Source: Avibacterium paragallinarum
GTDB taxonomy: Bacteria > Pseudomonadota > Gammaproteobacteria > Enterobacterales > Pasteurellaceae
Length of the DNA: 64,000 nucleotides
Assembly: GCF_900450705.1 (NCBI RefSeq)
Contig: NZ_UGHK01000001.1
Coordinates: 1 to 64,000 of the forward strand
Reading direction: 5' to 3'
Part shown: positions 1 to 64,000 of the stretch, piece after piece
Numbering within the stretch: the first letter of the stretch is position 1
Layout of the letters: the number at the start of each line of letters is the position of its first letter
Translations under genes and position numbers: made by a program
Notes under the pieces: model-generated
Database searches by the model: none
The model's input: the letters and a program-made list of their open reading frames with translations, nothing else
Told to the model about the DNA's origin: nothing

Positions 1-2238
1 CCTGAGGGCTTCGCTAATCTATCCCAAGATATTCTCAATCTTACCCGCATACTACCAATGACCGCCGAAGAGCTTGCTGCTGCTCTTCAGGTGGTCAGCT
101 TGGTATAGCTGAAGAAGATCTCAAAGATTTCACCACAACTATTGCAAAAATGTCGGTGGCATTTGATATGTCTGCCGAAGATAGCGGTGATGCAATGGCG
201 AAACTTGCCAACGTGTACAAAATCCCGATTAAAGAGATTGAAAAGTTAGGTGATGCGATCAACGAACTCTCCAACTCAAGCCCCGCAAAAGCCAGCGACA
301 TAGTGAGTACGCTTGGACGAATTGGTGGCGTGGCAAAAAATTCGGCTTAACCGAAAATGCGGCAGCTGCTTTATCTAGTAGCTTTATTTCATTAGGTAAA
401 GCACCTGAAGTAGCAGGAACGGCAATTAATGGAATGCTCACAAAATTGATGACAGCTGATAAAGGCGGCAAGAAATTCCAAAACGCTTTGAAATCAATGG
501 GGCTTAATGCCAAAGATCTAAAAAATTCAATTGGACAAGATGCAGAAGGTGCTTTAACCGACTTCTTAAAAAAAATTCAAAAACTGCCGAAAGAAAAACA
601 AATGGGAGTATTAGTTGATTTATTCGGCTTAGACTATGCCGATGATGTGGCAGTGCTTGCAGGTAATGTGGAAGTGTTAGAAAACAGCTTGAAAACATTA
701 CAAGATACGGACTCAAATGGTAAAGCAAAGTATCTTGGTTCAATGGAAAAAGAATTTGCTGCTCGAGCTGCCACAACAGAAAACAGTCTGAAGTTACTCA
801 AAAATAGCTTTATGGAAGTGGGCGTTACGCTTGGCTCATCACTTTTGCCGATTATCAATAATTTTGTGCAAGGGCTTATGCCTATGGTGCATTGGGTATC
901 AGATTTAATTAGCAATAACCAAGAACTCGTTGCCTCTTTACTTAAAGTGGGAATTGGTGCAATAGCAGGTTTTTGGGCTGTCTTTTGTCATTGGGATTTT
1001 TAGTACCATCACAGGAACATTCTTAAAACTAAAAAGCGGTGCGGGATTTGTGTCAAAAGCATTTTCATTCATTAAACCGTTTGTTTCAGGTTTTGGCAGC
1101 ACACTATTGAACATTGTTAAAATTATTGCACTTTCTTTGTTGCCGATATTCGACAAATTAGTCACCATTTTAGGGGTTGTTAAAACTGCTATTTTTTCAA
1201 TGGGCAGAGCTCTGCTTACCAACCCCTCGGCTTAACTATTACTGCCATCACTGTCGCTGCTTATCTCATCTATGACAACTGGGAACCTATTTCAGCGTGG
1301 TTTTCTAATCTTTGGACGAAAGTCACGGGTTATTTCCAAAACTTCTGCAACTGGGTGCAAGGTATTGGACGAGAGCAACTGAATGGGTATCGAGTGCGTG
1401 GGCAGGGGTGTCAGATTACTTTGGACAGCTTTGGAATAACATCACCAACTTTTTCAACTCAGGCATCGGCAACATTACCGCCACCATTCTTAACTGGTCG
1501 CCGCTGGGGTTGTTTCATCAAGTTTTTTCCACTGTGCTGTCTTGGTTTGGCATTGATATTCCGAGCAAGTTTTCTGAATTTGGGAAAAATGATTGATGGT
1601 TTAGTGGGTGGTATTCGCAATGCGTGGGAAGGTGCGAAAGAAATCGTTTCTGGGTTAGGTAATGGCATCAAAGGTTGGTTTGCTGAAAAACTCGGTATTC
1701 ACAGCCCAAGTCGCGTATTTAAGGGCTATGGCGTGAATGTGGTTGAAGGCTTGGCAATTGGTATGGATAAGGCTCAGCCTCTTGCTACACAAGCCAGTCA
1801 AAACCTCTCAAGTGCGGTAAAATTCGCCTGTTTTAAATGATGCTGAAACGCTCTTTAAACCACTATTCAACGAGAAAAAAGGCATTTTGGAAACACTTTG
1901 GGACGATGTGAAACTTGGCGTGAGTGCTGTTGGCAATCTCTTAGGGCAAAATCAACCTGCGAATTTCTCCACGCCTGATTTTGACTCGAATGCACAACAC
2001 ACCGCTCCATCTTCGCCTTTTGCGGATTATCAACCCTTAAATCGACATGCAGTAGTAGGGCAAGAGGGAGCATCAGCAGGTCATTCGTTTGTGGTGAATT
2101 TTAACCCAACGATTAATGTTAATGCTAATCAAAATCAAGGGTGTTAGACCAAGTACAACAAGGCTGAACCTCTCTTTAACGGAATTTGAACGCCTATTAG
2201 ATCATGTGATAGATCAAAAAATGCGGAGGGCTTACTGA
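1..2238 (+). pseudogene. Phage tail tape measure protein, partial and frameshifted (prophage 1)
   Basis: This is the C-terminal part of a tail-length tape measure protein; its start lies before the window. The reading frame must be changed several times (near 100, 345, 1000, 1230, 1400-1600, 1830 and 2145) to read through. Each piece continues the previous one: residues typical of tape measures (AINGMLTKLMTADKGG, the hydrophobic IAGFWAVF segment, SPSRVFKGYGVNVVEGLAIG) appear in order. The last piece ends at 2238, where TGATG overlaps the next gene. The intact homologue of the neighbouring prophage (37223-39316) shares the MTADKGGKKF/TKAGKQFESFL and LGSSL landmarks. With this many shifts the gene is almost certainly non-functional, unless the assembly is poor here; the chromosomal genes of the same window show no such errors. 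Confidence 0.8.
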
Positions 2239-3162
2239 TGTATTGTTTACTTGGTGACATTGTTTTTGAACCTATTGATTTAACAGAATTTTCCGAAACT
2301 CAGCAAGCCAGTTTTGCTGAACATGCTGTAATGCGTGGTAAACCCAGACTACAAGCCACAGGTGATGGACTAACTACATTACAGTTTGCAGCAAGATTAC
2401 ACCACCAACTCGGTAACGTGGAAAGTCGCTGGCGTGCGTTAAGTGCAGCAAAATCTACACAAAAACCATTGGCTTTAGTATGGGGGCGTAATGGGCTTAA
2501 AGGTATTATGTGATCACTAATCTAAGCTCAACTACGCTCTTTACTGATGATAAAGGTAATGTGTTGTGCCGAGAGATTAACGTTAGTCTTACCGAATATA
2601 TAGGTAAATTAGAGCGACATTACAAGGAGCAGCATTACAGTTAGGTAATAATCGCATTTTAGGCTCAATTTTGCCTAAAAATCTTACGAATGCACTAAGT
2701 GAAATAAAAAGTCTAGTCAATAAAGGAGTACAGCTTTATCAAGCAGGTAAGCGTGCTGTTGATGATGTGAAAAATATCGTGGCGGTGATGCGACAGTTAA
2801 AAACAGATCCTCTATCAGCTCTCAATCACTTACCTCAAGCCTTATCTGGTCTAGATCAATCTTTAGGGGCATTTAGTGATCTTGTTGGTATGCGTTCAGT
2901 TTTGGATAGTGTGTCACCTTATTTGAATGCTGTAGGAGAATTTGTGCAGTCAGGGCAAGCTATTTACGATACGCTATCATTTGCTAAAACGAGCTTTGAA
3001 CAATTGGATATCGCTGATTGGGATAAAGGATTTGCGATTGCTGATAATGCTTTAAATGAAGTGATTGAACATATTGATAACCTCGCCACAACTACTGCCG
3101 AAATGACAGCTTGGGTGGTATTACGCAATGATGAGGAAGAAAATAATGAGAACCGTGATTAA
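2238..3162 (+). pseudogene. P2 GpU-like tail protein, two frameshifts (prophage 1)
   Basis: The first 91 codons (2238-2513) read as the N-terminus of the P2 GpU tail protein family (opening MYCLLGDIVFEPI, then a QATGDGLTTLQFAARLH stretch typical of the family). The frame shifts after LKGIM near 2510, continues as YVITNLSSTTLFTDDKG to about 2640, and shifts again into PKNLTNALSEIKSLVNKG, which stays open to 3162. Reading the three pieces as one gives roughly 305 residues, with a helical C-terminal half. In P2 GpU caps the tail tube at the head-proximal end and stops its growth. It lies between the tape measure and gpX, the expected place. Broken as it stands; sequencing error is the alternative. 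Confidence 0.65.
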
Positions 3163-3373
3163 GCATACTGTGAAACTGGGTGAGCGTTGGGACAACCTTG
3201 CCTACTATTACTATGGTGATCCTTTAGCCTATAGTCGTATTATTGATGCCAATCAGCAACTCAGTTTTTACGAAGTGTTGCCAATGGGGGTGACGGTTTA
3301 TATCCCTGTCTTACAAGTACAACCCACCAATAATGAACAGATGCCACCTTGGCTAAGGGGAAACAATGACTAA
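3146..3373 (+). CDS. Tail protein X (P2 gpX family)
   Basis: Small 75-residue basic protein with a LysM-like fold signature: an early WDNLAYYYYGDPLAYSRII stretch, then a PMGVTVYIPVLQ strand region, as in P2 gpX, which is needed for tail completion. The start at 3146 is chosen because GAGGA lies 9 bases upstream; an earlier ATG at 3128 would be in the tail of the preceding gene. It overlaps the end of the U-like gene and the start of gpD, as in compact P2 tail operons. Confidence 0.75.
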   Translation: MRTVIKHTVKLGERWDNLAYYYYGDPLAYSRIIDANQQLSFYEVLPMGVTVYIPVLQVQPTNNEQMPPWLRGNND

Positions 3374-4429
3374 TGTCGCTCAATATGATTTTTCGCTGTT
3401 TATGAAAAAACTAATATTTCCGCCGAAATTGAACCGCACTTAATTGAACTGAGCTATACCGATTATCTAGAAGGGCAAAGTGATGAATTAAGCGTAACCT
3501 TTGAAGATATCCAAGGAAAATGGATACGCCAGTGGTTTCCAACTCAAGGAGATAAATTAATTGCAGCGATTGGTTATAAAGGCTCGCCGTTAGTAGAAAT
3601 TGGCGGCTTTGAAATTGATGAGGTGGAATATGCAGCCCGCCCTTCAACTATTACGCTACGGGCTTTAAGTAGCGGTATCAGCAAAAATTACCGCACTTTA
3701 AAACCCAAAGCCTATGAAAACACTACCCTTGCACAGATTGTGGCACAAGTAGCAGGACATTTAAAACTTAAGGTGGTAGGAACTATTAAGCCTATTCCGA
3801 TTAAACGGGTTACTCAGTACCAAGAACGTGATGTGGAGTTTTTATCACGTCTTGCCCGTGAATATCATCACAGTTTTAAGATTGTAGGTGAACAATTAGT
3901 CTTTACCCATAAAGACGAATTAGGACAAAGTAATCCTGTCGCAGTCCTTGATGAGCAAGATGTCATCAGCCTACGATTGCGTGATCGCATTAAAGATACC
4001 GCAAAAGCGGTGGAAATTAAGGGCTTTGATGCCAATGGCAAACAGGTCATCAAGCAACGCAAGAACGCCTCAAAACGCCGTCAGAGCATTCAGCAATCAG
4101 CGGAAGCAAGCGGTGATACGCTACGCATTGTTACCCGTGGCGAGACCCAAGAGCAAATTGATGCCCGAACTGATGCCGCGTTAGCGGAACAAAATGATGA
4201 CCAGCAAGCGGGTAATATCACGCTTTGGGGCAATCCTAAACTGGTGGCTGGCAATACGATTTTGTTGCGTAATTTGGGCGTGTTTAGTGGCAAGTATCTG
4301 ATTAAAAGCACAAGGCATAGTTTAAATCGTTTTAGCGGCTATCAAACCGAAATTGAAGTAAGAATGCTTGAATTTATCCCTGATGATTTGATTACCTTAG
4401 GTATGGAGGCAACCTATGCAAACCCATAA
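3367..4429 (+). pseudogene. P2 gpD-like tail/baseplate hub protein, one frameshift (prophage 1)
   Basis: P2 gpD family (late control protein D), the hub that joins the tail tube to the spike, homologous to T4 gp27. The start at 3367 (MTNVAQYDFSLFMKK) overlaps gpX. At the six-A run at 3403-3408 the frame is lost: one more A would join FMKK to TNISAEIEPHLIELSYTDY. The rest, from about 3412 to 4429, is open and holds family landmarks such as QYQERDVEFLSRLAREYHH and LWGNPKLVAGNTILL. Single-base loss in a homopolymer is the simplest explanation; slippage in transcription or a sequencing error could rescue it. Its end overlaps the gpV start by 14 bases. Confidence 0.8.
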
Positions 4430-5027
4430 TTTTACCGCGACCTATCAAGAGGGCATTGTTTCTGCGGTTGATGTTAATACCCATAAAGTGCGGTGCAAAA
4501 TCCCTGCCCTTGATGACTTAGAAACCGCATGGTTACATTACCCTGTGCCTAATGCAGGCGGAAATCAATTTTATTGCTTGCCTGATGTCGGCGAATTGTT
4601 GGCGTTGATTTTAGACGCTCGCGGTGAAGGTGGCTGTGTGCTAGGGGCAATCTATAACCAACAAGACCCTGTGCCTGTGGCGAATGGCGAGATGTTTATG
4701 CTCAAATTTAAAAACGGCACAACCATTTCACACAATAGGGCAACAGGTGATGTAGTGATTGATGCGGTAGGAACGGTATTAGTTAAATCCCCAAGCCTTA
4801 TCACGCTTGATAGCCCTGAAACCAAAACTGCGGGTAATTTACTTGTAGAAGGGAAATTAACCTATATGCAAGGAATGACAGGATATGGCGGAGAAGGTGG
4901 TGCTGCGGCGGTGATTAATGGCACGTTAGCGACAAAAGGTGGGGATATTAAAGCCGATAATATCAGCCTGAAAAACCACGTGCATACGGAGCAAGGAGAT
5001 GGCAACGATACAAGTGCCGCCAAATAA
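4416..5027 (+). CDS. Baseplate assembly/spike protein V (P2 gpV family)
   Basis: 203 residues. The N-terminal OB-fold region (YQEGIVSAVDVNTHKVRCKI, then DVGELLALILD) and a C-terminal part rich in short beta repeats are those of the P2 gpV membrane-piercing spike. The C-terminus NHVHTEQGDGNDTS ends with the His-x-His pattern (HVH) that binds iron at the tip of gpV spikes. The gene follows gpD with a 14-base overlap and precedes W. It looks intact. Confidence 0.85.
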   Translation: MQTHNFTATYQEGIVSAVDVNTHKVRCKIPALDDLETAWLHYPVPNAGGNQFYCLPDVGELLALILDARGEGGCVLGAIYNQQDPVPVANGEMFMLKFKNGTTISHNRATGDVVIDAVGTVLVKSPSLITLDSPETKTAGNLLVEGKLTYMQGMTGYGGEGGAAAVINGTLATKGGDIKADNISLKNHVHTEQGDGNDTSAAK

Positions 5028-5083
5028 AAATCTTTAAACGACTTTAAAACCAATTTTCCTCTCAGCCCTGTATCCTCAGGGCT

Positions 5084-5443
5084 ATGAATACACAATTAAC
5101 TACTCATTGGCAACTTGCCCCTGAATTAGACAATCCACAGCCTTTACAAGGAATTGAAGATATTCATCAGTGCATTTCCAATATTCTCAATACAATTAAA
5201 GGTTCGGATATTTTGCGACCGCACTTTGGCAGCGATCATTTCAATTATTTAGATCAGCCTGAAGACATTGCTGTCCCTCATATCGTGCGTGAAATAAGCT
5301 ACGCCTTAGTACAATGGGAACCTCGTATCAGGGTTGAACGAGTTAATATCACTGGTGAAGCTCCTCATTTTGAATGTCTAATTGAGTGGCATTTAAAAGA
5401 CGAAATATATCGAGAAATTTATCAAACGGCGGTGAAGTTATGA
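5084..5443 (+). CDS. Baseplate wedge protein W (P2 gpW / T4 gp25 family)
   Basis: 119 residues with the gp25-like pattern: a central NILNTIKGSDILRPHFGSD (GS-x-x-x-R-P-x-F-G core of the family), then LVQWEPRIRVERVNI. It is the wedge component that links hub and sheath in contractile tails. The stop overlaps the J start by four bases (ATGA at 5440-5443), so the two are translationally coupled. Confidence 0.85.
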   Translation: MNTQLTTHWQLAPELDNPQPLQGIEDIHQCISNILNTIKGSDILRPHFGSDHFNYLDQPEDIAVPHIVREISYALVQWEPRIRVERVNITGEAPHFECLIEWHLKDEIYREIYQTAVKL

Positions 5444-6552
5444 GTTGGCAAAAAGACGATGTGAAAATTGTCCATGAGGACGTGAAACAAATTTTAAGTG
5501 ATGCCATTGTAGATTATGAACAACGTACAGGCAAAACCTTACAACCTGCTCATATTGAGCGTTCAATTATTCAAACCTATGCTTACCGAGAATTATTGGT
5601 ACGCAAAGGGATTAATGAGGCATTCTTACAAACCTTTCCACAATTTGCAGTAGGACTAGCGTTGGATTTATGTGGTGAACCTTTTGGCTGTTACCGTCTG
5701 CGTGATAAGGCAGCTCGTTGTGTGTTGCGTTTTAGTGTAGAGGGTGAACACAGCAGTATTTTAGTACCGAAAGGCACAGAAGTGGTAGTTACTCCAGAAC
5801 TCAGTTTTATCACCCTTGCCGATGATGTCATCACCCCGTTAATTAGTTATGTAGAAATTGAAGCAGAAGCCAATAAAACAGGCTCTATTGGCAATGGTTG
5901 GGAAATTGGGCGGGTAAAACAATTAAAACAGCCATTAAATACCGATAAAACCATTATGGTTAGCAATATTGATACGACAAGCGGTGGCATTGCCGAAGAA
6001 GATGATGAGGCTTACCGTGAGCGTATTTTGCAAGCACCTGAAGCCTTTAGCACTTGCGGTTCTATTGCGGCTTATCAATACCATACTCGCACAGTATCAC
6101 AAGCAATTGTCGATGTACAGGTGATTAATGGTGGAGGAGGTAAGGTAAATATCTACCCACTTACCGTAACAGGTGTGCCTGATGAACGACTTAAACAGGC
6201 GATTATAGACGCTTTAAGTCCAGAGCATCGCCGTCCGCTTTGTGATGTAGTTATTGTCAAAGATCCGATTGTGCAAAGCTACCAAATCGTGGCAGAACTT
6301 ACCTTACTTGAGGGGTATCGTGAAGATATTGTGAAAACCAAAGCTCTTGATGCCTTGCAGGATTATTTAGCGAAACGTACTAAAAAACTCGGTATGGATG
6401 TTGTCCCCTCTGCATTAATGCAGGTGTTACGCGTTGAGGGCGTGTATGACGTAGCTATTCAACAGCCGACCAAAATGATCCTCAATGCGACCGAATGGGC
6501 GAACTGCACCAAAATAACCCTAAATATCAATGGGGTACGACAAAATGGCTAA
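5440..6552 (+). CDS. Baseplate wedge protein J (P2 gpJ family)
   Basis: 370 residues from the ATG at 5440, which overlaps the W stop. It carries the gpJ landmarks RERILQAPEAFSTCGSIAAY (the D-x-x-Y-R-x-R-I-x-x-A-P region) and VINGGGGKVNIYPLT. Homologues form the wedge of P2-type baseplates. The C-terminal overlap with gene I (ATG at 6545) fits the usual J-I pair. No frameshift seen. The HP1-like prophage carries a divergent J at 39643. Confidence 0.85.
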   Translation: MSWQKDDVKIVHEDVKQILSDAIVDYEQRTGKTLQPAHIERSIIQTYAYRELLVRKGINEAFLQTFPQFAVGLALDLCGEPFGCYRLRDKAARCVLRFSVEGEHSSILVPKGTEVVVTPELSFITLADDVITPLISYVEIEAEANKTGSIGNGWEIGRVKQLKQPLNTDKTIMVSNIDTTSGGIAEEDDEAYRERILQAPEAFSTCGSIAAYQYHTRTVSQAIVDVQVINGGGGKVNIYPLTVTGVPDERLKQAIIDALSPEHRRPLCDVVIVKDPIVQSYQIVAELTLLEGYREDIVKTKALDALQDYLAKRTKKLGMDVVPSALMQVLRVEGVYDVAIQQPTKMILNATEWANCTKITLNINGVRQNG

Positions 6553-7114
6553 ACTACAATATCCGAGCATCATAAAAACCTCTGAAAAATATACCGCACT
6601 TGCAGAGCTAGGTAAGAAATTAGATTTGCAAGCAAAACGTCAAATTATGACCAGCCTTGTAGAATTGCTTGATGATAAATGGATAGAGCTTTTAGCGGAA
6701 AAATGGAGTGTCACAGGTTATGACGGCTTATTTGTGGCAGAAAGCGAAAGCTCTAAACGTCAGCTTGTCCGCAATGCGGTAAAACTGCATCGTTATAAAG
6801 GCACTCCTTGGGCAATTCGTGACGTGTTGCGTCAATTAGGTTTTGGCGAAATTGAAATAGATGAGGGATTAAAAGCCCGAAATTATGACTCTCACCAAGA
6901 AGTGACTCGCATACCGCAAGACGAACGTTGGGCGGCTTATGCTATCCGCTTAAATCAACCCATCACGAACGAACAATCAGCAGAAATTCGCAAAGTATTG
7001 CTGAATTTTGCCCCCGCACGTTGCATTTTGGCTGTGCTGGATTATAAAGCAACGCCCATTCGCTATAACAACAAAGCGACTTATAACGGGGCATACAATC
7101 ATGGCTCAGCATAA
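6545..7114 (+). CDS. Tail protein I (P2 gpI family)
   Basis: 189 residues from the ATG at 6545. Typical gpI features: IMTSLVELLDDKWIELLAEKW early, then LHRYKGTPWAIRDVLRQLGFG, the most conserved stretch, and a C-terminal NFAPARCILAVLDY. The protein belongs to the baseplate periphery and probably anchors the tail fibre. It overlaps J by eight bases and is followed by the fibre gene after 48 bases. Confidence 0.85.
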   Translation: MAKLQYPSIIKTSEKYTALAELGKKLDLQAKRQIMTSLVELLDDKWIELLAEKWSVTGYDGLFVAESESSKRQLVRNAVKLHRYKGTPWAIRDVLRQLGFGEIEIDEGLKARNYDSHQEVTRIPQDERWAAYAIRLNQPITNEQSAEIRKVLLNFAPARCILAVLDYKATPIRYNNKATYNGAYNHGSA

Positions 7115-7162
7115 TTTTAATGTCTATTTAAACTGCATTTAAAGATAATTTAAGGATAGGAA

Positions 7163-9046
7163 ATGGCAAATCTAACAGAGCAAGAAAAATGGGAAAAAGG
7201 CATTTATCAAATTGAGGAAAATGACCCTGTACATGGTGGTGAAGATGGTATCACCAACAAACCTATTAAACAGCTGGCTAACCGTACCTCTTGGCTTAAA
7301 AATCAGCTAGAAACGACAAAACAGCAAGGGCGACCTAAGCCATTAAGTGCTACTACAACCGAAGCCGTGGAAAGTGATGGACATACACATAGCCTTCCGC
7401 AAGGCTCAACTACGCAAAAAGGGCTGATCCAACTTACTGATAGCATTAATATGGCATCAAGCGTGTTTGGGGCAAGTGCGTTGGCGGTGAAAACGGCGTT
7501 TGATAAAGCCGAAAGTGCTTACAATTTGGCTGAAAGCAAACAATCACCAGCCACAACCTTAGCAGGCTATAAGATTGCGGATTTTGCCCAACGTGCCTTG
7601 ACCGCAAGCGATAATCTCAATGACATCACTGTAAAAGGCATCTATCACAACTCAACTTATCGCAACACGCCAAATAACAATTATCCCGAAGAACAATCCG
7701 GGGTGTTGCTTGTACTGTCAGCAGATGAGCAAATCTATTTTGCCTCTAACGGTAAGATGTTTAAACGCCTTAAAAGCAACAACAATTGGGCGAATGGCTG
7801 GGTGAGACTGGATAATTTGACTACCCCCATCGGTGCTGACCAAAATCTTGATGAGATAACCACAGACGGCAATTATTATATTGTTGGCTCGTCTAAAGCA
7901 ACGCTAGCAAAAAATTACCCCGTTGAGAGAGGTGATGGGGCTTTAGAGGTCTTTGGCAACGGATATTTTCAGCGGTTTACCACGTTTCATTCGTGCCAAG
8001 TTTTCAACCGTCGTAAAGTCGGCGGCAATTGGACAAATTGGGTAATGAGTGCTGATGATAAGAGTGAGATACGCCAAAAGACCATTGATTACACCAAGGC
8101 AGAGGGTTATGCCTACAGCGGTTTTTACCGACCAAACGGCGATAAACTTAACAACCTGCCGCTTGCCAGTTTGATGGTGCACATCACACACCCATCCTAC
8201 ACCACCAACGCCCACGCAAGAGGGATTGGTTTTAGTTATGGTAGTTATAACGGCAATCAGGCTTGGGATATATTTACCACGGCATTTGACGCAAATGGCA
8301 CTTATCTCGGACAAAAACAGATTATGACCGAGTTAGGAGGGATATTTAGAGGTGACATTAACCTTAATAATAACATGCTGGGATTTAGTGCAGATACAAA
8401 AGATTTTATCAATAGCAAGAATATTGATGGTATTTGGCACGATGACAACAGCAACACCTTTCATTTTCAGTCTGACAGCACTTACAAAAAAACAGGCGAC
8501 GCAGGTAACGCAAGTTTATCGGCTGTTAATTATTTTGCCAGTGGACGAGTAGAGATTAAAAGTAACACCTGGGGGCGCATCCGTGCCATCCTACCCGATG
8601 GTGGTTATTGGCAGTGGGAAGTCAATCCTGCCTCAGCAACCGACCCACGCTTTAATTTTGTCTACCGCTATCCAAACCAGGAAAACCCTGACCGCTACGT
8701 GAGGTTCCCGACCGTTCAGCAAGGCGGTGAGACGGTTGCCTATCAAAGTTGGGTGAATGGGAAAGTGGCGGTGTTAACGGGTGTAGTTGAACACGGAGCC
8801 ACTTTGCCATTACCTCCATCATTTAGCGAAGGACAATGTAAGTTTTTTGTCTCAATGAATTTTGACGATCCAAGGACACAACCATGGGATATTCAGGAAT
8901 CAGGCAGAAGCAAATCTTACTATCAACGTTGTTTTGTTACAGGGCGAACAGTTACAGCTCAAGCTTGGCACGGTGAGGGGCGAGGTATGGACGTAGGCTC
9001 CTGGACAAACGGTAGAGCCAACTATCTTGTTATTGGAATTAAATAG
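7163..9046 (+). CDS. Tail fibre protein (prophage 1)
   Basis: 627 residues, preceded by AAGGATAGG. The N-terminus (ANLTEQEKWEKGIYQIEEND) is the baseplate-attachment part of P2-like fibres in Pasteurellaceae; a central part has pyocin knob-like repeats (ITVKGIYHNSTYRNTP, TTDGNYYIVGSSK), and the C-terminus is the receptor-binding tip. Residues about 305-400 and 470-535 closely match the fibre of the second prophage (TIDYTKAEGYAYSGFYRPNG; LPDGGYWQWEVNPAS), but the tips differ. The tip here ends NYLVIGIK. It is followed by its assembly gene, as usual. Confidence 0.85.
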   Translation: MANLTEQEKWEKGIYQIEENDPVHGGEDGITNKPIKQLANRTSWLKNQLETTKQQGRPKPLSATTTEAVESDGHTHSLPQGSTTQKGLIQLTDSINMASSVFGASALAVKTAFDKAESAYNLAESKQSPATTLAGYKIADFAQRALTASDNLNDITVKGIYHNSTYRNTPNNNYPEEQSGVLLVLSADEQIYFASNGKMFKRLKSNNNWANGWVRLDNLTTPIGADQNLDEITTDGNYYIVGSSKATLAKNYPVERGDGALEVFGNGYFQRFTTFHSCQVFNRRKVGGNWTNWVMSADDKSEIRQKTIDYTKAEGYAYSGFYRPNGDKLNNLPLASLMVHITHPSYTTNAHARGIGFSYGSYNGNQAWDIFTTAFDANGTYLGQKQIMTELGGIFRGDINLNNNMLGFSADTKDFINSKNIDGIWHDDNSNTFHFQSDSTYKKTGDAGNASLSAVNYFASGRVEIKSNTWGRIRAILPDGGYWQWEVNPASATDPRFNFVYRYPNQENPDRYVRFPTVQQGGETVAYQSWVNGKVAVLTGVVEHGATLPLPPSFSEGQCKFFVSMNFDDPRTQPWDIQESGRSKSYYQRCFVTGRTVTAQAWHGEGRGMDVGSWTNGRANYLVIGIK

Positions 9047-9054
9047 GAGCAAAT

Positions 9055-9696
9055 ATGTTTTATGTTTTTAATAAATTGGGGGATTTCCTTTACAGTTGCG
9101 ATAATCGGATGAACGAGGAAGATTTGGCGCAACGTGGCGAAACGGCGGTAGCGAGCGAAAAGGTTTTTATCAATCCCGTGCTGGTGAATGGAAACATTAT
9201 CGATAAAGGCAATGCCCCGAGCGAATATCACCGTTGGAACGGGGCGGAATGGGTATTATCAACGGAAAAACAAGCCGAACTGCTTACCGACCAACGCAAC
9301 CAAATCCGCTTACAAATCAACGCCAAACGCGATGCGTGCGTAAACGGCGGTGTATATGTACCAGAAATCGGCAAATGGGTGGATACGGACGAAAAAGGGC
9401 GTGCCACGTTGGTTGAAATCAAAGCGGATTTTGACTTAAACGGCAAAACGGAAGAAAACGGCGAGCCGCGTATTTTCACCCTGATTTGTGCGGATAACAC
9501 CGCAGAGCCACTGGATTTTGACAAATTCAAAGCGGTGTGGAACGCGGCGAAAACGCTCAAAGAAAAAATGTTTGAAAACGCCTATATGCACAAGATTTTG
9601 TTAGAACAAGCGGAAAATCCGCTTGAGTATGACTGGTCAATCGGCTGGTCGCAAACCTATGAGGAATACCAAAATGAGCAAGAAAAATCCCTTTAA
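9055..9696 (+). CDS. Tail fibre assembly protein
   Basis: 213 residues. It has the layout of tail-fibre assembly chaperones in Mu/P2-like phages of Pasteurellaceae: an N-terminal YNxxGxF-type start, PSEYHRWNGAEWVLS, a helical middle (ELLTDQRNQIRLQINAKR, equivalent to the conserved chaperone segment), and a DYSIGW-like end (YDWSIGWSQTYEEYQ). It acts in trans on the fibre encoded just upstream. The gap is only eight bases, and its end overlaps the next gene by 23. Confidence 0.8.
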   Translation: MFYVFNKLGDFLYSCDNRMNEEDLAQRGETAVASEKVFINPVLVNGNIIDKGNAPSEYHRWNGAEWVLSTEKQAELLTDQRNQIRLQINAKRDACVNGGVYVPEIGKWVDTDEKGRATLVEIKADFDLNGKTEENGEPRIFTLICADNTAEPLDFDKFKAVWNAAKTLKEKMFENAYMHKILLEQAENPLEYDWSIGWSQTYEEYQNEQEKSL

Positions 9697-9970
9697 AACG
9701 TGGGGCTATCACGTTTTGATTGCCCTCGACCAACTTTGCAACGCCTTAACGGGCGGTGGGGCAGATGAAACCTTTTCCAGCCGTTGTTACCGCCGAGCCG
9801 TGTTAGAGAGCAAGCCCAAAGCCCGCTGGCGGTTTTGGTTTCGGCTGGTGAATGGGCTGTTTTTCGACAAAGACCATTGCAAAACCGCCTATGAAAGCGA
9901 GGTGAAACGGCGGCAATATCCTACAGATTTTTCAGAGGTGATCTACATTAAGAAACGGCAATTACGCTGA
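9674..9970 (+). CDS. Hypothetical phage protein
   Basis: 98 residues from the ATG at 9674, with GAGG 11 bases upstream. The stretch WGYHVLIALDQLCNALTGGGADETFSSRCYRRA is typical of a small family found after tail-fibre genes in Pasteurellaceae and other Mu/lambda-like prophages; its function is not known to me. It is basic and has aromatic-rich helices but no clear signal peptide. The C-terminal VIYIKKRQLR runs into the remains of another small gene, and a frameshift near 9950 may have fused or cut the two. Confidence 0.5.
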   Translation: MSKKNPFKTWGYHVLIALDQLCNALTGGGADETFSSRCYRRAVLESKPKARWRFWFRLVNGLFFDKDHCKTAYESEVKRRQYPTDFSEVIYIKKRQLR

Positions 9971-10145
9971 AATTGTTTATGAAAGCCCATTTGGCAAGCT
10001 ATTAGTGGTTGAGCAAACAGACTCGGAGCTGCCCGCAGTGCATTGGCATAATGCCGATGGCTCTTACCATAAAGACGAGGATAATCAGGTTATTTCAAAT
10101 GAGTTAGATATTATTTGGGAGGGGCAAAATGAAGTAAACGTTTAG
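9954..10145 (+). pseudogene. Remnant of a small phage gene without start codon
   Basis: An open frame of 63 codons (AEIVYESPFGKLLVVEQT in its first half, HNADGSYHKDEDNQ in the middle) ends at TAG 10143-10145. It has no ATG or GTG in frame, and its first residues overlap the end of the gene at 9674. The protein-like composition suggests a real small gene whose 5' end was lost or shifted; the in-phase join would be near AAGAAACGG at 9950. Function unknown. Confidence 0.35.
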
Positions 10146-10163
10146 AGCAAAAGAAGAAGCGGC

Positions 10164-10193
10164 GATGTGGTAGGCTCTGACCTCTACCACATC
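10164..10193 (+). promoter_or_regulatory. Hairpin upstream of com (copy 1)
   Basis: A perfect 10-bp stem: GATGTGGTAG at 10164-10173 pairs with CTACCACATC at 10184-10193. TAGGCT in the loop side can instead pair with AGCCTA at 10194-10199, so two mutually exclusive folds are possible. It lies about 90 bases upstream of com and is repeated identically at 45346-45375. There is no T-run, so it is not an intrinsic terminator; a role in mRNA stability or control of com is inferred. Confidence 0.5.
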
Positions 10194-10285
10194 AGCCTAA
10201 GCAGATAGCACCTGCATAGACCCGAGACCGCTTTGTCTGACCAGACGGGCGGATTGTAACAAAACCGCGTAAAGTGAGAAAGTTT

Positions 10286-10417
10286 ATGCAAAAAGATTTG
10301 CAAGAAATGCGGTGCAAGTGCTGTAAAAAGCTCCTTGCACGCACAAAAGATAATCAATATTTAGAAATTAAATGTGTGCGGTGTAAAACCTTAAACACAT
10401 TTAAACCTACTCGTTAA
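10286..10417 (+). CDS. com: Com-like zinc finger translational activator
   Basis: 43 residues with two Cys-x2-Cys pairs (CKCC near residue 10 and CVRC near 30), the four-cysteine zinc finger of Mu Com. In Mu, Com binds the mom mRNA and opens the ribosome site so that the DNA-modification gene is translated late. Here com lies just upstream of an adenine methyltransferase gene, as in the Mu-like prophages of Haemophilus where such enzymes replace Mom. An identical protein is encoded at 45468-45599. Confidence 0.8.
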   Translation: MQKDLQEMRCKCCKKLLARTKDNQYLEIKCVRCKTLNTFKPTR

Positions 10418-10484
10418 ACAACTTAAACAACTCAGAGTGTCCGAACGCCTTGAGCGTCAGAACGCCATAATTTAAGGATAAATT
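10418..10484 (+). promoter_or_regulatory. Leader between com and the methyltransferase gene, candidate Com target
   Basis: The 67 bases between com and the next ATG hold CAGAGTGTCCGAACGCCTTGA, AGCGTCAGAACGCC and an AAGGAT ribosome site. The same leader, with one base change and without a 9-base direct repeat (AACTTAAAC), precedes a different gene at 45658. Because the leader is conserved while the downstream genes differ, it is a good candidate for the RNA bound by Com. The two GAACGCC motifs (GAATGCC/GAACGCC in copy 2) could be recognition elements; this is inference. Confidence 0.45.
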
Positions 10485-11339
10485 ATGGCAAATCAAACAA
10501 ATCCTACTCACTATAAACAAGCACCACTGCCTTTCGTTGGGCAAAAACGGCTGTTTTTAAACGCCTTTAAACAGGTTTTAAATGAGCATATTTCTGATGA
10601 TGGGGAGGGGTGGACGATTGTCGATGCTTTTGGAGGAAGTGGTTTATTAAGCCATGTGGCAAAGCGTATCAAGTCCAAAGCACGGGTGATTTATAATGAT
10701 TTTGATGGCTATGCCGACAGGTTAAAACACATAAGCGATACAAATCGTTTACGAGCTGAACTGCTTCAAATTGTTGGCGATATTGTACCCAAAAACAAGC
10801 GATTAGATAACAATAAAAAGCAAGAAATCATCAATAAAATCAATGATTTTAAGGGATTTAAAGACCTCAACACCATTGCAAGTTGGTTGCTTTTCAGTGG
10901 GCAACAAGTCAGCTCATTTGAGGAGCTATTTAGCAAGACATTTTGGAATGGAATAAAGCTGGCTGATTATCCTAGTGCAGAGGATTACCTTGATGGGCTT
11001 GAGATAGTCAGCGAGCCATTTCAACAGCTTCTGCCTAAGTTTGCCGACAACCCTAAAGCCCTGTTTGTGTTAGACTCGCCTTATCTTTGCACCAAGCAAA
11101 ACAGCTATAAAATGGCAAATTATTTTGATTTGATTGATTTCTTGCAGCTTATTGACCGAACACGACCGCCTTATGTGTTTTTTAGCTCCACTAAGTCAGA
11201 GTTTGTGCGGTTTATTGCGTATATGGTGCAGGCGAAAAAGGATAACTGGCAAGCCTTTGATGGAGCTGAGCGGATAGTCCTTCAAACATCGTTAAACTAT
11301 CAGGTTAGCTATGAGGATAATTTGGTGTTTAAATTCTAA
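10485..11339 (+). CDS. DNA adenine methyltransferase, Hin1523/Hia5-like (copy 1)
   Basis: 284 residues. N6-adenine methyltransferase of the D12/Dam-like fold: SAM-binding motif VDAFGGSGLLSH near residue 47 and catalytic motif LDSPYLCTKQ near residue 200, where the usual DPPY is DSPY. Sequence layout (PLPFVGQKRLFLNAFKQVL start, SSTKSEFVRFI near the end) matches the Hin1523/Hia5 group from Mu-like Haemophilus prophages. Characterised members methylate adenines with little or no sequence specificity and take the place of Mom in protecting phage DNA from restriction. The first 17 residues differ from the 46403 copy; from GQKRLF on they are nearly identical. A terminator hairpin follows directly. 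Confidence 0.85.
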   Translation: MANQTNPTHYKQAPLPFVGQKRLFLNAFKQVLNEHISDDGEGWTIVDAFGGSGLLSHVAKRIKSKARVIYNDFDGYADRLKHISDTNRLRAELLQIVGDIVPKNKRLDNNKKQEIINKINDFKGFKDLNTIASWLLFSGQQVSSFEELFSKTFWNGIKLADYPSAEDYLDGLEIVSEPFQQLLPKFADNPKALFVLDSPYLCTKQNSYKMANYFDLIDFLQLIDRTRPPYVFFSSTKSEFVRFIAYMVQAKKDNWQAFDGAERIVLQTSLNYQVSYEDNLVFKF

Positions 11340-11345
11340 AAATTA

Positions 11346-11361
11346 AGGGGCTAACGCCCCT
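11346..11361. terminator. Hairpin terminator after the methyltransferase gene (copy 1)
   Basis: AGGGGC-TAAC-GCCCCT followed by ATTTTT on the plus strand. On the minus strand the stem is followed by TTAATTTTT, so it can work both ways between convergent genes. The second copy is at 47246-47261. Confidence 0.8.
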
Positions 11362-11448
11362 ATTTTTCAACGCCCGCCTTATAGCCTGCCTCATAAGCCG
11401 CACGCATAAGGCGTTTGATATTCCACACGCCCATATCATAAAAATCTA

Positions 11449-12167
11449 GGGGCTGTCCTAGATAACAACTAAAAAATCTATTTAGGTTAGAATGAACCAA
11501 TGAGAAAAAGTCGTCTAAGTCAGCACAAACAAAATAAACTCATTGAGCTATTTGTTGCAGGTGTTACTGCAAGGACAGCAGCAGAGTTAGTCAATGTAAA
11601 CAAAACGACTGCCGCATATTACTTTCATCGTTTATGCCAACTCATCTATCAAAACAGCCTTCACTTAGAGATGTTTGAAGGTGAAATTGAAGCCGATGAA
11701 AGTTATTTTGGCGGTGCTCGCAAAGGCAAACGTGGTCGTGGTGCGGCAGGGAAAATTGCGGTATTCGGGCTTCTCAAGCGCAATGGCAAGGTTTATACCG
11801 TTGCGGTTCCAAATACGCAATCTGCCACCTTGTTACCCATTATTCGGGAGCAGGTAAAGCCTGATAGTATTGTTTACACCGATAATTATCGTAGTTATGA
11901 CGTGCTTGATGTGAGTGAATTTAGTCATTTTCGTATCAATCACAGCACACATTTTGCTGAAAATCATAACCACATTAACGGAATTGAGAATTTTTGGAGC
12001 CAAGCAAAACGCCATTTACGAAAATTTAATGGTATCCCAAAAGCGCATTTTGAGCTTTATTTAAAGGAATGTGAATGGCGTTTTAATTACAGCAACATAA
12101 AAAGTCAAATTTCTATTTTAAAACAATTGGTTAAAGGGAGTTTAGTCTAGTTATCTAGGACAGCCCC
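11449..12167 (+). mobile_element. IS1016-like insertion sequence (IS1595 family), 719 bp
   Basis: Ends are perfect 18-bp inverted repeats (GGGGCTGTCCTAGATAAC and its complement). The 8-bp sequence AAAATCTA is present on both sides (11441-11448 and 12168-12175), the target length expected for IS1595-family elements. It carries one transposase gene and no cargo. Size and transposase fit IS1016 of Haemophilus. The empty site is preserved at 47341-47348 in the second block, which proves the insertion boundaries. Confidence 0.95.
11500..12150 (+). CDS. IS1595-family (ISXO2-like) transposase
   Basis: 216 residues. N-terminal helix-turn-helix (GVTARTAAELVNVNKTTAAYY, an HTH around residues 18-40) and an ISXO2-like DDE domain: EADESYFGGARKGKRG holds the first Asp, YTDNYRSYD the second, and NGIENFWSQAKRHL the Glu. 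Full length, with no frameshift, so the element may be active. Starts 51 bp inside the left end and stops 17 bp before the right end. Confidence 0.95.
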   Translation: MRKSRLSQHKQNKLIELFVAGVTARTAAELVNVNKTTAAYYFHRLCQLIYQNSLHLEMFEGEIEADESYFGGARKGKRGRGAAGKIAVFGLLKRNGKVYTVAVPNTQSATLLPIIREQVKPDSIVYTDNYRSYDVLDVSEFSHFRINHSTHFAENHNHINGIENFWSQAKRHLRKFNGIPKAHFELYLKECEWRFNYSNIKSQISILKQLVKGSLV

Positions 12168-12278
12168 AAAATCTAAATGGTCGCTCATTCGGGTTTCTAA
12201 TGTTTCAATATCCCCCACCTCTTTTGCAATGGTTTCTAATATTTTTGCGATGGTTTTTTCAGTTGGTTTTTTCATTGT

Positions 12279-12557
12279 TTATTTCCCTCTTAAAATGTTT
12301 GCGATTTTGTCAGCGATTTGCTGGGCGACAATGTCAAAGTTAGTCTCGATTGAAACGCGTTGGCGACAATGTTCAGAGTGTTCAACCAGCGTGCCTTGTG
12401 GCATATAAAGTAAATAAATTGTTGGCTCATTTTGATAACTATCTTGACGGACTTGAAAGCGGCGTTTCCCTTGCACAAATTCCCTATTTTTAAAGCCGTG
12501 ATGGTTTTCAAGTCTGGTGGTTAAGTGTTGAATAAATTCTCGTGTATTAAATTTCAT
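12279..12557 (-). CDS. Hypothetical phage protein (copy 1)
   Basis: 92 residues, starting MKFNTREFIQHLTTRLEN and ending with the helix DIVAQQIADKIANIL. It is almost identical to the product of 47452-47730 (one substitution, Arg for Gly near residue 24). It precedes the IS-interrupted gene on the minus strand, three bases apart, so the two form an operon. Function unknown; both belong to the accessory genes at the right end of the tail region and are transcribed against it. Confidence 0.6.
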   Translation of the reverse strand: MKFNTREFIQHLTTRLENHHGFKNREFVQGKRRFQVRQDSYQNEPTIYLLYMPQGTLVEHSEHCRQRVSIETNFDIVAQQIADKIANILRGK

Positions 12558-13043
12558 TTTTATGTCCCTGTTGTTTTATGTTGGGGGCATCATTGCTCGT
12601 TGGGGACGAGGAGTAAAGGGGAAATAAGCGGGTAATTAAGCTGGCTGGCTAACAATGTAGCTGGGGAGGTATGGAGGTCTATTTCAGCATCGTTTAAAAG
12701 CGGTTTAAATAGCGTTTAAATATCATAAAAAAATCCACATAACGTGGGAAATTTTTTTCTCAAGTTATGTGGATGCTTTTCTCATTTTTCGCGGACGGCT
12801 TCAATCAGGCGAGGCAACGCCCTTGAGGACGCATTCACCTTTATTGATGTCTAGATCGTTTTCAAAGATCGTGATATTGGTATTAAGGTAGAGAAAGATA
12901 GCTTTTTGCTTAGCGAATATGAATGCCATTTGCAACAGAACACCTTTCAACTTCAAGCCGTGCGATTGCTGGCATTTGAAGATGAGATAGGGATTACCAG
13001 AAATGCAACCTAAGGCTAAAAAGCCTATTTTATTGGAGGGAAT
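12558..13043. other. Junction region between the methyltransferase block and the first integrase
   Basis: No complete gene. The shared block ends at 12681. An 11-bp inverted repeat (12733-12743 with 12764-12774, ATCCACATAAC/GTTATGTGGAT) is followed on the minus strand by seven T and may be a terminator. From 12855 to 13013 a 52-codon open frame without start (FQLQAVRLLAFEDEIGIT near its end) looks like a gene remnant; TAG at 12852-12854 closes it upstream. A small hairpin AGGCT-AAAA-AGCCT with a following T-rich stretch lies at 13013-13026, just before the ribosome site of the next gene. Confidence 0.4.
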
Positions 13044-13352
13044 ATGGAAGAAACCCTAACAATTTCAGAGGTCGCCAGTAAACTCAAAATGAGCTATGGA
13101 GCAGTTTATGCTCATCGCTTTCATTGGGGATTTTTTCAAATGGAAGGATCACGGGTATGGCGAGTCAGTAAAACAACGCTTGATCAAAAACGGCAAAAAA
13201 CGCACAATGTTTGCCGATTAGACGATCAGGTCGGCGATAAGGAGAAATTATGCCGATCAGAAAAAATGAATTCGGTGTATGGCAAATCGATATTACCACA
13301 CCGAGCGGCCAGAGAATTAGACGCTCTGCTCAAACAACTAAAAAACAATTAG
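13044..13352 (+). CDS. Helix-turn-helix protein next to the integrase, possible excisionase
   Basis: 102 residues with an N-terminal HTH of the excisionase/AlpA-like type (EETLTISEVASKLKMSYGAVYAHR), preceded by GGAGGG. It overlaps the integrase gene by about 100 bases in another frame; the first 65 residues look like protein, while the overlapping end (VYGKSILPHRAARELD) may or may not be. Its place directly before an integrase suggests control of excision. The length of the true product is uncertain. Confidence 0.5.
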   Translation: MEETLTISEVASKLKMSYGAVYAHRFHWGFFQMEGSRVWRVSKTTLDQKRQKTHNVCRLDDQVGDKEKLCRSEKMNSVYGKSILPHRAARELDALLKQLKNN

Positions 13353-14341
13353 CCCAAGAGCTACACGACAAGCTAAAACACGAATATTGGCAAGTCGAAC
13401 AGCTCAATAAAAAGCCTGAAAGAACCATCGAGGAAGCCCTTGTGCGGTTTCTTGAGTCGTCAAAAGGGCAAAAAAATCTCAATGCCAAAATCCGCCATAC
13501 GGAATATTGGCGATCTGTGCTGGCAGGGCGAACGCTTAGCTCTTTAACAACTGATGATATTGTCAATAATCTCCCCACCCACAAAATCAGTACGGGAGAA
13601 AAACTATCATTATCCACACAAAACCGCTACCGTAGCTCTATAATGCGAGTGTTATCGCTTGCACAAAAAGCAGGCTGGATCGACCATATCCCTTATGTAC
13701 CACGCAATGCAGAGCCAAAAGTCAGGGTAAGATGGATCACACAAACGCAAGCCCTGAACTTGATCAACGCATTGCAATTAGAGTGGATGAAAGACGTTTG
13801 CACTTTTGCATTAGCAACAGGAGCAAGAATGACTGAAATTTTATCGCTGACCTGGGATAAAATAGATCTTTCTCGCAATATTGCCATTGTCAGTAGCGAT
13901 GTTGCCAAATCAGGGCGTGCAAGATCCTTATTGCTCGGCAAAGATGCCTTAGCCGTAATCGAAAAACGGCAATCCCAACGCCTCTCTCGTTATGTGTTCC
14001 ACCGTGGACGAGATAAGCAAATCAAAGAAATTAGCTATCCTGATTTTAATCAGGCACTTAAAAAGTGCAACATCAGTGATTTTCGATTTCACGATTTACG
14101 CCACACTTGGGCAAGTTGGCACGTTCAAAATGGCACACCATTGATGGTTTTAAAAGAGCTAGGCGGTTGGGAAACACTTGAGATGGTAAAACGCTATGCC
14201 CATCTTAATGCCGACCATTTACTGAGCTACGCAAATCACGTCAAACTTACGTCAAAGTGCATTTTAGACACTACAAAACTTGACGCTGAAAATGATATTT
14301 TGGAGGGAGAGCCAGAAAAGAAAAAAGCCGTAAGTTACTGA
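13250..14341 (+). CDS. Tyrosine recombinase / phage integrase 1
   Basis: 363 residues. N-terminal arm-binding and SAM-like core-binding regions are followed by the catalytic domain. Active-site residues are visible: Arg in ATGARMTEIL, His-x-x-Arg in HDLRHTWAS, Trp in LGGWETLE (in place of the second His, common in this family) and the nucleophile Tyr in MVKRYAHL. AAGGAG lies seven bases before the ATG. It points at the tRNA-Leu fragment, 41 bp beyond its stop, so its attachment site may be the same one used by the HP1-like integrase that faces it. It may belong to prophage 1 or be a passenger on the right arm of prophage 2. Confidence 0.9.
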   Translation: MPIRKNEFGVWQIDITTPSGQRIRRSAQTTKKQLAQELHDKLKHEYWQVEQLNKKPERTIEEALVRFLESSKGQKNLNAKIRHTEYWRSVLAGRTLSSLTTDDIVNNLPTHKISTGEKLSLSTQNRYRSSIMRVLSLAQKAGWIDHIPYVPRNAEPKVRVRWITQTQALNLINALQLEWMKDVCTFALATGARMTEILSLTWDKIDLSRNIAIVSSDVAKSGRARSLLLGKDALAVIEKRQSQRLSRYVFHRGRDKQIKEISYPDFNQALKKCNISDFRFHDLRHTWASWHVQNGTPLMVLKELGGWETLEMVKRYAHLNADHLLSYANHVKLTSKCILDTTKLDAENDILEGEPEKKKAVSY

Positions 14342-14381
14342 TTTGAAAGGATTAACTTACGACTTAATACTAAATCCTTAA

Positions 14382-14439
14382 TGGTGCCCGAGGGCGGACT
14401 TGAACCGCCACGACTCGAAAGTCGAGGGATTTTAAATCC
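14382..14439 (-). other. tRNA-Leu(UAA) 3'-half fragment, attachment core
   Basis: On the minus strand these 58 bases read as the anticodon stem-loop 3' side, variable arm, T arm, acceptor strand and CCA of tRNA-Leu(UAA) (GGATTTAAAATCC at the anticodon end; GCCCTCGGGCACCA at the 3' end). The 5' half of the tRNA is missing, and identity to a tRNA stops right after the anticodon stem, at 14440. The HP1 phage of Haemophilus recombines in exactly this part of tRNA-Leu, so this is an attachment core (attP or an att junction). It is not a functional tRNA gene. Confidence 0.85.
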
Positions 14440-14490
14440 TTTTTAAAAACAAATAAAATCAATAAGTTATTGATAAATCGATAAATTAAA

Positions 14491-14550
14491 TAAACAATCT
14501 TAAACAAAGATAAACAATCTTACACAAAAATAGACACCAATAGACACCAA
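14491..14550. repeat. Short tandem repeats between attachment core and HP1-like integrase
   Basis: TAAACAATCTTAAACAAAGA (14491-14510) is followed by TAAACAATCTTACACAAAAA (14511-14530), then TAGACACCAA twice (14531-14550). They lie between the core at 14439 and the integrase stop, where HP1 has its arm-type integrase and Cox sites. They are probably arm sites; identity of the bound protein is inferred. Confidence 0.55.
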
Positions 14551-14574
14551 AAAGAACAAGGGATTTTGAAAAAA

Positions 14575-15594
14575 TCAATCCCTTTTTAGGTTAGACAATG
14601 GGTTGAGTGCTACTGCACTTTCTAAGTGAGATGGGGCGAAATGAGCGTAACGCATCGTCATTTCAACAGTGGAATGCCCTAGTATTTCTTTTAGTACAAG
14701 GATATTACCCCCGTTCATCATAAAATGACTGGCGAAACTATGGCGTAAAACGTGGGTAGATTGCCCCTTTGGTAAGTCAATGTTGGCACGCTCCACCGCA
14801 TTTTCAAATGCTTCATAAGCGTCATTAAATAAACGCCCACGTTTTTTAGGCAACATATCATAAAGTTCTTTGCTAATTGGGATTGTGCGATTTTTCTTAG
14901 ATTTTGTGTTGGTATAAGTAATTTTACAAGGCATTATTTGCGATTGCGTAAGCTGTTCTGCTTCGCTCCATCTTGCCCCCGTTGCAAGGCAAATTCTCAC
15001 AATTAGCCCTAAATCTTTATTACGGGAATTATCGCATTCAATCAATAACCGCTCGATCTCATCGCTATACAAAAAAGCAAGTTCCGTTTCAGCCTCTTTG
15101 AATAAGCGTACGCCCTCCAACGGATTTCCCGCTTTCCATTTACCTAGATTACGCATTTCATTAAAAACGGCACGCAGATAGGCGTGTTCACGGTTTACCG
15201 TGGCTTCTTTCGGTGGGCGTTTTGGGTTTTTAGAAAATTTCCCCGCAAGGCGTTGTTTACGATATTCCGCAAAAGTTTCTTTGCTTAGGGCGTTGGCTTT
15301 TAAATCGCCTAAGTTTGTGGCAAGGTTAAGCAACTTATTTAAACGATTTTCACCGTCTGATAAAGTTTGCCCGTGTAGCTCATACCATTCTTTGATTAAC
15401 TCTTTCAGTGTAGGGCTATCATCGTCTGGCGTTACCAGCTCAATATCCGCTAGCTCATCATTTTCTTGGCTGTGCTGATTTTGATAACGTAACGCCTCGC
15501 CCTTGGTTAAAAACCATTTGCGAATGCGTTTACCGTTTTGGTAAAAGTCAGCTAGCCACTTGCTGCCTTTGCTTAAATCCTTACGAACTGCCAT
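14575..15594 (-). CDS. int: HP1-like tyrosine integrase (prophage 2)
   Basis: 339 residues, the length of HP1 Int (337). Catalytic residues: Arg in ATGARWSEAEQL, His-x-x-Arg in HVLRHSFASHFM, His in LGHSTVEM and Tyr in MRYAHFAP. The N-terminus (KDLSKGSKWLADFYQNGKR) is the small arm-binding region of HP1-type enzymes. The gene ends 135 bp from the tRNA-Leu core, as in HP1. It is transcribed leftward, away from the repressor region, in a reverse-strand group with the toxin-antitoxin pair. Confidence 0.92.
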   Translation of the reverse strand: MAVRKDLSKGSKWLADFYQNGKRIRKWFLTKGEALRYQNQHSQENDELADIELVTPDDDSPTLKELIKEWYELHGQTLSDGENRLNKLLNLATNLGDLKANALSKETFAEYRKQRLAGKFSKNPKRPPKEATVNREHAYLRAVFNEMRNLGKWKAGNPLEGVRLFKEAETELAFLYSDEIERLLIECDNSRNKDLGLIVRICLATGARWSEAEQLTQSQIMPCKITYTNTKSKKNRTIPISKELYDMLPKKRGRLFNDAYEAFENAVERANIDLPKGQSTHVLRHSFASHFMMNGGNILVLKEILGHSTVEMTMRYAHFAPSHLESAVALNPLSNLKRD

Positions 15595-15600
15595 TTTTAA

Positions 15601-15891
15601 CTATTCATCTTGCGGATATCTACGGCGTGAATGAATCACGGTAATAATTTCAATGCAATCATCAGATTCACGGTAAACAATACGATAATGGCGGCAAAAT
15701 GTTTCTCTTGTGCCGTCATCTCGACGTTTCCCCGCTTTGGGAAAAGAGGCGATCAAATTAAACCGCTCAATAAAGGCATTTTTTAATTTGATAAGGCTTG
15801 GGATTGAACCCGTGTACGCCTGAACATCAGCCAAAATAGATTTAATTTCATTATCCGCTTTGGGGGTAACAATCAATCTTTTAGCTGGCAT
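15601..15891 (-). CDS. ParE/RelE-family toxin
   Basis: 96 residues from the ATG at 15891, which overlaps the antitoxin gene end by 11 bases. The RelE/ParE fold is seen in KADNEIKSILADVQAY (helix pair), FPKAGKRRDDGTRETFCRHYRIVYRE (the central strands with the conserved Arg and Tyr) and the terminal IEIITVIHSRRRYPQ. ParE relatives act on gyrase and RelE relatives on ribosomal mRNA; sequence alone does not tell which. It sits between integrase and repressor and would stabilise the prophage. Confidence 0.85.
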   Translation of the reverse strand: MPAKRLIVTPKADNEIKSILADVQAYTGSIPSLIKLKNAFIERFNLIASFPKAGKRRDDGTRETFCRHYRIVYRESDDCIEIITVIHSRRRYPQDE

Positions 15892-16090
15892 ACAATAAAC
15901 TATTCTCTTCTTGTGCTGCCTCCTCAAGTTCCATAATTAACTGATCGGTAAATTGATTAATACCAGCCAACCAATCACTATGCTCAATCACATTGCCCGC
16001 TTCAATCTCCGCAATGCCTTTAGCAATTTGTTCAGCTAAAAATTCATCGTAGCCCTCTTCTTTTATTGCAAGGGACATTAATTTTTTCAT
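15881..16090 (-). CDS. Antitoxin of the ParDE/RelBE-like pair
   Basis: 69 residues, acidic, helical (YDEFLAEQIAKGIAEIEAGN; DQLIMELEEAAQEEN). It is directly upstream of the toxin on the same strand, with an 11-base overlap, the usual antitoxin-first order. No obvious DNA-binding N-terminus is visible, so it may be a short ParD-like or Phd-like neutraliser. Its ATG overlaps the stop of the gene upstream. Confidence 0.75.
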   Translation of the reverse strand: MKKLMSLAIKEEGYDEFLAEQIAKGIAEIEAGNVIEHSDWLAGINQFTDQLIMELEEAAQEENSLLYAS

Positions 16091-16488
16091 TACATCTTCT
16101 CCATTTTTAAAATTGCTTTGCCGATGATTTCAATTTCATCACGACGGCACGAGGTGAAAAATTGCTCAAAATCGATCATCACTTTATCATCTGGTAAAAG
16201 GGTTAAATGACGAATGGCATAAACGCCACCTATTTTTATCAAATAACACCCATCAATGAGATTGCCTAAAGGCGGCACAAGAAAAAAAGTTTGATTTCGA
16301 TCAAAAAGACAAAAAACCTGCTGATAATCATCAACGGATTTAAGCGAGGGAAGAAAAGCCCTGTTAAACAGCTGGCTCGGTATTGGCAAAAGTTCACCAC
16401 CCACCAATTTCAGGGCTTCGCACTGAATAATATCAGCAAGAAAATCTATGCTTGGTAAGCCTCGCTCTGCCTTGTTTGACATCTTCAA
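16090..16488 (-). CDS. Hypothetical protein with S24/repressor-like C-terminus
   Basis: 132 residues. The second half (FFLVPPLGNLIDGCYLIKIGG, then VYAIRHLTLLPDDKVMI, then DEIEIIGKAIL) follows the strand order of LexA/CI-type S24 domains, though no Ser-Lys catalytic pair is evident and there is no HTH. It lies between the antitoxin and the repressor gene. It could be a split-off C-terminal oligomerisation domain that works with the small CI-like protein at 16867; this is inference. Confidence 0.5.
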   Translation of the reverse strand: MKMSNKAERGLPSIDFLADIIQCEALKLVGGELLPIPSQLFNRAFLPSLKSVDDYQQVFCLFDRNQTFFLVPPLGNLIDGCYLIKIGGVYAIRHLTLLPDDKVMIDFEQFFTSCRRDEIEIIGKAILKMEKM

Positions 16489-16582
16489 ACTCCTTACGTT
16501 TTTTGCACCAAACGGCGTTCTGTTTCATAAAGATGCAACGCTGCCGCTTGGTAAAGCGCTTTCTCTTGTGTTTTTTCAAATT

Positions 16583-16864
16583 TTAAGAACTAATTGTTCT
16601 TCTAAATCTTAACTTGACTGGGGAATAAAGTATTTTTTCACGCCTTCTAACAACACCATTAATTGGCTCTGATCCTATTAATTCCCATCCATTTTTTAAG
16701 TAATACTCAATTTCACTACTGACATCTATACTATCAACGCAAGTATTCTGAAATTCATAAAAAATAGGAACCTTTACTGGAGAACGAATTACTTTTATAT
16801 CTCCATTCTTGCCAAGGATATTGTTATTATTTCCTTGCACTTTTTGCTCAATTTTGTCAGACAT
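16583..16864 (-). CDS. Hypothetical protein downstream of the repressor
   Basis: 93 residues. Its N-terminus, EQKVQGNNNNILGKNGDI, repeats the pattern found at the C-terminus of the repressor encoded just upstream (SQIVQGSSNNVVGTGNI). The remainder (EIEYYLKNGWELIGSEP, then VVRRREKILY) resembles small DUF-type proteins with a Y-x-x-x-G-W-E motif. It follows the repressor by two bases and must be co-transcribed. Function unknown; interaction with the repressor through the shared motif is my inference. Confidence 0.55.
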   Translation of the reverse strand: MSDKIEQKVQGNNNNILGKNGDIKVIRSPVKVPIFYEFQNTCVDSIDVSSEIEYYLKNGWELIGSEPINGVVRRREKILYSPVKLRFRRTISS

Positions 16865-16866
16865 TT

Positions 16867-17259
16867 TTATTCTTCCCTCATAATATGAATATTTCCAGTG
16901 CCAACCACATTATTAGAAGATCCTTGTACTATTTGAGAAATTGAAGTCGCCTTATTGCGAATGCCCGACATATACGCAATCGCCTCCACTTTCCCCCTTT
17001 CATCCAAATCATTAAACGCAATCAACGCCATTTTTTCTTGGGTTGAGAGTTCTTGGTCTTTTTTCTGCCCAGTCAATAACCAATTCAAATCAGCATCGTA
17101 TTTCTGTGAAAGAAAAGAAAAATAAGCAATAGATATTGCAGTACCTCGTTTCCAGTTGGATATAGTGGATTTTTTAATATTTAGAATTTCAGCTAATTCC
17201 TGATCTTCTTTCACAGCAGCAATAATTTTCATTCTTTCGATGATTTCTGTGTTGTTCAT
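16867..17259 (-). CDS. CI-like phage repressor
   Basis: 130 residues. N-terminal helix-turn-helix of the Phage_CI_repr type (EILNIKKSTISNWKRGTAIS around residues 23-42, then YDADLNWLLTGQ). There is a short middle segment, and the C-terminus carries the Q-x-V-Q-G-x-x-N-x-V-x-G-x-G-x-I pattern rather than a cleavable S24 domain. Divergent from the early genes, with a 144-bp control region between. It should keep the lysogenic state by binding that region. Confidence 0.8.
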   Translation of the reverse strand: MNNTEIIERMKIIAAVKEDQELAEILNIKKSTISNWKRGTAISIAYFSFLSQKYDADLNWLLTGQKKDQELSTQEKMALIAFNDLDERGKVEAIAYMSGIRNKATSISQIVQGSSNNVVGTGNIHIMREE

Positions 17260-17403
17260 TTTTTAATCTCTCAGTAAAAGGTTCATAGATTAATGTTTAC
17301 AGTTCATCAAAACACATTTAGAATGTAAATAAATAAACCAAAGCAACCAAATAAATACTTGGTTACAACAGTAACAACATAGCACAAAAAGGGAGTGTTT
17401 CCA
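17260..17403. promoter_or_regulatory. Early control region between repressor and early genes
   Basis: 144 bp, AT-rich, between divergent genes. It holds two short inverted repeats, ACATT-TAG-AATGT at 17314-17326 and GTTAC-AACA-GTAAC at 17362-17375, plausible operators for the repressor and the Cox-like protein. Ribosome site GGGAG (17391-17395) precedes the first early gene. Promoters are likely but I cannot assign -35/-10 boxes with confidence. Confidence 0.5.
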
Positions 17404-17574
17404 ATGGAAAGACCAGCAAAAAGAACGCCGTTAATTCGGCTAACCCGTGCGGTGAACGAGCAAGTGCAACGCCTTGCAACAGAAGAACGCCGCAAAGTCA
17501 CCAATATGGTGAACATCTTGCTTGAAGATGCCCTAAAAGCCCGAGGCATTGAGTTAAACCCAGTGCAGGAATAG
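17404..17574 (+). CDS. Small ribbon-helix-helix (Arc-like) protein
   Basis: 56 residues: a basic beta strand (KRTPLIRLTRAVNEQVQRLA) followed by two helices (EERRKVTNMVNILLEDALKARG), the Arc/MetJ pattern. It is the first gene right of the control region and has a ribosome site at GGGAG. Probably a DNA-binding early regulator. Too short to be found by length filters. Confidence 0.6.
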   Translation: MERPAKRTPLIRLTRAVNEQVQRLATEERRKVTNMVNILLEDALKARGIELNPVQE

Positions 17575-17583
17575 GAGGGGGCA

Positions 17584-17811
17584 ATGGGAAGACGTAAAGA
17601 AGAATTGGTACTGACCCCAGAACTTGAAGCCAATTTAAGGGCAAGACGGTTTTTAACAGTGAGGGAGTTCGCCGCACTTTATCACAAATCAGAGCGTCAA
17701 GTAACTTATGCCATTGAGAAGAAAAGGTTAAAAATCCGTGAACGCGAAACGGGAAGAAGTATGTTTTTTATCGATATGGTCGCCAGTCAGCGACTAGGCG
17801 GCACGGTATAG
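17584..17811 (+). CDS. Cox-like excisionase/regulator
   Basis: 75 residues with a winged-helix/HTH-17 type motif (FLTVREFAALYHKSERQVTYAIEKKRLKIRE, residues about 25-55), the pattern of HP1/P2 Cox and other excisionases. It sits where cox is found in HP1, second on the rightward early transcript, and ends at a terminator-like hairpin. AGGAGG precedes the ATG. Cox would repress the lysogenic promoter and direct excision; assignment rests on motif and position. Confidence 0.6.
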   Translation: MGRRKEELVLTPELEANLRARRFLTVREFAALYHKSERQVTYAIEKKRLKIRERETGRSMFFIDMVASQRLGGTV

Positions 17812-17843
17812 ACCGCACTCATCAAAGTGCGGTGGGATTTTTT
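17812..17843 (+). terminator. Terminator built from an inverted pair of uptake signals
   Basis: ACCGCACT-CATCAA-AGTGCGGT followed by GGGATTTTTT. The two arms are the core of the Pasteurellaceae uptake signal facing each other, the usual form of dual-use terminators in this family. It closes the cox transcript. A nearly identical element occurs at 18523-18552. Confidence 0.75.
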
Positions 17844-17865
17844 GATAATTTTATAGGTGGAGAAA

Positions 17866-18510
17866 ATGGAAAAATTAAACGTTAAAACACATCATCAGCA
17901 AACCCATTCTTACGCTGATAATAATCGTTGCTTGCTAACCTTTTCGCACGGGCGTTACGAATTTGCTGATTTAGCGGTATATCCCGTTCTAGCCTTGGAT
18001 CTATTGCAAGTGCAAGCACGGCGAGTTGATCGGCTTGTTGGGATCGGTGCAACTGATTTAACAAGCCCGTTAAACGGCGAAGATGAAACGCAAAATCCGC
18101 AGGCTGAAATAATTTCAGTTCAAGCCCTAATTGGTAAAGTTGCTGAATGTTATTTTCAGAAAGCCGATCCGCTTGCGAGCTTGCAAGGCAACTCTTGCAA
18201 AAACATTCCAACAAGCAGTAGCCGTTGTCGGGGTGAATATCCTGTTGCTTTTTTTCCTCTTGTGTCGGTTGTTGGCTCTCTTGGTCTGCCATTGCAGGGT
18301 GAAATCTCTCCATATCGTCATATTGCATTATTTGTCCCTCTACTTGATGCGTTAAATGTAAAAACAACGAATGTGATTGTTGAGCTGTTGCAATTACTTA
18401 TCTTAACGGAGGCGGCACAACGTTTTCAAGTGATTAAAAAACCGAGAAGGCAGGAGCTGTTGGTTAGGTTGAGAGGCATTATTGAATTTTATGTCGATCA
18501 ATTAGGTTAA
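17866..18510 (+). CDS. Uncharacterised early phage ORF, plus-strand reading
   Basis: 214 residues from the ATG at 17866, preceded by AGGTGGAG. The first part (MEKLNVKTHHQQTHSYADNN) and the end (VIVELLQLLILTEAAQRFQV, GIIEFYVDQLG) look like coded protein, but the middle (SCKNIPTSSSRCRGEYPVAF) does not. On the opposite strand 17882-18328 is also open. I recognise no family. It shares its leader and first residues (MEKLN/MKKLN) with the next gene, so the start at least is supported. Confidence 0.45.
   Translation: MEKLNVKTHHQQTHSYADNNRCLLTFSHGRYEFADLAVYPVLALDLLQVQARRVDRLVGIGATDLTSPLNGEDETQNPQAEIISVQALIGKVAECYFQKADPLASLQGNSCKNIPTSSSRCRGEYPVAFFPLVSVVGSLGLPLQGEISPYRHIALFVPLLDALNVKTTNVIVELLQLLILTEAAQRFQVIKKPRRQELLVRLRGIIEFYVDQLG
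17882..18328 (-). CDS. Alternative reverse-strand ORF overlapping 17866-18510
   Basis: 148 residues from an ATG at 18328 with AGAGGGA eight bases upstream. Composition is more protein-like than the plus reading (ADFAFHLRRLTGLLNQLHRS, QADQLAVLALAIDPRLERD). It runs antisense inside the plus-strand ORF, with first codon positions aligned. Only one of the two may be real, or both may be. No family recognised. Confidence 0.35.
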   Translation of the reverse strand: MQYDDMERFHPAMADQESQQPTQEEKKQQDIHPDNGYCLLECFCKSCLASSQADRLSENNIQQLYQLGLELKLFQPADFAFHLRRLTGLLNQLHRSQQADQLAVLALAIDPRLERDIPLNQQIRNARAKRLASNDYYQRKNGFADDVF

Positions 18511-18522
18511 TAGAATGGAAAA

Positions 18523-18552
18523 ACCGCACTCATCAAAGTGCGGTGGGATTTT
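18523..18552 (+). terminator. Second uptake-signal-pair terminator
   Basis: ACCGCACT at 18523-18530 and AGTGCGGT at 18537-18544, followed by GGGATTTT. The loop and the following bases copy the element at 17812, including the downstream AGGTGGAGAAAATG ribosome site. The T-run is only four long, so read-through is likely. Confidence 0.6.
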
Positions 18553-18577
18553 AAAGAAAATTTATAAGGTGGAGAAA

Positions 18578-19090
18578 ATGAAAAAATTAAATCAACGTGA
18601 AATTTATATTAAATTAGAAGCATCAAGCTACACCCTGACAACATTAACCATTATTAATCAAAAAACGGGTAATGAGCTTTCCGCAGTGAGAAAAGCCATT
18701 GAGGAAGTTAAGCAAGCGATTAATCCTGTTTCTTCTCACCCAACACCCCAGCCAAGTAGCGATCAAAGATTTCCGCTAACAAAACATCTTTTTCGTGAAC
18801 TTCGCCGAGAGCGTGCAGCATCTCTTGCTCAAAAACGTCAAACACGTCATCAAGAGATTCAGAACGAACCAACGCCCGCACCAGTGAGCGATTCAGCGTT
18901 TCCAAAAATGCCACTTTCATCTCAAGCTCGTTTAGACGTACTTGCTGTGTTTGAGCGTTTTGCTTTTGGGGAACAGACATATGATGACCTCTTTAAGTTA
19001 AGTTGTGAGTTAGTTGAAATTTATACGCAAGGATACAGTAAAACCAAAGGGGCTGACAATGAAAAAACGCACCCAATCCACTCAGACTAA
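18578..19090 (+). CDS. Uncharacterised early phage ORF, plus-strand reading
   Basis: 170 residues from ATG 18578 after AAGGTGGAG. N-terminal 48 residues (NQREIYIKLEASSYTLTTLT, then ELSAVRKAIEEVKQAIN) and C-terminal 35 residues (EQTYDDLFKLSCELVEIYTQ) look coded. The middle is rich in Ser, Pro, Arg and Gln, as expected for the antisense of another gene. The reverse strand 18720-18980 is open. I know no function. The pattern repeats that of the preceding gene, including the leader. Confidence 0.5.
   Translation: MKKLNQREIYIKLEASSYTLTTLTIINQKTGNELSAVRKAIEEVKQAINPVSSHPTPQPSSDQRFPLTKHLFRELRRERAASLAQKRQTRHQEIQNEPTPAPVSDSAFPKMPLSSQARLDVLAVFERFAFGEQTYDDLFKLSCELVEIYTQGYSKTKGADNEKTHPIHSD
18720..18980 (-). 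CDS. Alternative reverse-strand ORF overlapping 18578-19090
   Basis: 86 residues, with AGAGGT before the ATG. A long amphipathic helix is predicted by eye (LNELEMKVAFLETLNRSLVR, then DDVFDVFEQEMLHALGEVHE), which is more protein-like than the plus reading of the same bases. It is aligned to the plus frame in the same phase as the other antisense pair. Function unknown. Confidence 0.35.
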   Translation of the reverse strand: MSVPQKQNAQTQQVRLNELEMKVAFLETLNRSLVRALVRSESLDDVFDVFEQEMLHALGEVHEKDVLLAEIFDRYLAGVLGEKKQD

Positions 19091-19205
19091 AGGAAAAATA
19101 GAAATCACCCCGTTAGGGAAACGGCTTATTACCACTTGCCCTAACGGGCAGAAAGCGAGGTTTGTCGCTGTGCAAATTTGGAGAATTGAGAATGGCATTT
19201 ACTGA
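19059..19205 (+). CDS. Small basic hypothetical protein
   Basis: 48 residues starting MKKRTQSTQTKGKIEITP, ending QIWRIENGIY. The start at 19059 follows GGGG/GCTGA and overlaps the stop of the previous plus-strand ORF. It overlaps the next gene by 14 bases. Only its tight packing in the early operon supports it. Function unknown. Confidence 0.45.
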   Translation: MKKRTQSTQTKGKIEITPLGKRLITTCPNGQKARFVAVQIWRIENGIY

Positions 19206-19557
19206 ATTTCCTACGATTATCCCAACCCCGAAAGAAGTCAATCAAAGGGGGATCGCCTATTGCCGTAACGTGTTAGGAGATAAAGATCCGATAACCAAAG
19301 CCTTTAATCGCCTTTCTCAACCCGAAAAGGGTTGTGTGATTGCCCTTGCAGGCACAGAGAGCGGGGATTTAAAAACGCCTTTTTTGTCTGATTTACGCTT
19401 AGAAAATTACACTCACGAAGGCTATAGAAAAATTGCAAGGGCAATGTGGCGAATACGGACGTTAGCCAATCAGTTACCCGATTTCAGCACGTTAAAAACC
19501 TACACCACACAAGATCAGTTAATGACAAGGGAAAAATACAATGCAACACACAATTAA
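19192..19557 (+). CDS. Hypothetical early phage protein
   Basis: 121 residues from ATG 19192, chosen because GGAGAA lies 10 bases upstream. It starts AFTEFPTIIPTPKEVNQRGI and contains YRKIARAMWRIRTLANQLPD. Coded composition is good. It overlaps the next gene by 17 bases. I do not recognise the family; HP1-like phages carry several such genes between cox and rep. Confidence 0.6.
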   Translation: MAFTEFPTIIPTPKEVNQRGIAYCRNVLGDKDPITKAFNRLSQPEKGCVIALAGTESGDLKTPFLSDLRLENYTHEGYRKIARAMWRIRTLANQLPDFSTLKTYTTQDQLMTREKYNATHN

Positions 19558-19747
19558 TTTGAGCCGTTTGAATATCAATGTGGCAAAAGGGGCGATGTTT
19601 TATTGGGTAGATAGCCATAACGCCTTTTTAACTTATGCAAAACGCGATAAAGCGAGAAAGCAATACTTTTTAAACAAAGCGGCACAATGCCGAAGACAAG
19701 CGGCGGATTTAGTCAGCCTAATACGTTTAGCACGCGTTATTCATTAA
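19541..19747 (+). CDS. Small basic hypothetical early protein
   Basis: 68 residues (MFYWVDSHNAFLTYAKRDKA, then KAAQCRRQAADLVSLIRLAR). Very basic at the C-terminus, perhaps nucleic-acid binding. Starts inside the end of the previous gene and is followed by AAGGAG, the ribosome site of the next. Function unknown. Confidence 0.55.
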   Translation: MQHTINLSRLNINVAKGAMFYWVDSHNAFLTYAKRDKARKQYFLNKAAQCRRQAADLVSLIRLARVIH

Positions 19748-19759
19748 GGAGAAACCACA

Positions 19760-20038
19760 ATGACAATTCAACATCAACACATTATTGAGCTTTCCAACCG
19801 TTATCAAATCGTCTTTAGTGATAATGGCTTTATTTTGTATCAGCTTGATTTAACCGATGAAGGCGTGTGGAAACGGTCAAAAGTGCAACTTTGCCGTAAC
19901 TTTGAAGCGGTGGTTGAAACCCTTGAACATTGCGAGTTAAACAATGAGGACGTGAATAGCTTGCGTGATTGTGCAAGCACGTTACAAGCCATTTTAGGCG
20001 AAATTAAAGAAATCAAAGCGTTATCAGTTAGTCAATAA
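19760..20038 (+). CDS. Hypothetical early phage protein
   Basis: 92 residues. The N-terminal half forms strands (IELSNRYQIVFSDNGFILYQ), while the C-terminal half is a helix (DCASTLQAILGEIKEIKAL). AAGGAG precedes the ATG by 9 bases. It is the last gene before rep. Function unknown. Confidence 0.6.
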   Translation: MTIQHQHIIELSNRYQIVFSDNGFILYQLDLTDEGVWKRSKVQLCRNFEAVVETLEHCELNNEDVNSLRDCASTLQAILGEIKEIKALSVSQ

Positions 20039-20059
20039 TCTATTTTCAGGGCGGTTGTG

Positions 20060-22449
20060 ATGTCATTACTTCCTTCTAACAATTCTACCGCGAGCAATCG
20101 CCCTGAACCTTTCTTTCAGGTGTCGCCACCTATTCCCTATAAACCGCAACGCGATCCCGATGAACAGCTTACCGCTGCACAGTTAGATCTGTTTGAAACC
20201 GTGCCAGAAGACTATGAATTTGTCGAAGCCTTTTTAAAACAATTCCCCCGAGCAAGGTTGCGTGAGCATTTTCGCCATTTGTATTTGCGGGAATATCGCA
20301 GTGTAAAAGATGATGGGTCGATTGCCTTTGCTTGTGGCAATAAGCAACGTTATCACGCCAATACTTGGCTGCGTGCTTTGGGCGGGCGGTTGGAGTTGGT
20401 GTTTGGCCAATACCCTATTCACCTTGAGGGGTTGCTTGCCTTTCAGGGGAAAAACCCGAAATGGTTAGAAGATTTGCTGTTTGATCTCAAGGTAAGTGCA
20501 GCAAACGAGAAATACAAAAAAGCCTTTGAAGCAGACTATGACAGCGAGAAAACCGCTCAAAACTATGCTCGCTGGTATGCTCAACAACGCAATAAAGCCA
20601 GTGTGCCGTTTTATTTGCTCACAGAAACCAAGTTAAAAACCCTTGCCGACCAGTTAGCCCGTGCCTTTAGCCAACATCATTATGACTATGTGCAACGCAT
20701 TGCGAAACAGCACCAAGGCGAGCCATTAAGTGCGGTGGAAATTCAGCAACATTTTTTTAAGCTCTACCAACAATGCGGCGAACTCTGCGAAAAAATCGGC
20801 TTCCCGATGAACCATTGGGAAAGTCACAAAAACGCTAAGAAACTGAAAGGGGAAATTATTGATGCCGCTCTTTGCCGTATGGCGTGCGAAAAATATTGGT
20901 TTAAACGTATGCGAACCACCCAAAAGCAAATGGTAGAACATATCGCCATTGCGTGCGGTGGCGTGCGTCGTGGGTTGGCTCAATATATTTCTAACGAGGG
21001 CTTCAAAGAGTGGACGTATCAAATCAAGAAAAATCACGATTTTTTGAAGCAAATGATCGTAGAAAATATTGACGACCCCGCCGAACAAGCCGAGCTGTTC
21101 GATATGTATTTCAAAAGTTCCAGTAATCCCGCGTTACGTCGTAAAGAGCTGATGAACCGTTTACGCGGCATTGAAGAGTGGGCGGAGGAAAAAGGGCATA
21201 TGGCGTTATTTTTAACCTTAACCGCCCCGAGCAAATACCATTCACACCACGAAAGCGGAGCGAAAAATAAAAAATATAACGGAGCAACACCAAAGACAAC
21301 GCAGAGCTATTTGAATAAGGTATGGAAACGCTTCCGTGCCTTACTCAAAAAGCGTCGCATTGCCTTTTACGGTATGCGTGTCGCCGAGCCACACCACGAC
21401 GGCACGCCGCACTGGCATTTGTTGCTTTATATCCAACCGAAGCATAAAGACGAAGTGATCCGCCTGTTTCGCTTGAAAGCCCTTGAGGAAGATGGGGACG
21501 AGCGAGGGGCAGACGAACACCGCTGTAAGGTGGAAGAATGCGATCCCGCGAAAGGTACGCCAACGGGCTATATTGCCAAATACATTTCAAAAAATATCAA
21601 CGGCTTTGCCCTTGATGATGAATATTCAGATGAAGATCCAGAAATGCGATTAAAAGATAATGCCGCCCGTGCGAGAGCGTGGGCGAGCTGTTGGCATTTA
21701 CGTCAATTCCAATTCTACGGCGATAAGTTCGTTACGTTATGGCGTGAATTACGTCGCCTTGCGAGCCAAGTAACGAAAGAAGAACGCAACCAAAAAGCCC
21801 AAGGTTACAGCAATCAGTTAAGCCTTGAGTTATCCCACTCACAAGCAAAGCCTTATCCGAAAGCGTGGCAATTTGACGATCGCACCCTTGCTCGTGCGGT
21901 AACTTGTGCCGACGTGGCGATTATGCGGCGTTTGTCGATTGCTTAACGCCAAACGGTTTTTTAAGTGAGCGGAAAGATAACCCGCTCAAAATGCACTATG
22001 AAACCAGCGAGCCGAACCATTACAACGAAACACGGAAAATAATTAAGGGGGTAAAAAATGCCTTTTCCTTAGCTGAACCGATTTTAACCCGTCTTAAAAA
22101 ATGGGTGATTAAGAAAGGTGATCCAAATCGCCACACCAAACCCCACGAGCGTAGCTAGGCTAACTTAGGCGGGCTTGCCCGCCCTTGGACTTGTGTCAGT
22201 AACTGTAACCTTAAAGAACGGTCAAATTTAGAGCAAAGGATCAAAGAAGTAGTAAGACCGATAGCAAAACCACTCAATGATCGACAAATAAATTGGATAT
22301 TGAAAGGTAATAGGCAAATTTTAAACCGTAAATATTCGATAGAACTTATCAATGATGAAATAAACCTCATTGAAACGAAGCAACCTGTTCAGGCTGTTAC
22401 GTCTGACACGAGTGGCGTTTTACAAAAAATTTGGGATATATTTTCTTGA
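20060..22449 (+). pseudogene. rep: Replication endonuclease (P2 gpA / HP1 Rep family), broken
   Basis: The first frame (20060-21946) gives 628 residues of a HUH rolling-circle initiator: PHWHLLLYI near residue 452 is the metal-binding His-x-His, and GYIAKYISKNINGF near 504 holds the two active tyrosines spaced Y-x3-Y, as in P2 gpA. It stops at TAA 21944-21946. In the next frame SERKDNPLKMHYETSEPNHY continues the protein, stops at TAG 22156-22158, and goes on in the same frame with RPWTCVSNCNLKERSNLEQR to TGA 22449. The summed length (about 795 codons) fits HP1 Rep. So a frameshift near 21930 and a nonsense codon cut off the C-terminus; the catalytic part is intact. Confidence 0.8.
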
Positions 22450-22481
22450 TATTAATCAAATTCAACTAATAGGAAATAATT

Positions 22482-23027
22482 ATGAATAAATCTAATACAA
22501 AGAAGCAAGATAAATACCTATGGGCAACACCCTGGTGGGTGTTTTGGTTTGCCGAAGCCTACTTCGGGATCAAGTTTGATCTTGATGTGTGTGCAATGGC
22601 ACATAACAAGAAAGTGAAAAAATACATCAGCCCTGAACAAAACACCCTACTTACAGACTGGAACGGGTGTTTTTGTTGGTGCAATCCGCCTTATTCCAAT
22701 CCCTTGCCGTTTGTTGAGCGTGCTATTGAGCAAAGCCAACAACATAATAAAGTGGTGGTGATGTTACTCAATGCGGACAATTCAACAAAATGGTTTGAAC
22801 GTTGCGTCAAGTATGCAAGTTGGGTGGTATTTATCACACGCGGAAGAATCCCATTTATTCACAATGGCACAGGAAAAGAAACCAAAGGCAACAGCAAAGG
22901 GCAAATGTTGGTGCTATTTACCCCAAACACCAATCGTCTTGCACCAAGAACTACTACTTATGTTCCAATGCAAGAAATCCGTGAAATTGGGAATCAATGG
23001 GCGACTGAACAGGGGTATCGCCAATGA
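22482..23027 (+). CDS. Phage N6-adenine DNA methyltransferase
   Basis: 181 residues. Family of small phage Dam-like enzymes (phage_N6A_met): opens with WATPWWVFWFAEAYFGIKFDLDVCA, and has the catalytic motif CWCNPPYSNPLPFVE near residue 68. In this family SAM-binding follows the NPPY motif, as in VVMLLNADNSTKWFERC. It would methylate phage or host DNA in GATC-like or other short sites; site not deducible. Its stop overlaps the ATG of the next gene by four bases, so the two are coupled. Confidence 0.88.
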   Translation: MNKSNTKKQDKYLWATPWWVFWFAEAYFGIKFDLDVCAMAHNKKVKKYISPEQNTLLTDWNGCFCWCNPPYSNPLPFVERAIEQSQQHNKVVVMLLNADNSTKWFERCVKYASWVVFITRGRIPFIHNGTGKETKGNSKGQMLVLFTPNTNRLAPRTTTYVPMQEIREIGNQWATEQGYRQ

Positions 23028-24047
23028 GTTATCAAGATTTTTATCAATGTGCCGATCGCCCAATTACACAACACAGCGAATTTGAAAGCTACTTGAAAGA
23101 ATTATTGTTCAAGAAATCCGAAAGAGAAGATTTTTACCGCCGATTATTGGCAAAAAATCACGATGTTTCTTGCGATACCTTTAAGGATTATTTTGAACAA
23201 TATGCCGCCGAGCGAAAAAGCAATAAACAAGATTACACACCCAATGCTGTTGCGGAATTATTGAGCATTCTCACTAATGGAGAAATGTCAGAACCTAACG
23301 GCTACACTGCTTATGATCCCACTGCTGGCACAGGCTCTTTAATTATTAAAAAATGGTATTCCGATATGATGCAAGAAACGATTTTCAGCTATGCCCCGCA
23401 TCGTTATTTTTATCTGTGCGAAGAGCTTGCGGACAATGCTATCCCCTATCTTTTACATAATCTTGCCTTGCGGGGAATGAATGCCATCGTGATTCACGGT
23501 AACACGTTAGAACGTGAGGCAAAGCAAATATATTTTATACAAAACAGCAAAGATGACTGTATGTGCTTTTCAGATATTAACGTAATGCCGCACTCTGAAG
23601 ATATTGCCAAGGAATTTAATATTCAAAATTGGCTTGAACCTGAAATTAAGCACATTGAAAGTGGTCTTGTTATTGGCAAACACACTTTACCAATGCAACG
23701 CCAACCACTGATTATTAATACAGAATATAAAGAACAACCGCAAAAGGAAATCAAACCTCACGAAGGGGCAAAATTGGAAGATGTCGCCACGATAGAACGC
23801 GTAAAAAAAAAAACAAAATTTACCGCAAGGGGACAATAATTGTTCAGCTATCAGCGACCAAGGGGCAAGTGGGTTTGCTCGAATCCGATGGTAAAGTTGG
23901 TACACAATACGCCGCAATAGATAGCCAGTTTTTTGATGATGACTATTTATTTTTGAAACTACAAAGAGATTTGCCCCGCTGGGTGCATCGTGCGCAAGAG
24001 GGGCGCTGAATATTAAATTAGAAGATTTAGCGGCAATGCCGTTATAG
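23024..24047 (+). pseudogene. Methylase-like protein with specificity-like tail, frameshifted at A11
   Basis: The first 271 codons carry an N6-methylase (HsdM-like) core with the SAM motif AYDPTAGTGSLIIKKW near residue 87, but where NPPY/F should follow there is FSDINVMPHSED, so the catalytic motif is missing. At eleven A (23803-23813) the frame runs to a stop at 23839. Shifted by one base it continues as IYRKGTIIVQLSATKGQVGL, which resembles a type I HsdS half, to 24010; a second shift at GGGG near 24000 would add NIKLEDLAAMPL to the stop at 24047. It is therefore a fused M-S-like protein, broken twice. Length variation in the A tract could switch it; sequencing error is the plain alternative. 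Confidence 0.65.
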
Positions 24048-24055
24048 GAGGAATA

Positions 24056-24319
24056 ATGAAAGAACGTTTCACGAAACTATTAAATAAATTATTAAATCTA
24101 TTCGCTGCTATGCTTGCTCTCTCTTTATTAATTTTATTTCATATAATCATTTTTTGCCAAATTCCTGTAGATTTATTAATGGGGAATAAATCAGATTTCT
24201 TGAAATGGTTTATTGCTTATAAATATTGGTGGCACTTGTTATTAAATGAATTTGGCTTAATCAGTGGAGATAAATTTCAAGAAACGCAATTAGCTTTTAA
24301 TAATTTATTTAAAGATTAA
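24056..24319 (+). CDS. AT-rich accessory gene, small membrane protein
   Basis: 87 residues with a clear transmembrane helix (FAAMLALSLLILFHIIIFC, residues about 15-34) and a cytoplasmic or periplasmic tail with many aromatics (KYWWHLLLNEFGLISGD). A strong ribosome site (AGGAGG) precedes the ATG. Base composition is more AT-rich than the phage genes around it, a sign of later acquisition. No family recognised. It is the first of three small genes in a row. Confidence 0.6.
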   Translation: MKERFTKLLNKLLNLFAAMLALSLLILFHIIIFCQIPVDLLMGNKSDFLKWFIAYKYWWHLLLNEFGLISGDKFQETQLAFNNLFKD

Positions 24320-24346
24320 TCAATCATAATAAATGCGAGTGGAAAT

Positions 24347-24586
24347 ATGCTCAAGAAATTAAAATATTTTTTATTCGGACTATGGTATCCCGTTTCTTAT
24401 GAAAATTATCGGGATATTAGTTACAGCAAGATAGGATCAGAAAGCCATAGAATTTATTGGATTAATTTAAAAACGGGTAAACACAAAACAACCTACTATT
24501 TTAATAAAGGGTTTATGTCAGATTATCGTTTTAATATTATGCAAAATATTTATAAAAAGAATTATATTATTAGGGAAAAGAAATAA
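24347..24586 (+). CDS. AT-rich accessory gene, hypothetical protein
   Basis: 79 residues, basic and rich in Tyr and Asn (YWINLKTGKHKTTYYFNKGF). No transmembrane helix is obvious, apart from a hydrophobic start LKYFLFGLWYPV. Its stop overlaps the next ATG (TAATG). Function unknown; possibly works with its two membrane neighbours. Confidence 0.55.
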   Translation: MLKKLKYFLFGLWYPVSYENYRDISYSKIGSESHRIYWINLKTGKHKTTYYFNKGFMSDYRFNIMQNIYKKNYIIREKK

Positions 24587-24756
24587 TGTATAAGATTAAA
24601 AATATCATTAAATTTATAGTGACTATATTAAAATTTATTTTTGGTGTGTTACTTTTATTATGTACTATTTATCTAGCTATGAAATATGAAAATAGTTTAC
24701 AAGTAATTCCTATCAGAGAATGCAGCCCTTTCTCTTTTTGTGATTATAGAAAATAA
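24586..24756 (+). CDS. AT-rich accessory gene, tiny membrane protein
   Basis: 56 residues with one transmembrane helix (FIVTILKFIFGVLLLLCTIY, residues 10-29) and a C-terminal domain containing two cysteines (ECSPFSFCDY). It overlaps the previous stop by one base. Too short for usual gene finders. Superinfection exclusion or toxin-like roles are common for such genes in this position, but nothing in the sequence proves it. Confidence 0.5.
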   Translation: MYKIKNIIKFIVTILKFIFGVLLLLCTIYLAMKYENSLQVIPIRECSPFSFCDYRK

Positions 24757-24831
24757 AATCAGTACGACGCTCATAAAAAAGCAAAACCGCTTAGACAATT
24801 TTTATGATCTATATCTCATTTCTATAAAAAA

Positions 24832-24884
24832 TAACCCTAATGACCCTAGAAATTCTTGCAAAACCCCTCACTTAGGGTTATAAT
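24832..24884 (+). promoter_or_regulatory. hicAB promoter and operator-like inverted repeat
   Basis: TTGCAA (24856-24861), 17 bases, TATAAT (24879-24884): a near-consensus sigma70 promoter. A perfect 9-bp inverted repeat TAACCCTAA (24832-24840) / TTAGGGTTA (24872-24880) brackets the -35 box and overlaps the -10 box. This is the expected arrangement for autoregulation by HicB, whose C-terminus is a ribbon-helix-helix. Site use by HicB is inferred. Confidence 0.65.
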
Positions 24885-24914
24885 AACCCCATAAAATAAC
24901 AAAGAGGGAGAAAC

Positions 24915-25097
24915 GTGAACAGTGCAAATTTGATAAAACAGGTTGAAAAGGATGGTTGGGTGCTTGTATCAGTGAAAGGAAGCCATCACCAATTTAAGCA
25001 TCCCACGAAGAAAGGACGCGTTACCATCCCACACCCGAAAAAAGATTTACACATAAAAACAGTAAATTCAATCTTAAAACAAGCGGGGCTAAAATAG
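24915..25097 (+). CDS. hicA: HicA toxin (mRNA interferase)
   Basis: 60 residues, the full HicA length, starting with GTG at 24915 after GAGGGAG. The dsRNA-binding-like fold and the catalytic His are clear in VSVKGSHHQFKHPTKKGRVT, followed by IPHPKKDLHIKTVNSILKQA. HicA cleaves mRNA until neutralised by HicB. HicA-first order with HicB 36 bases downstream is standard. Acquired accessory gene between replication and packaging modules. Confidence 0.93.
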   Translation: MNSANLIKQVEKDGWVLVSVKGSHHQFKHPTKKGRVTIPHPKKDLHIKTVNSILKQAGLK

Positions 25098-25133
25098 CCC
25101 CCTTTCAGAACAATATTAAATAACGGAGTAAAT

Positions 25134-25541
25134 ATGCTATATCCAATCGGAATTGAAATGGGCGATGAAAAACACGCTTACGGCGTTGTTGTGCCTGATG
25201 TACCAGGTTGCTTCTCTGCGGGTGATACGTTAGAAGAAGCCTTTACTAACGCAAAAGAAGCCATTGCATTTCATATTGAGGGAATGCTTGAAGATGGCGA
25301 AGAAATTCCTTTGCCAACCGATTTACAAAGACATATGCAAAATAAAGAGTATGAGGGATTTACCTTTACTGTGGTTGATGTTGATCTTACCCACTTGATG
25401 GGGAAAGCTGAAAAAATTAATGTTACTCTACCAAAAATTTTAATCAACAAGATTGATAACTACGTTTCAACTCATCCACAATACAAAAGCCGTAGCGGTT
25501 TCCTCGCTCAAATCGCTACAGATAAATTATTATCCGCATAA
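25134..25541 (+). CDS. hicB: HicB antitoxin
   Basis: 135 residues. The N-terminal HicB fold has YGVVVPDVPGCFSAGDTLEE and the AKEAIAFHIEGMLEDGEEIPLP hallmark; the C-terminal part (INVTLPKILINKIDNYVSTH) is a ribbon-helix-helix DNA-binding domain. It binds HicA and should repress the promoter at 24832-24884. Followed immediately by a bidirectional terminator. Confidence 0.92.
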   Translation: MLYPIGIEMGDEKHAYGVVVPDVPGCFSAGDTLEEAFTNAKEAIAFHIEGMLEDGEEIPLPTDLQRHMQNKEYEGFTFTVVDVDLTHLMGKAEKINVTLPKILINKIDNYVSTHPQYKSRSGFLAQIATDKLLSA

Positions 25542-25545
25542 AAAC

Positions 25546-25565
25546 AAAACCGCTTAAGCGGTTTT
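25546..25565. terminator. Bidirectional terminator after hicB
   Basis: Perfect palindrome AAAACCGCTTAAGCGGTTTT, followed by ATTTTT on the plus strand and preceded by A-rich sequence, so it ends transcripts in both directions between hicB and the convergent gene at 25554. Confidence 0.85.
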
Positions 25566-25781
25566 ATTTTTGTAAGTGCGGTAGATTTCACAAAGGGCTT
25601 TTATTCCTTGCGGGCGTGAATTGCCAAGTTCGGCAAGAATTTCATCAAATTCATTGGCTAGGTCTGTTGGCATTTGTAGCATAATTCGGCGAACTTTCCC
25701 TTCTTCAAGGGCTTTTTTGGTGTGGGCGGCTGCGGTTTTGGCTCTTAATTTTTTGCTGTGTTCTGTCATTGCGTTTGCCAT
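25554..25781 (-). CDS. Hypothetical RHH-like phage protein
   Basis: 75 residues, basic N-terminus (EHSKKLRAKTAAAHTKKALE), then VRRIMLQMPTDLANEFDEIL, which fits a ribbon-helix-helix strand and first helix. Convergent with hicB; its stop lies in the shared terminator. It may be a DNA-binding regulator or an orphan antitoxin; no partner toxin is seen beside it. Confidence 0.5.
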   Translation of the reverse strand: MANAMTEHSKKLRAKTAAAHTKKALEEGKVRRIMLQMPTDLANEFDEILAELGNSRPQGIKALCEIYRTYKNKTA

Positions 25782-26089
25782 AAGTCTTCCTCTATTACAT
25801 CAAAACTTGATTTTTATCTGAATCTTCATTAAGATTGGAGTCATCGGAAGGTTGCCCCCTCCCGATGGATTATCTTAGAACGCTGGCATAGCCACCATTA
25901 GCAAGATAATTAGGATAATCACTTTACTAGCATAATATCCTAAACTCCATTTTAGCCCCACTCTGAACAGCGTGGGGTTTGCTGTATCTAGCCCTTGCTA
26001 GATGTTTTGTATTATATTATATAAAATAATAAACGCAAGTATTTTTTTATTTTTTTCTCAATAAAAAAGCCGCTTTCGCGACTTTATTA
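25782..26089. other. Intergenic region with a strong reverse promoter and a structured leader
   Basis: 308 bp without a conventional gene. On the minus strand there is a promoter (TTGCGT at 26038-26033, 16 bases, TATAAT at 26016-26011), then two hairpins (CTAGC/GCTAG at 25988-26001; CCCCAC/GTGGGG at 25956-25977). These are followed by a 28-codon hydrophobic frame (next entry). The stretch from 26041 to 26089 is A/T-rich and holds a weak hairpin near the end of the ogr-like gene. Confidence 0.45.
25875..25961 (-). CDS. Ibs-like hydrophobic micro-peptide (candidate type I toxin)
   Basis: 28 codons from a GTG at 25961 to TAA at 25875-25877; the last 16 residues are KVIILIILLMVAMPAF. These resemble the Ibs toxins of enterobacteria, which are 18-19 residues with a VIILI-x-LL core and a terminal aromatic residue. 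A shorter product could start at the GTG at 25922. The GTG at 25961 lies in the second arm of a hairpin, and no good ribosome site is visible, so translation may be controlled or may not happen. The strong promoter upstream supports transcription. It could instead be a non-coding RNA. Confidence 0.35.
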   Translation of the reverse strand: MGLKWSLGYYASKVIILIILLMVAMPAF

Positions 26090-26347
26090 TCATTCTAATT
26101 CTTGCTTCAGTTTTTCCTTATCTTCTTCCGACAACTGCCCGATTAGTAATTTTAGTAATCTCTCTTTCGTTAATAGGCTTGTTTTAGTTGTATGACTAAA
26201 TTCTTGGTTAATCACAAATTTATGCCCGCACTTGGAATTACGGCAAGAACAGTATAATTTACTAAAATTACTGTGTATTCGATCAGTTCTTGTGATCATT
26301 GCTTTTGAGTTACATACATTGCAATAAATATCTGCTGTCCTTGCCAT
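26090..26347 (-). CDS. Ogr/Delta-like late transcription activator
   Basis: 85 residues from ATG 26347. Zinc-binding pattern of P2 Ogr / P4 Delta: CNVCNSKAMITRTDRI (first Cys pair), then LYCSCRNSKCGHKFVINQEF (second group). These proteins recruit RNA polymerase to late phage promoters. It lies just left of the portal gene on the minus strand, near the structural operons it should switch on. Confidence 0.8.
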   Translation of the reverse strand: MARTADIYCNVCNSKAMITRTDRIHSNFSKLYCSCRNSKCGHKFVINQEFSHTTKTSLLTKERLLKLLIGQLSEEDKEKLKQELE

Positions 26348-26427
26348 TTTTAACAACCCCTATTTACCTACACAATGGTAGTAATATATCAAATTACTGT
26401 TAATTTATACATATAAAAAATAAAAAT

Positions 26428-27480
26428 TTATTCCACTTTTTTTGTGTCTAAAAACTTGACTTTTAACACATTTCCAATCTCGGGATCGCTATTAATCGCT
26501 TGGCTAATAATGGACTGCATTGGCAACACTTCATCTTGTCGATAAGTATCACGTAATTTGATTGGGTCGCCCAATCCGCCTGCATTACTTGGGATAATTC
26601 CCCCTAAGCCGGGTGGGAATCGGTGAGCGGTTAAAATATCCTGGGCGGATATGTTTTTGATGTTGGCAAATTCATCTTTCGTGCCAGTATCGCCAATTGG
26701 AATAATTTTCACACCATCGGGCGAACCATTGGGAATATTGATAAACATACTTTTAAAATTCCCCACCCCGCGGCTTTGCTCAATTTTTTTCGCGAGTTCT
26801 TCTTCCATTTCCTCGTTGAGATCGGGATCGGTCGCGTACAAAATAAAGCCCATATGTGCCCCATTGCTAAAATAACGGCGGCGGAATATGGTTGCATCTG
26901 AATTGAGCAAAGCGGATTGAATCCCGCCCACATAATCGGGTGAGCCGTAAACTTGCTGCATTGGATCATAGAGCTTAATAAAAATGATGTCTTTCGCGTC
27001 AAATTGATACACCTCGTTATCTTCATTCAGCAAGGATTTACGCAGCAAATAGGTATAGCCGCCATCTTTACGCACTCGCAAATAAAGAGAAGATAACACG
27101 TGCAACCGTACCACTTGCCCAAAGCCATTGCGGATTTTGAGCAAGCCCACGTCGCCAAACTGAATGAGATTTAAACATAACGCCCGCATATCCATTTTTG
27201 ACAATGCCCCGCCCGCATAATCACTACTGATCATATTGGCACGGCTATTTAAAATGCCGCAATGTTGGGCGTTTTGGTGCGGCAATTTTGCCAACACTTG
27301 GCGATTAATCGGTGGAAGATAGCAGTTGTAAGTGTTATCAAAGCCCAAGCCCATATAATCCAACGCGGGGGAACCCGTTAGGCTGTTTTTGTCCAATTCA
27401 TTCCAGCTAAAGGCTTTCACTTGTGCGCTTTTTTGTTTTTTAAGTGCGGTCTTTTTTTTCGTCATTTTTACATTCTCCAA
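26428..27480 (-). CDS. Portal protein (P2 gpQ / HP1 family)
   Basis: 350 residues. PBSX/P2-type portal with DYMGLGFDNTYNCYLPPINR at the start, FSNGAHMGFILYATDPDLNE in the middle and HRFPPGLGGIIPSNAGGLGD near residue 300, all family landmarks. It forms the dodecameric channel for DNA packaging. Transcribed leftward after the terminase gene, with a 13-base overlap, the P2/HP1 order. Confidence 0.93.
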   Translation of the reverse strand: MENVKMTKKKTALKKQKSAQVKAFSWNELDKNSLTGSPALDYMGLGFDNTYNCYLPPINRQVLAKLPHQNAQHCGILNSRANMISSDYAGGALSKMDMRALCLNLIQFGDVGLLKIRNGFGQVVRLHVLSSLYLRVRKDGGYTYLLRKSLLNEDNEVYQFDAKDIIFIKLYDPMQQVYGSPDYVGGIQSALLNSDATIFRRRYFSNGAHMGFILYATDPDLNEEMEEELAKKIEQSRGVGNFKSMFINIPNGSPDGVKIIPIGDTGTKDEFANIKNISAQDILTAHRFPPGLGGIIPSNAGGLGDPIKLRDTYRQDEVLPMQSIISQAINSDPEIGNVLKVKFLDTKKVE

Positions 27481-29282
27481 ACGCTGCGGCGTTTTTTGTT
27501 TTCATTAAGAGGTTTGTGATCAACAGCATTACAAATCGCCCAAAACACATCAGCGTGCTGGTTTTGGCTAGTGCGGTCAGCGATATAAGTCATTTGCCCA
27601 CCGCTTCGGGTGGTGGTCTGTTTAATCATTAAGAAACTAGCTGGAATATCCGTTTCTTGCTCCGACCATTCGATCAAGCCGTTTTCAACTAAATCATAGA
27701 CTTTCAGCACCATTGAGGCTTTCACATCAGGGCTATAATTAATGGCAGTGGTTGCACGTGGGGCGAAATCTTTCACCATTTCATACACCCCCACACCTAC
27801 GCCCGTGGCATCAATGCCGATATGGGTAAAATGGTATTTTTCAGCCAGTTCTTTAATTTGTTCTGATTGATACTTATAGCTAAGCCCGTGCCACTGGTGG
27901 CGTTCCAATACACGGAATTTTTCTTTTGGCAAAATGGGCGGAGCAATGACAACAAAACTCGCTCCGTCCACACTGTGAGCGGGATCATACCCGCCCCATA
28001 CTTCACGCCCTCCGATCGGGTTCGGATCGTTAAAATTAACGTCTTTCCATTTGTGCGTTTCTACCGCACATTTGAGCAATTTAGAAATAGTGAAAATGGA
28101 ATCGGCATCATCAACCCACTTACACATAAAAAGCTGTTCAAACGCAGCACGGCTATATTTTTGGCGTAGTGCGTCAATATCAAATAGCACGCCTGCCCCG
28201 CCCGCAATGGCATCTTCAATAGTGATGACATAACGCCATTGCCCATCAGGGCAAACGCAGCCGCCTTTTCGCATTGCTTCAAAAGTGGGGAAAACAACTT
28301 CTTTACGTTCAGCCGATCCTTGTTTCCAAAGCTCACCACTCCAGAACTTATAAGCTCCGTGAAATTTTGAAGAAGGGGTAGTAAAATAGGTTTCACGCCA
28401 TTTTTTGTGCGTTGCCATTGCCGAAGATACGGTATTAAATTCTTCAAAATTGCGTAACCACGCGTATTCATCGCCGTAAACGTGTCCGTGATAACCTTGT
28501 GCCATGGATTTATTGGTGGATAAAAAATGGAGTTCCGCCCCATTGCTTAAAATAATCGGATTGCCTTTAAGTTCTACCTCAAAATATTCTTTCGCCATTT
28601 TGATGATGTAGGTTTTGAAGATTTCCGCTTGGCGTTTGGAGGCTGATAAAAAGAGTTGGTTATCCCCTGTTAAAATGGCATCTTCCAAGGCTTCAAAAGC
28701 AAAATAGTAGGTCATACCCACTTGGCGAGATTTTAGAATATTGCGGACTTTGTGATGCTTGTTGTCGCGACAAGTGAGCTGATAACTAAAAAGCGTATCA
28801 AGAAACGGCTTAAACATTTCGGGCGTAATGTGCGAAACGTCATTTTTCGCTTTTTTCGGCTTTTTCTTGCGATCTTCTGTTTCGGAAAAATGGGCTTCAG
28901 ATAACACCGCACTTTGATTTTCCGAAATCGGCTTTTGTTTTTGTGTTGCCCGTTGCTTTTTATATTGCAGATTCTTATCAATCAAGGCTTCTAATTCCTT
29001 GATTTCTTGATCTGTTTTGCCCTCTCTTTCCGTGAGCGTGATAATCTGCAAGGCAATCAATTCTTCTATGCCTTGTTCGTTGATTAAATTTCGCCAATTG
29101 TACTTCTCCGCCCAATAATAAATCGGGCGGGCAGAATTTAGCCCCAGTTCTTGAGCGATTTCGGAGGGTGTCCATTTTTTCAAATATAAATGTCTTGCCC
29201 CGTAAATCACTTCATCAGAATAACGTTGGGATTTTCGCTTGCGTAATGTTTTGATCGTATCCATACCGCTATTTTTCGCCAT
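27468..29282 (-). CDS. Terminase large subunit (P2 gpP family)
   Basis: About 604 residues from the ATG at 29282 (MAKNSGMDTIK); a start at 29264 is also possible. The frame is open back to 29354, but that longer start would put the inverted repeat at 29311-29358 inside the gene. N-terminal HTH-like region (IAQELGLNSARPIYYWAEKY), Walker A-like SRQVGMTYYFAFEA, Walker B-like HVYGDEYAWL and the nuclease part (GGYDPAHSVDGASF; IGIDATGVGVGVYEM) are all present. It is the packaging ATPase/nuclease. Intact. Confidence 0.92.
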   Translation of the reverse strand: MAKNSGMDTIKTLRKRKSQRYSDEVIYGARHLYLKKWTPSEIAQELGLNSARPIYYWAEKYNWRNLINEQGIEELIALQIITLTEREGKTDQEIKELEALIDKNLQYKKQRATQKQKPISENQSAVLSEAHFSETEDRKKKPKKAKNDVSHITPEMFKPFLDTLFSYQLTCRDNKHHKVRNILKSRQVGMTYYFAFEALEDAILTGDNQLFLSASKRQAEIFKTYIIKMAKEYFEVELKGNPIILSNGAELHFLSTNKSMAQGYHGHVYGDEYAWLRNFEEFNTVSSAMATHKKWRETYFTTPSSKFHGAYKFWSGELWKQGSAERKEVVFPTFEAMRKGGCVCPDGQWRYVITIEDAIAGGAGVLFDIDALRQKYSRAAFEQLFMCKWVDDADSIFTISKLLKCAVETHKWKDVNFNDPNPIGGREVWGGYDPAHSVDGASFVVIAPPILPKEKFRVLERHQWHGLSYKYQSEQIKELAEKYHFTHIGIDATGVGVGVYEMVKDFAPRATTAINYSPDVKASMVLKVYDLVENGLIEWSEQETDIPASFLMIKQTTTRSGGQMTYIADRTSQNQHADVFWAICNAVDHKPLNENKKRRSVWRM

Positions 29283-29310
29283 TTCAACGGAAAAAATAGC
29301 AGAGAAATTA

Positions 29311-29358
29311 GGATATGTTCGGATATGGCTCGTTTTTGCGGTATATCCGAACATATCC
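29311..29358. promoter_or_regulatory. Perfect 16-bp inverted repeat between terminase and scaffold genes
   Basis: GGATATGTTCGGATAT (29311-29326) and ATATCCGAACATATCC (29343-29358), spacer 16 bases. It lies between the divergent terminase and scaffold genes, where both late operons should start. TGT and ACA half-sites within the arms recall the dyad bound by Ogr-type activators, but the spacing differs from P2. Each arm is itself built of two GGATAT-like repeats (GGATATGTTCGGATAT). Candidate activator site; no T-run for a terminator. Confidence 0.55.
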
Positions 29359-29443
29359 GAATTTTACACAGTGATTTTTTGCCAAAGATGGGAAAGAATG
29401 CCCGAAGTAATGATTGAAACCTTGCAACCAAAAGGCAGAAAAA

Positions 29444-30343
29444 ATGAAGAACGAAAGCAAAATCAAAACAGGGTTTATTTGTGTGGCGACATCGGGTTAT
29501 TCCGTGGACGGTCGTCAGATTACTGCCGCCGAATTGCACGAAATGGCAGAAAGCTATGATCCTGAATTGTACACTGCGAATTTATGGCTAGAACATCGCC
29601 GCTTTATGAGTTTCGGGCAAGTGCTAGAACTCAAAGCTGAAGATCAACCTAACGGCGAAACCAAACTTTATGCCGTAATCGCCCCAAATCAACATCTTGT
29701 TAGTCTCAATGCTGAAGGGCAAGGCTTATTTTCTAGCGTTGAAATTATGCCGAATTTCCGAAATACGGGAAAAGCCTATTTATTCGGTTTAGGGGTAACG
29801 AATTACCCAGCTTCCGCAGGAACAACAAAACTTGATTTTTTCAATGTAAATCAAAATGGTAGCGAATTTGGCGAATTTGTAAGAATTGATTTTGCTATTC
29901 CCACAGAAAACGAAGAAGAAAAAATTAAGCGCGGGTTTCTTGGGGCGTTAAAGGAATTTTTTGTAAAACCAGCTCAAACCAATGAGCAAACTCAATCCGA
30001 TAATAACAATAACAAAGAGGAAAACCTTATGACCGATGAACAACTTGCCAAATTTGGTGCTGTGATCGCTACCGTTGTGGCTTCCGCTTTTAGTGCCAAG
30101 CAAGAGCCTGAAAAGCCCGCTGAGCCAAAGGCAGAGCAACCAAAAGAAGCCCCTGCTGCGGAAAATCAAGGCGTAACCAAAGAAGAATTTAACCAGCTTT
30201 TAAGTGCTTACCAAGAACTAGAGCAAAAATTCAACACATTAGCACAAGAAGCTACGCCAATCCCTCACGGTGTGCCAGTACAAGGCAAAGAAAACGTGTA
30301 TTCCGTGAATGGCTATAACATTGATTTAAGCAAAGGATTTTAA
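29444..30343 (+). CDS. Capsid scaffolding protein/protease (P2 gpO family)
   Basis: 299 residues from ATG 29444 ([20 protein letters not shown]). The N-terminal protease domain has the residues of the P2 gpO triad: Asp in YSVDGRQIT, His in LWLEHRRFM and Ser in [12 protein letters not shown]. The C-terminal scaffold part is rich in Lys, Pro, Gln and Glu. It assembles the procapsid and then cuts capsid proteins. First gene of the rightward head operon. Confidence 0.92.
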
Positions 30344-30345
30344 TA

Positions 30346-31356
30346 ATGAATCGTCAAGCATATTACTCCCTAGCGGCGGCATTATCCGCACATTTTAATG
30401 TGCCAATGGACGCAGTGTTACGTGGTGAGAGTTTTTCACTCAAAGCCCCAGAAGCAGCGTTATTGGGTTCAAATATTCAGCAACGTTCTGACTTTTTGAA
30501 ACAGATCAATATGGTGCAAGTAGCTACTTTAAAAGGTAACAAACTCTTCGGTGCCACTGAAAAAGGGGTAACAGGACGAAAAACAAACGGACGTAACCTT
30601 GCCTCATTGGATCACACTCAAAACGGCTTTGAATTAGCAGAAACCGATAGCGGTATTCTCATTCCTTGGGCGTTATTTGATTCTTTTGCATTGTTCAAAG
30701 ATCGCCTTGTTGAGCTTTATAGCGAATATTTCCAAAATCAAGTGGCATTAGATATTTTGCAAATTGGTTGGAATGGTCAAAGTGTGGCAGCAAATACCAC
30801 AAAATCAGATTTATCTGATGTAAATAAAGGTTGGTTAAAGCTGCTTGCGGAACAAAAAGCCGCTAACTTTATGACAGAAGCAGAGGCTTCAAGTGGAAAA
30901 ATCACGATTTTTGGCGAAGGTTCCTATTACGCTAACCTTGATGAATTAGCCTTCGATTTACGCCAAGGCTTAGACTATCGCCACCAAAACCGAAACGACT
31001 TAGTGTTCTTGGTGGGGGCGGATTTAGTCAGCAAAGAAACCAAACTCATCCAGAAACAACACGGCTTAACCCCAACAGAAAAAGCCGTTTTATGCTCGCA
31101 TAATTTAATGGGTAGCTTTGGCGGTATGAATGCCATCACTCCGCCTAACTTCCCTGCTCGTGGTGCGGTGGTAACGGCATTAAGTAATTTGAGTGTGTAC
31201 ACCGAAGCGGAAAGCGTACGCCGTGCATTGCGTAGTGATGAAGATCGTAAAGGGGTGATTACCTCTTACTATCGCCAAGAAGGCTATGTGGTTGAGGATT
31301 TAGGCTTAATGACCGCAATCGATCACACTAAAGTCAAATTTGCAGGTGAAAGCTAA
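30346..31356 (+). CDS. Major capsid protein (P2 gpN family)
   Basis: 336 residues. P2 gpN family: [20 protein letters not shown] near the N-terminus (the usual processing area precedes it), [20 protein letters not shown], and [17 protein letters not shown]. It starts three bases after the scaffold stop. Intact. Confidence 0.94.
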
Positions 31357-31366
31357 GGGGTAAAAA

Positions 31367-32146
31367 ATGGGAATGCGTGAATTTCAAAAGCGAATGGAAA
31401 AACTGACCGCACTTGAAAACCAAGAGGCGGTAAAAATGGCTGATGTGGTTTCTCACAGTCAGCAAGAGGTGATTGATATTGCCTTAAAAAATGACGTTGA
31501 GAAAATTCGCTCACTCCCTAACCTTGCAGACCGTGCAGAATACAAACGCAATCACTTTTTGCCAAAGTGGTTGCCGTTAGTCGATGACTATTTTGCCAAA
31601 GGAGAAATTTATCAAAATGATGTTATTGCCTATTGCATTATCTATTCTTTTGATGTTGGCGATTTGGGCGGTGCTACACGATTGGCGAGAATGGCTATTG
31701 CCCAAAACCAAGCAATGCCAGCCTATTTTCGCAGTACCTTGCCGACCTTTGTGGCTAACCAAGTGTTGGCGTGGGCTGAAAGAATGGCTCACCAAGGTCA
31801 AAGTGTGGAGCCTTATTTTTCTGACACATTTGAAGCGGTGGCGACAGCGTGGAAACTCCACGAAATCGTAACGGCGAAATGGTACAAATTCGCCGCAACG
31901 CTCTTTTTACGCAACGCACAAGGCGAAGTTCACGCAGCTAGCGTTGCAGACATTGAAAGCCTTGAAATGGCGTTATTTTTGGCACAAAAAGCCAATGAAT
32001 ACAACCATAAAGCGGGCGTAAATTCAATGATTGACCGCATTATTATGCGACTAAAAAAACTCCACCAAAATGCGGATCTTAACTTGGATATTCGCCATCT
32101 TACTGTAGAAGACGCAATAGAAAAGTTACGATCCCCACTTCTTTAG
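31367..32146 (+). CDS. Terminase endonuclease/small subunit (P2 gpM family)
   Basis: 259 residues. The family stretch VIDIALKNDVEKIRSLPNLA, then LPKWLPLVDDYFAKGE and NDVIAYCIIYSFDVGDLGGA, are typical of gpM, the subunit that recognises cos and directs cleavage. It follows the capsid gene by 10 bases. Confidence 0.9.
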   Translation: MGMREFQKRMEKLTALENQEAVKMADVVSHSQQEVIDIALKNDVEKIRSLPNLADRAEYKRNHFLPKWLPLVDDYFAKGEIYQNDVIAYCIIYSFDVGDLGGATRLARMAIAQNQAMPAYFRSTLPTFVANQVLAWAERMAHQGQSVEPYFSDTFEAVATAWKLHEIVTAKWYKFAATLFLRNAQGEVHAASVADIESLEMALFLAQKANEYNHKAGVNSMIDRIIMRLKKLHQNADLNLDIRHLTVEDAIEKLRSPLL

Positions 32147-32179
32147 TAACTCACCCCCTAGCCGACAAGGAGCAAGCCG

Positions 32180-32632
32180 ATGTTTAACGGGGTGGCGATT
32201 GAATACGATGATAGCGTAATCAGTTCTAACGGCTTTTGGGGCGATATTGAAGTGAGCGAATTTCAAAAACAACGTGCGATCCCCGTTCAAGTGCCAATCG
32301 AAATGATAAAGGCTTCACTGATTCAGGCAATGCAAGAAGTTGAATTGGAGCTTGAGGAAGTGGCACAGCATTATCAATCCAAGGGCATTTTGCACGTTCG
32401 CGAGATTACCACCGTACAAATTGGCGGGGAAAACTTCGCTCAAACGCAATATAAAAAAGCGGTATTCGCCCGTGCCAAAGCGGATTTATTACCCGAGTTC
32501 CTCACGCTATCCGCAAGGGAAATCCACGAGGGGCGGGAGCTGGTACAAGCACAAAAAAGCCTGTTGGCTGAATCCTCTTTCGCAATTCGTCGCTTGAAAG
32601 GGAAAAAACGGGGGAAGGTATGGCTACTTTAA
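32180..32632 (+). CDS. Head completion protein (P2 gpL family)
   Basis: 150 residues with the gpL pattern: IEVSEFQKQRAIPVQVP at the start, helices rich in Glu (MQEVELELEEVAQHYQSKG), and YKKAVFARAKADLLPEF. It connects portal and tail. The end overlaps the next gene by 13 bases. Confidence 0.85.
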   Translation: MFNGVAIEYDDSVISSNGFWGDIEVSEFQKQRAIPVQVPIEMIKASLIQAMQEVELELEEVAQHYQSKGILHVREITTVQIGGENFAQTQYKKAVFARAKADLLPEFLTLSAREIHEGRELVQAQKSLLAESSFAIRRLKGKKRGKVWLL

Positions 32633-33090
32633 TGCTGTATCAGCAATTAACGGAATTTTTAAAAAAGCAACTGCCCGAAAGTTATCGGAAGAACCTTTAT
32701 TCTTGGATTGAAAAAGGGTCATTGATTAATCAAGGTGGCGATATTACCCCAACAGGAATTGAGGTTGCTCATATTCGCTATTCAGCTACGTTGCTTTTTA
32801 ATGAGTTTCCTTATCGTAAATTATCCGCCGCGTTGGTTATGGCTCAAATTCAAACGTGGCTTAATGAACACGATGAATTACGTTGCCAATTAGATTTTGC
32901 GGATTGTGATTTTAGCTTAGATATTTATGACGATGACACGGCAGATTTAACCTTTGATATTGAATTTCAAGAGCCAATTACCGCCGTTATTGATCCAAAA
33001 GGCACGTTAGAAATTGACGGTCAGCGGTACAAACTTGATGACATTGAAATTATTACCGCAGAAAAAATAGAGCTAATTATTAATGAATGA
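32620..33090 (+). CDS. Tail completion protein (P2 gpR family)
   Basis: 156 residues. P2 gpR-like: LYSWIEKGSLINQGGDITPT, then RKLSAALVMAQIQTWLNEHD and an acidic beta-rich C-terminus (DIYDDDTADLTFDIEFQEP). GGGGGAAGG precedes the ATG. Overlaps gpS by eight bases. Confidence 0.8.
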   Translation: MATLMLYQQLTEFLKKQLPESYRKNLYSWIEKGSLINQGGDITPTGIEVAHIRYSATLLFNEFPYRKLSAALVMAQIQTWLNEHDELRCQLDFADCDFSLDIYDDDTADLTFDIEFQEPITAVIDPKGTLEIDGQRYKLDDIEIITAEKIELIINE

Positions 33091-33763
33091 CATTATTTTG
33101 AAATTATCAAAAGAAAGTTTAAAACGCTTCCGCCGTGATATGCGGTTACTAACTCTTTCCCCCGATAAGAAGAAACAAGTTATTCAGCGTACAGCTTGGC
33201 GAATTAAAGATAACGCGAAAAAAGCCGTTAATCAACAGCGAAGCCCTGATGGTAAACCGTGGGAAAAGCGAAAAGTTGGCAAAGGGAAAATGCTTAAACG
33301 CCGTGCAAAATTTTTGAATACAAAAATACAAGGCAATAACACGGGCGTATTAGGCTATAAAAATAAAAAAAGTTCGGAGTTATCCGCAGAACATCAATAC
33401 GGCTTAGAAGTTGAGTTAGCGAAAAATCAAAAATTGACGTTAGGCGACAAAATTCAACTTATCAAAAATAAAAATAATCCTTGCTCTGATAGCCAAGCTA
33501 AAAAATTAAAAGATTTAGGCTACCAAATTAGGCTTAAAGGTGGGCGAAGAAAAAATGCCAGTTTACGGGAAATCAAAGCACGCTTAACAATGGGGCAAGC
33601 TGGGCTAATTATCCGCCTAATGAGTAAAGCATTAAATCAAAATAAGCAAAATGCGGTAAATGGAAAAATAAAACTACCTGCACGCCCATTTTTAGATGAA
33701 AACACGCAGCACAATGCTGAAATAATGGCTGCCGAATTAGCTAAAGTTTTGACACTAAAATAA
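33083..33763 (+). CDS. Tail completion/virion morphogenesis protein (P2 gpS family)
   Basis: 226 residues, basic. gpS landmarks: RRDMRLLTLSPDKKKQVIQR, AVNQQRSPDGKPWEKRK (the P-D-G-x-x-W motif), a C-terminal LPARPFLDENTQHNAEIMA. Longer than P2 gpS because of an insert with Lys-rich loops, as in other HP1-like phages. Confidence 0.85.
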   Translation: MNDIILKLSKESLKRFRRDMRLLTLSPDKKKQVIQRTAWRIKDNAKKAVNQQRSPDGKPWEKRKVGKGKMLKRRAKFLNTKIQGNNTGVLGYKNKKSSELSAEHQYGLEVELAKNQKLTLGDKIQLIKNKNNPCSDSQAKKLKDLGYQIRLKGGRRKNASLREIKARLTMGQAGLIIRLMSKALNQNKQNAVNGKIKLPARPFLDENTQHNAEIMAAELAKVLTLK

Positions 33764-33788
33764 CAACAATAACAAGAGGTCAATCACT

Positions 33789-34916
33789 ATGTACCCTTAT
33801 GTACGAATTAACGCCCTTAATCAATTAAGTGGCCCGACAAAAGAAGTTGAACGCCACGCCCTATTTGTTGGCGTGGGTGAAACCAATAAAGAGAAATTGA
33901 TTGCGATCACCCCTGACAGTGATTTAGACAAGGTTTTTGGCACAACTGAAACCGAGTTAAAAAAACAGGTGCATACCGCGATGGTCAATGCCAATTCGGA
34001 TTGATACGCCCACGTGTATATTGCTGATGAAAGCGGTTATGACTTTGTCGAGTGCGTGAAAGCGGCTCAAAGTGTGGCAAGTTTTGAATTTTGCGTCAAT
34101 ACCTACACCACGGGCATTGATAAAAGCAAAATCAACGCGTTGCAAACCTTATATAAAGAATTGCTTAATTCCCTTTCTCGTCGCACCTTTTTTATTCAGT
34201 CAATCGGCGGAATTAACGCTGATCCAAGCGAGGGAGAAACGTGGGACGAATATGTTGCAAAACTCGTTACCCTACAACAAGAGATCGTAGCCGAACACGT
34301 TATGCTTGTGCCTAATTTAATGGGCAATGATGTTGGTGCGTTGGCTGGACGTTTAGCCAATTCTGCCGTTTCCGTCGCGGATAGCCCCGCTCGCGTTAAA
34401 ACAGGGGCGTTGGTGAATATTGGTGATAACAAACCGAAAGACAAAGACGGCAATGAAATCACCATTGCACACCTAAAAAGCCTTGAGCAAGCCCGCTATT
34501 CCACGTTTATGTGGTATCCCGACTATGATGGCTACTATTGGTCTGATGGGCGAACCCTTGATGTAGAAGGTGGTGATTATCAAGCGATCGAAAATGTGCG
34601 GGTAATTGATAAAGCGGCTCGTAAAGTGCGATTACTTGCCATTGCGAAAATTGCCGATCGTTCATTTAACTCAACCTCATCAAGTACTGAGTTTCACCAA
34701 ACTTATTTCGCAACCCCTTTACGCGAAATGAGTAAATCCACCCAAATTGCAGGGATCACCTTCCCTAGAGAATGTATGCCACCGAAAGAAGGCGATATCG
34801 TGATTAACTGGATGAATAAAAACGAAGTCAAGATTTATATGAAAGTGCGAACTTATGATTGCCCGAAAGGCATCGAAGTCAATATTTTCTTAGATTTAAC
34901 CACCTTAGGAGATTAA
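33789..34916 (+). pseudogene. Tail sheath protein (P2 FI family) with an in-frame TGA
   Basis: The frame is the same on both sides of a single TGA at 34002-34004: codons 1-71 (YVRINALNQLSGPTKEVER ... MVNANSD) and then YAHVYIADESGYDFVECVKA to 34916. A TGG to TGA change (Trp72 to stop) is the simplest cause; family members have an aromatic residue here. Sheath landmarks: TALQ-like spacing, RKVRLLAIAKIADRSFNST, PRECMPPKEGDIVINWMN. Without read-through the phage has no contractile sheath. Directly followed by the tube gene. Confidence 0.88.
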
Positions 34917-34920
34917 GGCA

Positions 34921-35376
34921 ATGAGTGCAAGAATTTCAGGAATGAACTTTGATATTTATATGTTAGGTCAGCCGATCCACGTGGAGGCGGTGAGCTTATC
35001 CATTTCCGACAACAGTGCAGCGGCGACAAGCCGCGGTGTGCCAGATGGTTTTGTTGATGGTGATGTATCCGCCGAAGGTGAGCTTGAAGTAGATACAAAA
35101 AACTTCGGCAAAATCAAAATGGTTGCGGCTGCCGTAGGCAGTTATCGGGATTTACCCGAAACTGATCTTGTGTTTTTTGCCAAACGAGGCAGCGAACGCC
35201 AAAAAGTGGAAGCCTTCGGCTGTAAATTACTGATTACCGATCTGTTAGATATTGATCCTAAAGGTGGTAGTAAATCCACCCGTAAAATCAAATATTTTGT
35301 AACTAGCCCCGATTTTGTTCGCATTGATGGCGTGCCGTATCTCTCTAGCTACGACACCCGCGATTTAATCGGCTAA
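34921..35376 (+). CDS. Tail tube protein (P2 FII family)
   Basis: 151 residues. P2 FII-like: ISGMNFDIYMLGQPIHVEA at the start, then FVDGDVSAEGELEVDTKNFG and KYFVTSPDFVRIDGVPYL. Starts four bases after the sheath gene. Intact. Confidence 0.88.
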   Translation: MSARISGMNFDIYMLGQPIHVEAVSLSISDNSAAATSRGVPDGFVDGDVSAEGELEVDTKNFGKIKMVAAAVGSYRDLPETDLVFFAKRGSERQKVEAFGCKLLITDLLDIDPKGGSKSTRKIKYFVTSPDFVRIDGVPYLSSYDTRDLIG

Positions 35377-35462
35377 CCCTATTTGGCGACCGTTTGGCAT
35401 TAACATAACAATAATAATAAACACAAGAGAAACGAGTTCGCCAATCTTTTTGAGGTGTACCA

Positions 35463-35696
35463 ATGTTTAACGACATTATCAATTTTTTCAAAACCAATAC
35501 TGCTCCGATTTCAGGATCGGTTGCCGTGGCTTTTGGCAGCTTATCGCCAAATGAAGCCGCAGCGATTGCCAGTATTGTTTTTGGTTTTTGCACTATCGCA
35601 ATGAATTTTTATTTTAAACATCGTGAGCTGAAACTACGTAAACAAGAAATCGAAAGGAAATATCGCAATGAAAATGAGCCAAAAAACAAACCATAA
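35463..35696 (+). CDS. Holin
   Basis: 77 residues. Two hydrophobic segments (APISGSVAVAFGSL and AAAIASIVFGFCTIAMNFYF) followed by a charged C-terminus (KHRELKLRKQEIERKYRNEN), the class II/HP1-like holin layout. It starts the lysis cassette and overlaps the endolysin start by 29 bases. Confidence 0.8.
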   Translation: MFNDIINFFKTNTAPISGSVAVAFGSLSPNEAAAIASIVFGFCTIAMNFYFKHRELKLRKQEIERKYRNENEPKNKP

Positions 35697-36201
35697 AGGA
35701 TTATTAATGTGTGCGGTTTTCGCTGTGCTTGCCCTTGTTGGAGCGAAATATAGCCAAGATTTACGCACCAGCCCGCAAGGTTTGCAACTGATTGCCAACG
35801 CAGAAGGCTGTGTACGCAATCCTTATCAATGCCCAAGTGATGTGCTAACGGTAGGTATCGGCACAACGGACAACGTAGAAAAAATTAAGCCGAATAAAAT
35901 TTATTCCCCTGATGAGATCGCCCGCTTGTATGCCAAAGGGATTAAACAAGCAGAACAATGCGTAAACCAACACGCCAACGGGCAAGCAATGCCACAAGGG
36001 GCATTTGATGCCTTGGTAAGCATTACTTACAACGTAGGCTGCGGAAAAATGCAAAAAAGTACCCTGTTTAAACTCGCCAAACAAGGTTACAGCCCCGCAA
36101 TGTGCGATCAGTTTTCCCGCTGGGTTTATAGCAATGGGAAACCACTCAAAGGGCTTGTGGAACGCAGAAAACAGGAGCGTGATTTATGTTTGGGCGTTTA
36201 A
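35668..36201 (+). CDS. Endolysin with signal-anchor (SAR-type lysozyme)
   Basis: 177 residues. An N-terminal weakly hydrophobic segment (GLLMCAVFAVLALVGAKY) is a likely signal-anchor-release sequence. The muramidase domain follows with the Glu-8-Asp-5-Thr triad in AEGCVRNPYQCPSDVLTVGI. Similar to HP1 and P1 type lysozymes that are exported by Sec and then released. Overlaps Rz by 16 bases. Confidence 0.9.
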   Translation: MKMSQKTNHKGLLMCAVFAVLALVGAKYSQDLRTSPQGLQLIANAEGCVRNPYQCPSDVLTVGIGTTDNVEKIKPNKIYSPDEIARLYAKGIKQAEQCVNQHANGQAMPQGAFDALVSITYNVGCGKMQKSTLFKLAKQGYSPAMCDQFSRWVYSNGKPLKGLVERRKQERDLCLGV

Positions 36202-36527
36202 GTTTCGCAGATATTGGCTTGTTTGTTGTGATGTTATTTGGCGTGTTACTGACGGCATTTTTAAGCAGCCAAAACAGCCGCTTAAAACAAGAAAATAGTG
36301 TGCTTAGCCAACAAGTTAGCCAATTTGAAAAACAAGCCATTGCTACAAATCAACGCTTGTTAAAACTGCAAGAAATGGCTGAACTTGCCACAAAAAAAGC
36401 AGAAAAAAACACCGCACTTTATCAACAACAAAAAAACGCATTAAAGGTGGCAAATGAAAAACATAAAAACTGGGCTAATCAGCCTGTGCCTGATGATGTT
36501 ATTCGGGTGTTCAACACAATCCATTAA
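36186..36527 (+). CDS. Rz-like inner-membrane spanin
   Basis: 113 residues: one N-terminal transmembrane helix (IGLFVVMLFGVLLTAF), then a long coiled coil (SSQNSRLKQENSVLSQQVSQ; MAELATKKAEKNTALYQQQ) and the end KNWANQPVPDDVIRVFNTI, the usual W-A-x-x-P-x-P-x-x-V motif of Rz-type proteins. The Rz1 gene is embedded in its 3' end. Confidence 0.85.
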   Translation: MFGRLSFADIGLFVVMLFGVLLTAFLSSQNSRLKQENSVLSQQVSQFEKQAIATNQRLLKLQEMAELATKKAEKNTALYQQQKNALKVANEKHKNWANQPVPDDVIRVFNTIH

Positions 36528-36714
36528 CACGGCTCAAGCGATTATTTGCCCGATTGTAGCAAGTTGCGATCGCCCGACGTTTTCAATTAGAACCAATGGC
36601 GATTTAGTCAATGCCTTAATAGATTATCAGCACAATTTGAGCCAATGCCAATTAGCTAACCGTACATTAAAGCAGTGTATTAGCGACTACAACCAATTTT
36701 TACAACAACAATAA
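36454..36714 (+). CDS. Rz1-like outer-membrane spanin lipoprotein
   Basis: 86 residues. Signal peptide with lipobox LMMLFGC (cleavage before Cys19), then a short periplasmic part with several Cys. It starts inside the Rz gene in another frame (overlap 74 bases), the classic nested Rz/Rz1 arrangement. Confidence 0.8.
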   Translation: MKNIKTGLISLCLMMLFGCSTQSINTAQAIICPIVASCDRPTFSIRTNGDLVNALIDYQHNLSQCQLANRTLKQCISDYNQFLQQQ

Positions 36715-36735
36715 GAAACCAAAAGGAAAAACACA

Positions 36736-37035
36736 ATGAAAAATGAAGCAACCCAATTACTTGAAAAATTCGGCATTAAAAATACGCTTACCGTTGAAAT
36801 TAACGGCATTGAATTAACTTTTAATCGTGATGATGCCGCGTTTGACGCGTTTACGAACGAAGTCGAAAAAGACAACCGTATCACGCCGATCAAAGATTAT
36901 CTGCTTGCGACAATCAGCAAGGAACACAAAGAAACCTTGTTGCAAATTATTCATTTGCCGGGTGTGGCGTTGGCGTTAAATGAAAAAGTGGGTCAAGCCT
37001 TTATCGCTGACATTGAAGTTAAAGTAAAAAACTAA
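36736..37035 (+). CDS. Tail assembly chaperone E (P2 gpE-like)
   Basis: 99 residues (TVEINGIELTFNRDDAAFDA, then LPGVALALNEKVGQAFIADI). It sits just before the tape measure gene, the fixed place of the E/E' frameshift pair in P2-like phages. Its last codons AAA AAC TAA form the slippery sequence A AAA AAC, so a part of ribosomes should slip by -1 and make the longer E' form. Confidence 0.8.
   Translation: MKNEATQLLEKFGIKNTLTVEINGIELTFNRDDAAFDAFTNEVEKDNRITPIKDYLLATISKEHKETLLQIIHLPGVALALNEKVGQAFIADIEVKVKN
37026..37032 (+). promoter_or_regulatory. Programmed -1 ribosomal frameshift site (A AAA AAC)
   Basis: The heptamer A AAA AAC at 37026-37032 is in phase with the E frame, right before its TAA stop, and is the strongest class of bacterial -1 slippery sites. 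The -1 frame opens as LIERVERLEQNGYAQAIALR. Stimulatory structure downstream not resolved by eye. Confidence 0.75.
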
Positions 37036-37219
37036 TTGAGAGGGTGGAACGGTTGGAGCAAAACGGCTACGCACAAGCGATCGCCTTGCGTATGCACTAT
37101 TTACCGCACGCCGATAACCACCCTCAAAATTTAGCCCGTGCCTTATGGCTAGACAAAAGGCACTGGGAGAATATGGCGAACACCGTCGCAAATGGGATAA
37201 GCAAATGTTTTTAGGGTAA
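37032..37219 (+). pseudogene. E' extension reached by -1 frameshift, with a further indel
   Basis: After the slip the -1 frame reads LIERVERLEQNGYAQAIALR and then MHYLPHADNHPQNLARALW, good protein, up to about 37148, and stays open to TAG at 37212-37214. Beyond 37148 a different frame (ARQKALGEYGEHRRKWDKQM, stop at 37217-37219) is the one that looks coded and ends four bases before the tape measure gene. So the extension appears to carry a one-base deletion near 37148, in addition to the programmed shift. Confidence 0.6.
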
Positions 37220-37222
37220 AAG

Positions 37223-39316
37223 ATGGCAATTAAAGGCTTGGATTATGTAATCCATTTAACCGACAAAATGACTGGTCCACTCAAAGGCGTAAGCAAAGGC
37301 GTTGATAATTTTGTTAGCAAAACAAAATCCGCAATGAGCAATATTGCAATGGGTGGGGCGGGGCTTTTTGCGGTGGGTAAAAGTATGCAAGCCGCCTTAA
37401 TGCCCGCAATCGAGATGGATAGGGCTTTAGGTGAGGTGGCTTCTCTTGGTGTGGCTGATAGTGCGATTGAGAAACTTCGCAATACAGCCACCGAATTTGC
37501 CGTGGAGTATGGCAAAGATTCCGTTGAAGTGGTGAAATCTGCCTATGGCATTAAACAAGCCTTCGGAGAACTTTCCGATCTTGAATTAAGCGGTTTAACC
37601 AAAACCACAAATGTAATGGCAGCAGCAATCAAAACCGACGCGAATAGTGCCAAAGATTACCTTTCCCGCCTTTACAGCATTTACAAAAACGAAGCAGACA
37701 GTGTGGGCAAAGTGCAATGGGCCGAAAAAGTCGCCTCACAAACAGCGATCGCTACAACCCTATTTAAATCCAGTGTTACTGATATTGAAGCGGGTTTTAA
37801 AACCGTTTCAGGCACAGCCCAAAAAATGGGCGTTTCTCTTGGTGAACAAATGGCGGTGATCGGTCAGTTAGGCGATAAAGTGGATACCACAAAAGCAGGA
37901 AAACAATTTGAAAGTTTCTTACTAGGGCTTGATTCCGCCGAGAAGAAACTTGGAATGAGCTTTCACGACAACAACGGCAAACTACTTAGCACCGACAAAA
38001 TTTTACGCAAATTAAAAGCCAAGTTTGGCGATGTAACCAAACATCGGGACATTTTGAAAAAAGCCTTTGGCGGTGATGGAGCTTACAAGTTTATTGCCAA
38101 TATGATCGACGAAAGCGATCGACTTGGATCAAACATTGACAAACTCGCCAACGTGAAGGGAATGGACGCAGTGAGTGCTCAAGCTCATAAGATGACGGAC
38201 GTATGGGAACAGCTAGAAGCCTTAACCAAGGGGATCGCGATTTCTCTTGGTTCATCACTTCAGCCCGTACTCTACCCTATCTTAAGTAAAATTGTTGGAA
38301 TTGGTAAAGGCTTTTTAGAATGGCTTAATACTTATCGCAATATTGCCCGTTGGATTGGTTATTTATTCAGTGCCTTAATAGGGTTTGCCGCGGTTGGACC
38401 TGTGATTATGACCTTAAAAGGTATTTTCGGGCTTTGGTGGGGATCAATGAAAGGGGCTTGGGCAATCATTACAAAACTCGCACAAGCGACAAAACTCAAT
38501 ATTGTGCTTAATAAACTTTGGGCGGCGACAATGTGGGTAATTAACACTGTAATGAAAGTGATCTCCATTGGTGCACGCTTAATGTGGGCGGCGGTAACGG
38601 GCCCTATTGGTTTGGTGATTGCGGCGATTGCCTTAATTGGTTATGCCATCTATGCCAACTGGGACAAAATCAAAGCCGCTTGTTTAGCAGGCTGGGAATG
38701 GCTCACGGCACAATGGAACGCCTTTACGCAGTGGCTTTCTGAACTTTGGGGAAGTTTCAGCGGTGTGCTAGCGGAATTGTGGGATGGTATTTCTGCCGTA
38801 TTTACGGATTTATGGGCGGGTATTCAAAACGGTTGGGATCAAGTGGTGGCGTTTTTCTCCAACATCAGCCCGTTAGAGAGTTTTAAAAAATTAGGCAAAG
38901 GGCTAATTGATATTTTTACGAACGCGTATAACAGCCTAAAAAATAGCCTCATCGAAATGGTGAATTGGCTGATTGAGAAGCTGAATAAATTGCCGGGCGT
39001 GAATATTGATTTAATCCCAACTGTTAGCACGGAAAGCACAAATAGCCCGCTAACAGGTGCAGAAAAAATGGCGAGCTTAAGCCATTCACTGAACGCGGCA
39101 AACCTTGCCGCAAATGCAGGCAATACCGCGGTCTTGCCGTCACTTCCTGACGCGGTGAAACCGAAAACCGAATTTAAGCAAGGCTTTTTGGCAAACAAAA
39201 ACATTTCAAATCAAACCTCGCACACCGTGAATTACGGTGGAGTAAATGTGTATGCCAATGATCCAAAGGCATTTGAAAAACAAATGCAGGATAGAACCGC
39301 ACTTGGAGCTGCTTAA
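37223..39316 (+). CDS. Tail tape measure protein (prophage 2)
   Basis: 697 residues. TP901/P2-type tape measure: KGLDYVIHLTDKMTGPLKGV at the start, MDRALGEVASLGVADSAIEK, then hydrophobic segments in the middle (residues about 375-480, including YLFSALIGFAAVGPVIMTL and GPIGLVIAAIALIGYAIYA), Trp-rich repeats (WDGISAVFTDLWAGIQNGWD) and a short C-terminus. It sets tail length and forms the DNA-ejection channel. Intact, unlike its counterpart in prophage 1. Confidence 0.93.
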   Translation: MAIKGLDYVIHLTDKMTGPLKGVSKGVDNFVSKTKSAMSNIAMGGAGLFAVGKSMQAALMPAIEMDRALGEVASLGVADSAIEKLRNTATEFAVEYGKDSVEVVKSAYGIKQAFGELSDLELSGLTKTTNVMAAAIKTDANSAKDYLSRLYSIYKNEADSVGKVQWAEKVASQTAIATTLFKSSVTDIEAGFKTVSGTAQKMGVSLGEQMAVIGQLGDKVDTTKAGKQFESFLLGLDSAEKKLGMSFHDNNGKLLSTDKILRKLKAKFGDVTKHRDILKKAFGGDGAYKFIANMIDESDRLGSNIDKLANVKGMDAVSAQAHKMTDVWEQLEALTKGIAISLGSSLQPVLYPILSKIVGIGKGFLEWLNTYRNIARWIGYLFSALIGFAAVGPVIMTLKGIFGLWWGSMKGAWAIITKLAQATKLNIVLNKLWAATMWVINTVMKVISIGARLMWAAVTGPIGLVIAAIALIGYAIYANWDKIKAACLAGWEWLTAQWNAFTQWLSELWGSFSGVLAELWDGISAVFTDLWAGIQNGWDQVVAFFSNISPLESFKKLGKGLIDIFTNAYNSLKNSLIEMVNWLIEKLNKLPGVNIDLIPTVSTESTNSPLTGAEKMASLSHSLNAANLAANAGNTAVLPSLPDAVKPKTEFKQGFLANKNISNQTSHTVNYGGVNVYANDPKAFEKQMQDRTALGAA

Positions 39317-39317
39317 T

Positions 39318-39650
39318 ATGGATAAGCTGTATTTTGACTTATTGATCAAAAACGAAGATTTAACCTTAGATAGCGGCGGCTTGCCGATATTATGCTACAA
39401 CCAGCAATCTATCGCCCAAGATATTAAGCACGCGATTTTGGAAAGTGGCTTGGCGACGCAATTAATCGCGGAACGGAGCAAAATTTTACGCCGCGATATT
39501 ATTTTGCAAATGATTTTTTTAGCTGAAGATGATGAACGGCTTATCCCTGGAACTATCACGATTAAGGAAGAAAGCCCGAACCGCTTATTTTTAACCGCAG
39601 AAACCTATGATTTTGGTTCGATCAATTTAGGAATTAACGTCAATGAGTAA
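39318..39650 (+). CDS. HP1-type small tail protein (DUF2590-like)
   Basis: 110 residues from ATG 39318, one base after the tape measure stop. YFDLLIKNEDLTLDSGGLP, then ILRRDIILQMIFLAEDDERL and a C-terminal beta-rich part. It is the gpW/gp25-place gene of HP1-like phages, between tape measure and J. It overlaps J by eight bases. Its role is likely in the baseplate. Confidence 0.65.
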   Translation: MDKLYFDLLIKNEDLTLDSGGLPILCYNQQSIAQDIKHAILESGLATQLIAERSKILRRDIILQMIFLAEDDERLIPGTITIKEESPNRLFLTAETYDFGSINLGINVNE

Positions 39651-40812
39651 TGAATTTAAACAAATCCTTGTTGATTCAGGATTACCCACAGAAGAAAGCG
39701 AAATTCGCCAAGAATTTGAACGGCTCACACAGCAAGAGGGGCTAATCACTAACACTAGCCGAATGTCGCCTTTTTGGCGTTTAATCTCCGCAGTTGCTAT
39801 TCAGCCTGTGAAATGGCTTACTCATCATTTAATCAGTGAAATTTTGCCGAATTTATTTGTAAAAACCGCAAAGGGAAAATGGTTACAGATTCAGGCTTGG
39901 GCGGTGGGATTGGATTTTAAAGAAGCAACCAAAGCCGAGGGGGAAATCACCTTTTACAAACAAAGCGATCTCACGCCGATCATTATTCCACAAGGCACAA
40001 TCGTACAAACCGAGCGAATTAATGGGGTGATTTTTAGAGTTATCACCACGGCGGCAACGGAGATCCCCAAAGGCTCAATCAGCGGAAAAGTTCCCGTTAT
40101 TGCGGAAGCTGCAGGCAGCGATTATAACCTTGCGTCAGGCTACTATCGCATTTTACCCGAACCCATTAACGGCATTGAAAGCGTACTCAATGAAGCCGAA
40201 TGGTTGCTTACACCGGGATCAGATAAAGAAACCGACGAAGAGTTACGCCAACGCTATCGCACGCAGTTTTCTAGTGTGGGACAACATCATATTGATAGCG
40301 TTTATCGCGGAATGATAGCCAAAATTGCTGGGTTATCTGTGGATCGTATTTACTTTAAACACGACGCACCAAGAGGACCGGGAACAGCGAACGCCTATCT
40401 TTTATTAGATACGGGGGTAACCAGTCAGCCTTTTGTCGATCGCGTTAATCACTATGTTCGTGATGAGGGATATCACGGACACGGGGACGATTTACTTTGC
40501 TTTGCAATGCCTGAAACGCAACATCGTTTAACCTGTAAACTTTATTTTGCTCCTAGCCAAAATGTGAGCGAATTAAAACAAACTGAAATTAAAACCCAAG
40601 TAGAAAATATGATCCGCTGTGCATTCCGCGAAAATAATAATTATGCGGTAACTAAAACCTATCCGCACAGCCGCTTTTCTTGGTCGCGGTTAGGTGAAGA
40701 AATTCACGAAGCTCAACCGTTGATTTCCTCAATTATTTGGGGACAACAGGATATTTTGAGCGATCTCGCTATTCCACGCATTCAATCTTTAACGGTGAGT
40801 ATAGAACAATGA
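39643..40812 (+). CDS. Baseplate J-like protein (HP1 type)
   Basis: 389 residues. Baseplate J family: [20 protein letters not shown] (beta strand core), [20 protein letters not shown] (the D-E-E-x-R-x-R motif), then [19 protein letters not shown]. It forms the wedge of the HP1 baseplate. Overlaps the next gene by four bases. Confidence 0.87.
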
Positions 40813-41339
40813 TAAAAATAACCTTGCCTTTTTGGTTGGATAAAGGCGAATTAAATAAAATCGCCCGACTTTTTGAAAAATGGTGGGCTTATAGTTTAAG
40901 GATGTTATCCACGCCATTTTCAATCTTTGACGAAGAAAAATGCAGTGAAACTATTTTAAATTTCATTGCGTATTCTCGTGATATTGAACGTTTCAAGGGT
41001 GAACCCTTAGCCCTTTATCGTAAGCGGGTCAAATATGCCTTTTTAAATGCCAAAGACGCAGGCAGCAAAATGGGATTTATCCGTATTTTTGACCGTTTAG
41101 GAATTGGATACGTTGAAATTGAAGAGCGTTTTGATTTAGAAAATTGGGATGTCATTAAAATTAAACTTAATGACTCACAACTTGCAAAAAATCCCGAATT
41201 ATTAATGTTAATTATTCGCAAATATGGGCGAACTTGTCGCCGATATACGTTTGAAGTAATGACAAATAATAAACTCACCATTTATCACGGTGAATTTGAT
41301 TGTGATTATCGTGCGTATCATTTTAAAGCCAACGTATAA
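40809..41339 (+). CDS. Tail protein I-like (HP1 type)
   Basis: 176 residues from ATG 40809, overlapping the J stop. Sequence [20 protein letters not shown], then [20 protein letters not shown] and [15 protein letters not shown]. It has the place and size of gpI but little similarity to prophage 1's I; the HP1-type family is meant. It should link baseplate and tail fibre. Confidence 0.7.
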
Positions 41340-41364
41340 CAATAATAAAAATAAGAGGTGAAAA

Positions 41365-43980
41365 ATGGCTAATTTATTAACGCCTGAATTTGAACAATAT
41401 ATTACACAGCAGACCGTCAATAATGGCACAGTTATTTTTGATGAATTTATTTTTGCCAATATTCCCGCACTGAATGAGCATAATTTAACGGATTATTTAA
41501 CCTTATCTGCGGTGAATGATCATATTGTTCATCGACAAGCGGTTTCAAAAGCGGGTGTAGTCAATCAAAATTCGGTGGTTTATTCCGTAACCCTTGGCAC
41601 TGAAATTGGCGATTGGGATTACAATTTTATTGGCTTAATCAATAAAAGCAAAAAATTGCTTGCTTGTGCTATTCAATTTGAACCCATTAAAAAAATCAAA
41701 AATAAAGCGGGCGTACAAGGTAACAGCATTACACGCTCCGTCTTGTTGGAATTTAGCAATGCCAAAACTTTAACCAATATCAATGTGAATACCCAAACGT
41801 GGCAAATTGATTTCACCCTTCGCTTATCAGGGCTTGATGAAAAAATTCGCCTGACAAACAGAGATATGTATGGAAGAGCGGTCTTTTTTGATGATGGTTT
41901 TTTAGTAAGTCGAAAAACAGGCAATATTTACAACATCAATGCAGGTACAGCATATATTGAGGGCGTGCGAGCAAATTTACCCCAACACACTGAAATTAAT
42001 GCGACTAACCTCCCCTGTTCTATTTATGTTGATGTCGTACATCATTGCACTGTAACGGGTGCTTATGAAACGGAAATTCAGTTTTTAACGCGTAATAAAA
42101 CCGATTATTTAGATCAAGCTGCTCATCAGCATTATGTACAAATTATTGCTGATATTGACAGCCAAGGACAAATCACAGATCGAAGATTACTTGATGGGCG
42201 GTTTATCCCCAATAGCAAAAAATCCAGTGCCACCGACAGCGAAAGTGAAGACACCGTAGCCACAAGTAAGGCAGTGTATGACCTTAACGGCATCAAGCTA
42301 GATAAGGTTGGTGGCGAGGCATTTTTGAAGACCATCGACTACACCAAGGCTAATGGCTATACCTACAGCGGCTTTTACCGCCCTAATGGCGATAGACTTA
42401 ATAATCTCCCGCTCAATGGGTTGATGATGCACATTACCCACCCACACTACAGCACCAATGCTCACGCAAGGGGGATTTGCTTTGCTTATGGTGGCTTAAC
42501 GGGCAATACTGCTTGGGATATCTTTACAACAGCCTTTGACGCCAATGGCAATCACCTTGGCCAAAAGCGCATTATGACCGAACTTGGCGGGACGTTTACG
42601 GGCAATGTTACCGCACCAAATCTCACTGCAACAGGTCTTATTAATATTACTGGCAACAGATGGGAGCGTGTCCGCGCCACCCTACCCGATGGCGGTTATT
42701 GGCGATGGGAAGTTAATCCTGCATCTAAAGATGATCCGCGCTTTAACTTTATGTATCGCTTTGCTAATGGGGATACTCGTTATGTTGCTTTCCCCCGAGT
42801 AGATAAAAACGAAACAGTCGCGTATCAGAGCTGGGTTGAGGATAAAGCGAAAAACCTCATCCCTGTTGGTGCTGTAATGGCATTCCCAAGTGCGGTACAA
42901 AATCCGCACGGATTTTTACGCTGTGACGGCTCAACCTTTGGGAGAACAACTTATCCCGCCCTTTATCAAGCCTTAGGGGTGAACACATTGCCCGACCTGC
43001 GTCGCTCTGATGTGGGAATGACCGCCTATTTTGCCACCGACAATATCCCCGAAGGCTGGATTGCCTTTGATGACATTGAAGAGCAAGTTAGCGAACAGGC
43101 TTATCCCGAACTGTATCGCCATCTTGTGGCGAAATATGGCAGCCTTTCCGCCGTGCCGAAAGCGAAAGACCGCTTTATTCGTAACGCGGGAGCATTGCTT
43201 GCGGTGGGTGAGGTGCAACAAGACGCCCTTCAAGACCACTTTCACTATATTCCTACCGAAGCCGGGGGCGATTATCAAGCCGAGAAAGGTATCACTATCG
43301 TCATTCATGATAGTGATACCACCAATGTAGTGCCGGGTGCGTTTAAGCCCGCACAAAAAGGCAGGGTGCAGGCAAACAACGTGGCGGTCGCCGATGGGGC
43401 AAGGGCAAAAACCTACCTTGCTTCTACGAAGGATAGGACAGAGAAAGATACGCGAACTGCGGAAGAAACGCGCCCGAAATCCCTTGTTCTCAAACTCTGC
43501 ATTAAAGCACAAAACACGCTCGATGGGGTGCAGTTTTGGATTAAGGCGTTTGGAGAGATTGCTAATGCTGGGCAACTTGATGCAAGTAGATTGGCACAAG
43601 ATATTCAAGAAGTGAAGGCAAAAAAAGCGGACGTGTTACATACGCATAGGGTGAGTGAAATAACGGATTTTGAACGAAGCGTAGAGCAATACCTTAACAA
43701 TCTTTTTAGCCAACAGTTTACAGAAAATGGCTGGAGCAAATTGCCCAATGGATTAATTATTCAATGGGGTAAGTTTAGAGCAGGGTGGGAAGCAACCACA
43801 CAACGGCGAGTAACATTTCCAATAACCTTTCCTAATCAAGTATTTTTTATTGGACTCACAGAGTTTACTAAGATGTGGAGCTACACAAGTACCGTACAAA
43901 GCCGTGGACAGATGGATAATAGTGGTTTTGAGGTAGTCAGCCAGCGAAATGACACGATGTTTTTAGCAATAGGTTATTAA
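41365..43980 (+). CDS. Tail fibre protein (prophage 2)
   Basis: 871 residues. N-terminal HP1-type fibre base (ANLLTPEFEQYITQQTVNNG, then VYSVTLGTEIGDWDYNFIGL); module shared with prophage 1 (TIDYTKANGYTYSGFYRPNG at about residue 317; LPDGGYWRWEVNPAS at about 436); phage tail-collar domain with PVGAVMAFPSAVQNPHGFLRCDGS near residue 496; and a receptor-binding tip ending MFLAIGY. The order indicates module exchange among fibres. GAGGTG precedes the ATG. Confidence 0.88.
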   Translation: MANLLTPEFEQYITQQTVNNGTVIFDEFIFANIPALNEHNLTDYLTLSAVNDHIVHRQAVSKAGVVNQNSVVYSVTLGTEIGDWDYNFIGLINKSKKLLACAIQFEPIKKIKNKAGVQGNSITRSVLLEFSNAKTLTNINVNTQTWQIDFTLRLSGLDEKIRLTNRDMYGRAVFFDDGFLVSRKTGNIYNINAGTAYIEGVRANLPQHTEINATNLPCSIYVDVVHHCTVTGAYETEIQFLTRNKTDYLDQAAHQHYVQIIADIDSQGQITDRRLLDGRFIPNSKKSSATDSESEDTVATSKAVYDLNGIKLDKVGGEAFLKTIDYTKANGYTYSGFYRPNGDRLNNLPLNGLMMHITHPHYSTNAHARGICFAYGGLTGNTAWDIFTTAFDANGNHLGQKRIMTELGGTFTGNVTAPNLTATGLINITGNRWERVRATLPDGGYWRWEVNPASKDDPRFNFMYRFANGDTRYVAFPRVDKNETVAYQSWVEDKAKNLIPVGAVMAFPSAVQNPHGFLRCDGSTFGRTTYPALYQALGVNTLPDLRRSDVGMTAYFATDNIPEGWIAFDDIEEQVSEQAYPELYRHLVAKYGSLSAVPKAKDRFIRNAGALLAVGEVQQDALQDHFHYIPTEAGGDYQAEKGITIVIHDSDTTNVVPGAFKPAQKGRVQANNVAVADGARAKTYLASTKDRTEKDTRTAEETRPKSLVLKLCIKAQNTLDGVQFWIKAFGEIANAGQLDASRLAQDIQEVKAKKADVLHTHRVSEITDFERSVEQYLNNLFSQQFTENGWSKLPNGLIIQWGKFRAGWEATTQRRVTFPITFPNQVFFIGLTEFTKMWSYTSTVQSRGQMDNSGFEVVSQRNDTMFLAIGY

Positions 43981-43989
43981 GGGGGAACA

Positions 43990-44586
43990 ATGTATTTTTT
44001 TAACAGACTCACACAAGGTTTTTTCCTAGCGGGGATACATGTTATCCCCGAGGGTTCAGTAGAAATTAGCGAAGAAACCTACCGCACTTTACTTATCGGG
44101 CAAAGTGAGGGAAAACAGATTATCCCCGATGAGCGGGGCTATCCCGTTTTGATTGAGCCCCAGCCAAGCCCTTATCACAGATTGCAAGGGGGAAAATGGG
44201 TGATGGATGAGGAGCAAAAAGCCGCTTGGTTAGCTGCACAACAAGCCGAAGTATGGAAAAAAATTAAAGAAGAACGTTATCGTCGCACGCATAGTGGGGT
44301 GTATGTTGCGAGTGTGAATAAATGGTTTCACACCGATGAGGTAAGTCGCCAACAATATACCTTTATGCGGACATTACCCAGTTTTCCTGAAACGCAATGG
44401 AAAACAATGGATAACAGTTTTGTATTGATGAATGAGGCATTATTAGACCAGCTAGCATTAACGCTAATGCAACAAGAGCAAGCCAATTTTGACAACGCTG
44501 AAAAGCACCGCTTGGCGATGTTGGCGGTGGATAACCCGTTAGATTATGACTACAGCACAGGCTGGCAGGAGGTTTATCATGGATAA
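43990..44586 (+). CDS. Tail fibre assembly protein (prophage 2)
   Basis: 198 residues. FFNRLTQGFFLAGIHVIPEG at the start, then the chaperone helix EVWKKIKEERYRRTHSGVYV and a DYDYSTGWQEVYHG end, which pairs with the DYSIGW-like end of the other assembly protein. It acts on the fibre upstream. Overlaps the next gene by eight bases. Confidence 0.82.
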   Translation: MYFFNRLTQGFFLAGIHVIPEGSVEISEETYRTLLIGQSEGKQIIPDERGYPVLIEPQPSPYHRLQGGKWVMDEEQKAAWLAAQQAEVWKKIKEERYRRTHSGVYVASVNKWFHTDEVSRQQYTFMRTLPSFPETQWKTMDNSFVLMNEALLDQLALTLMQQEQANFDNAEKHRLAMLAVDNPLDYDYSTGWQEVYHG

Positions 44587-45077
44587 TCGAGTTTATTTAG
44601 CTCTCTATAAAGGCAACCGCAGTGGCAAAGGTTTTGCCGTGCTTAAAGCCAAATTAGGTGACTGGCTCACTCGTAAGCTCACTAAAGGCCAATACTCCCA
44701 TTGTGAGATTGCCGTTGCTCGGCGTGAGTGGCTAAGTGGTCATCATTATGACCACGAGATTGTTTACGACTGTTACAGCTCATCAATCCGAGATGGTGGG
44801 GTGCGTTGCAAGCAGATTGACCTTGATAACGGCAAGTGGGATTTAATTCCGCTTTATGGGGTCGATGAGGCTAAAGTTAAGGGATATTTTTGGCAAACTA
44901 AAGATAAAAAATACGACTGGTTAGGGGCGTTAGGGATTGTGTTATTTACCCCGCAAGCACGCGACAAATTTTTTTTGCAGTGAGTGGTGTGCAAATGCGA
45001 TTAATGGCGGTGATGAGGGCTGGCGGTTTAGTCCAAATCATTTAGCGGCAATTTTTAAATTAAAACATAAGGAGTAA
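44579..45077 (+). pseudogene. Papain-like (NlpC/P60-type) cysteine hydrolase, frameshifted at T8
   Basis: ATG 44579 after GGAGG. The frame gives YLALYKGNRSGKGFAVLKAK, a His motif GQYSHCEIAVARREW, YDCYSSSIRDGGVRCKQIDL and YDWLGALGIVLF, the pattern of phage permuted papain-like hydrolases. At eight T (44969-44976) the frame runs to TGA at 44983. With seven T it would continue FFCSEWCANAINGGDEGWRF to TAA 45075-45077, restoring the C-S-E-W-C motif with a candidate catalytic Cys. Tract-length change would switch the gene on or off. Substrate unknown. Confidence 0.7.
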
Positions 45078-45084
45078 ATTGTAG

Positions 45085-45315
45085 ATGAAAGGAAATCTAA
45101 CATTTGGACAAAAAGCAGTAGGATTAACTTTTAATCCTGATAATAACGATGAAGTGACAAAGTGCAAACGGCTTTATGCGGATATCATTGATCAACTTAA
45201 TGAGTTACGTAACTCAACAAATATACTAGAGGTTAAGCGTTTAGCCAGCGTGGCAATCACTGAAGCACAAACCGCTCAAATGTGGAGTGTAAAAGCGATT
45301 ACTTACAAAGATTGA
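45085..45315 (+). CDS. Acb2/Tad1-like small phage protein, candidate cyclic-nucleotide sponge
   Basis: 76 residues after AAGGAG. The middle and end (KRLYADIIDQLNELRN, then RLASVAITEAQTAQMWSVKAIT) show the two-helix hairpin with the A-I-T-x-A-x-T-A-Q-M-W-x-V-K-A pattern that I associate with the Acb2/Tad1 hairpin family. Characterised members bind cyclic oligonucleotides or cADPR-like signals and block CBASS or Thoeris. The family link is from memory of the motif and not confirmed; Tad1 or Acb2 activity is unproven. It lies between tail-fibre and DNA-modification genes, a usual anti-defence position. Confidence 0.5.
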   Translation: MKGNLTFGQKAVGLTFNPDNNDEVTKCKRLYADIIDQLNELRNSTNILEVKRLASVAITEAQTAQMWSVKAITYKD

Positions 45316-45345
45316 GAATGTAACAAGTAAACATAAAGAAGCGGC

Positions 45346-45375
45346 GATGTGGTAGGCTCTGACCTCTACCACATC
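45346..45375 (+). promoter_or_regulatory. Hairpin upstream of com (copy 2)
   Basis: Same stem as at 10164-10193: GATGTGGTAG (45346-45355) and CTACCACATC (45366-45375), with the competing TAGGCT/AGCCTA pair. The conservation of both pairings in the two prophages supports a role in the RNA, though the copies are too similar to show covariation. Confidence 0.5.
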
Positions 45376-45467
45376 AGCCTAAGCAGATAGCACCTGCATA
45401 GACCCGAGACCGCTTTGTCTGACCAGACGGACGGATTGTAACAAAACCGCGTAAAGTGAGAAAGTCT

Positions 45468-45599
45468 ATGCAAAAAGATTTGCAAGAAATGCGGTGCAAG
45501 TGCTGTAAAAAGCTCCTTGCACGCACAAAAGATAATCAATATTTAGAAATTAAATGTGTGCGGTGTAAAACCTTAAACACATTTAAACCTACTCGTTAA
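45468..45599 (+). CDS. com: Com-like zinc finger translational activator (copy 2)
   Basis: 43 residues, same sequence as at 10286-10417, with two Cys-x2-Cys pairs. It precedes two methyltransferase genes here. By analogy with Mu Com it would allow late translation of the gene that follows the leader at 45600-45657. Confidence 0.8.
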   Translation: MQKDLQEMRCKCCKKLLARTKDNQYLEIKCVRCKTLNTFKPTR

Positions 45600-45657
45600 A
45601 CAACTCAGAGTGTCCGAATGCCTTGAGCGTCAGAACGCCATAATTTAAGGATAAATT
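45600..45657 (+). promoter_or_regulatory. Leader between com and the C5 methyltransferase gene
   Basis: 58 bases that repeat the leader before the adenine methyltransferase of copy 1 (10418-10484), including GAGCGTCAGAACGCC and the AAGGAT ribosome site, and even the first bases of the gene (ATGGCAAA). The downstream gene is different here. It is the candidate Com-binding RNA. Confidence 0.45.
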
Positions 45658-46416
45658 ATGGCAAACAAGAAAATCATTGTTTGGGCGTTATTTGATAGCG
45701 GCAACGGCTGCTATACCCAAGCAGCAAAAGCATTTCGCAATATTAAAATCTATCCTATCGGCATTGATATTGAGCGTAAAAATCGGCATTTTCTACCGCT
45801 GAATTTAGCGGATTTTGGGCGGTTGTTTGGTGATAAAACCCTGTTTAATAAGCTAGATAGCCTCCCTAAACCCGATGTCATTTTAGCCAGTCCGCCTTGT
45901 GAGAGTTTTTCCGTTGCCAACTCTATTAAGGGCGGGAATGTCTGTTGGCAATGGCAGGGAAATACACGCTTTGCTATTCGTCGTCGCAAAGATTTTGACG
46001 CGGCAGCGGTTAAAAAGCGACGTTATCGTTATGAGACCTCTTTTTTAAATCGAATTAATGGTGAGCTTTGCATTTATAACACCATTGAGATTATTAAACG
46101 GTATCAGCCGAAAATTTATGTGATTGAAAACCCTTATGCGAGCCGCCTTTGGCACTATCTTGATGAGATTTTAGCCTTTCCTCTTCCTTATGCGAACCCT
46201 ACCTATTATGGGAATTATGGCTGGCCCTGCAAAAAGGCGACTAAGTTTAAAAGCAATATTCCGCTAAATTTGCGTTATCAGCATTATATTTCGGGCAAAA
46301 CGATGTTTGACTGTTTACACAGTTATAACGCCCGTTCAGCCATTCCGTTGCCGCTTATCCACGATATTTATCGTCGTATTATTGAGGTATTAGGGGGTAA
46401 CGATGCGTCATTTTAA
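45658..46416 (+). CDS. DNA cytosine-5 methyltransferase-like protein
   Basis: 252 residues. C5-methyltransferase motifs: F-x-G-x-G-like ALFDSGNGCYTQAAKAF at the N-terminus (motif I), the catalytic PPCESFS near residue 80 (motif IV, Pro-Cys) and YVIENPYASRLW (motif VI, E-N). It is short, with little target-recognition region, so the site is not evident. It overlaps the adenine methyltransferase by 14 bases, so the two are translated together. Absent from the block copy in prophage 1. Confidence 0.75.
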   Translation: MANKKIIVWALFDSGNGCYTQAAKAFRNIKIYPIGIDIERKNRHFLPLNLADFGRLFGDKTLFNKLDSLPKPDVILASPPCESFSVANSIKGGNVCWQWQGNTRFAIRRRKDFDAAAVKKRRYRYETSFLNRINGELCIYNTIEIIKRYQPKIYVIENPYASRLWHYLDEILAFPLPYANPTYYGNYGWPCKKATKFKSNIPLNLRYQHYISGKTMFDCLHSYNARSAIPLPLIHDIYRRIIEVLGGNDASF

Positions 46417-47239
46417 TCAAGCACCGTTGCCGTTTGTCGGGCAAAAACGGCTGTTTTTAAACGCCTTTAAACAGGTTTTAAATGAGCATATTTCTGATGA
46501 TGGGGAGGGGTGGACGATTGTCGATGCTTTTGGAGGAAGTGGTTTATTAAGCCATGTGGCAAAGCGTATCAAGTCCAAAGCACGGGTGATTTATAATGAT
46601 TTTGATGGCTATGCCGACAGGTTAAAACACATAAGCGATACAAATCGTTTACGAGCTGAACTGCTTCAAATTGTTGGCGATATTGTACCCAAAAACAAGC
46701 GATTAGATAACAATAAAAAGCAAGAAATCATCAATAAAATCAATGATTTTAAGGGATTTAAAGACCTCAACACCATTGCAAGTTGGTTGCTTTTCAGTGG
46801 GCAACAAGTCAGCTCATTTGAGGAGCTATTTAGCAAGACATTTTGGAATGGAATAAAGCTGGCTGATTATCCTAGTGCAGAGGATTACCTTGATGGGCTT
46901 GAGATAGTCAGCGAGCCATTTCAACAGCTTCTGCCTAAGTTTGCCGACAACCCTAAAGCCCTGTTTGTGTTAGACTCGCCTTATCTTTGCACCAAGCAAA
47001 ACAGCTATAAAATGGCAAATTATTTTGATTTGATTGATTTCTTGCAGCTTATTGACCGAACACGACCGCCTTATGTGTTTTTTAGCTCCACTAAGTCAGA
47101 GTTTGTGCGGTTTATTGCGTATATGGTGCAGGCGAAAAAGGATAACTGGCAAGCCTTTGATGGAGCTGAGCGGATAGTCCTTCAAACATCGTTAAACTAT
47201 CAGGTTAGCTATGAGGATAATTTGGTGCTTAAATTCTAA
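46403..47239 (+). CDS. DNA adenine methyltransferase, Hin1523/Hia5-like (copy 2)
   Basis: 278 residues. Same enzyme as at 10485 except for the first residues (MRHFNQAPLPFVGQKR) and one substitution at the end (LVLKF instead of LVFKF). Motifs VDAFGGSGLLSH and LDSPYLCTKQ are intact. Both copies are open, so the cell has two doses of a low-specificity adenine methyltransferase, if expressed. Followed by the same terminator. Confidence 0.85.
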   Translation: MRHFNQAPLPFVGQKRLFLNAFKQVLNEHISDDGEGWTIVDAFGGSGLLSHVAKRIKSKARVIYNDFDGYADRLKHISDTNRLRAELLQIVGDIVPKNKRLDNNKKQEIINKINDFKGFKDLNTIASWLLFSGQQVSSFEELFSKTFWNGIKLADYPSAEDYLDGLEIVSEPFQQLLPKFADNPKALFVLDSPYLCTKQNSYKMANYFDLIDFLQLIDRTRPPYVFFSSTKSEFVRFIAYMVQAKKDNWQAFDGAERIVLQTSLNYQVSYEDNLVLKF

Positions 47240-47245
47240 AAATTA

Positions 47246-47261
47246 AGGGGCTAACGCCCCT
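47246..47261. terminator. Hairpin terminator after the methyltransferase gene (copy 2)
   Basis: AGGGGC-TAAC-GCCCCT followed by ATTTTT, the same as at 11346-11361, between convergent genes. The stop codon of the reverse gene lies at its edge. Confidence 0.8.
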
Positions 47262-47448
47262 ATTTTTCAATGCCCGCCTTATAGCCTGCCTCATAAGCCG
47301 CACGCATAAGGCGTTTGATATTCCACACGCCCATATCATAAAAATCTAAATGGTCGCTCATTCGGGTTTCTAATGTTTCAATATCCCCCACCTCTTTTGC
47401 AATGGTTTCTAATATTTTTGCGATGGTTTTTTCAGTTGGTTTTTTCAT
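47260..47448 (-). CDS. Small phage protein (DUF6900-like), intact copy
   Basis: 62 residues: KILETIAKEVGDIETLETRM, then SDHLDFYDMGVWNIKRLMRA and AAYEAGYKAGIEK. The pattern E-T-x-x-S-D-x-L-D-F-x-D-x-x-V-W-x-I is that of a small family seen in many phages and plasmids (DUF6900), function unknown. Second gene of a reverse pair. The same gene in copy 1 is split by the IS. Confidence 0.6.
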   Translation of the reverse strand: MKKPTEKTIAKILETIAKEVGDIETLETRMSDHLDFYDMGVWNIKRLMRAAYEAGYKAGIEK

Positions 47449-47451
47449 TGT

Positions 47452-47730
47452 TTATTTCCCTCTTAAAATGTTTGCGATTTTGTCAGCGATTTGCTGGGCG
47501 ACAATGTCAAAGTTAGTCTCGATTGAAACGCGTTGGCGACAATGTTCAGAGTGTTCAACCAGCGTGCCTTGTGGCATATAAAGTAAATAAATTGTTGGCT
47601 CATTTTGATAACTATCTTGACGGACTTGAAAGCGGCGTTTCCCTTGCACAAATTCCCCATTTTTAAAGCCGTGATGGTTTTCAAGTCTGGTGGTTAAGTG
47701 TTGAATAAATTCTCGTGTATTAAATTTCAT
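47452..47730 (-). CDS. Hypothetical phage protein (copy 2)
   Basis: 92 residues from ATG 47730 (MKFNTREFIQHLTTRLEN). Same as the product of 12279-12557 with Gly for Arg near residue 24. Mixed alpha/beta (VRQDSYQNEPTIYLLYMPQG). First gene of the reverse pair. Function unknown. Confidence 0.6.
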   Translation of the reverse strand: MKFNTREFIQHLTTRLENHHGFKNGEFVQGKRRFQVRQDSYQNEPTIYLLYMPQGTLVEHSEHCRQRVSIETNFDIVAQQIADKIANILRGK

Positions 47731-48130
47731 TTTTATGTCCCTGTTGTTTTGTGTTGGGGGCATCATTGCTCGTTGGGGACGAGGAGTAAAGGGGAAATAA
47801 GCAGTAGTTAAGCCGACTGACTAACAATGTAGCTGGGGAGGTATGGAGGTCTAAATGATAAAAAATTTGAAATAATTTTGCATAATCTGAGACTCAATAG
47901 CTATGCAAAATAAATTTAAATTTTATGCGAAATGTTTTGCGATTTTATATATTTCCTATGATACAGAATCAGTAATACTAACTTATTCTGACTTGGTATA
48001 TAATAAACGGGAAAGATATTATGTTTTATCACTCGCTATTACTTACAGTGTTCACTGGTTAAGTCGATGTTTGTTTTAGCATTTGAATGTAGCGGGTGCT
48101 AGATTTAAATGTGCATTATCTAACGTATTG
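47731..48130. other. Right boundary of the prophage region
   Basis: The shared block ends at 47853; from there to cysK the sequence is AT-rich with no gene that I can support. It should contain the phage-chromosome junction, but no tRNA-Leu sequence and no copy of the 58-bp core are present. A TATAATA-like box (47997-48004) occurs but no gene follows it. Confidence 0.5.
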
Positions 48131-49078
48131 TTATTCAATTCCCTCAAAAAGTGCAGTGCTTAAATAACGTTCTGATGCGGAGGGAAGAATAGCGACAATC
48201 AGTTTATCGGCAAATTCAGGGAGTTTGGCAAGGCGATCAGCCGCCGCGATCGCCGCACCAGATGAAATACCCGCTAAGATACCTTCTTCTGTCATTAAGC
48301 GTCTGGCAGTTTCAATGGCGGTGTCGCTATTCACCTGCTCTACGCGATCTACCAAGGAAAGATCGAGATTTTTTGGGATAAATCCTGCACCGATACCTTG
48401 AATTTTATGCGGGCCGGGTTTCACCTCTTCACCATTTAAGGTTTGTGTGATAACTGGGCTTTCTTCAGGTTCAACGGCAACAGAAAGAATAGGTTTGCCT
48501 TTATCTTGTTTGATTGCACGGGAAACGCCCGTGATTGTGCCGCCTGTGCCCACGCCTGCGACCAACACATCGATTTTTCCGTCCGTATCATTCCAAATTT
48601 CTACCCCAGTAGTTTGGCGGTGAATATCTGGGTTGGCGGGGTTTTCAAATTGTTTGAGCATCACATAACGATTCGGATCGCTCGCAAGGATTTCTTCGGC
48701 TTTCGCGATTGCCCCTTTCATTCCTTTTGCACCCTCTGTTAGCACAAGATTAACGCCCAAGCCTCTCAATAAACGCTTACGCTCGGAACTCATTGTTTCA
48801 GGCATTGTAAGGGTCAATTTGTAGCCTCGGGCCGCTGCCACATAGGCTAAGGCAATCCCTGTGTTACCGCTGGTGGCATCAACAATTTCTTTCTCTTTGG
48901 TGAGAATGCCGTCTTTTTCCGCTTGCCAAATCATATTCGCACCAATTCGGCATTTCACGCTGAAACTCGGGTTACGCCCTTCAATTTTCACTACAAGATT
49001 GCCATTATTGCCAAAATGTTTTAGGCGGACTAAAGGAGTGCGTCCGATAGAATAAGAGTTGTCGCTGTAAATCGTCAT
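48131..49078 (-). CDS. cysK: Cysteine synthase A (O-acetylserine sulfhydrylase)
   Basis: 315 residues from ATG 49078, with AGGTG seven bases upstream. Makes cysteine from O-acetylserine and sulfide with PLP. The PLP lysine lies in [16 protein letters not shown], followed by [20 protein letters not shown]; the phosphate-binding GTGGTITG is in [18 protein letters not shown]-terminal [19 protein letters not shown] is typical for CysK. Intact. It and cysZ lie on the same strand, cysZ upstream, as in related species. Confidence 0.95.
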
Positions 49079-49143
49079 TGTGTTCACCTACTTAATTTGA
49101 TTAAAAGTGCGGTCATTTTTAGCATAGTTTTTCGGCAATAAAA

Positions 49144-49180
49144 AATAGCCGTTTGCTATATTTTATAACCAACGGCTATT
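49144..49180 (-). terminator. Terminator between cysZ and cysK
   Basis: Arms AATAGCCGT (49144-49152) and ACGGCTATT (49172-49180); on the minus strand the stem is followed by six T. It ends most cysZ transcription, so cysK is likely to have its own promoter in the 65-bp gap that follows. Confidence 0.75.
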
Positions 49181-49196
49181 TAGGCTTTAATTTCAA

Positions 49197-50045
49197 CTAG
49201 TTAATAAAGCGATTTGATTGATGTTTGACACCATCTCGCTGATGATTAACCCTTTTCTCTTTGCTATTTTGCGGCGATTTTTTCTGCGATTTAAATTCAA
49301 ATAACGCACTATCGCGATATTGCTCCACCCACATTGCCGTTGCCCCACATACCGCAACGGGGATAATCACCAAATTCATTAGCGGAATAAAGGTGCAAAA
49401 GGTAATCAAGCTCCCAAAGGTTAAATTCATCGTGCGTTTTTCACTCAATTCATTCCGCATTATATGGGATGGGATTTTGTGGTTATCAAACGGATAATCG
49501 CAATATTGAATCGCCATCAGCCACGCGGTGAATAGAAAAGTGAGTATCGGCACGACAGTCTGCCCAATCATCGGAATAAATCCCAATAAAAACAAGCCGA
49601 TAAGTTTAGGCAAGCTATAACATAGCTTTTGCCATTCACGCCCTAGCATTCGTGGAATATCTTTGATGAAATCCATTGTACTCATTTCAATGAGATTTTC
49701 GCCCGTGAGCATTTGCTCCACTTTTTCCGCTAACAAGCCATTAAACGGAGCGGCGATAAAGCCCGAAAGTGTAGTAAACGCAAAATAAAACACTAATAAA
49801 ATCATAAAGATAGAAAAGGCGAACAGCACGCCATTGAGCCACGCCAACCAATCTGGCACATAGCTGATTAGCCCATCAATCACCCCACCAATATTGGCCA
49901 TAAACAGCCAAAACAACCCACAGAGCAGCAAACTATTAAGCAAAATCGGCATAATCACAAAATCTCTTACCCCTTTTCGCCCAATCAAATGCCAACCCAT
50001 CACAAAATAATGAAAACCTTGGCTAAGTTCTTTCGCGTGCAACAT
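49197..50045 (-). CDS. cysZ: Sulfate transporter CysZ
   Basis: 282 residues. CysZ family, inner-membrane sulfate permease that feeds cysteine synthesis: [20 protein letters not shown] at the start, several hydrophobic segments ([58 protein letters not shown]). The last 30 residues form a Lys/Ser-rich tail. Start at ATG 50045 after GGAAG. Confidence 0.93.
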
Positions 50046-50203
50046 TTTTTCTTCCTATCTAACGCCTCATTGCTAAAAACGGGCTAAGAATACAAAGTGC
50101 GGTGAAAAAAATCAATTTTTGCATATCACCGAATTTGCAAAATATGATAAGCTAGCAGCCAATTTGTCGCCCTTGTGCTATCAATGATGGGAGAATATAA
50201 CAG

Positions 50204-51202
50204 ATGGATTTAAATACGATTTTAATTATTTTGGGTGTCATCGCGTTAATCGCTTTAGTGGTACACGGCGTGTGGTCGAATCGCCGTGAAAAATCACAAA
50301 TTTTTGAAAATGACAATAGACTCAATAAAGATCAGCCAGTACGCCAGCCACAAGAAAATCATCACTATATGGCACAACCTGATACAGCATCACCTACACA
50401 ACAGCGAGAGGTAACCCCATCGTTAACTCAGCAATCAGGCTCTTCTGACACGCTACAGGCTTCGCATACGACTTATCAACAAGAAGAACAGCAAAACGTA
50501 GAACAAGCAATCAACCAAATTAAAATTAGCTTGCCGAACGATCCTCAACCCGGTCAGCATAGTGTTGAGCCAGTCGCGTCTTATCAAGCACCGCAACATT
50601 TTGCTAGTGCGACTATTTCAGAAATTGAAGCCAATTTAAATGAGGAAGAGGGCATTTACGCACAACCGCACTTTGCAGAGACTAGCTCGATGAACAGCGG
50701 AATCACCATTGAATACGAACGTCCAACGGTAGAATTTACCGAAGTGGAGCAAACCGCACAAGCCACGGCGGAACAGCCGACGCAACAACGCAATGAAACG
50801 CCACAAGATTTCTTAATGCTCTACATCGTTTCTCCTGAAGATCGCGAGTTTAACGGCGTGACATTAGCCAAAGTGCTTGATGATCTTGGCTTTATTTTTG
50901 GTCATCAACACATTTATCACCGACATTTAGATCTCAATAGCACTAGTCCTGTGCTGTTTAGTGCCGCGAATATTCAACAGCCGGGAACTTTTGAGCCTAA
51001 CACAATGGCAGATTTCTACACCGTAGGAATCGCATTATTTATGCAATTGCCATCGCCTGGTAACGACTTAGTGAATTTACGTATGATGATTCGTGCGGCG
51101 AAAACTATTGCTGAGGAATTAGGTGGCTTCGTACTCACTGATCAACAAGAAATTTTCGATGAGAATGCAGAAAAAGCCTATTTAGCAAAAGTGAGTATGT
51201 AA
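50204..51202 (+). CDS. zipA: Cell division protein ZipA
   Basis: 332 residues. N-terminal transmembrane helix (TILIILGVIALIALVVHGVW), a long Gln/Pro-rich linker, and the C-terminal FtsZ-binding domain (QDFLMLYIVSPEDREFNGVT; FGHQHIYHRHLDLNSTSP; then MMIRAAKTIAEELGGFVLT). It anchors FtsZ to the membrane. Divergent from cysZ and followed by ligA, the Haemophilus-type zipA-ligA order. Confidence 0.95.
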   Translation: MDLNTILIILGVIALIALVVHGVWSNRREKSQIFENDNRLNKDQPVRQPQENHHYMAQPDTASPTQQREVTPSLTQQSGSSDTLQASHTTYQQEEQQNVEQAINQIKISLPNDPQPGQHSVEPVASYQAPQHFASATISEIEANLNEEEGIYAQPHFAETSSMNSGITIEYERPTVEFTEVEQTAQATAEQPTQQRNETPQDFLMLYIVSPEDREFNGVTLAKVLDDLGFIFGHQHIYHRHLDLNSTSPVLFSAANIQQPGTFEPNTMADFYTVGIALFMQLPSPGNDLVNLRMMIRAAKTIAEELGGFVLTDQQEIFDENAEKAYLAKVSM

Positions 51203-51300
51203 TCACGCCCAAAATCAGGAGGAAAAAGCACCGCACTTTTCTTTTTTCAGCTTACGGGCGGGCAGTGATGTCCGCCTTTATTATCGCCGTTTCCATTTGA

Positions 51301-53433
<2,133 letters not shown>

Positions 53434-53451
53434 GAACAAATTATCGTTTAT

Positions 53452-53465
53452 TTGATCTATGTCAA
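53452..53465. promoter_or_regulatory. FNR-like site upstream of nrdD
   Basis: TTGATCTATGTCAA matches the FNR consensus TTGAT-N4-ATCAA with one mismatch in the second half. It lies about 190 bp upstream of nrdD, a gene needed without oxygen. Activation by FNR is inferred from position and match. Confidence 0.5.
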
Positions 53466-53598
53466 GTAAATTGTTGTTTGTGATAATTATTCTCAAAAAA
53501 TTAATATTAATAATATTGTATAAAATCAAAGAGCTAAAAAATATTGCTTATAATATGGTCAGTATGCTTGGGCTTCTTCACATTGAATTCTAAAAAAT

Positions 53599-53646
53599 AT
53601 CAATATATAGTGTTCTTTATTATATAAATACACAATATATAGGAAT
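53599..53646. promoter_or_regulatory. Tandem NrdR-box-like repeats before nrdD
   Basis: The core CAATATATAG occurs at 53601-53610 and again at 53633-53642, 32 bp apart, three helical turns. Each copy resembles the 16-bp NrdR box (ACAC-x-ATATATAG-TGT type): ATCAATATATAGTGTT and ACACAATATATAGGAA. Tandem boxes at this spacing are the rule for NrdR-regulated nrd operons. The second box touches the ribosome site of nrdD. Confidence 0.65.
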
Positions 53647-53652
53647 GATGTA

Positions 53653-55779
53653 ATGAAGACACTTATTGTGATTAAGCGTGATAACTCTCCAGTTCCATTT
53701 GATATCCAACGTATCATAAATGCAGTCAGAAAAGCGGCTTATGCTGCAAATGTTGATGATGAGAATTATTGTCACCATATTGCTCAAAAGGTATGTGAGG
53801 TGATTTTTGCAAAACATCTAGAGAAAATTGATATTGATGATATCCAAAATGCTGTAGAAAATCGATTAATGGCGAGTGATTATCCGCAAGTCGCCCGTGC
53901 TTATATTGAATACCGCCACGATCGCGATGTGGCACGGGAAAAACGTAGTCATCTCACGCGTGAAATTGAGGGGCTGATTGAGCAAAATAATGTGGAATTG
54001 CTCAATGAAAATGCCAATAAAGATGCCAAAGTGATCCCCACACAGCGGGATTTGCTCGCAGGCATTGTGGCGAAGCACTACGCGAAACGCTATATATTGC
54101 CGTCTGATGTGGTGGAAGCCCACGAAAAAGGAGAAATTCATTACCACGATTTAGACTACGCACCGTTTTTCCCAATGTTTAACTGTATGCTGGTGGATTT
54201 GAAAGGAATGCTCACTCAGGGCTTTAAAATGGGCAATGCAGAAATTGAGCCGCCGAAATCCATTGGCACAGCCGCAGCCGTTACCGCCCAAATCATCGCC
54301 CAAGTGGCAAGCCATATTTACGGCGGCACAACTATTAATCGCATTGATGAAGTGCTTGCCCCCTATGTGCAACTGAGCTATGAAAAGCACTTACACAATG
54401 CTCACCAATGGCAAGTACCTGAACCCGAAGCCTATGCAAAGGCGATGATCGAAAAAGACTGTTTCGATGCGTTCCAGTCCTTAGAATATGAAGTCAATAC
54501 GCTACACACTGCCAACGGGCAAACGCCCTTCGTTACCTTTGGTTTTGGTTTAGGCACAAGCTGGCAAGCTCGCTTAATCCAGCAATCGATTTTACGCAAC
54601 CGTATTCGAGGCTTAGGGAAGAACCACAAAACGCCTGTGTTCCCGAAACTCGTTTTCACCATAAAAAAAGGGGTAAACCAGCAAGCGGGCGATCCCAATT
54701 ATGACATCAAACAGCTCGCTCTCGAATGTGCTGCGAAACGAATGTACCCTGACATTCTCAACTACGATCAAGTGGTGAAAGTAACGGGATCTTTCAAAGC
54801 CCCAATGGGTTGCCGTAGCTTTTTGGGGGCTTATGAGCAGGCAGGCGAGCTTATTCACGATGGACGCAACAATCTCGGTGTGGTGAGCCTCAATTTACCT
54901 CGCATTGCCCTAGAAGCCAAAGGCGATGAACAACGCTTTTATGCCTTGCTTGATGAACGCCTTGCCATTGCGAAAAAAGCCTTGCTGACCCGTATTGCTC
55001 GCCTCGAAAACACCAAAGCGCGGGTTGCCCCCATTCTTTATATGGAGGGAGCGTGCGGCGTGCGGTTAAAAGCAGACGACAACGTCGCCGAAATTTTCAA
55101 AAACGGACGTGCGTCAATTTCACTTGGCTACATCGGCATTCACGAAACCATCAACGCCTTATATCAACAAAATCACATTTACGACGACGAACAACTCCGC
55201 CAAAAAGGCATCGCCATTGTCGCCCATTTAGCCAATGCAGCCAAAAGCTGGCGACAAGAAATGGGCTACGCATTTAGCCTTTATTCCACCCCGAGCGAAA
55301 ATTTATGCGACCGTTTCTGTCGCTTAGACACCAAACAATTCGGCATCATCGCTGGCGTAACAGATAAAGGTTATTACACCAACAGCTATCATTTAGATGT
55401 GGAAAAGAAAGTCAATCCTTACGACAAACTGGATTTTGAAATGCCCTACCCACCATTGGCAAACGGTGGATTTATTTGCTACGGTGAATACCCTAACATT
55501 CAACACAATCTCAAAGCCTTAGAAGATGTGTGGGATTACAGCTACGACCGCGTTCCTTACTACGGTACAAACACCCCGATAGATGAATGCTATGAATGTG
55601 GTTTCACAGGCGAGTTTCACTGCACTAGCAAAGGCTTCACCTGCCCGAAATGCGGCAATCACGACAGCGAAAAAGTGTCCGTAACCCGCCGTGTTTGTGG
55701 CTATTTAGGCAGCCCAGACGCCAGACCGTTTAATGCCGGCAAACAAGAAGAAGTGAAACGCAGGGTGAAGCATTTATGA
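53653..55779 (+). CDS. nrdD: Anaerobic ribonucleoside-triphosphate reductase
   Basis: 708 residues. N-terminal ATP-cone (RDNSPVPFDIQRIINAVRKA), large catalytic barrel, C-terminal Zn site with four Cys (CYECGFTGEFHC ... CPKCGNHD), and the glycyl-radical loop RRVCGYLGSPDARPFNAGK. Reduces NTPs to dNTPs without oxygen after activation by NrdG. AGGAATG precedes the ATG. Normally in an operon with nrdG; here nrdG is 866 bp downstream. Confidence 0.97.
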   Translation: MKTLIVIKRDNSPVPFDIQRIINAVRKAAYAANVDDENYCHHIAQKVCEVIFAKHLEKIDIDDIQNAVENRLMASDYPQVARAYIEYRHDRDVAREKRSHLTREIEGLIEQNNVELLNENANKDAKVIPTQRDLLAGIVAKHYAKRYILPSDVVEAHEKGEIHYHDLDYAPFFPMFNCMLVDLKGMLTQGFKMGNAEIEPPKSIGTAAAVTAQIIAQVASHIYGGTTINRIDEVLAPYVQLSYEKHLHNAHQWQVPEPEAYAKAMIEKDCFDAFQSLEYEVNTLHTANGQTPFVTFGFGLGTSWQARLIQQSILRNRIRGLGKNHKTPVFPKLVFTIKKGVNQQAGDPNYDIKQLALECAAKRMYPDILNYDQVVKVTGSFKAPMGCRSFLGAYEQAGELIHDGRNNLGVVSLNLPRIALEAKGDEQRFYALLDERLAIAKKALLTRIARLENTKARVAPILYMEGACGVRLKADDNVAEIFKNGRASISLGYIGIHETINALYQQNHIYDDEQLRQKGIAIVAHLANAAKSWRQEMGYAFSLYSTPSENLCDRFCRLDTKQFGIIAGVTDKGYYTNSYHLDVEKKVNPYDKLDFEMPYPPLANGGFICYGEYPNIQHNLKALEDVWDYSYDRVPYYGTNTPIDECYECGFTGEFHCTSKGFTCPKCGNHDSEKVSVTRRVCGYLGSPDARPFNAGKQEEVKRRVKHL

Positions 55780-56645
55780 TGAAAATTGGTTGAGGAAATA
55801 GTTTGTGGTGCTTCTTTTTTCGTTGGGATTAATAATGGGTTTCGCCGTTGGCGATTTGCTTACTTTCTGTTTATCCAACCCCGTAGGGGCATATCGCATA
55901 CGCCCCTTATGGCTGATAACTTTTTTCTTTGGGAAATATAACGGGTTTCGCTCGTTGAGCGACTTCCTCTCTTTTGCGTTCCCAAAAGAAAGGAAGCAAA
56001 GAAAAGGGCCCCCCGATCAAACCGCTTTTTCCTCACTCCAATAAAATTTTCTTAACGAAAAATCAGCCTGATGTTCGCTACGCTCTCGCTCGGCGTGATT
56101 TTTCTAAAAATTTTATTTCCATTCGGGCGGTTTGGACGGGGAAATTCGGTTAGGGCTAATTTTAAAGTGCGGTGGGAATTTTGGGATTTTTTAAAATTCT
56201 GCGGAAAAAGACCGCACTTTTTATTTTATAAAATAGGAAAATTCTACTTTGCTCTAATTTTCAAACAAAATGTAGAAGAGAGAAAGGATTAATTTCCCGT
56301 GTAAATTGCCTTCATTTTTAACAAATTTTTAGAAAAGTAACGCCTGAACGCAGCGCAGCGAGTATGGGCTTACTTTTCGTTAAGAAAATTTGTTAAAAAT
56401 GAAGATCAGCAATTTAGTCGGGTGCTTTTTTCTTTGCCTACTTTCTTTTGAGCAAGCAAAAGAAAGTAGGTCGCTCAACGAGCGAAACTCGTTATTAACT
56501 CTAAAGAAAAACGCAATTTAACGGCGACATAAAAACTTTACTTTTCTTCATTCGGGAACGCAAAAGAAAGGAAGTCGCTCAACGAGCGAAACCCGTTATT
56601 AATCACAAAGAAATAAGAAATTAACCTGAATAAAAAATAAACACT
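55780..56645. repeat. Block of inverted intergenic repeats between nrdD and nrdG
   Basis: No gene. A 40-odd-bp sequence with TTTCGCTCGTTGAGCGACTTCC occurs in plus orientation at 55940-55970 and in reverse at 56570-56600, with a shorter reverse copy at 56467-56492 and a diverged plus copy (TTTCGCCGTTGGCGATTTGC) near 55839. A second palindromic unit (TTCGCTACGCTCTCGCTCGG at 56074) has an inverted partner at 56340-56370 (GAACGCAGCGCAGCGAG). Uptake signals flank them. Short open frames across it (GFRSLSDFLSFAFP) merely translate the repeats. It looks like a mobile or expanding intergenic repeat family. Confidence 0.7.
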
Positions 56646-57116
56646 ATGAACTACCTCCAATATTACCCTGTTGACATCGTTAACGGTGAAGGCACGCGTT
56701 GCACTTTGTTTGTTAGTGGCTGTGAACACGCGTGCAAAGGTTGTTACAACCAAAAAAGCTGGTCGTTTAGTGCGGGCGTGCATTTTGATCAAGCGATGGA
56801 AGATCAAATTATCCGCGATCTGCAAGATCAACGGATTAAACGCCAAGGCTTAAGCCTATCAGGCGGCGACCCTCTACACCCTCGCAATGTGCCAACCTTA
56901 CTTGCCTTAGTTAAACGGGTAAAAACCGAATGCCCTGACAAAGACATTTGGCTGTGGACAGGCTATAAACTTTCCGAACTCAATGAATTACAACAGCAAA
57001 TGCTCCCTTATATTGATGTGTTAATTGACGGGAAATTCGTGAAAGAACAAGCAGATCCCTCGCTTGCGTGGCGGGGTTCGGCAAATCAGGTGATATATAG
57101 GTTTAAGGTGAGTTAA
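56646..57116 (+). CDS. nrdG: Anaerobic ribonucleotide reductase activating protein
   Basis: 156 residues. Radical SAM protein with the Cys-x3-Cys-x2-Cys motif in SGCEHACKGCYNQ near residue 25, then LSLSGGDPLHPRNVPTLLAL and the typical end KEQADPSLAWRGSANQVIY. Makes the glycyl radical on NrdD. No strong ribosome site is seen (AATAAACACT precedes the ATG). Confidence 0.96.
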   Translation: MNYLQYYPVDIVNGEGTRCTLFVSGCEHACKGCYNQKSWSFSAGVHFDQAMEDQIIRDLQDQRIKRQGLSLSGGDPLHPRNVPTLLALVKRVKTECPDKDIWLWTGYKLSELNELQQQMLPYIDVLIDGKFVKEQADPSLAWRGSANQVIYRFKVS

Positions 57117-57279
57117 TATCATTTTGAACTCATTATAATCGTTTGATTTCAAAATAATTTGGCATTACACGTTTAAAAATAAAAACAAGCTACACGGAAA
57201 ATTGCGTTATTTAAAAGTGCGGTGTAAATTTTTTACATTTTTAATGTATAAAAGCTCCGAAAACACATTAGGCGAATGC

Positions 57280-58068
57280 TCACCCAAACATCTTACAACT
57301 ACTCCCCCAAACCCTTTCTTCAATCTCCACCGCACTTTCCGTTCTTAACTCACAAAGTGCGTTAAAGGTTTCTCGCAATCGCATTGGTCTGTTTGGTTGT
57401 CCTTGAAAGCCTGACACGGGCATATCGGGGCTGTCGGTTTCGAGCAGGAGGCTGTCTAGGGGGAGGTGTTTGATGGTTTGTCGGGTTTTGTTTGCACGTT
57501 CATAGGTGATGACTCCGCCTACGCCTATTTTGTAGCCTAAATCCACAAAGCGTTTGGCTTGTTCGTAGCTGCCTGAGAAGCCGTGAACAACGCCTGTGGT
57601 ATCAAGCTGAGCGGCTTTTAAAAATGGATAAAGGGCTTCGTGGGCTTTACGCGAATGTAGATTGACGGGCAGTTTGTTTGCTTTTGCGAGGTTGAGTTGT
57701 GCTTCTAAAAACTCGCATTGCTTTTTCCATAAATTGGCTTCCAGTAAGGCTGGCACGCCTCGCTCTAAGCCAATTTCTGCAACTGCGGTGCAATTTTTCG
57801 GGCGGTGGGCTAAGCATTCCGATAACAAATCCAGATCCGCTAAGCGATGTTGTGCGATGTATAAGGGGTGTAAGCCTAAGCCGTAATAGAGATTGTCGGG
57901 ATAAAGTGCGGTGAGTTTTTCAATCCTTGTAAAATCCTTAGCTTGCACAGCGACAATAAGCATTTTCTCCACGCCAGCTTGCTGGCTTTCTGCTATTAAT
58001 TCAGACAGAGATTGTTGCGTCATTTCTAGCAAATAATCAAGGTGGGTGTGAGTATCAAAAAAACGCAT
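57280..58068 (-). CDS. TatD-family metal-dependent hydrolase (YjjV-like)
   Basis: 262 residues from ATG 58068 after AGGA. TatD fold: metal ligands in MRFFDTHTHLDYL (H-x-H), AVAEIGLE, VNLHSRKA, VVHGFSGS and the C-terminal LLLETDSPDMP. Closest in layout to E. coli YjjV rather than TatD. Probably a DNase or another phosphodiesterase. Downstream of nrdG on the other strand. Confidence 0.85.
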   Translation of the reverse strand: MRFFDTHTHLDYLLEMTQQSLSELIAESQQAGVEKMLIVAVQAKDFTRIEKLTALYPDNLYYGLGLHPLYIAQHRLADLDLLSECLAHRPKNCTAVAEIGLERGVPALLEANLWKKQCEFLEAQLNLAKANKLPVNLHSRKAHEALYPFLKAAQLDTTGVVHGFSGSYEQAKRFVDLGYKIGVGGVITYERANKTRQTIKHLPLDSLLLETDSPDMPVSGFQGQPNRPMRLRETFNALCELRTESAVEIEERVWGSSCKMFG

Positions 58069-58217
58069 AGACATTCCTGTTAATTAAAAGGTTGTATCTT
58101 TTGATGACTTAACTTACCAACGCGTTCTCTATTATATTAATGTCAATTTTAACATAATATTAGTAAACCATTAGTTATCTAGCGTTATACGCATAAAATG
58201 CGGTTTGTTGTATTTTT

Positions 58218-59288
<1,071 letters not shown>

Positions 59289-59309
59289 CTAAAACTGGTT
59301 GGAAAGAAA

Positions 59310-60089
59310 TTATTCTTTGTGTTGTTGTGCTTCACTCTCGCTATTATTGCTATCGGTGTTGCCTTTGTCTTCTTTCGGACGATAAAAACGTGCAAATAAT
59401 AACCCCACTTCAAACAATAAACACATTGGAATGGCAAGTAAGGTTTGTGAAAAAATATCTGGCGGGGTGAGTAGCATCCCAATTACGAAAGAAGCAACAA
59501 TAATATAAGGGCGTTTTTTCTTCAAGTCATCAATGGTGGTAACGCCAGACCAACAAAGCAAAATAATCGCCACGGGCACTTCAAAACATACGCCGAAAGC
59601 TAAAAATAAGGTCAGTACGAAATCTAAATAACTGCTAATATCCGTTGCGATCGCCACGCCTACGGGGGCGGTTTTGGTTAAAAAGCCAAAAACAAGGGGG
59701 AAGACCACATAATAAGCAAATGCCACGCCTAAATAAAACAGTACAGTGCTGGAAAATAACAGCGGATAAATTAAGCGTTTTTCGTGCTGATATAGTGCTG
59801 GTGCGATAAATGCCCAAGCCTGATACAGCAAAAATGGTACCGCAATAAACACCGATACCACGCCCGTTAATTTCAGCGGGGTGAAAAAGGGAGTGGCGAT
59901 ATTGGTGGCGATCATACTTGTGCCTGCGGGCATTACATTGAGCAAAGGCGAGGCGACAAAATTATAAATATCATTGGCGAAATAGACTAAGCCTAAGAAA
60001 ATAATCGCCACGATCAGCACGCAACGCAATAAGCGATCGCGTAATTCAAGCAAATGGCTAATTAAAGGTTGGGTTTCTTCAACGGTCAT
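59310..60089 (-). CDS. tatC: Twin-arginine translocase subunit TatC
   Basis: 259 residues, six transmembrane helices. TatC landmarks: [20 protein letters not shown] at the start, [33 protein letters not shown], then [20 protein letters not shown]. It receives folded proteins with twin-Arg signals. The C-terminus is long and acidic. tatA-tatB-tatC are in one reverse-strand operon. Confidence 0.96.
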
Positions 60090-60091
60090 AA

Positions 60092-60658
60092 TTATCCTTT
60101 TTCGGCTTGATGGGCTGGCGTAGGTTTTGCAGTTTCGCTCACCTCACCTACATCGGCAAGTACATCATCTTCGGGATAATAGGCACTGGTTAGTTCAAGC
60201 TGTGATTCATCTTGTTCTGCCAGCTCAGCGATGTCGGCAGGCGAAAGATCTTGCTCCTCTGTTGATAGTGAAGCATTATTTGGTGAAATTTCTTGCGAAT
60301 TTTGCACCGCATTTTTTAATTCTTGCACTTGTTGCTCAAAGGTAGTGTTGGTGATAGCTGCTTTCTCTTCTAAATTGGCTTTAATTTTTTCAGCAGAGGC
60401 CTTTAGCTCTTCCAATGTTTGGCTTAACTCTGGGGAAAGTTGTTGCAAATTGAGATGTTCGGCTTTTTTGATACTTTCTTGCAATTCCTGCAATTTCAAC
60501 TCTTGGCTCAGCTCATTTTGCACGTTTGCTGCCAAGCCTCGAATGGTGCGAACCCAGCCCATCACGGTACGAATCGCCACGGGCAAGCGTTGTGGGCCTA
60601 GCACCACTAAGCCCACAATGGAAATCAATAATAATTCCGAAAAACCAATATCAAACAC
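60092..60658 (-). CDS. tatB: Twin-arginine translocase subunit TatB
   Basis: 188 residues: N-terminal transmembrane segment ([20 protein letters not shown]), then the amphipathic helix [20 protein letters not shown] and a long variable tail. It works with TatC to bind substrates. Two bases separate it from tatC. Confidence 0.93.
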
Positions 60659-60661
60659 AGA

Positions 60662-60889
60662 TTATGCCTGCTCTTTGTCTTTCACGCTTTCCGTTTTGGC
60701 TTGCTGAGCCTCATCAGCAATTTCTTTCGGCTCTGCGGGTGCTTCATCATCTTTCATTGCGTTTTTGAAGCCTTTCACTGCCGTGCCTAAATCTGACCCC
60801 ACGTTACGTAATTTTTTTGTGCCGAAAAAGACTAATACGATTAACAAAACAATGAGTAATTGCCAAATACTTACGCCACCTAAACCCAT
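60662..60889 (-). CDS. tatA: Twin-arginine translocase subunit TatA
   Basis: 75 residues. Transmembrane helix ([19 protein letters not shown]), hinge [20 protein letters not shown] and an acidic tail. It forms the pore. First gene of tatABC, downstream of ubiB. Confidence 0.95.
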
Positions 60890-61018
60890 TTTTTACTCCT
60901 ATAACTAACTTAATGAAATCGTGCCAAAATATAACTTTTTTATTCATCTTGAACAATAGACAATTTGCATTATTTCACATTTTATTGATTTATCGCTAAC
61001 TTTCTGTTTTTTCTTGTG

Positions 61019-62656
61019 CTATTGGCTAAGTAGGGCGGTAAGCCAAAGGATACTGCCAGCGGTAAGAAGTCCAATATTTGCCCACAGCGGTAAAGTGGAA
61101 AATTGCCATAATGTGCCTAAAAAAAGCACTGTCCCCATTACTAAGGCGAAGGCTTTTTTCTGCCAGCGTTGCTGTTTTGCTAACTTTTTATTGATTTCGT
61201 GTAACTGCTGGCGAATTTGCGTTTGCTGTTTCAAGGCGTCCATTAATGTCGCGGGGAATTGGGGTAAATGCTCGGTAATATAAGGCAAACTGGCTTTTAA
61301 ATTTTTGGCGAACGCTTTAATGCCCATTTGTTCATCTAGCCAATTTTGTAAAAAAGGTTTTGCCGTATCCCATAAATCCAACTGTGGATAAAGTTGTCGC
61401 CCCAAGCCCTCAATATAAAGCAAGGTTTTTTGCAACAACACCAGTTGCGGTTGCACCTGCATATTAAATTCACGTGCCACATTGAATAAGTTGAGCAATA
61501 CCTGACCGAAAGAAATTTCTGATAAAGGCTTAGCAAAAATTGGTTCGCACACTTCGCGGAACGCCTGTTCAAATTCATCAATATTGGTATCTTGCGGTGT
61601 CCAGCCTGCATCAACGTGCATTTGTGCTACGCGGCGATAATCGCGGTTAAAAAATGCCACGAAACTTTCTGCTAAATAGCGTTTGTCGTTGTCATTTAAC
61701 CGTCCGACAATCCCGCAATCAATGCCGATGTATTGCGGATTTTCAGGGTGATTTGGGTTAACAAAAATATTGCCTGGGTGCATATCGGCGTGGAAAAAGC
61801 TATCACGGAACACTTGGGTGAAAAACACTTGTACGCCACGTTCTGCCAGCAATTTCATATCCGTGCCGTTAGCTTTTAGGCTTTCCACATCAGACACGGG
61901 AATGCCGTAAATGCGTTCCATTGTGATGACATTTTGGTAGCAAAATTCTTGATACATTTCAGGAATATACAACATTGGGCTGTCGGCAAAATTGGCTTTC
62001 AGCTTGATAGCGTTCGCCATTTCGATGCGTAAATCCAGCTCATCACGCAAGGTTTTTTCATATTCGCGGATCACCTCCACCGCCCGCAATCGATAGCCTT
62101 CACTTGATAAACGGGGAATCCAACTCGCCAGCTTGTACATCCAGCTCAAATCCGCATCAATTTGTGGCTGAATATTTGGGCGTAACACTTTCAGTACGAC
62201 TTCTTTGCCCGCAAGGGGTTGTTCGGCGTTAAAGCGAGCGGTATGCACCTGTGCAATGGAAGCGGAAGCGAGCGCGGTTTCATCAAAATCTTCAAACCAA
62301 GTTTCTAATTTTCCGCCAAAGGTTTGTTCAATTTGTTCGCGAGCGGTTTTGCCGTCAAATGGCTCAACTTGATCTTGCAATAATGCCAATTCATCAGCGA
62401 TTTCAGGCGGAAACAGATCCCGTCTTGTGGAAAGCATTTGCCCGAGCTTGATCCAAACGGGCCCGAGTTCTTGCAAGGCAAGGCGTAAACGCAAGCCAAA
62501 CGCCTGTTCTTTATGCTGATTGCGAAGCCAAAATAGGGTTTTCCGCCAGCAACGCAAGGGGCGAGTATAGGCATTGCGAGGCAGGGCTTCATCAATGCCA
62601 TAAATGAGAAAGGTACGGATAATTTTGTATAAACGTTTGAAATTTTTAAAAGTCAT
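61019..62656 (-). CDS. ubiB: Ubiquinone biosynthesis regulatory protein kinase UbiB
   Basis: 545 residues. ABC1/ADCK-like atypical kinase: [14 protein letters not shown] (K-x-G-Q motif near residue 75), [14 protein letters not shown], the [19 protein letters not shown] metal/ATP site, and two C-terminal membrane helices. Needed for ubiquinone synthesis. Upstream gene ubiJ ends four bases before its start. Confidence 0.94.
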
Positions 62657-62660
62657 TGGC

Positions 62661-63290
62661 TTATTTTCGTGATTGCTGAAGCTGATTGAGTTTTTGTTCT
62701 AAAAGTGCGGTCTGTTTTTCCAGTGTTTTTACTTGCTCGCAAAAATCTGCAATGGCAAGGCTTGGCGAGATCACCGCCCATTCTTCCGTTAAACGCTCGC
62801 CCCAATATTGCTGGCTTTCGCTCAATTTGCGTTTTGCGATTTGACAAAAACCACGCAAAAAATCCACCGCACTTTGTGCGATCACATCGCCGACAAAAGG
62901 AGAAAGCAGTTCGGCAGGATCTTTTTCTAAAAATTCTAGCAGAGCGGTGAAGTCTTGCAACACTTGCAGATCCCCTTGAAGCTGAATAGATTGCTCATTC
63001 AGATAGCGGGATAATTGCTGTTTGCTCGGCATTTTGAATAATAATTGAGCGTTCAGGCTGACCGCACAATCTACCTCACCCTCATAGCGGTTGAGCAGGT
63101 CGATACGTTGCGGTGAAAATACAAAATATATCGGAAAATCAAACTGTTGTGGCTGAACTTTCAGCACCTTGCCGTTAAGTTTGCGTAAATAGATTTCGCT
63201 ATGTGCGGTGCGTTTTAACAAATAATTGAGTAAGGATTCCAACGCACCGTTGAGCCATTGTGGTAGCATTAATTGTTGCAGAAAATTCAT
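62661..63290 (-). CDS. ubiJ: Ubiquinone biosynthesis accessory factor UbiJ
   Basis: 209 residues. N-terminal SCP2-like domain ([20 protein letters not shown], then [20 protein letters not shown]) and C-terminal coiled coil. A lipid-binding scaffold for the Ubi complex. Between ubiE and ubiB, its usual place. Confidence 0.88.
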
Positions 63291-63302
63291 TGGCTCACTC
63301 GC

Positions 63303-64000
63303 TTAAAATTTATAACCTCGATGCAATGCTACAATGCCCGCACTCAAGTTGTAATAGTTCACTTGCTCAAATCCCGCCTCTTCCATCATTGTTTTGAGAT
63401 CCTCTTGCTTAGGGTGCATTCGGATTGATTCCGCTAAATAACGGTAACTATCGCCGTCATTCACCACCACTTCGCCGATTTTCGGCAAAATATTGAAGGA
63501 ATAGAAATTATAAATTTTGCTGAGTGGATCTAGGATCGGCTTAGAAAATTCCAACACCAACAAACGCCCACTAGGTTTTAATACGCGGAACATTGACCGC
63601 AGAGCTTTGTCTTTATCGGTAACATTGCGTAAGCCGAAGCTGATAATTACGCAGTCAAAGGTGTTATCGGCAAAGGGCAGGGTTTCCGCGTTGGCTTGCA
63701 CATAGTCAATATTGCCCACCACGCCAAGATTGCGTAATTTATCCCGCCCCACGTTGAGCATTGAGGAATTGATGTCAGCCAAAATCACTTGCCCCGTTTC
63801 CCCCACAAGACGAGAAAACTTGGCACTGAAATCGCCCGTTCCGCCTGCCAGATCTAGCACTTTTTGCCCTTTCCGCACGCCACTGCAATCGATCGTAAAT
63901 CGTTTCCAAACGCGATGAATACCGAAAGAAAGCAAATCATTCATTAAATCATATTTATCGGCTACGGAATGAAACACGTTGGCAACGAGTTTTTGCTTTT
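63303..64000 (-). CDS. ubiE: Ubiquinone/menaquinone C-methyltransferase UbiE, partial
   Basis: The frame stays open to the window edge, so about 25 N-terminal residues are outside it; a start at 63977 would be internal. Class I SAM methyltransferase motif [19 protein letters not shown] near residue 42 of the visible part, [20 protein letters not shown] and the C-terminal [18 protein letters not shown]. It methylates demethylmenaquinone and the ubiquinone precursor. Head of the ubiE-ubiJ-ubiB-tatABC cluster. Confidence 0.95.

Follow-up and report, generated by a model that had tools for sequence, protein, structure and literature searches.

What is the role of a 76-codon gene lodged between the tail genes and the DNA methyltransferase genes of a prophage in Avibacterium paragallinarum? 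The reading frame lies at 45085..45315 on the forward strand of the 64,000-nucleotide stretch of DNA analysed here (the window), starts with an ATG 7 bases past the stop codon of the preceding reading frame, and is preceded by AAGGAG, a ribosome-site-like sequence that, read directly, ends 10 bases before the ATG. The original prediction singled out this frame by an A-I-T-x-A-x-T-A-Q-M-W-x-V-K-A pattern, which is found at residues 57-71 of the 76-residue product, and saw in it a sponge of the Acb2/Tad1 type, directed against CBASS or Thoeris and situated upstream of a com/methyltransferase module. The placement is as described, with com and two methyltransferase-like genes following downstream on the same strand. 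The reading favoured here, to which we assign a probability of about 0.7, is that the protein is an Acb2-type sponge, encoded by an accessory (moron) gene of an HP1/P2-like prophage.

Family membership and predicted fold

Membership of the 76-aa protein in the Acb2/Tad1 hairpin family, as proposed in the original prediction, is well supported, and the Pfam profile bears it out. The model PF24729, "Acb2/Tad1, hairpin domain", is matched at 38.4 bits (E 1.5e-9) against a curated cut-off of 27 bits; the same model scores two known sponges, T4 Vs.4 (Acb2) and PaP2 Acb2, at 70.3 and 65.3 bits. None of ten scrambled versions of the protein (nine shuffles and the reversed sequence) matched PF24729, and three of them gave weak, sub-threshold matches to other families. 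At E<=0.001 the model was absent from all 14 control genomes; at E<=10 it gave matches in 10 of them, none above the cut-off. All 14 members of the first alignment of relatives matched it at E<=0.01. Judged by profile scoring, then, the match is more than chance. PHROG, a clustering independent of Pfam, places the protein (38 bits) in phrog_717 together with T4 Acb2 (114 bits) and PaP2 Acb2 (115 bits), and this family was missed by one of the seven proteins given, the Providencia PS3 relative.

Profile-profile comparison with PaP2-type Acb2 gave a local probability of 95.8 and an E of 6.6e-9 for this one comparison, with columns 46-73 falling on 61-88 and the match covering the second helix, and a global probability of 89.5. 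Against T4-type Acb2 the probabilities were 23.9 (local) and 1.2 (global), on a scale where T4-type against PaP2-type Acb2 reaches 97.9. Searches of the PDB sequences with phmmer yielded no convincing match for the protein (best E 0.038, a designed protein) or for its relative in Pasteurella phage Pmp11 (best E 1.2). In the PDB, T4 Vs.4 was reached at E 0.11 with a profile of 14 rows, at E 0.039 with 66 rows and at E 0.033 with 10 rows; unrelated chains outranked it for the 14-row and 10-row profiles. An NCBIfam match at 12.6 bits, against a cut-off of 60, was rejected, and none of the PADLOC models matched the protein.

An AlphaFold2 monomer model built with a 66-sequence alignment (pLDDT 95.5, pTM 0.84) contains a short helix at residues 7-11, two long antiparallel helices at 22-44 and 48-73, and no strand; a structure from the single sequence without an alignment had a pLDDT of 58.8 and was uninformative. 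The predicted helix layout is the same as that published for Acb2, where a short N-terminal helix is followed by two long antiparallel helices (PMC10419184, in the portion consulted). The BFVD search returned two matches at E<=0.001, both named Acb2/Tad1 hairpin proteins and both at E 3.4e-4. The family assignment of the original prediction thus finds further support in phrog_717, in the profile-profile match to PaP2-type Acb2 and in the predicted fold. Of the known sponges with solved structures, T4 Vs.4 with cGAMP aligned best in VIA-align (Z 7.2, rmsd 2.4, 60 residues), and the Acb2-cGAMP complex 8h2j scored Z 5.2. Because helical proteins unrelated to the family score as high as Acb2 or higher in these alignments, up to Z 7.5, the match to solved structures is one of agreement and not of proof. 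Foldseek found nothing in the PDB at E<=0.001 and no Acb2/Tad1 chain among the best 50 matches listed, even though chains of this kind did come up in VIA-align; the PDB fold match of the model is thus not specific.

The likeness to characterised Acb2 proteins is accompanied by clear differences. The PaP2/PaMx33-type Acb2 of a Pseudomonas phage (8H2J) belongs to the same Pfam and PHROG families, is of similar size (93 aa against 76 here), likewise has a short N-terminal helix and two long helices, and aligns column by column over its C-terminal helix; however, it carries QHxKIxGYRxL near its N-terminus where the window protein has GxKxVGxxFNP, and has Arg at the position of Lys70. Acb2 of T4 (Vs.4, 7UQ2) also belongs to these families and is the closest known sponge by structure alignment, but at 88 aa it has a longer hairpin, and its direct sequence link to the window protein, the E of 0.039 obtained with the 66-row profile, is weak.

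A widespread branch with its own signature

Relatives of the protein form a branch with the signature GxKxVGxxFNP...AQMWxVKA, the N-terminal part of which is absent from T4-type and PaP2-type Acb2. Across 72 distinct sequences, the window protein included, Q65, M66, W67, V69, K70 and A71 are invariant, in a sample most of which was chosen with patterns containing the AQMWxVKA motif itself. A less selected set of 10 sequences, seven of them phage homologues from plain tblastn, likewise shows no variation at M66, W67, V69 or K70, and on this alignment evidence AQMWxVKA is a true family signature. The number of invariant columns is 13 in 66 sequences and 11 in the less selected ten. Conservation was counted over 72 distinct rows, drawn from 86 loci and the window protein after removal of duplicates and trimming of N-terminal extensions. 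In the first alignment, some rows start a few codons ahead of the likely start. Providencia phage PSTCR8lys also has a relative, which was not aligned since it matched in two separate pieces.

A tblastn match (E limit 0.01) was obtained in 158 phage records, 146 of which are Flavobacterium phages, and a conserved-pattern scan of viral contigs confirmed at least 576 stretches among the first 600 candidates; because that scan selected by conserved patterns, conservation is biased upwards. Even so, the degree of conservation in this pattern-selected sample is unusual for an arms-race protein. Three plasmid records carry relatives, and a single-sequence scan of genome contigs, a mode that reaches close relatives only, confirmed one of 75 stretches. 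Within the host family the gene occurs in two of 140 genomes, the window's own and one other, and in the latter it sits among genes that we take to be head-morphogenesis-like. The relatives in Pasteurella phage Pmp11, EcP1, Providencia PS3 and Flavobacterium columnare phages, which are 41-73% identical to the window protein, are annotated as hypothetical proteins and have no function in their records, and they differ in host and in genome position; the PS3 relative is named an Acb2/Tad1 hairpin protein in BFVD. Positions in the phage genomes include the lysis/terminase boundary, a region with a putative ssDNA-binding protein gene, and the virion genes.

No constant gene partner was found among the neighbours of 68 distinct loci. 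A simple ORF caller gave 66 upstream and 66 downstream ORFs, of which 57 and 55 were scanned; two near-duplicates, two downstream ORFs on the same strand and 16 calls on the opposite strand that were considered spurious were excluded. The commonest neighbour PHROG accounted for 4 of the 57 upstream and 2 of the 55 downstream ORFs. Upstream neighbours lie on the same strand in 56 of 66 cases, and the median gap over all 66 is 19.5 bases. Such diversity of neighbours fits a self-sufficient accessory gene that is read with the genes around it.

In the literature searched, no paper was found that discusses the branch under DUF7681 (which we take to be a name of the family), PF24729 or "Acb2 Tad1". 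The family is known; this large, conserved and widespread branch of it looks uncharacterised, which gives it a wider interest. Acb2 is called relatively rare and limited to specific phage groups in the Acb4 preprint, as far as the excerpt of PMC11722364 goes. Since this branch alone supplies at least 576 stretches, its ligand would bear on how common such counter-defence is. A sponge function would have consequences for Panoptes as well, since Acb2-type sponges trigger that defence, according to extracts of PMC12657218 and PMC12657230. A tentative suggestion, which we regard as rather doubtful, is that the hairpin sponges of the GxKxVGxxFNP...AQMWxVKA branch are a separate class, very common, whose pocket and choice of ligand are their own. 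Were this true, phages would carry hairpin-fold nucleotide sponges as routine cargo, in contrast to the rarity described for Acb2 proteins, and strong conservation would imply that one widely shared signal is targeted.

Pocket residues, possible targets and competing readings

A sponge function is probable for the 76-aa protein, on the strength of its family and of conserved basic residues. K70 aligns in profile alignments with R79 of T4 and R85 of PaP2, both of which are conserved, and K28 aligns with K23 of T4 and K26 of PaP2, lysines that presumably act at the nucleotide, in global alignments of probability 1.2 and 89.5, respectively. Both K28 and K70 are invariant in the 72 distinct sequences and in the less selected ten. 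M66 falls on M75 (T4) and M81 (PaP2), the MW pair at 66-67 falling on M75-W76 of T4, and T59 falls on T68 (T4) and T74 (PaP2). In T4 Acb2, F82 stacks on the bound dinucleotide, as described in the part of PMC12657218 consulted, binding is disrupted by Y8A, and a lower affinity is reported for T68M (extracts of PMC12657218 and PMC12657230). The T68 column holds Thr in 4 of 27 T4-type rows, so the conserved T59 tells little, and F82 falls on T73 of the window protein. The Pfam start register and the T4 global alignment both make F16 the counterpart of T4 Y8. In the PHROG and VIA registers the counterpart lies two to three residues away from F16, and the PaP2 global alignment puts PaP2 Y11, the equivalent of Y8 by alignment, on K2; match ends, with no gaps assumed there, gave the Pfam, PHROG and structure registers. 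Because these registers disagree, the aromatic pocket residue of Acb2 has no settled position in the protein.

How such a sponge might serve the phage can be set out as follows. Genes at the right end of the prophage would be read during lytic development, and the 76-aa product would fold, as the model supports, into a short N-terminal helix and a long helical hairpin that probably assembles into an Acb2-like hexamer. The hexamer would trap cyclic di- or tri-nucleotides from host cyclases in pockets that use the conserved basic residues K28 and K70, at positions suggested by alignment. Trapping would starve CBASS effectors, or effectors of type III CRISPR and related systems that act on the same signals, abortive infection would thereby be prevented, and the neighbouring methyltransferases would shield the same phage DNA from restriction. 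Should the protein bind cyclic nucleotides, a testable function would be at hand for a large family of small genes that the phage records named above list as hypothetical, and the right end of the prophage could be seen as one compact package acting on nucleotide-signalling defence and on restriction alike.

By the domain models tried, neither a CBASS domain (SMODS, DncV-like or AGS_C) nor ThsB_TIR nor a Cas10 palm domain is present in the genome that carries the window. Counted over all 140 host-family genomes, SMODS is present in 8 (7 above the cut-off), DncV-like in 3, ThsB_TIR in 12 and Cas10 in 14, and one genome of the same genus as the host (G027) has both ThsB_TIR and Cas10. Thus, by the models SMODS, DncV-like, AGS_C, ThsB_TIR and Cas10, potential targets exist among the neighbours of the host and not in the host itself.

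The main rival to the sponge reading is a non-defence role for this very conserved hairpin, which would be kept for some other phage function, such as binding a protein partner or a housekeeping nucleotide like NAD or ppGpp, and not for countering CBASS-type defence. The strong conservation across very different phages, as counted in the invariant columns above, speaks for such a role, as do the GxKxVGxxFNP motif that T4-type and PaP2-type Acb2 lack and a host devoid of CBASS, ThsB and Cas10 domains by the models tried. However, no constant neighbour marks a fixed phage machine, the genome positions range from the lysis/terminase boundary to the virion genes, no partner domain is present, and the characterised founders of the family are sponges; on balance another function is unlikely, though it is the best placed of the alternatives.

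A Tad1-like sponge for gcADPR, acting mainly against Thoeris, is a good deal less probable still. The Pfam model is common to Acb2 and Tad1, the Tad1 of a Clostridium botulinum prophage (7UAV) shares the hairpin domain and aligns with the model at Z 5.1 over residues 26-76, and ThsB_TIR, though not found in the host genome, occurs in the host family and in the same genus. In Tad1 protomers, however, a beta-sheet lies at the N-terminus and four conserved loops line the pocket (PMC12043709, in the part consulted), whereas the window protein is modelled without strands, its hairpin starting at residue 22. We infer that the four pocket loops of Tad1 belong to its beta-sheet; since the 76-aa model has no N-terminal beta-sheet, a gcADPR pocket of the Tad1 kind is not expected and Thoeris is the less likely target. 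The case for Thoeris, one of the two defences originally named, is weakened by the all-helical model.

The prophage right end and its copies

The Acb2-type sponge favoured here would be encoded within an ordered set of forward-strand genes: tail fibre and assembly genes, an amidase-like gene, the sponge candidate, com and two methyltransferase genes. The tail fibre assembly-like gene (43990..44586) matches phrog_2837, a tail protein family, at 252 bits, and PF14301. Downstream of the sponge candidate, a Com-like zinc-ribbon translational regulator of 43 aa, read from an internal ATG (45468..45599), matches phrog_6417 and PF10122 (32 bits against a cut-off of 22.9). The first methyltransferase (45658..46416, 252 aa), of the C5-cytosine type by label, matches phrog_2882 at 354 bits and PF00145 at 28.2 bits (cut-off 22) over residues 57-92 only. 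The second (46403..47239, 278 aa), of the D12 N6-adenine type by label, matches the PADLOC model PDLC03268 MTase_II at 463 bits and phrog_56 at 141 bits, with PF02086 at 17.1 bits falling under its cut-off of 22. A terminator-like inverted repeat, present on both strands at 47246..47261, lies past this gene; it comes from a consensus scan that gave 5 rows in 4 kb against 3.8 expected and is weak on its own. The order of these genes on one strand, with com, both methyltransferase genes and the terminator-like site at 47246-47261, is as an anti-defence island at the right end would have it, and that role for the sponge candidate and methyltransferases is plausible. Here com is followed by methyltransferase genes and not by mom, and Com may have been put to a new use as a translational regulator.

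In a megablast of a 23-kb query, HP1 was matched with 77% identity over 5% and HP2 with 75% over 3%, and the order of the putative integrase, terminase, capsid and tail genes fits the HP1/P2-like type. On these grounds, the megablast matches to HP1 and HP2 and the gene order, the prophage was not taken to be Mu-like.

The module from about 44965 to 47853 is present in five copies in the 2.86-Mb genome (G000), the other four (C2:37479, C2:983740, C3:83762 and C3:131008) being at least 99.4% identical to that in the window. The sponge candidate gene is nucleotide-identical in all five and the upstream sequence differs between some of them, pointing to recent spread of the module or to homogenisation among prophages. 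That the gene is a decayed or unexpressed remnant, as the interrupted gene directly upstream might suggest, is highly improbable given these five identical copies, the presence of the same 76-aa protein in L011-L013 and of a 97% identical open frame in L014, and the retention by the window protein of the residues invariant in the other 71 sequences.

The interrupted gene itself (44579..45077, forward strand) is in two parts, 44579-44983 and 44937-45077, both of which match phrog_1128, and we take it to be amidase-like from the look of YSHCE in the first part and of FCSEWC in the second. The phrog_1128 label 'enoyl-CoA hydratase' is a poor fit for the 44579-44980 gene, and the relatives in SuMu and Pasteurella phage Pm86 carry an amidase-like label. 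The frame is broken at a T run (44969-44976) in the window and in three more of the five copies; in the fifth (L002) the gene is cut by an inserted element, and uninterrupted copies occur in L012-L014.

A second prophage end in the window, extending to about 12.7 kb, has com and an adenine-type methyltransferase gene in the same order and a different sequence at the position of the sponge candidate, so that this slot is exchangeable. Between the two ends, com and its leader (45336-45675 and 10154-10503) are 95.7% identical. A direct repeat of about 512 bp (12168-12681 and 47341-47853; 98.4% identical) recurs about one prophage length apart, at the right ends of the two neighbouring prophages, which points to related prophages in tandem or to an attachment region common to both. 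An element of about 723 bp (11449-12171), with an ORF at 11500-12150 that is presumably transposase-like, splits a DUF6900-like gene and recurs in L240 and L241.
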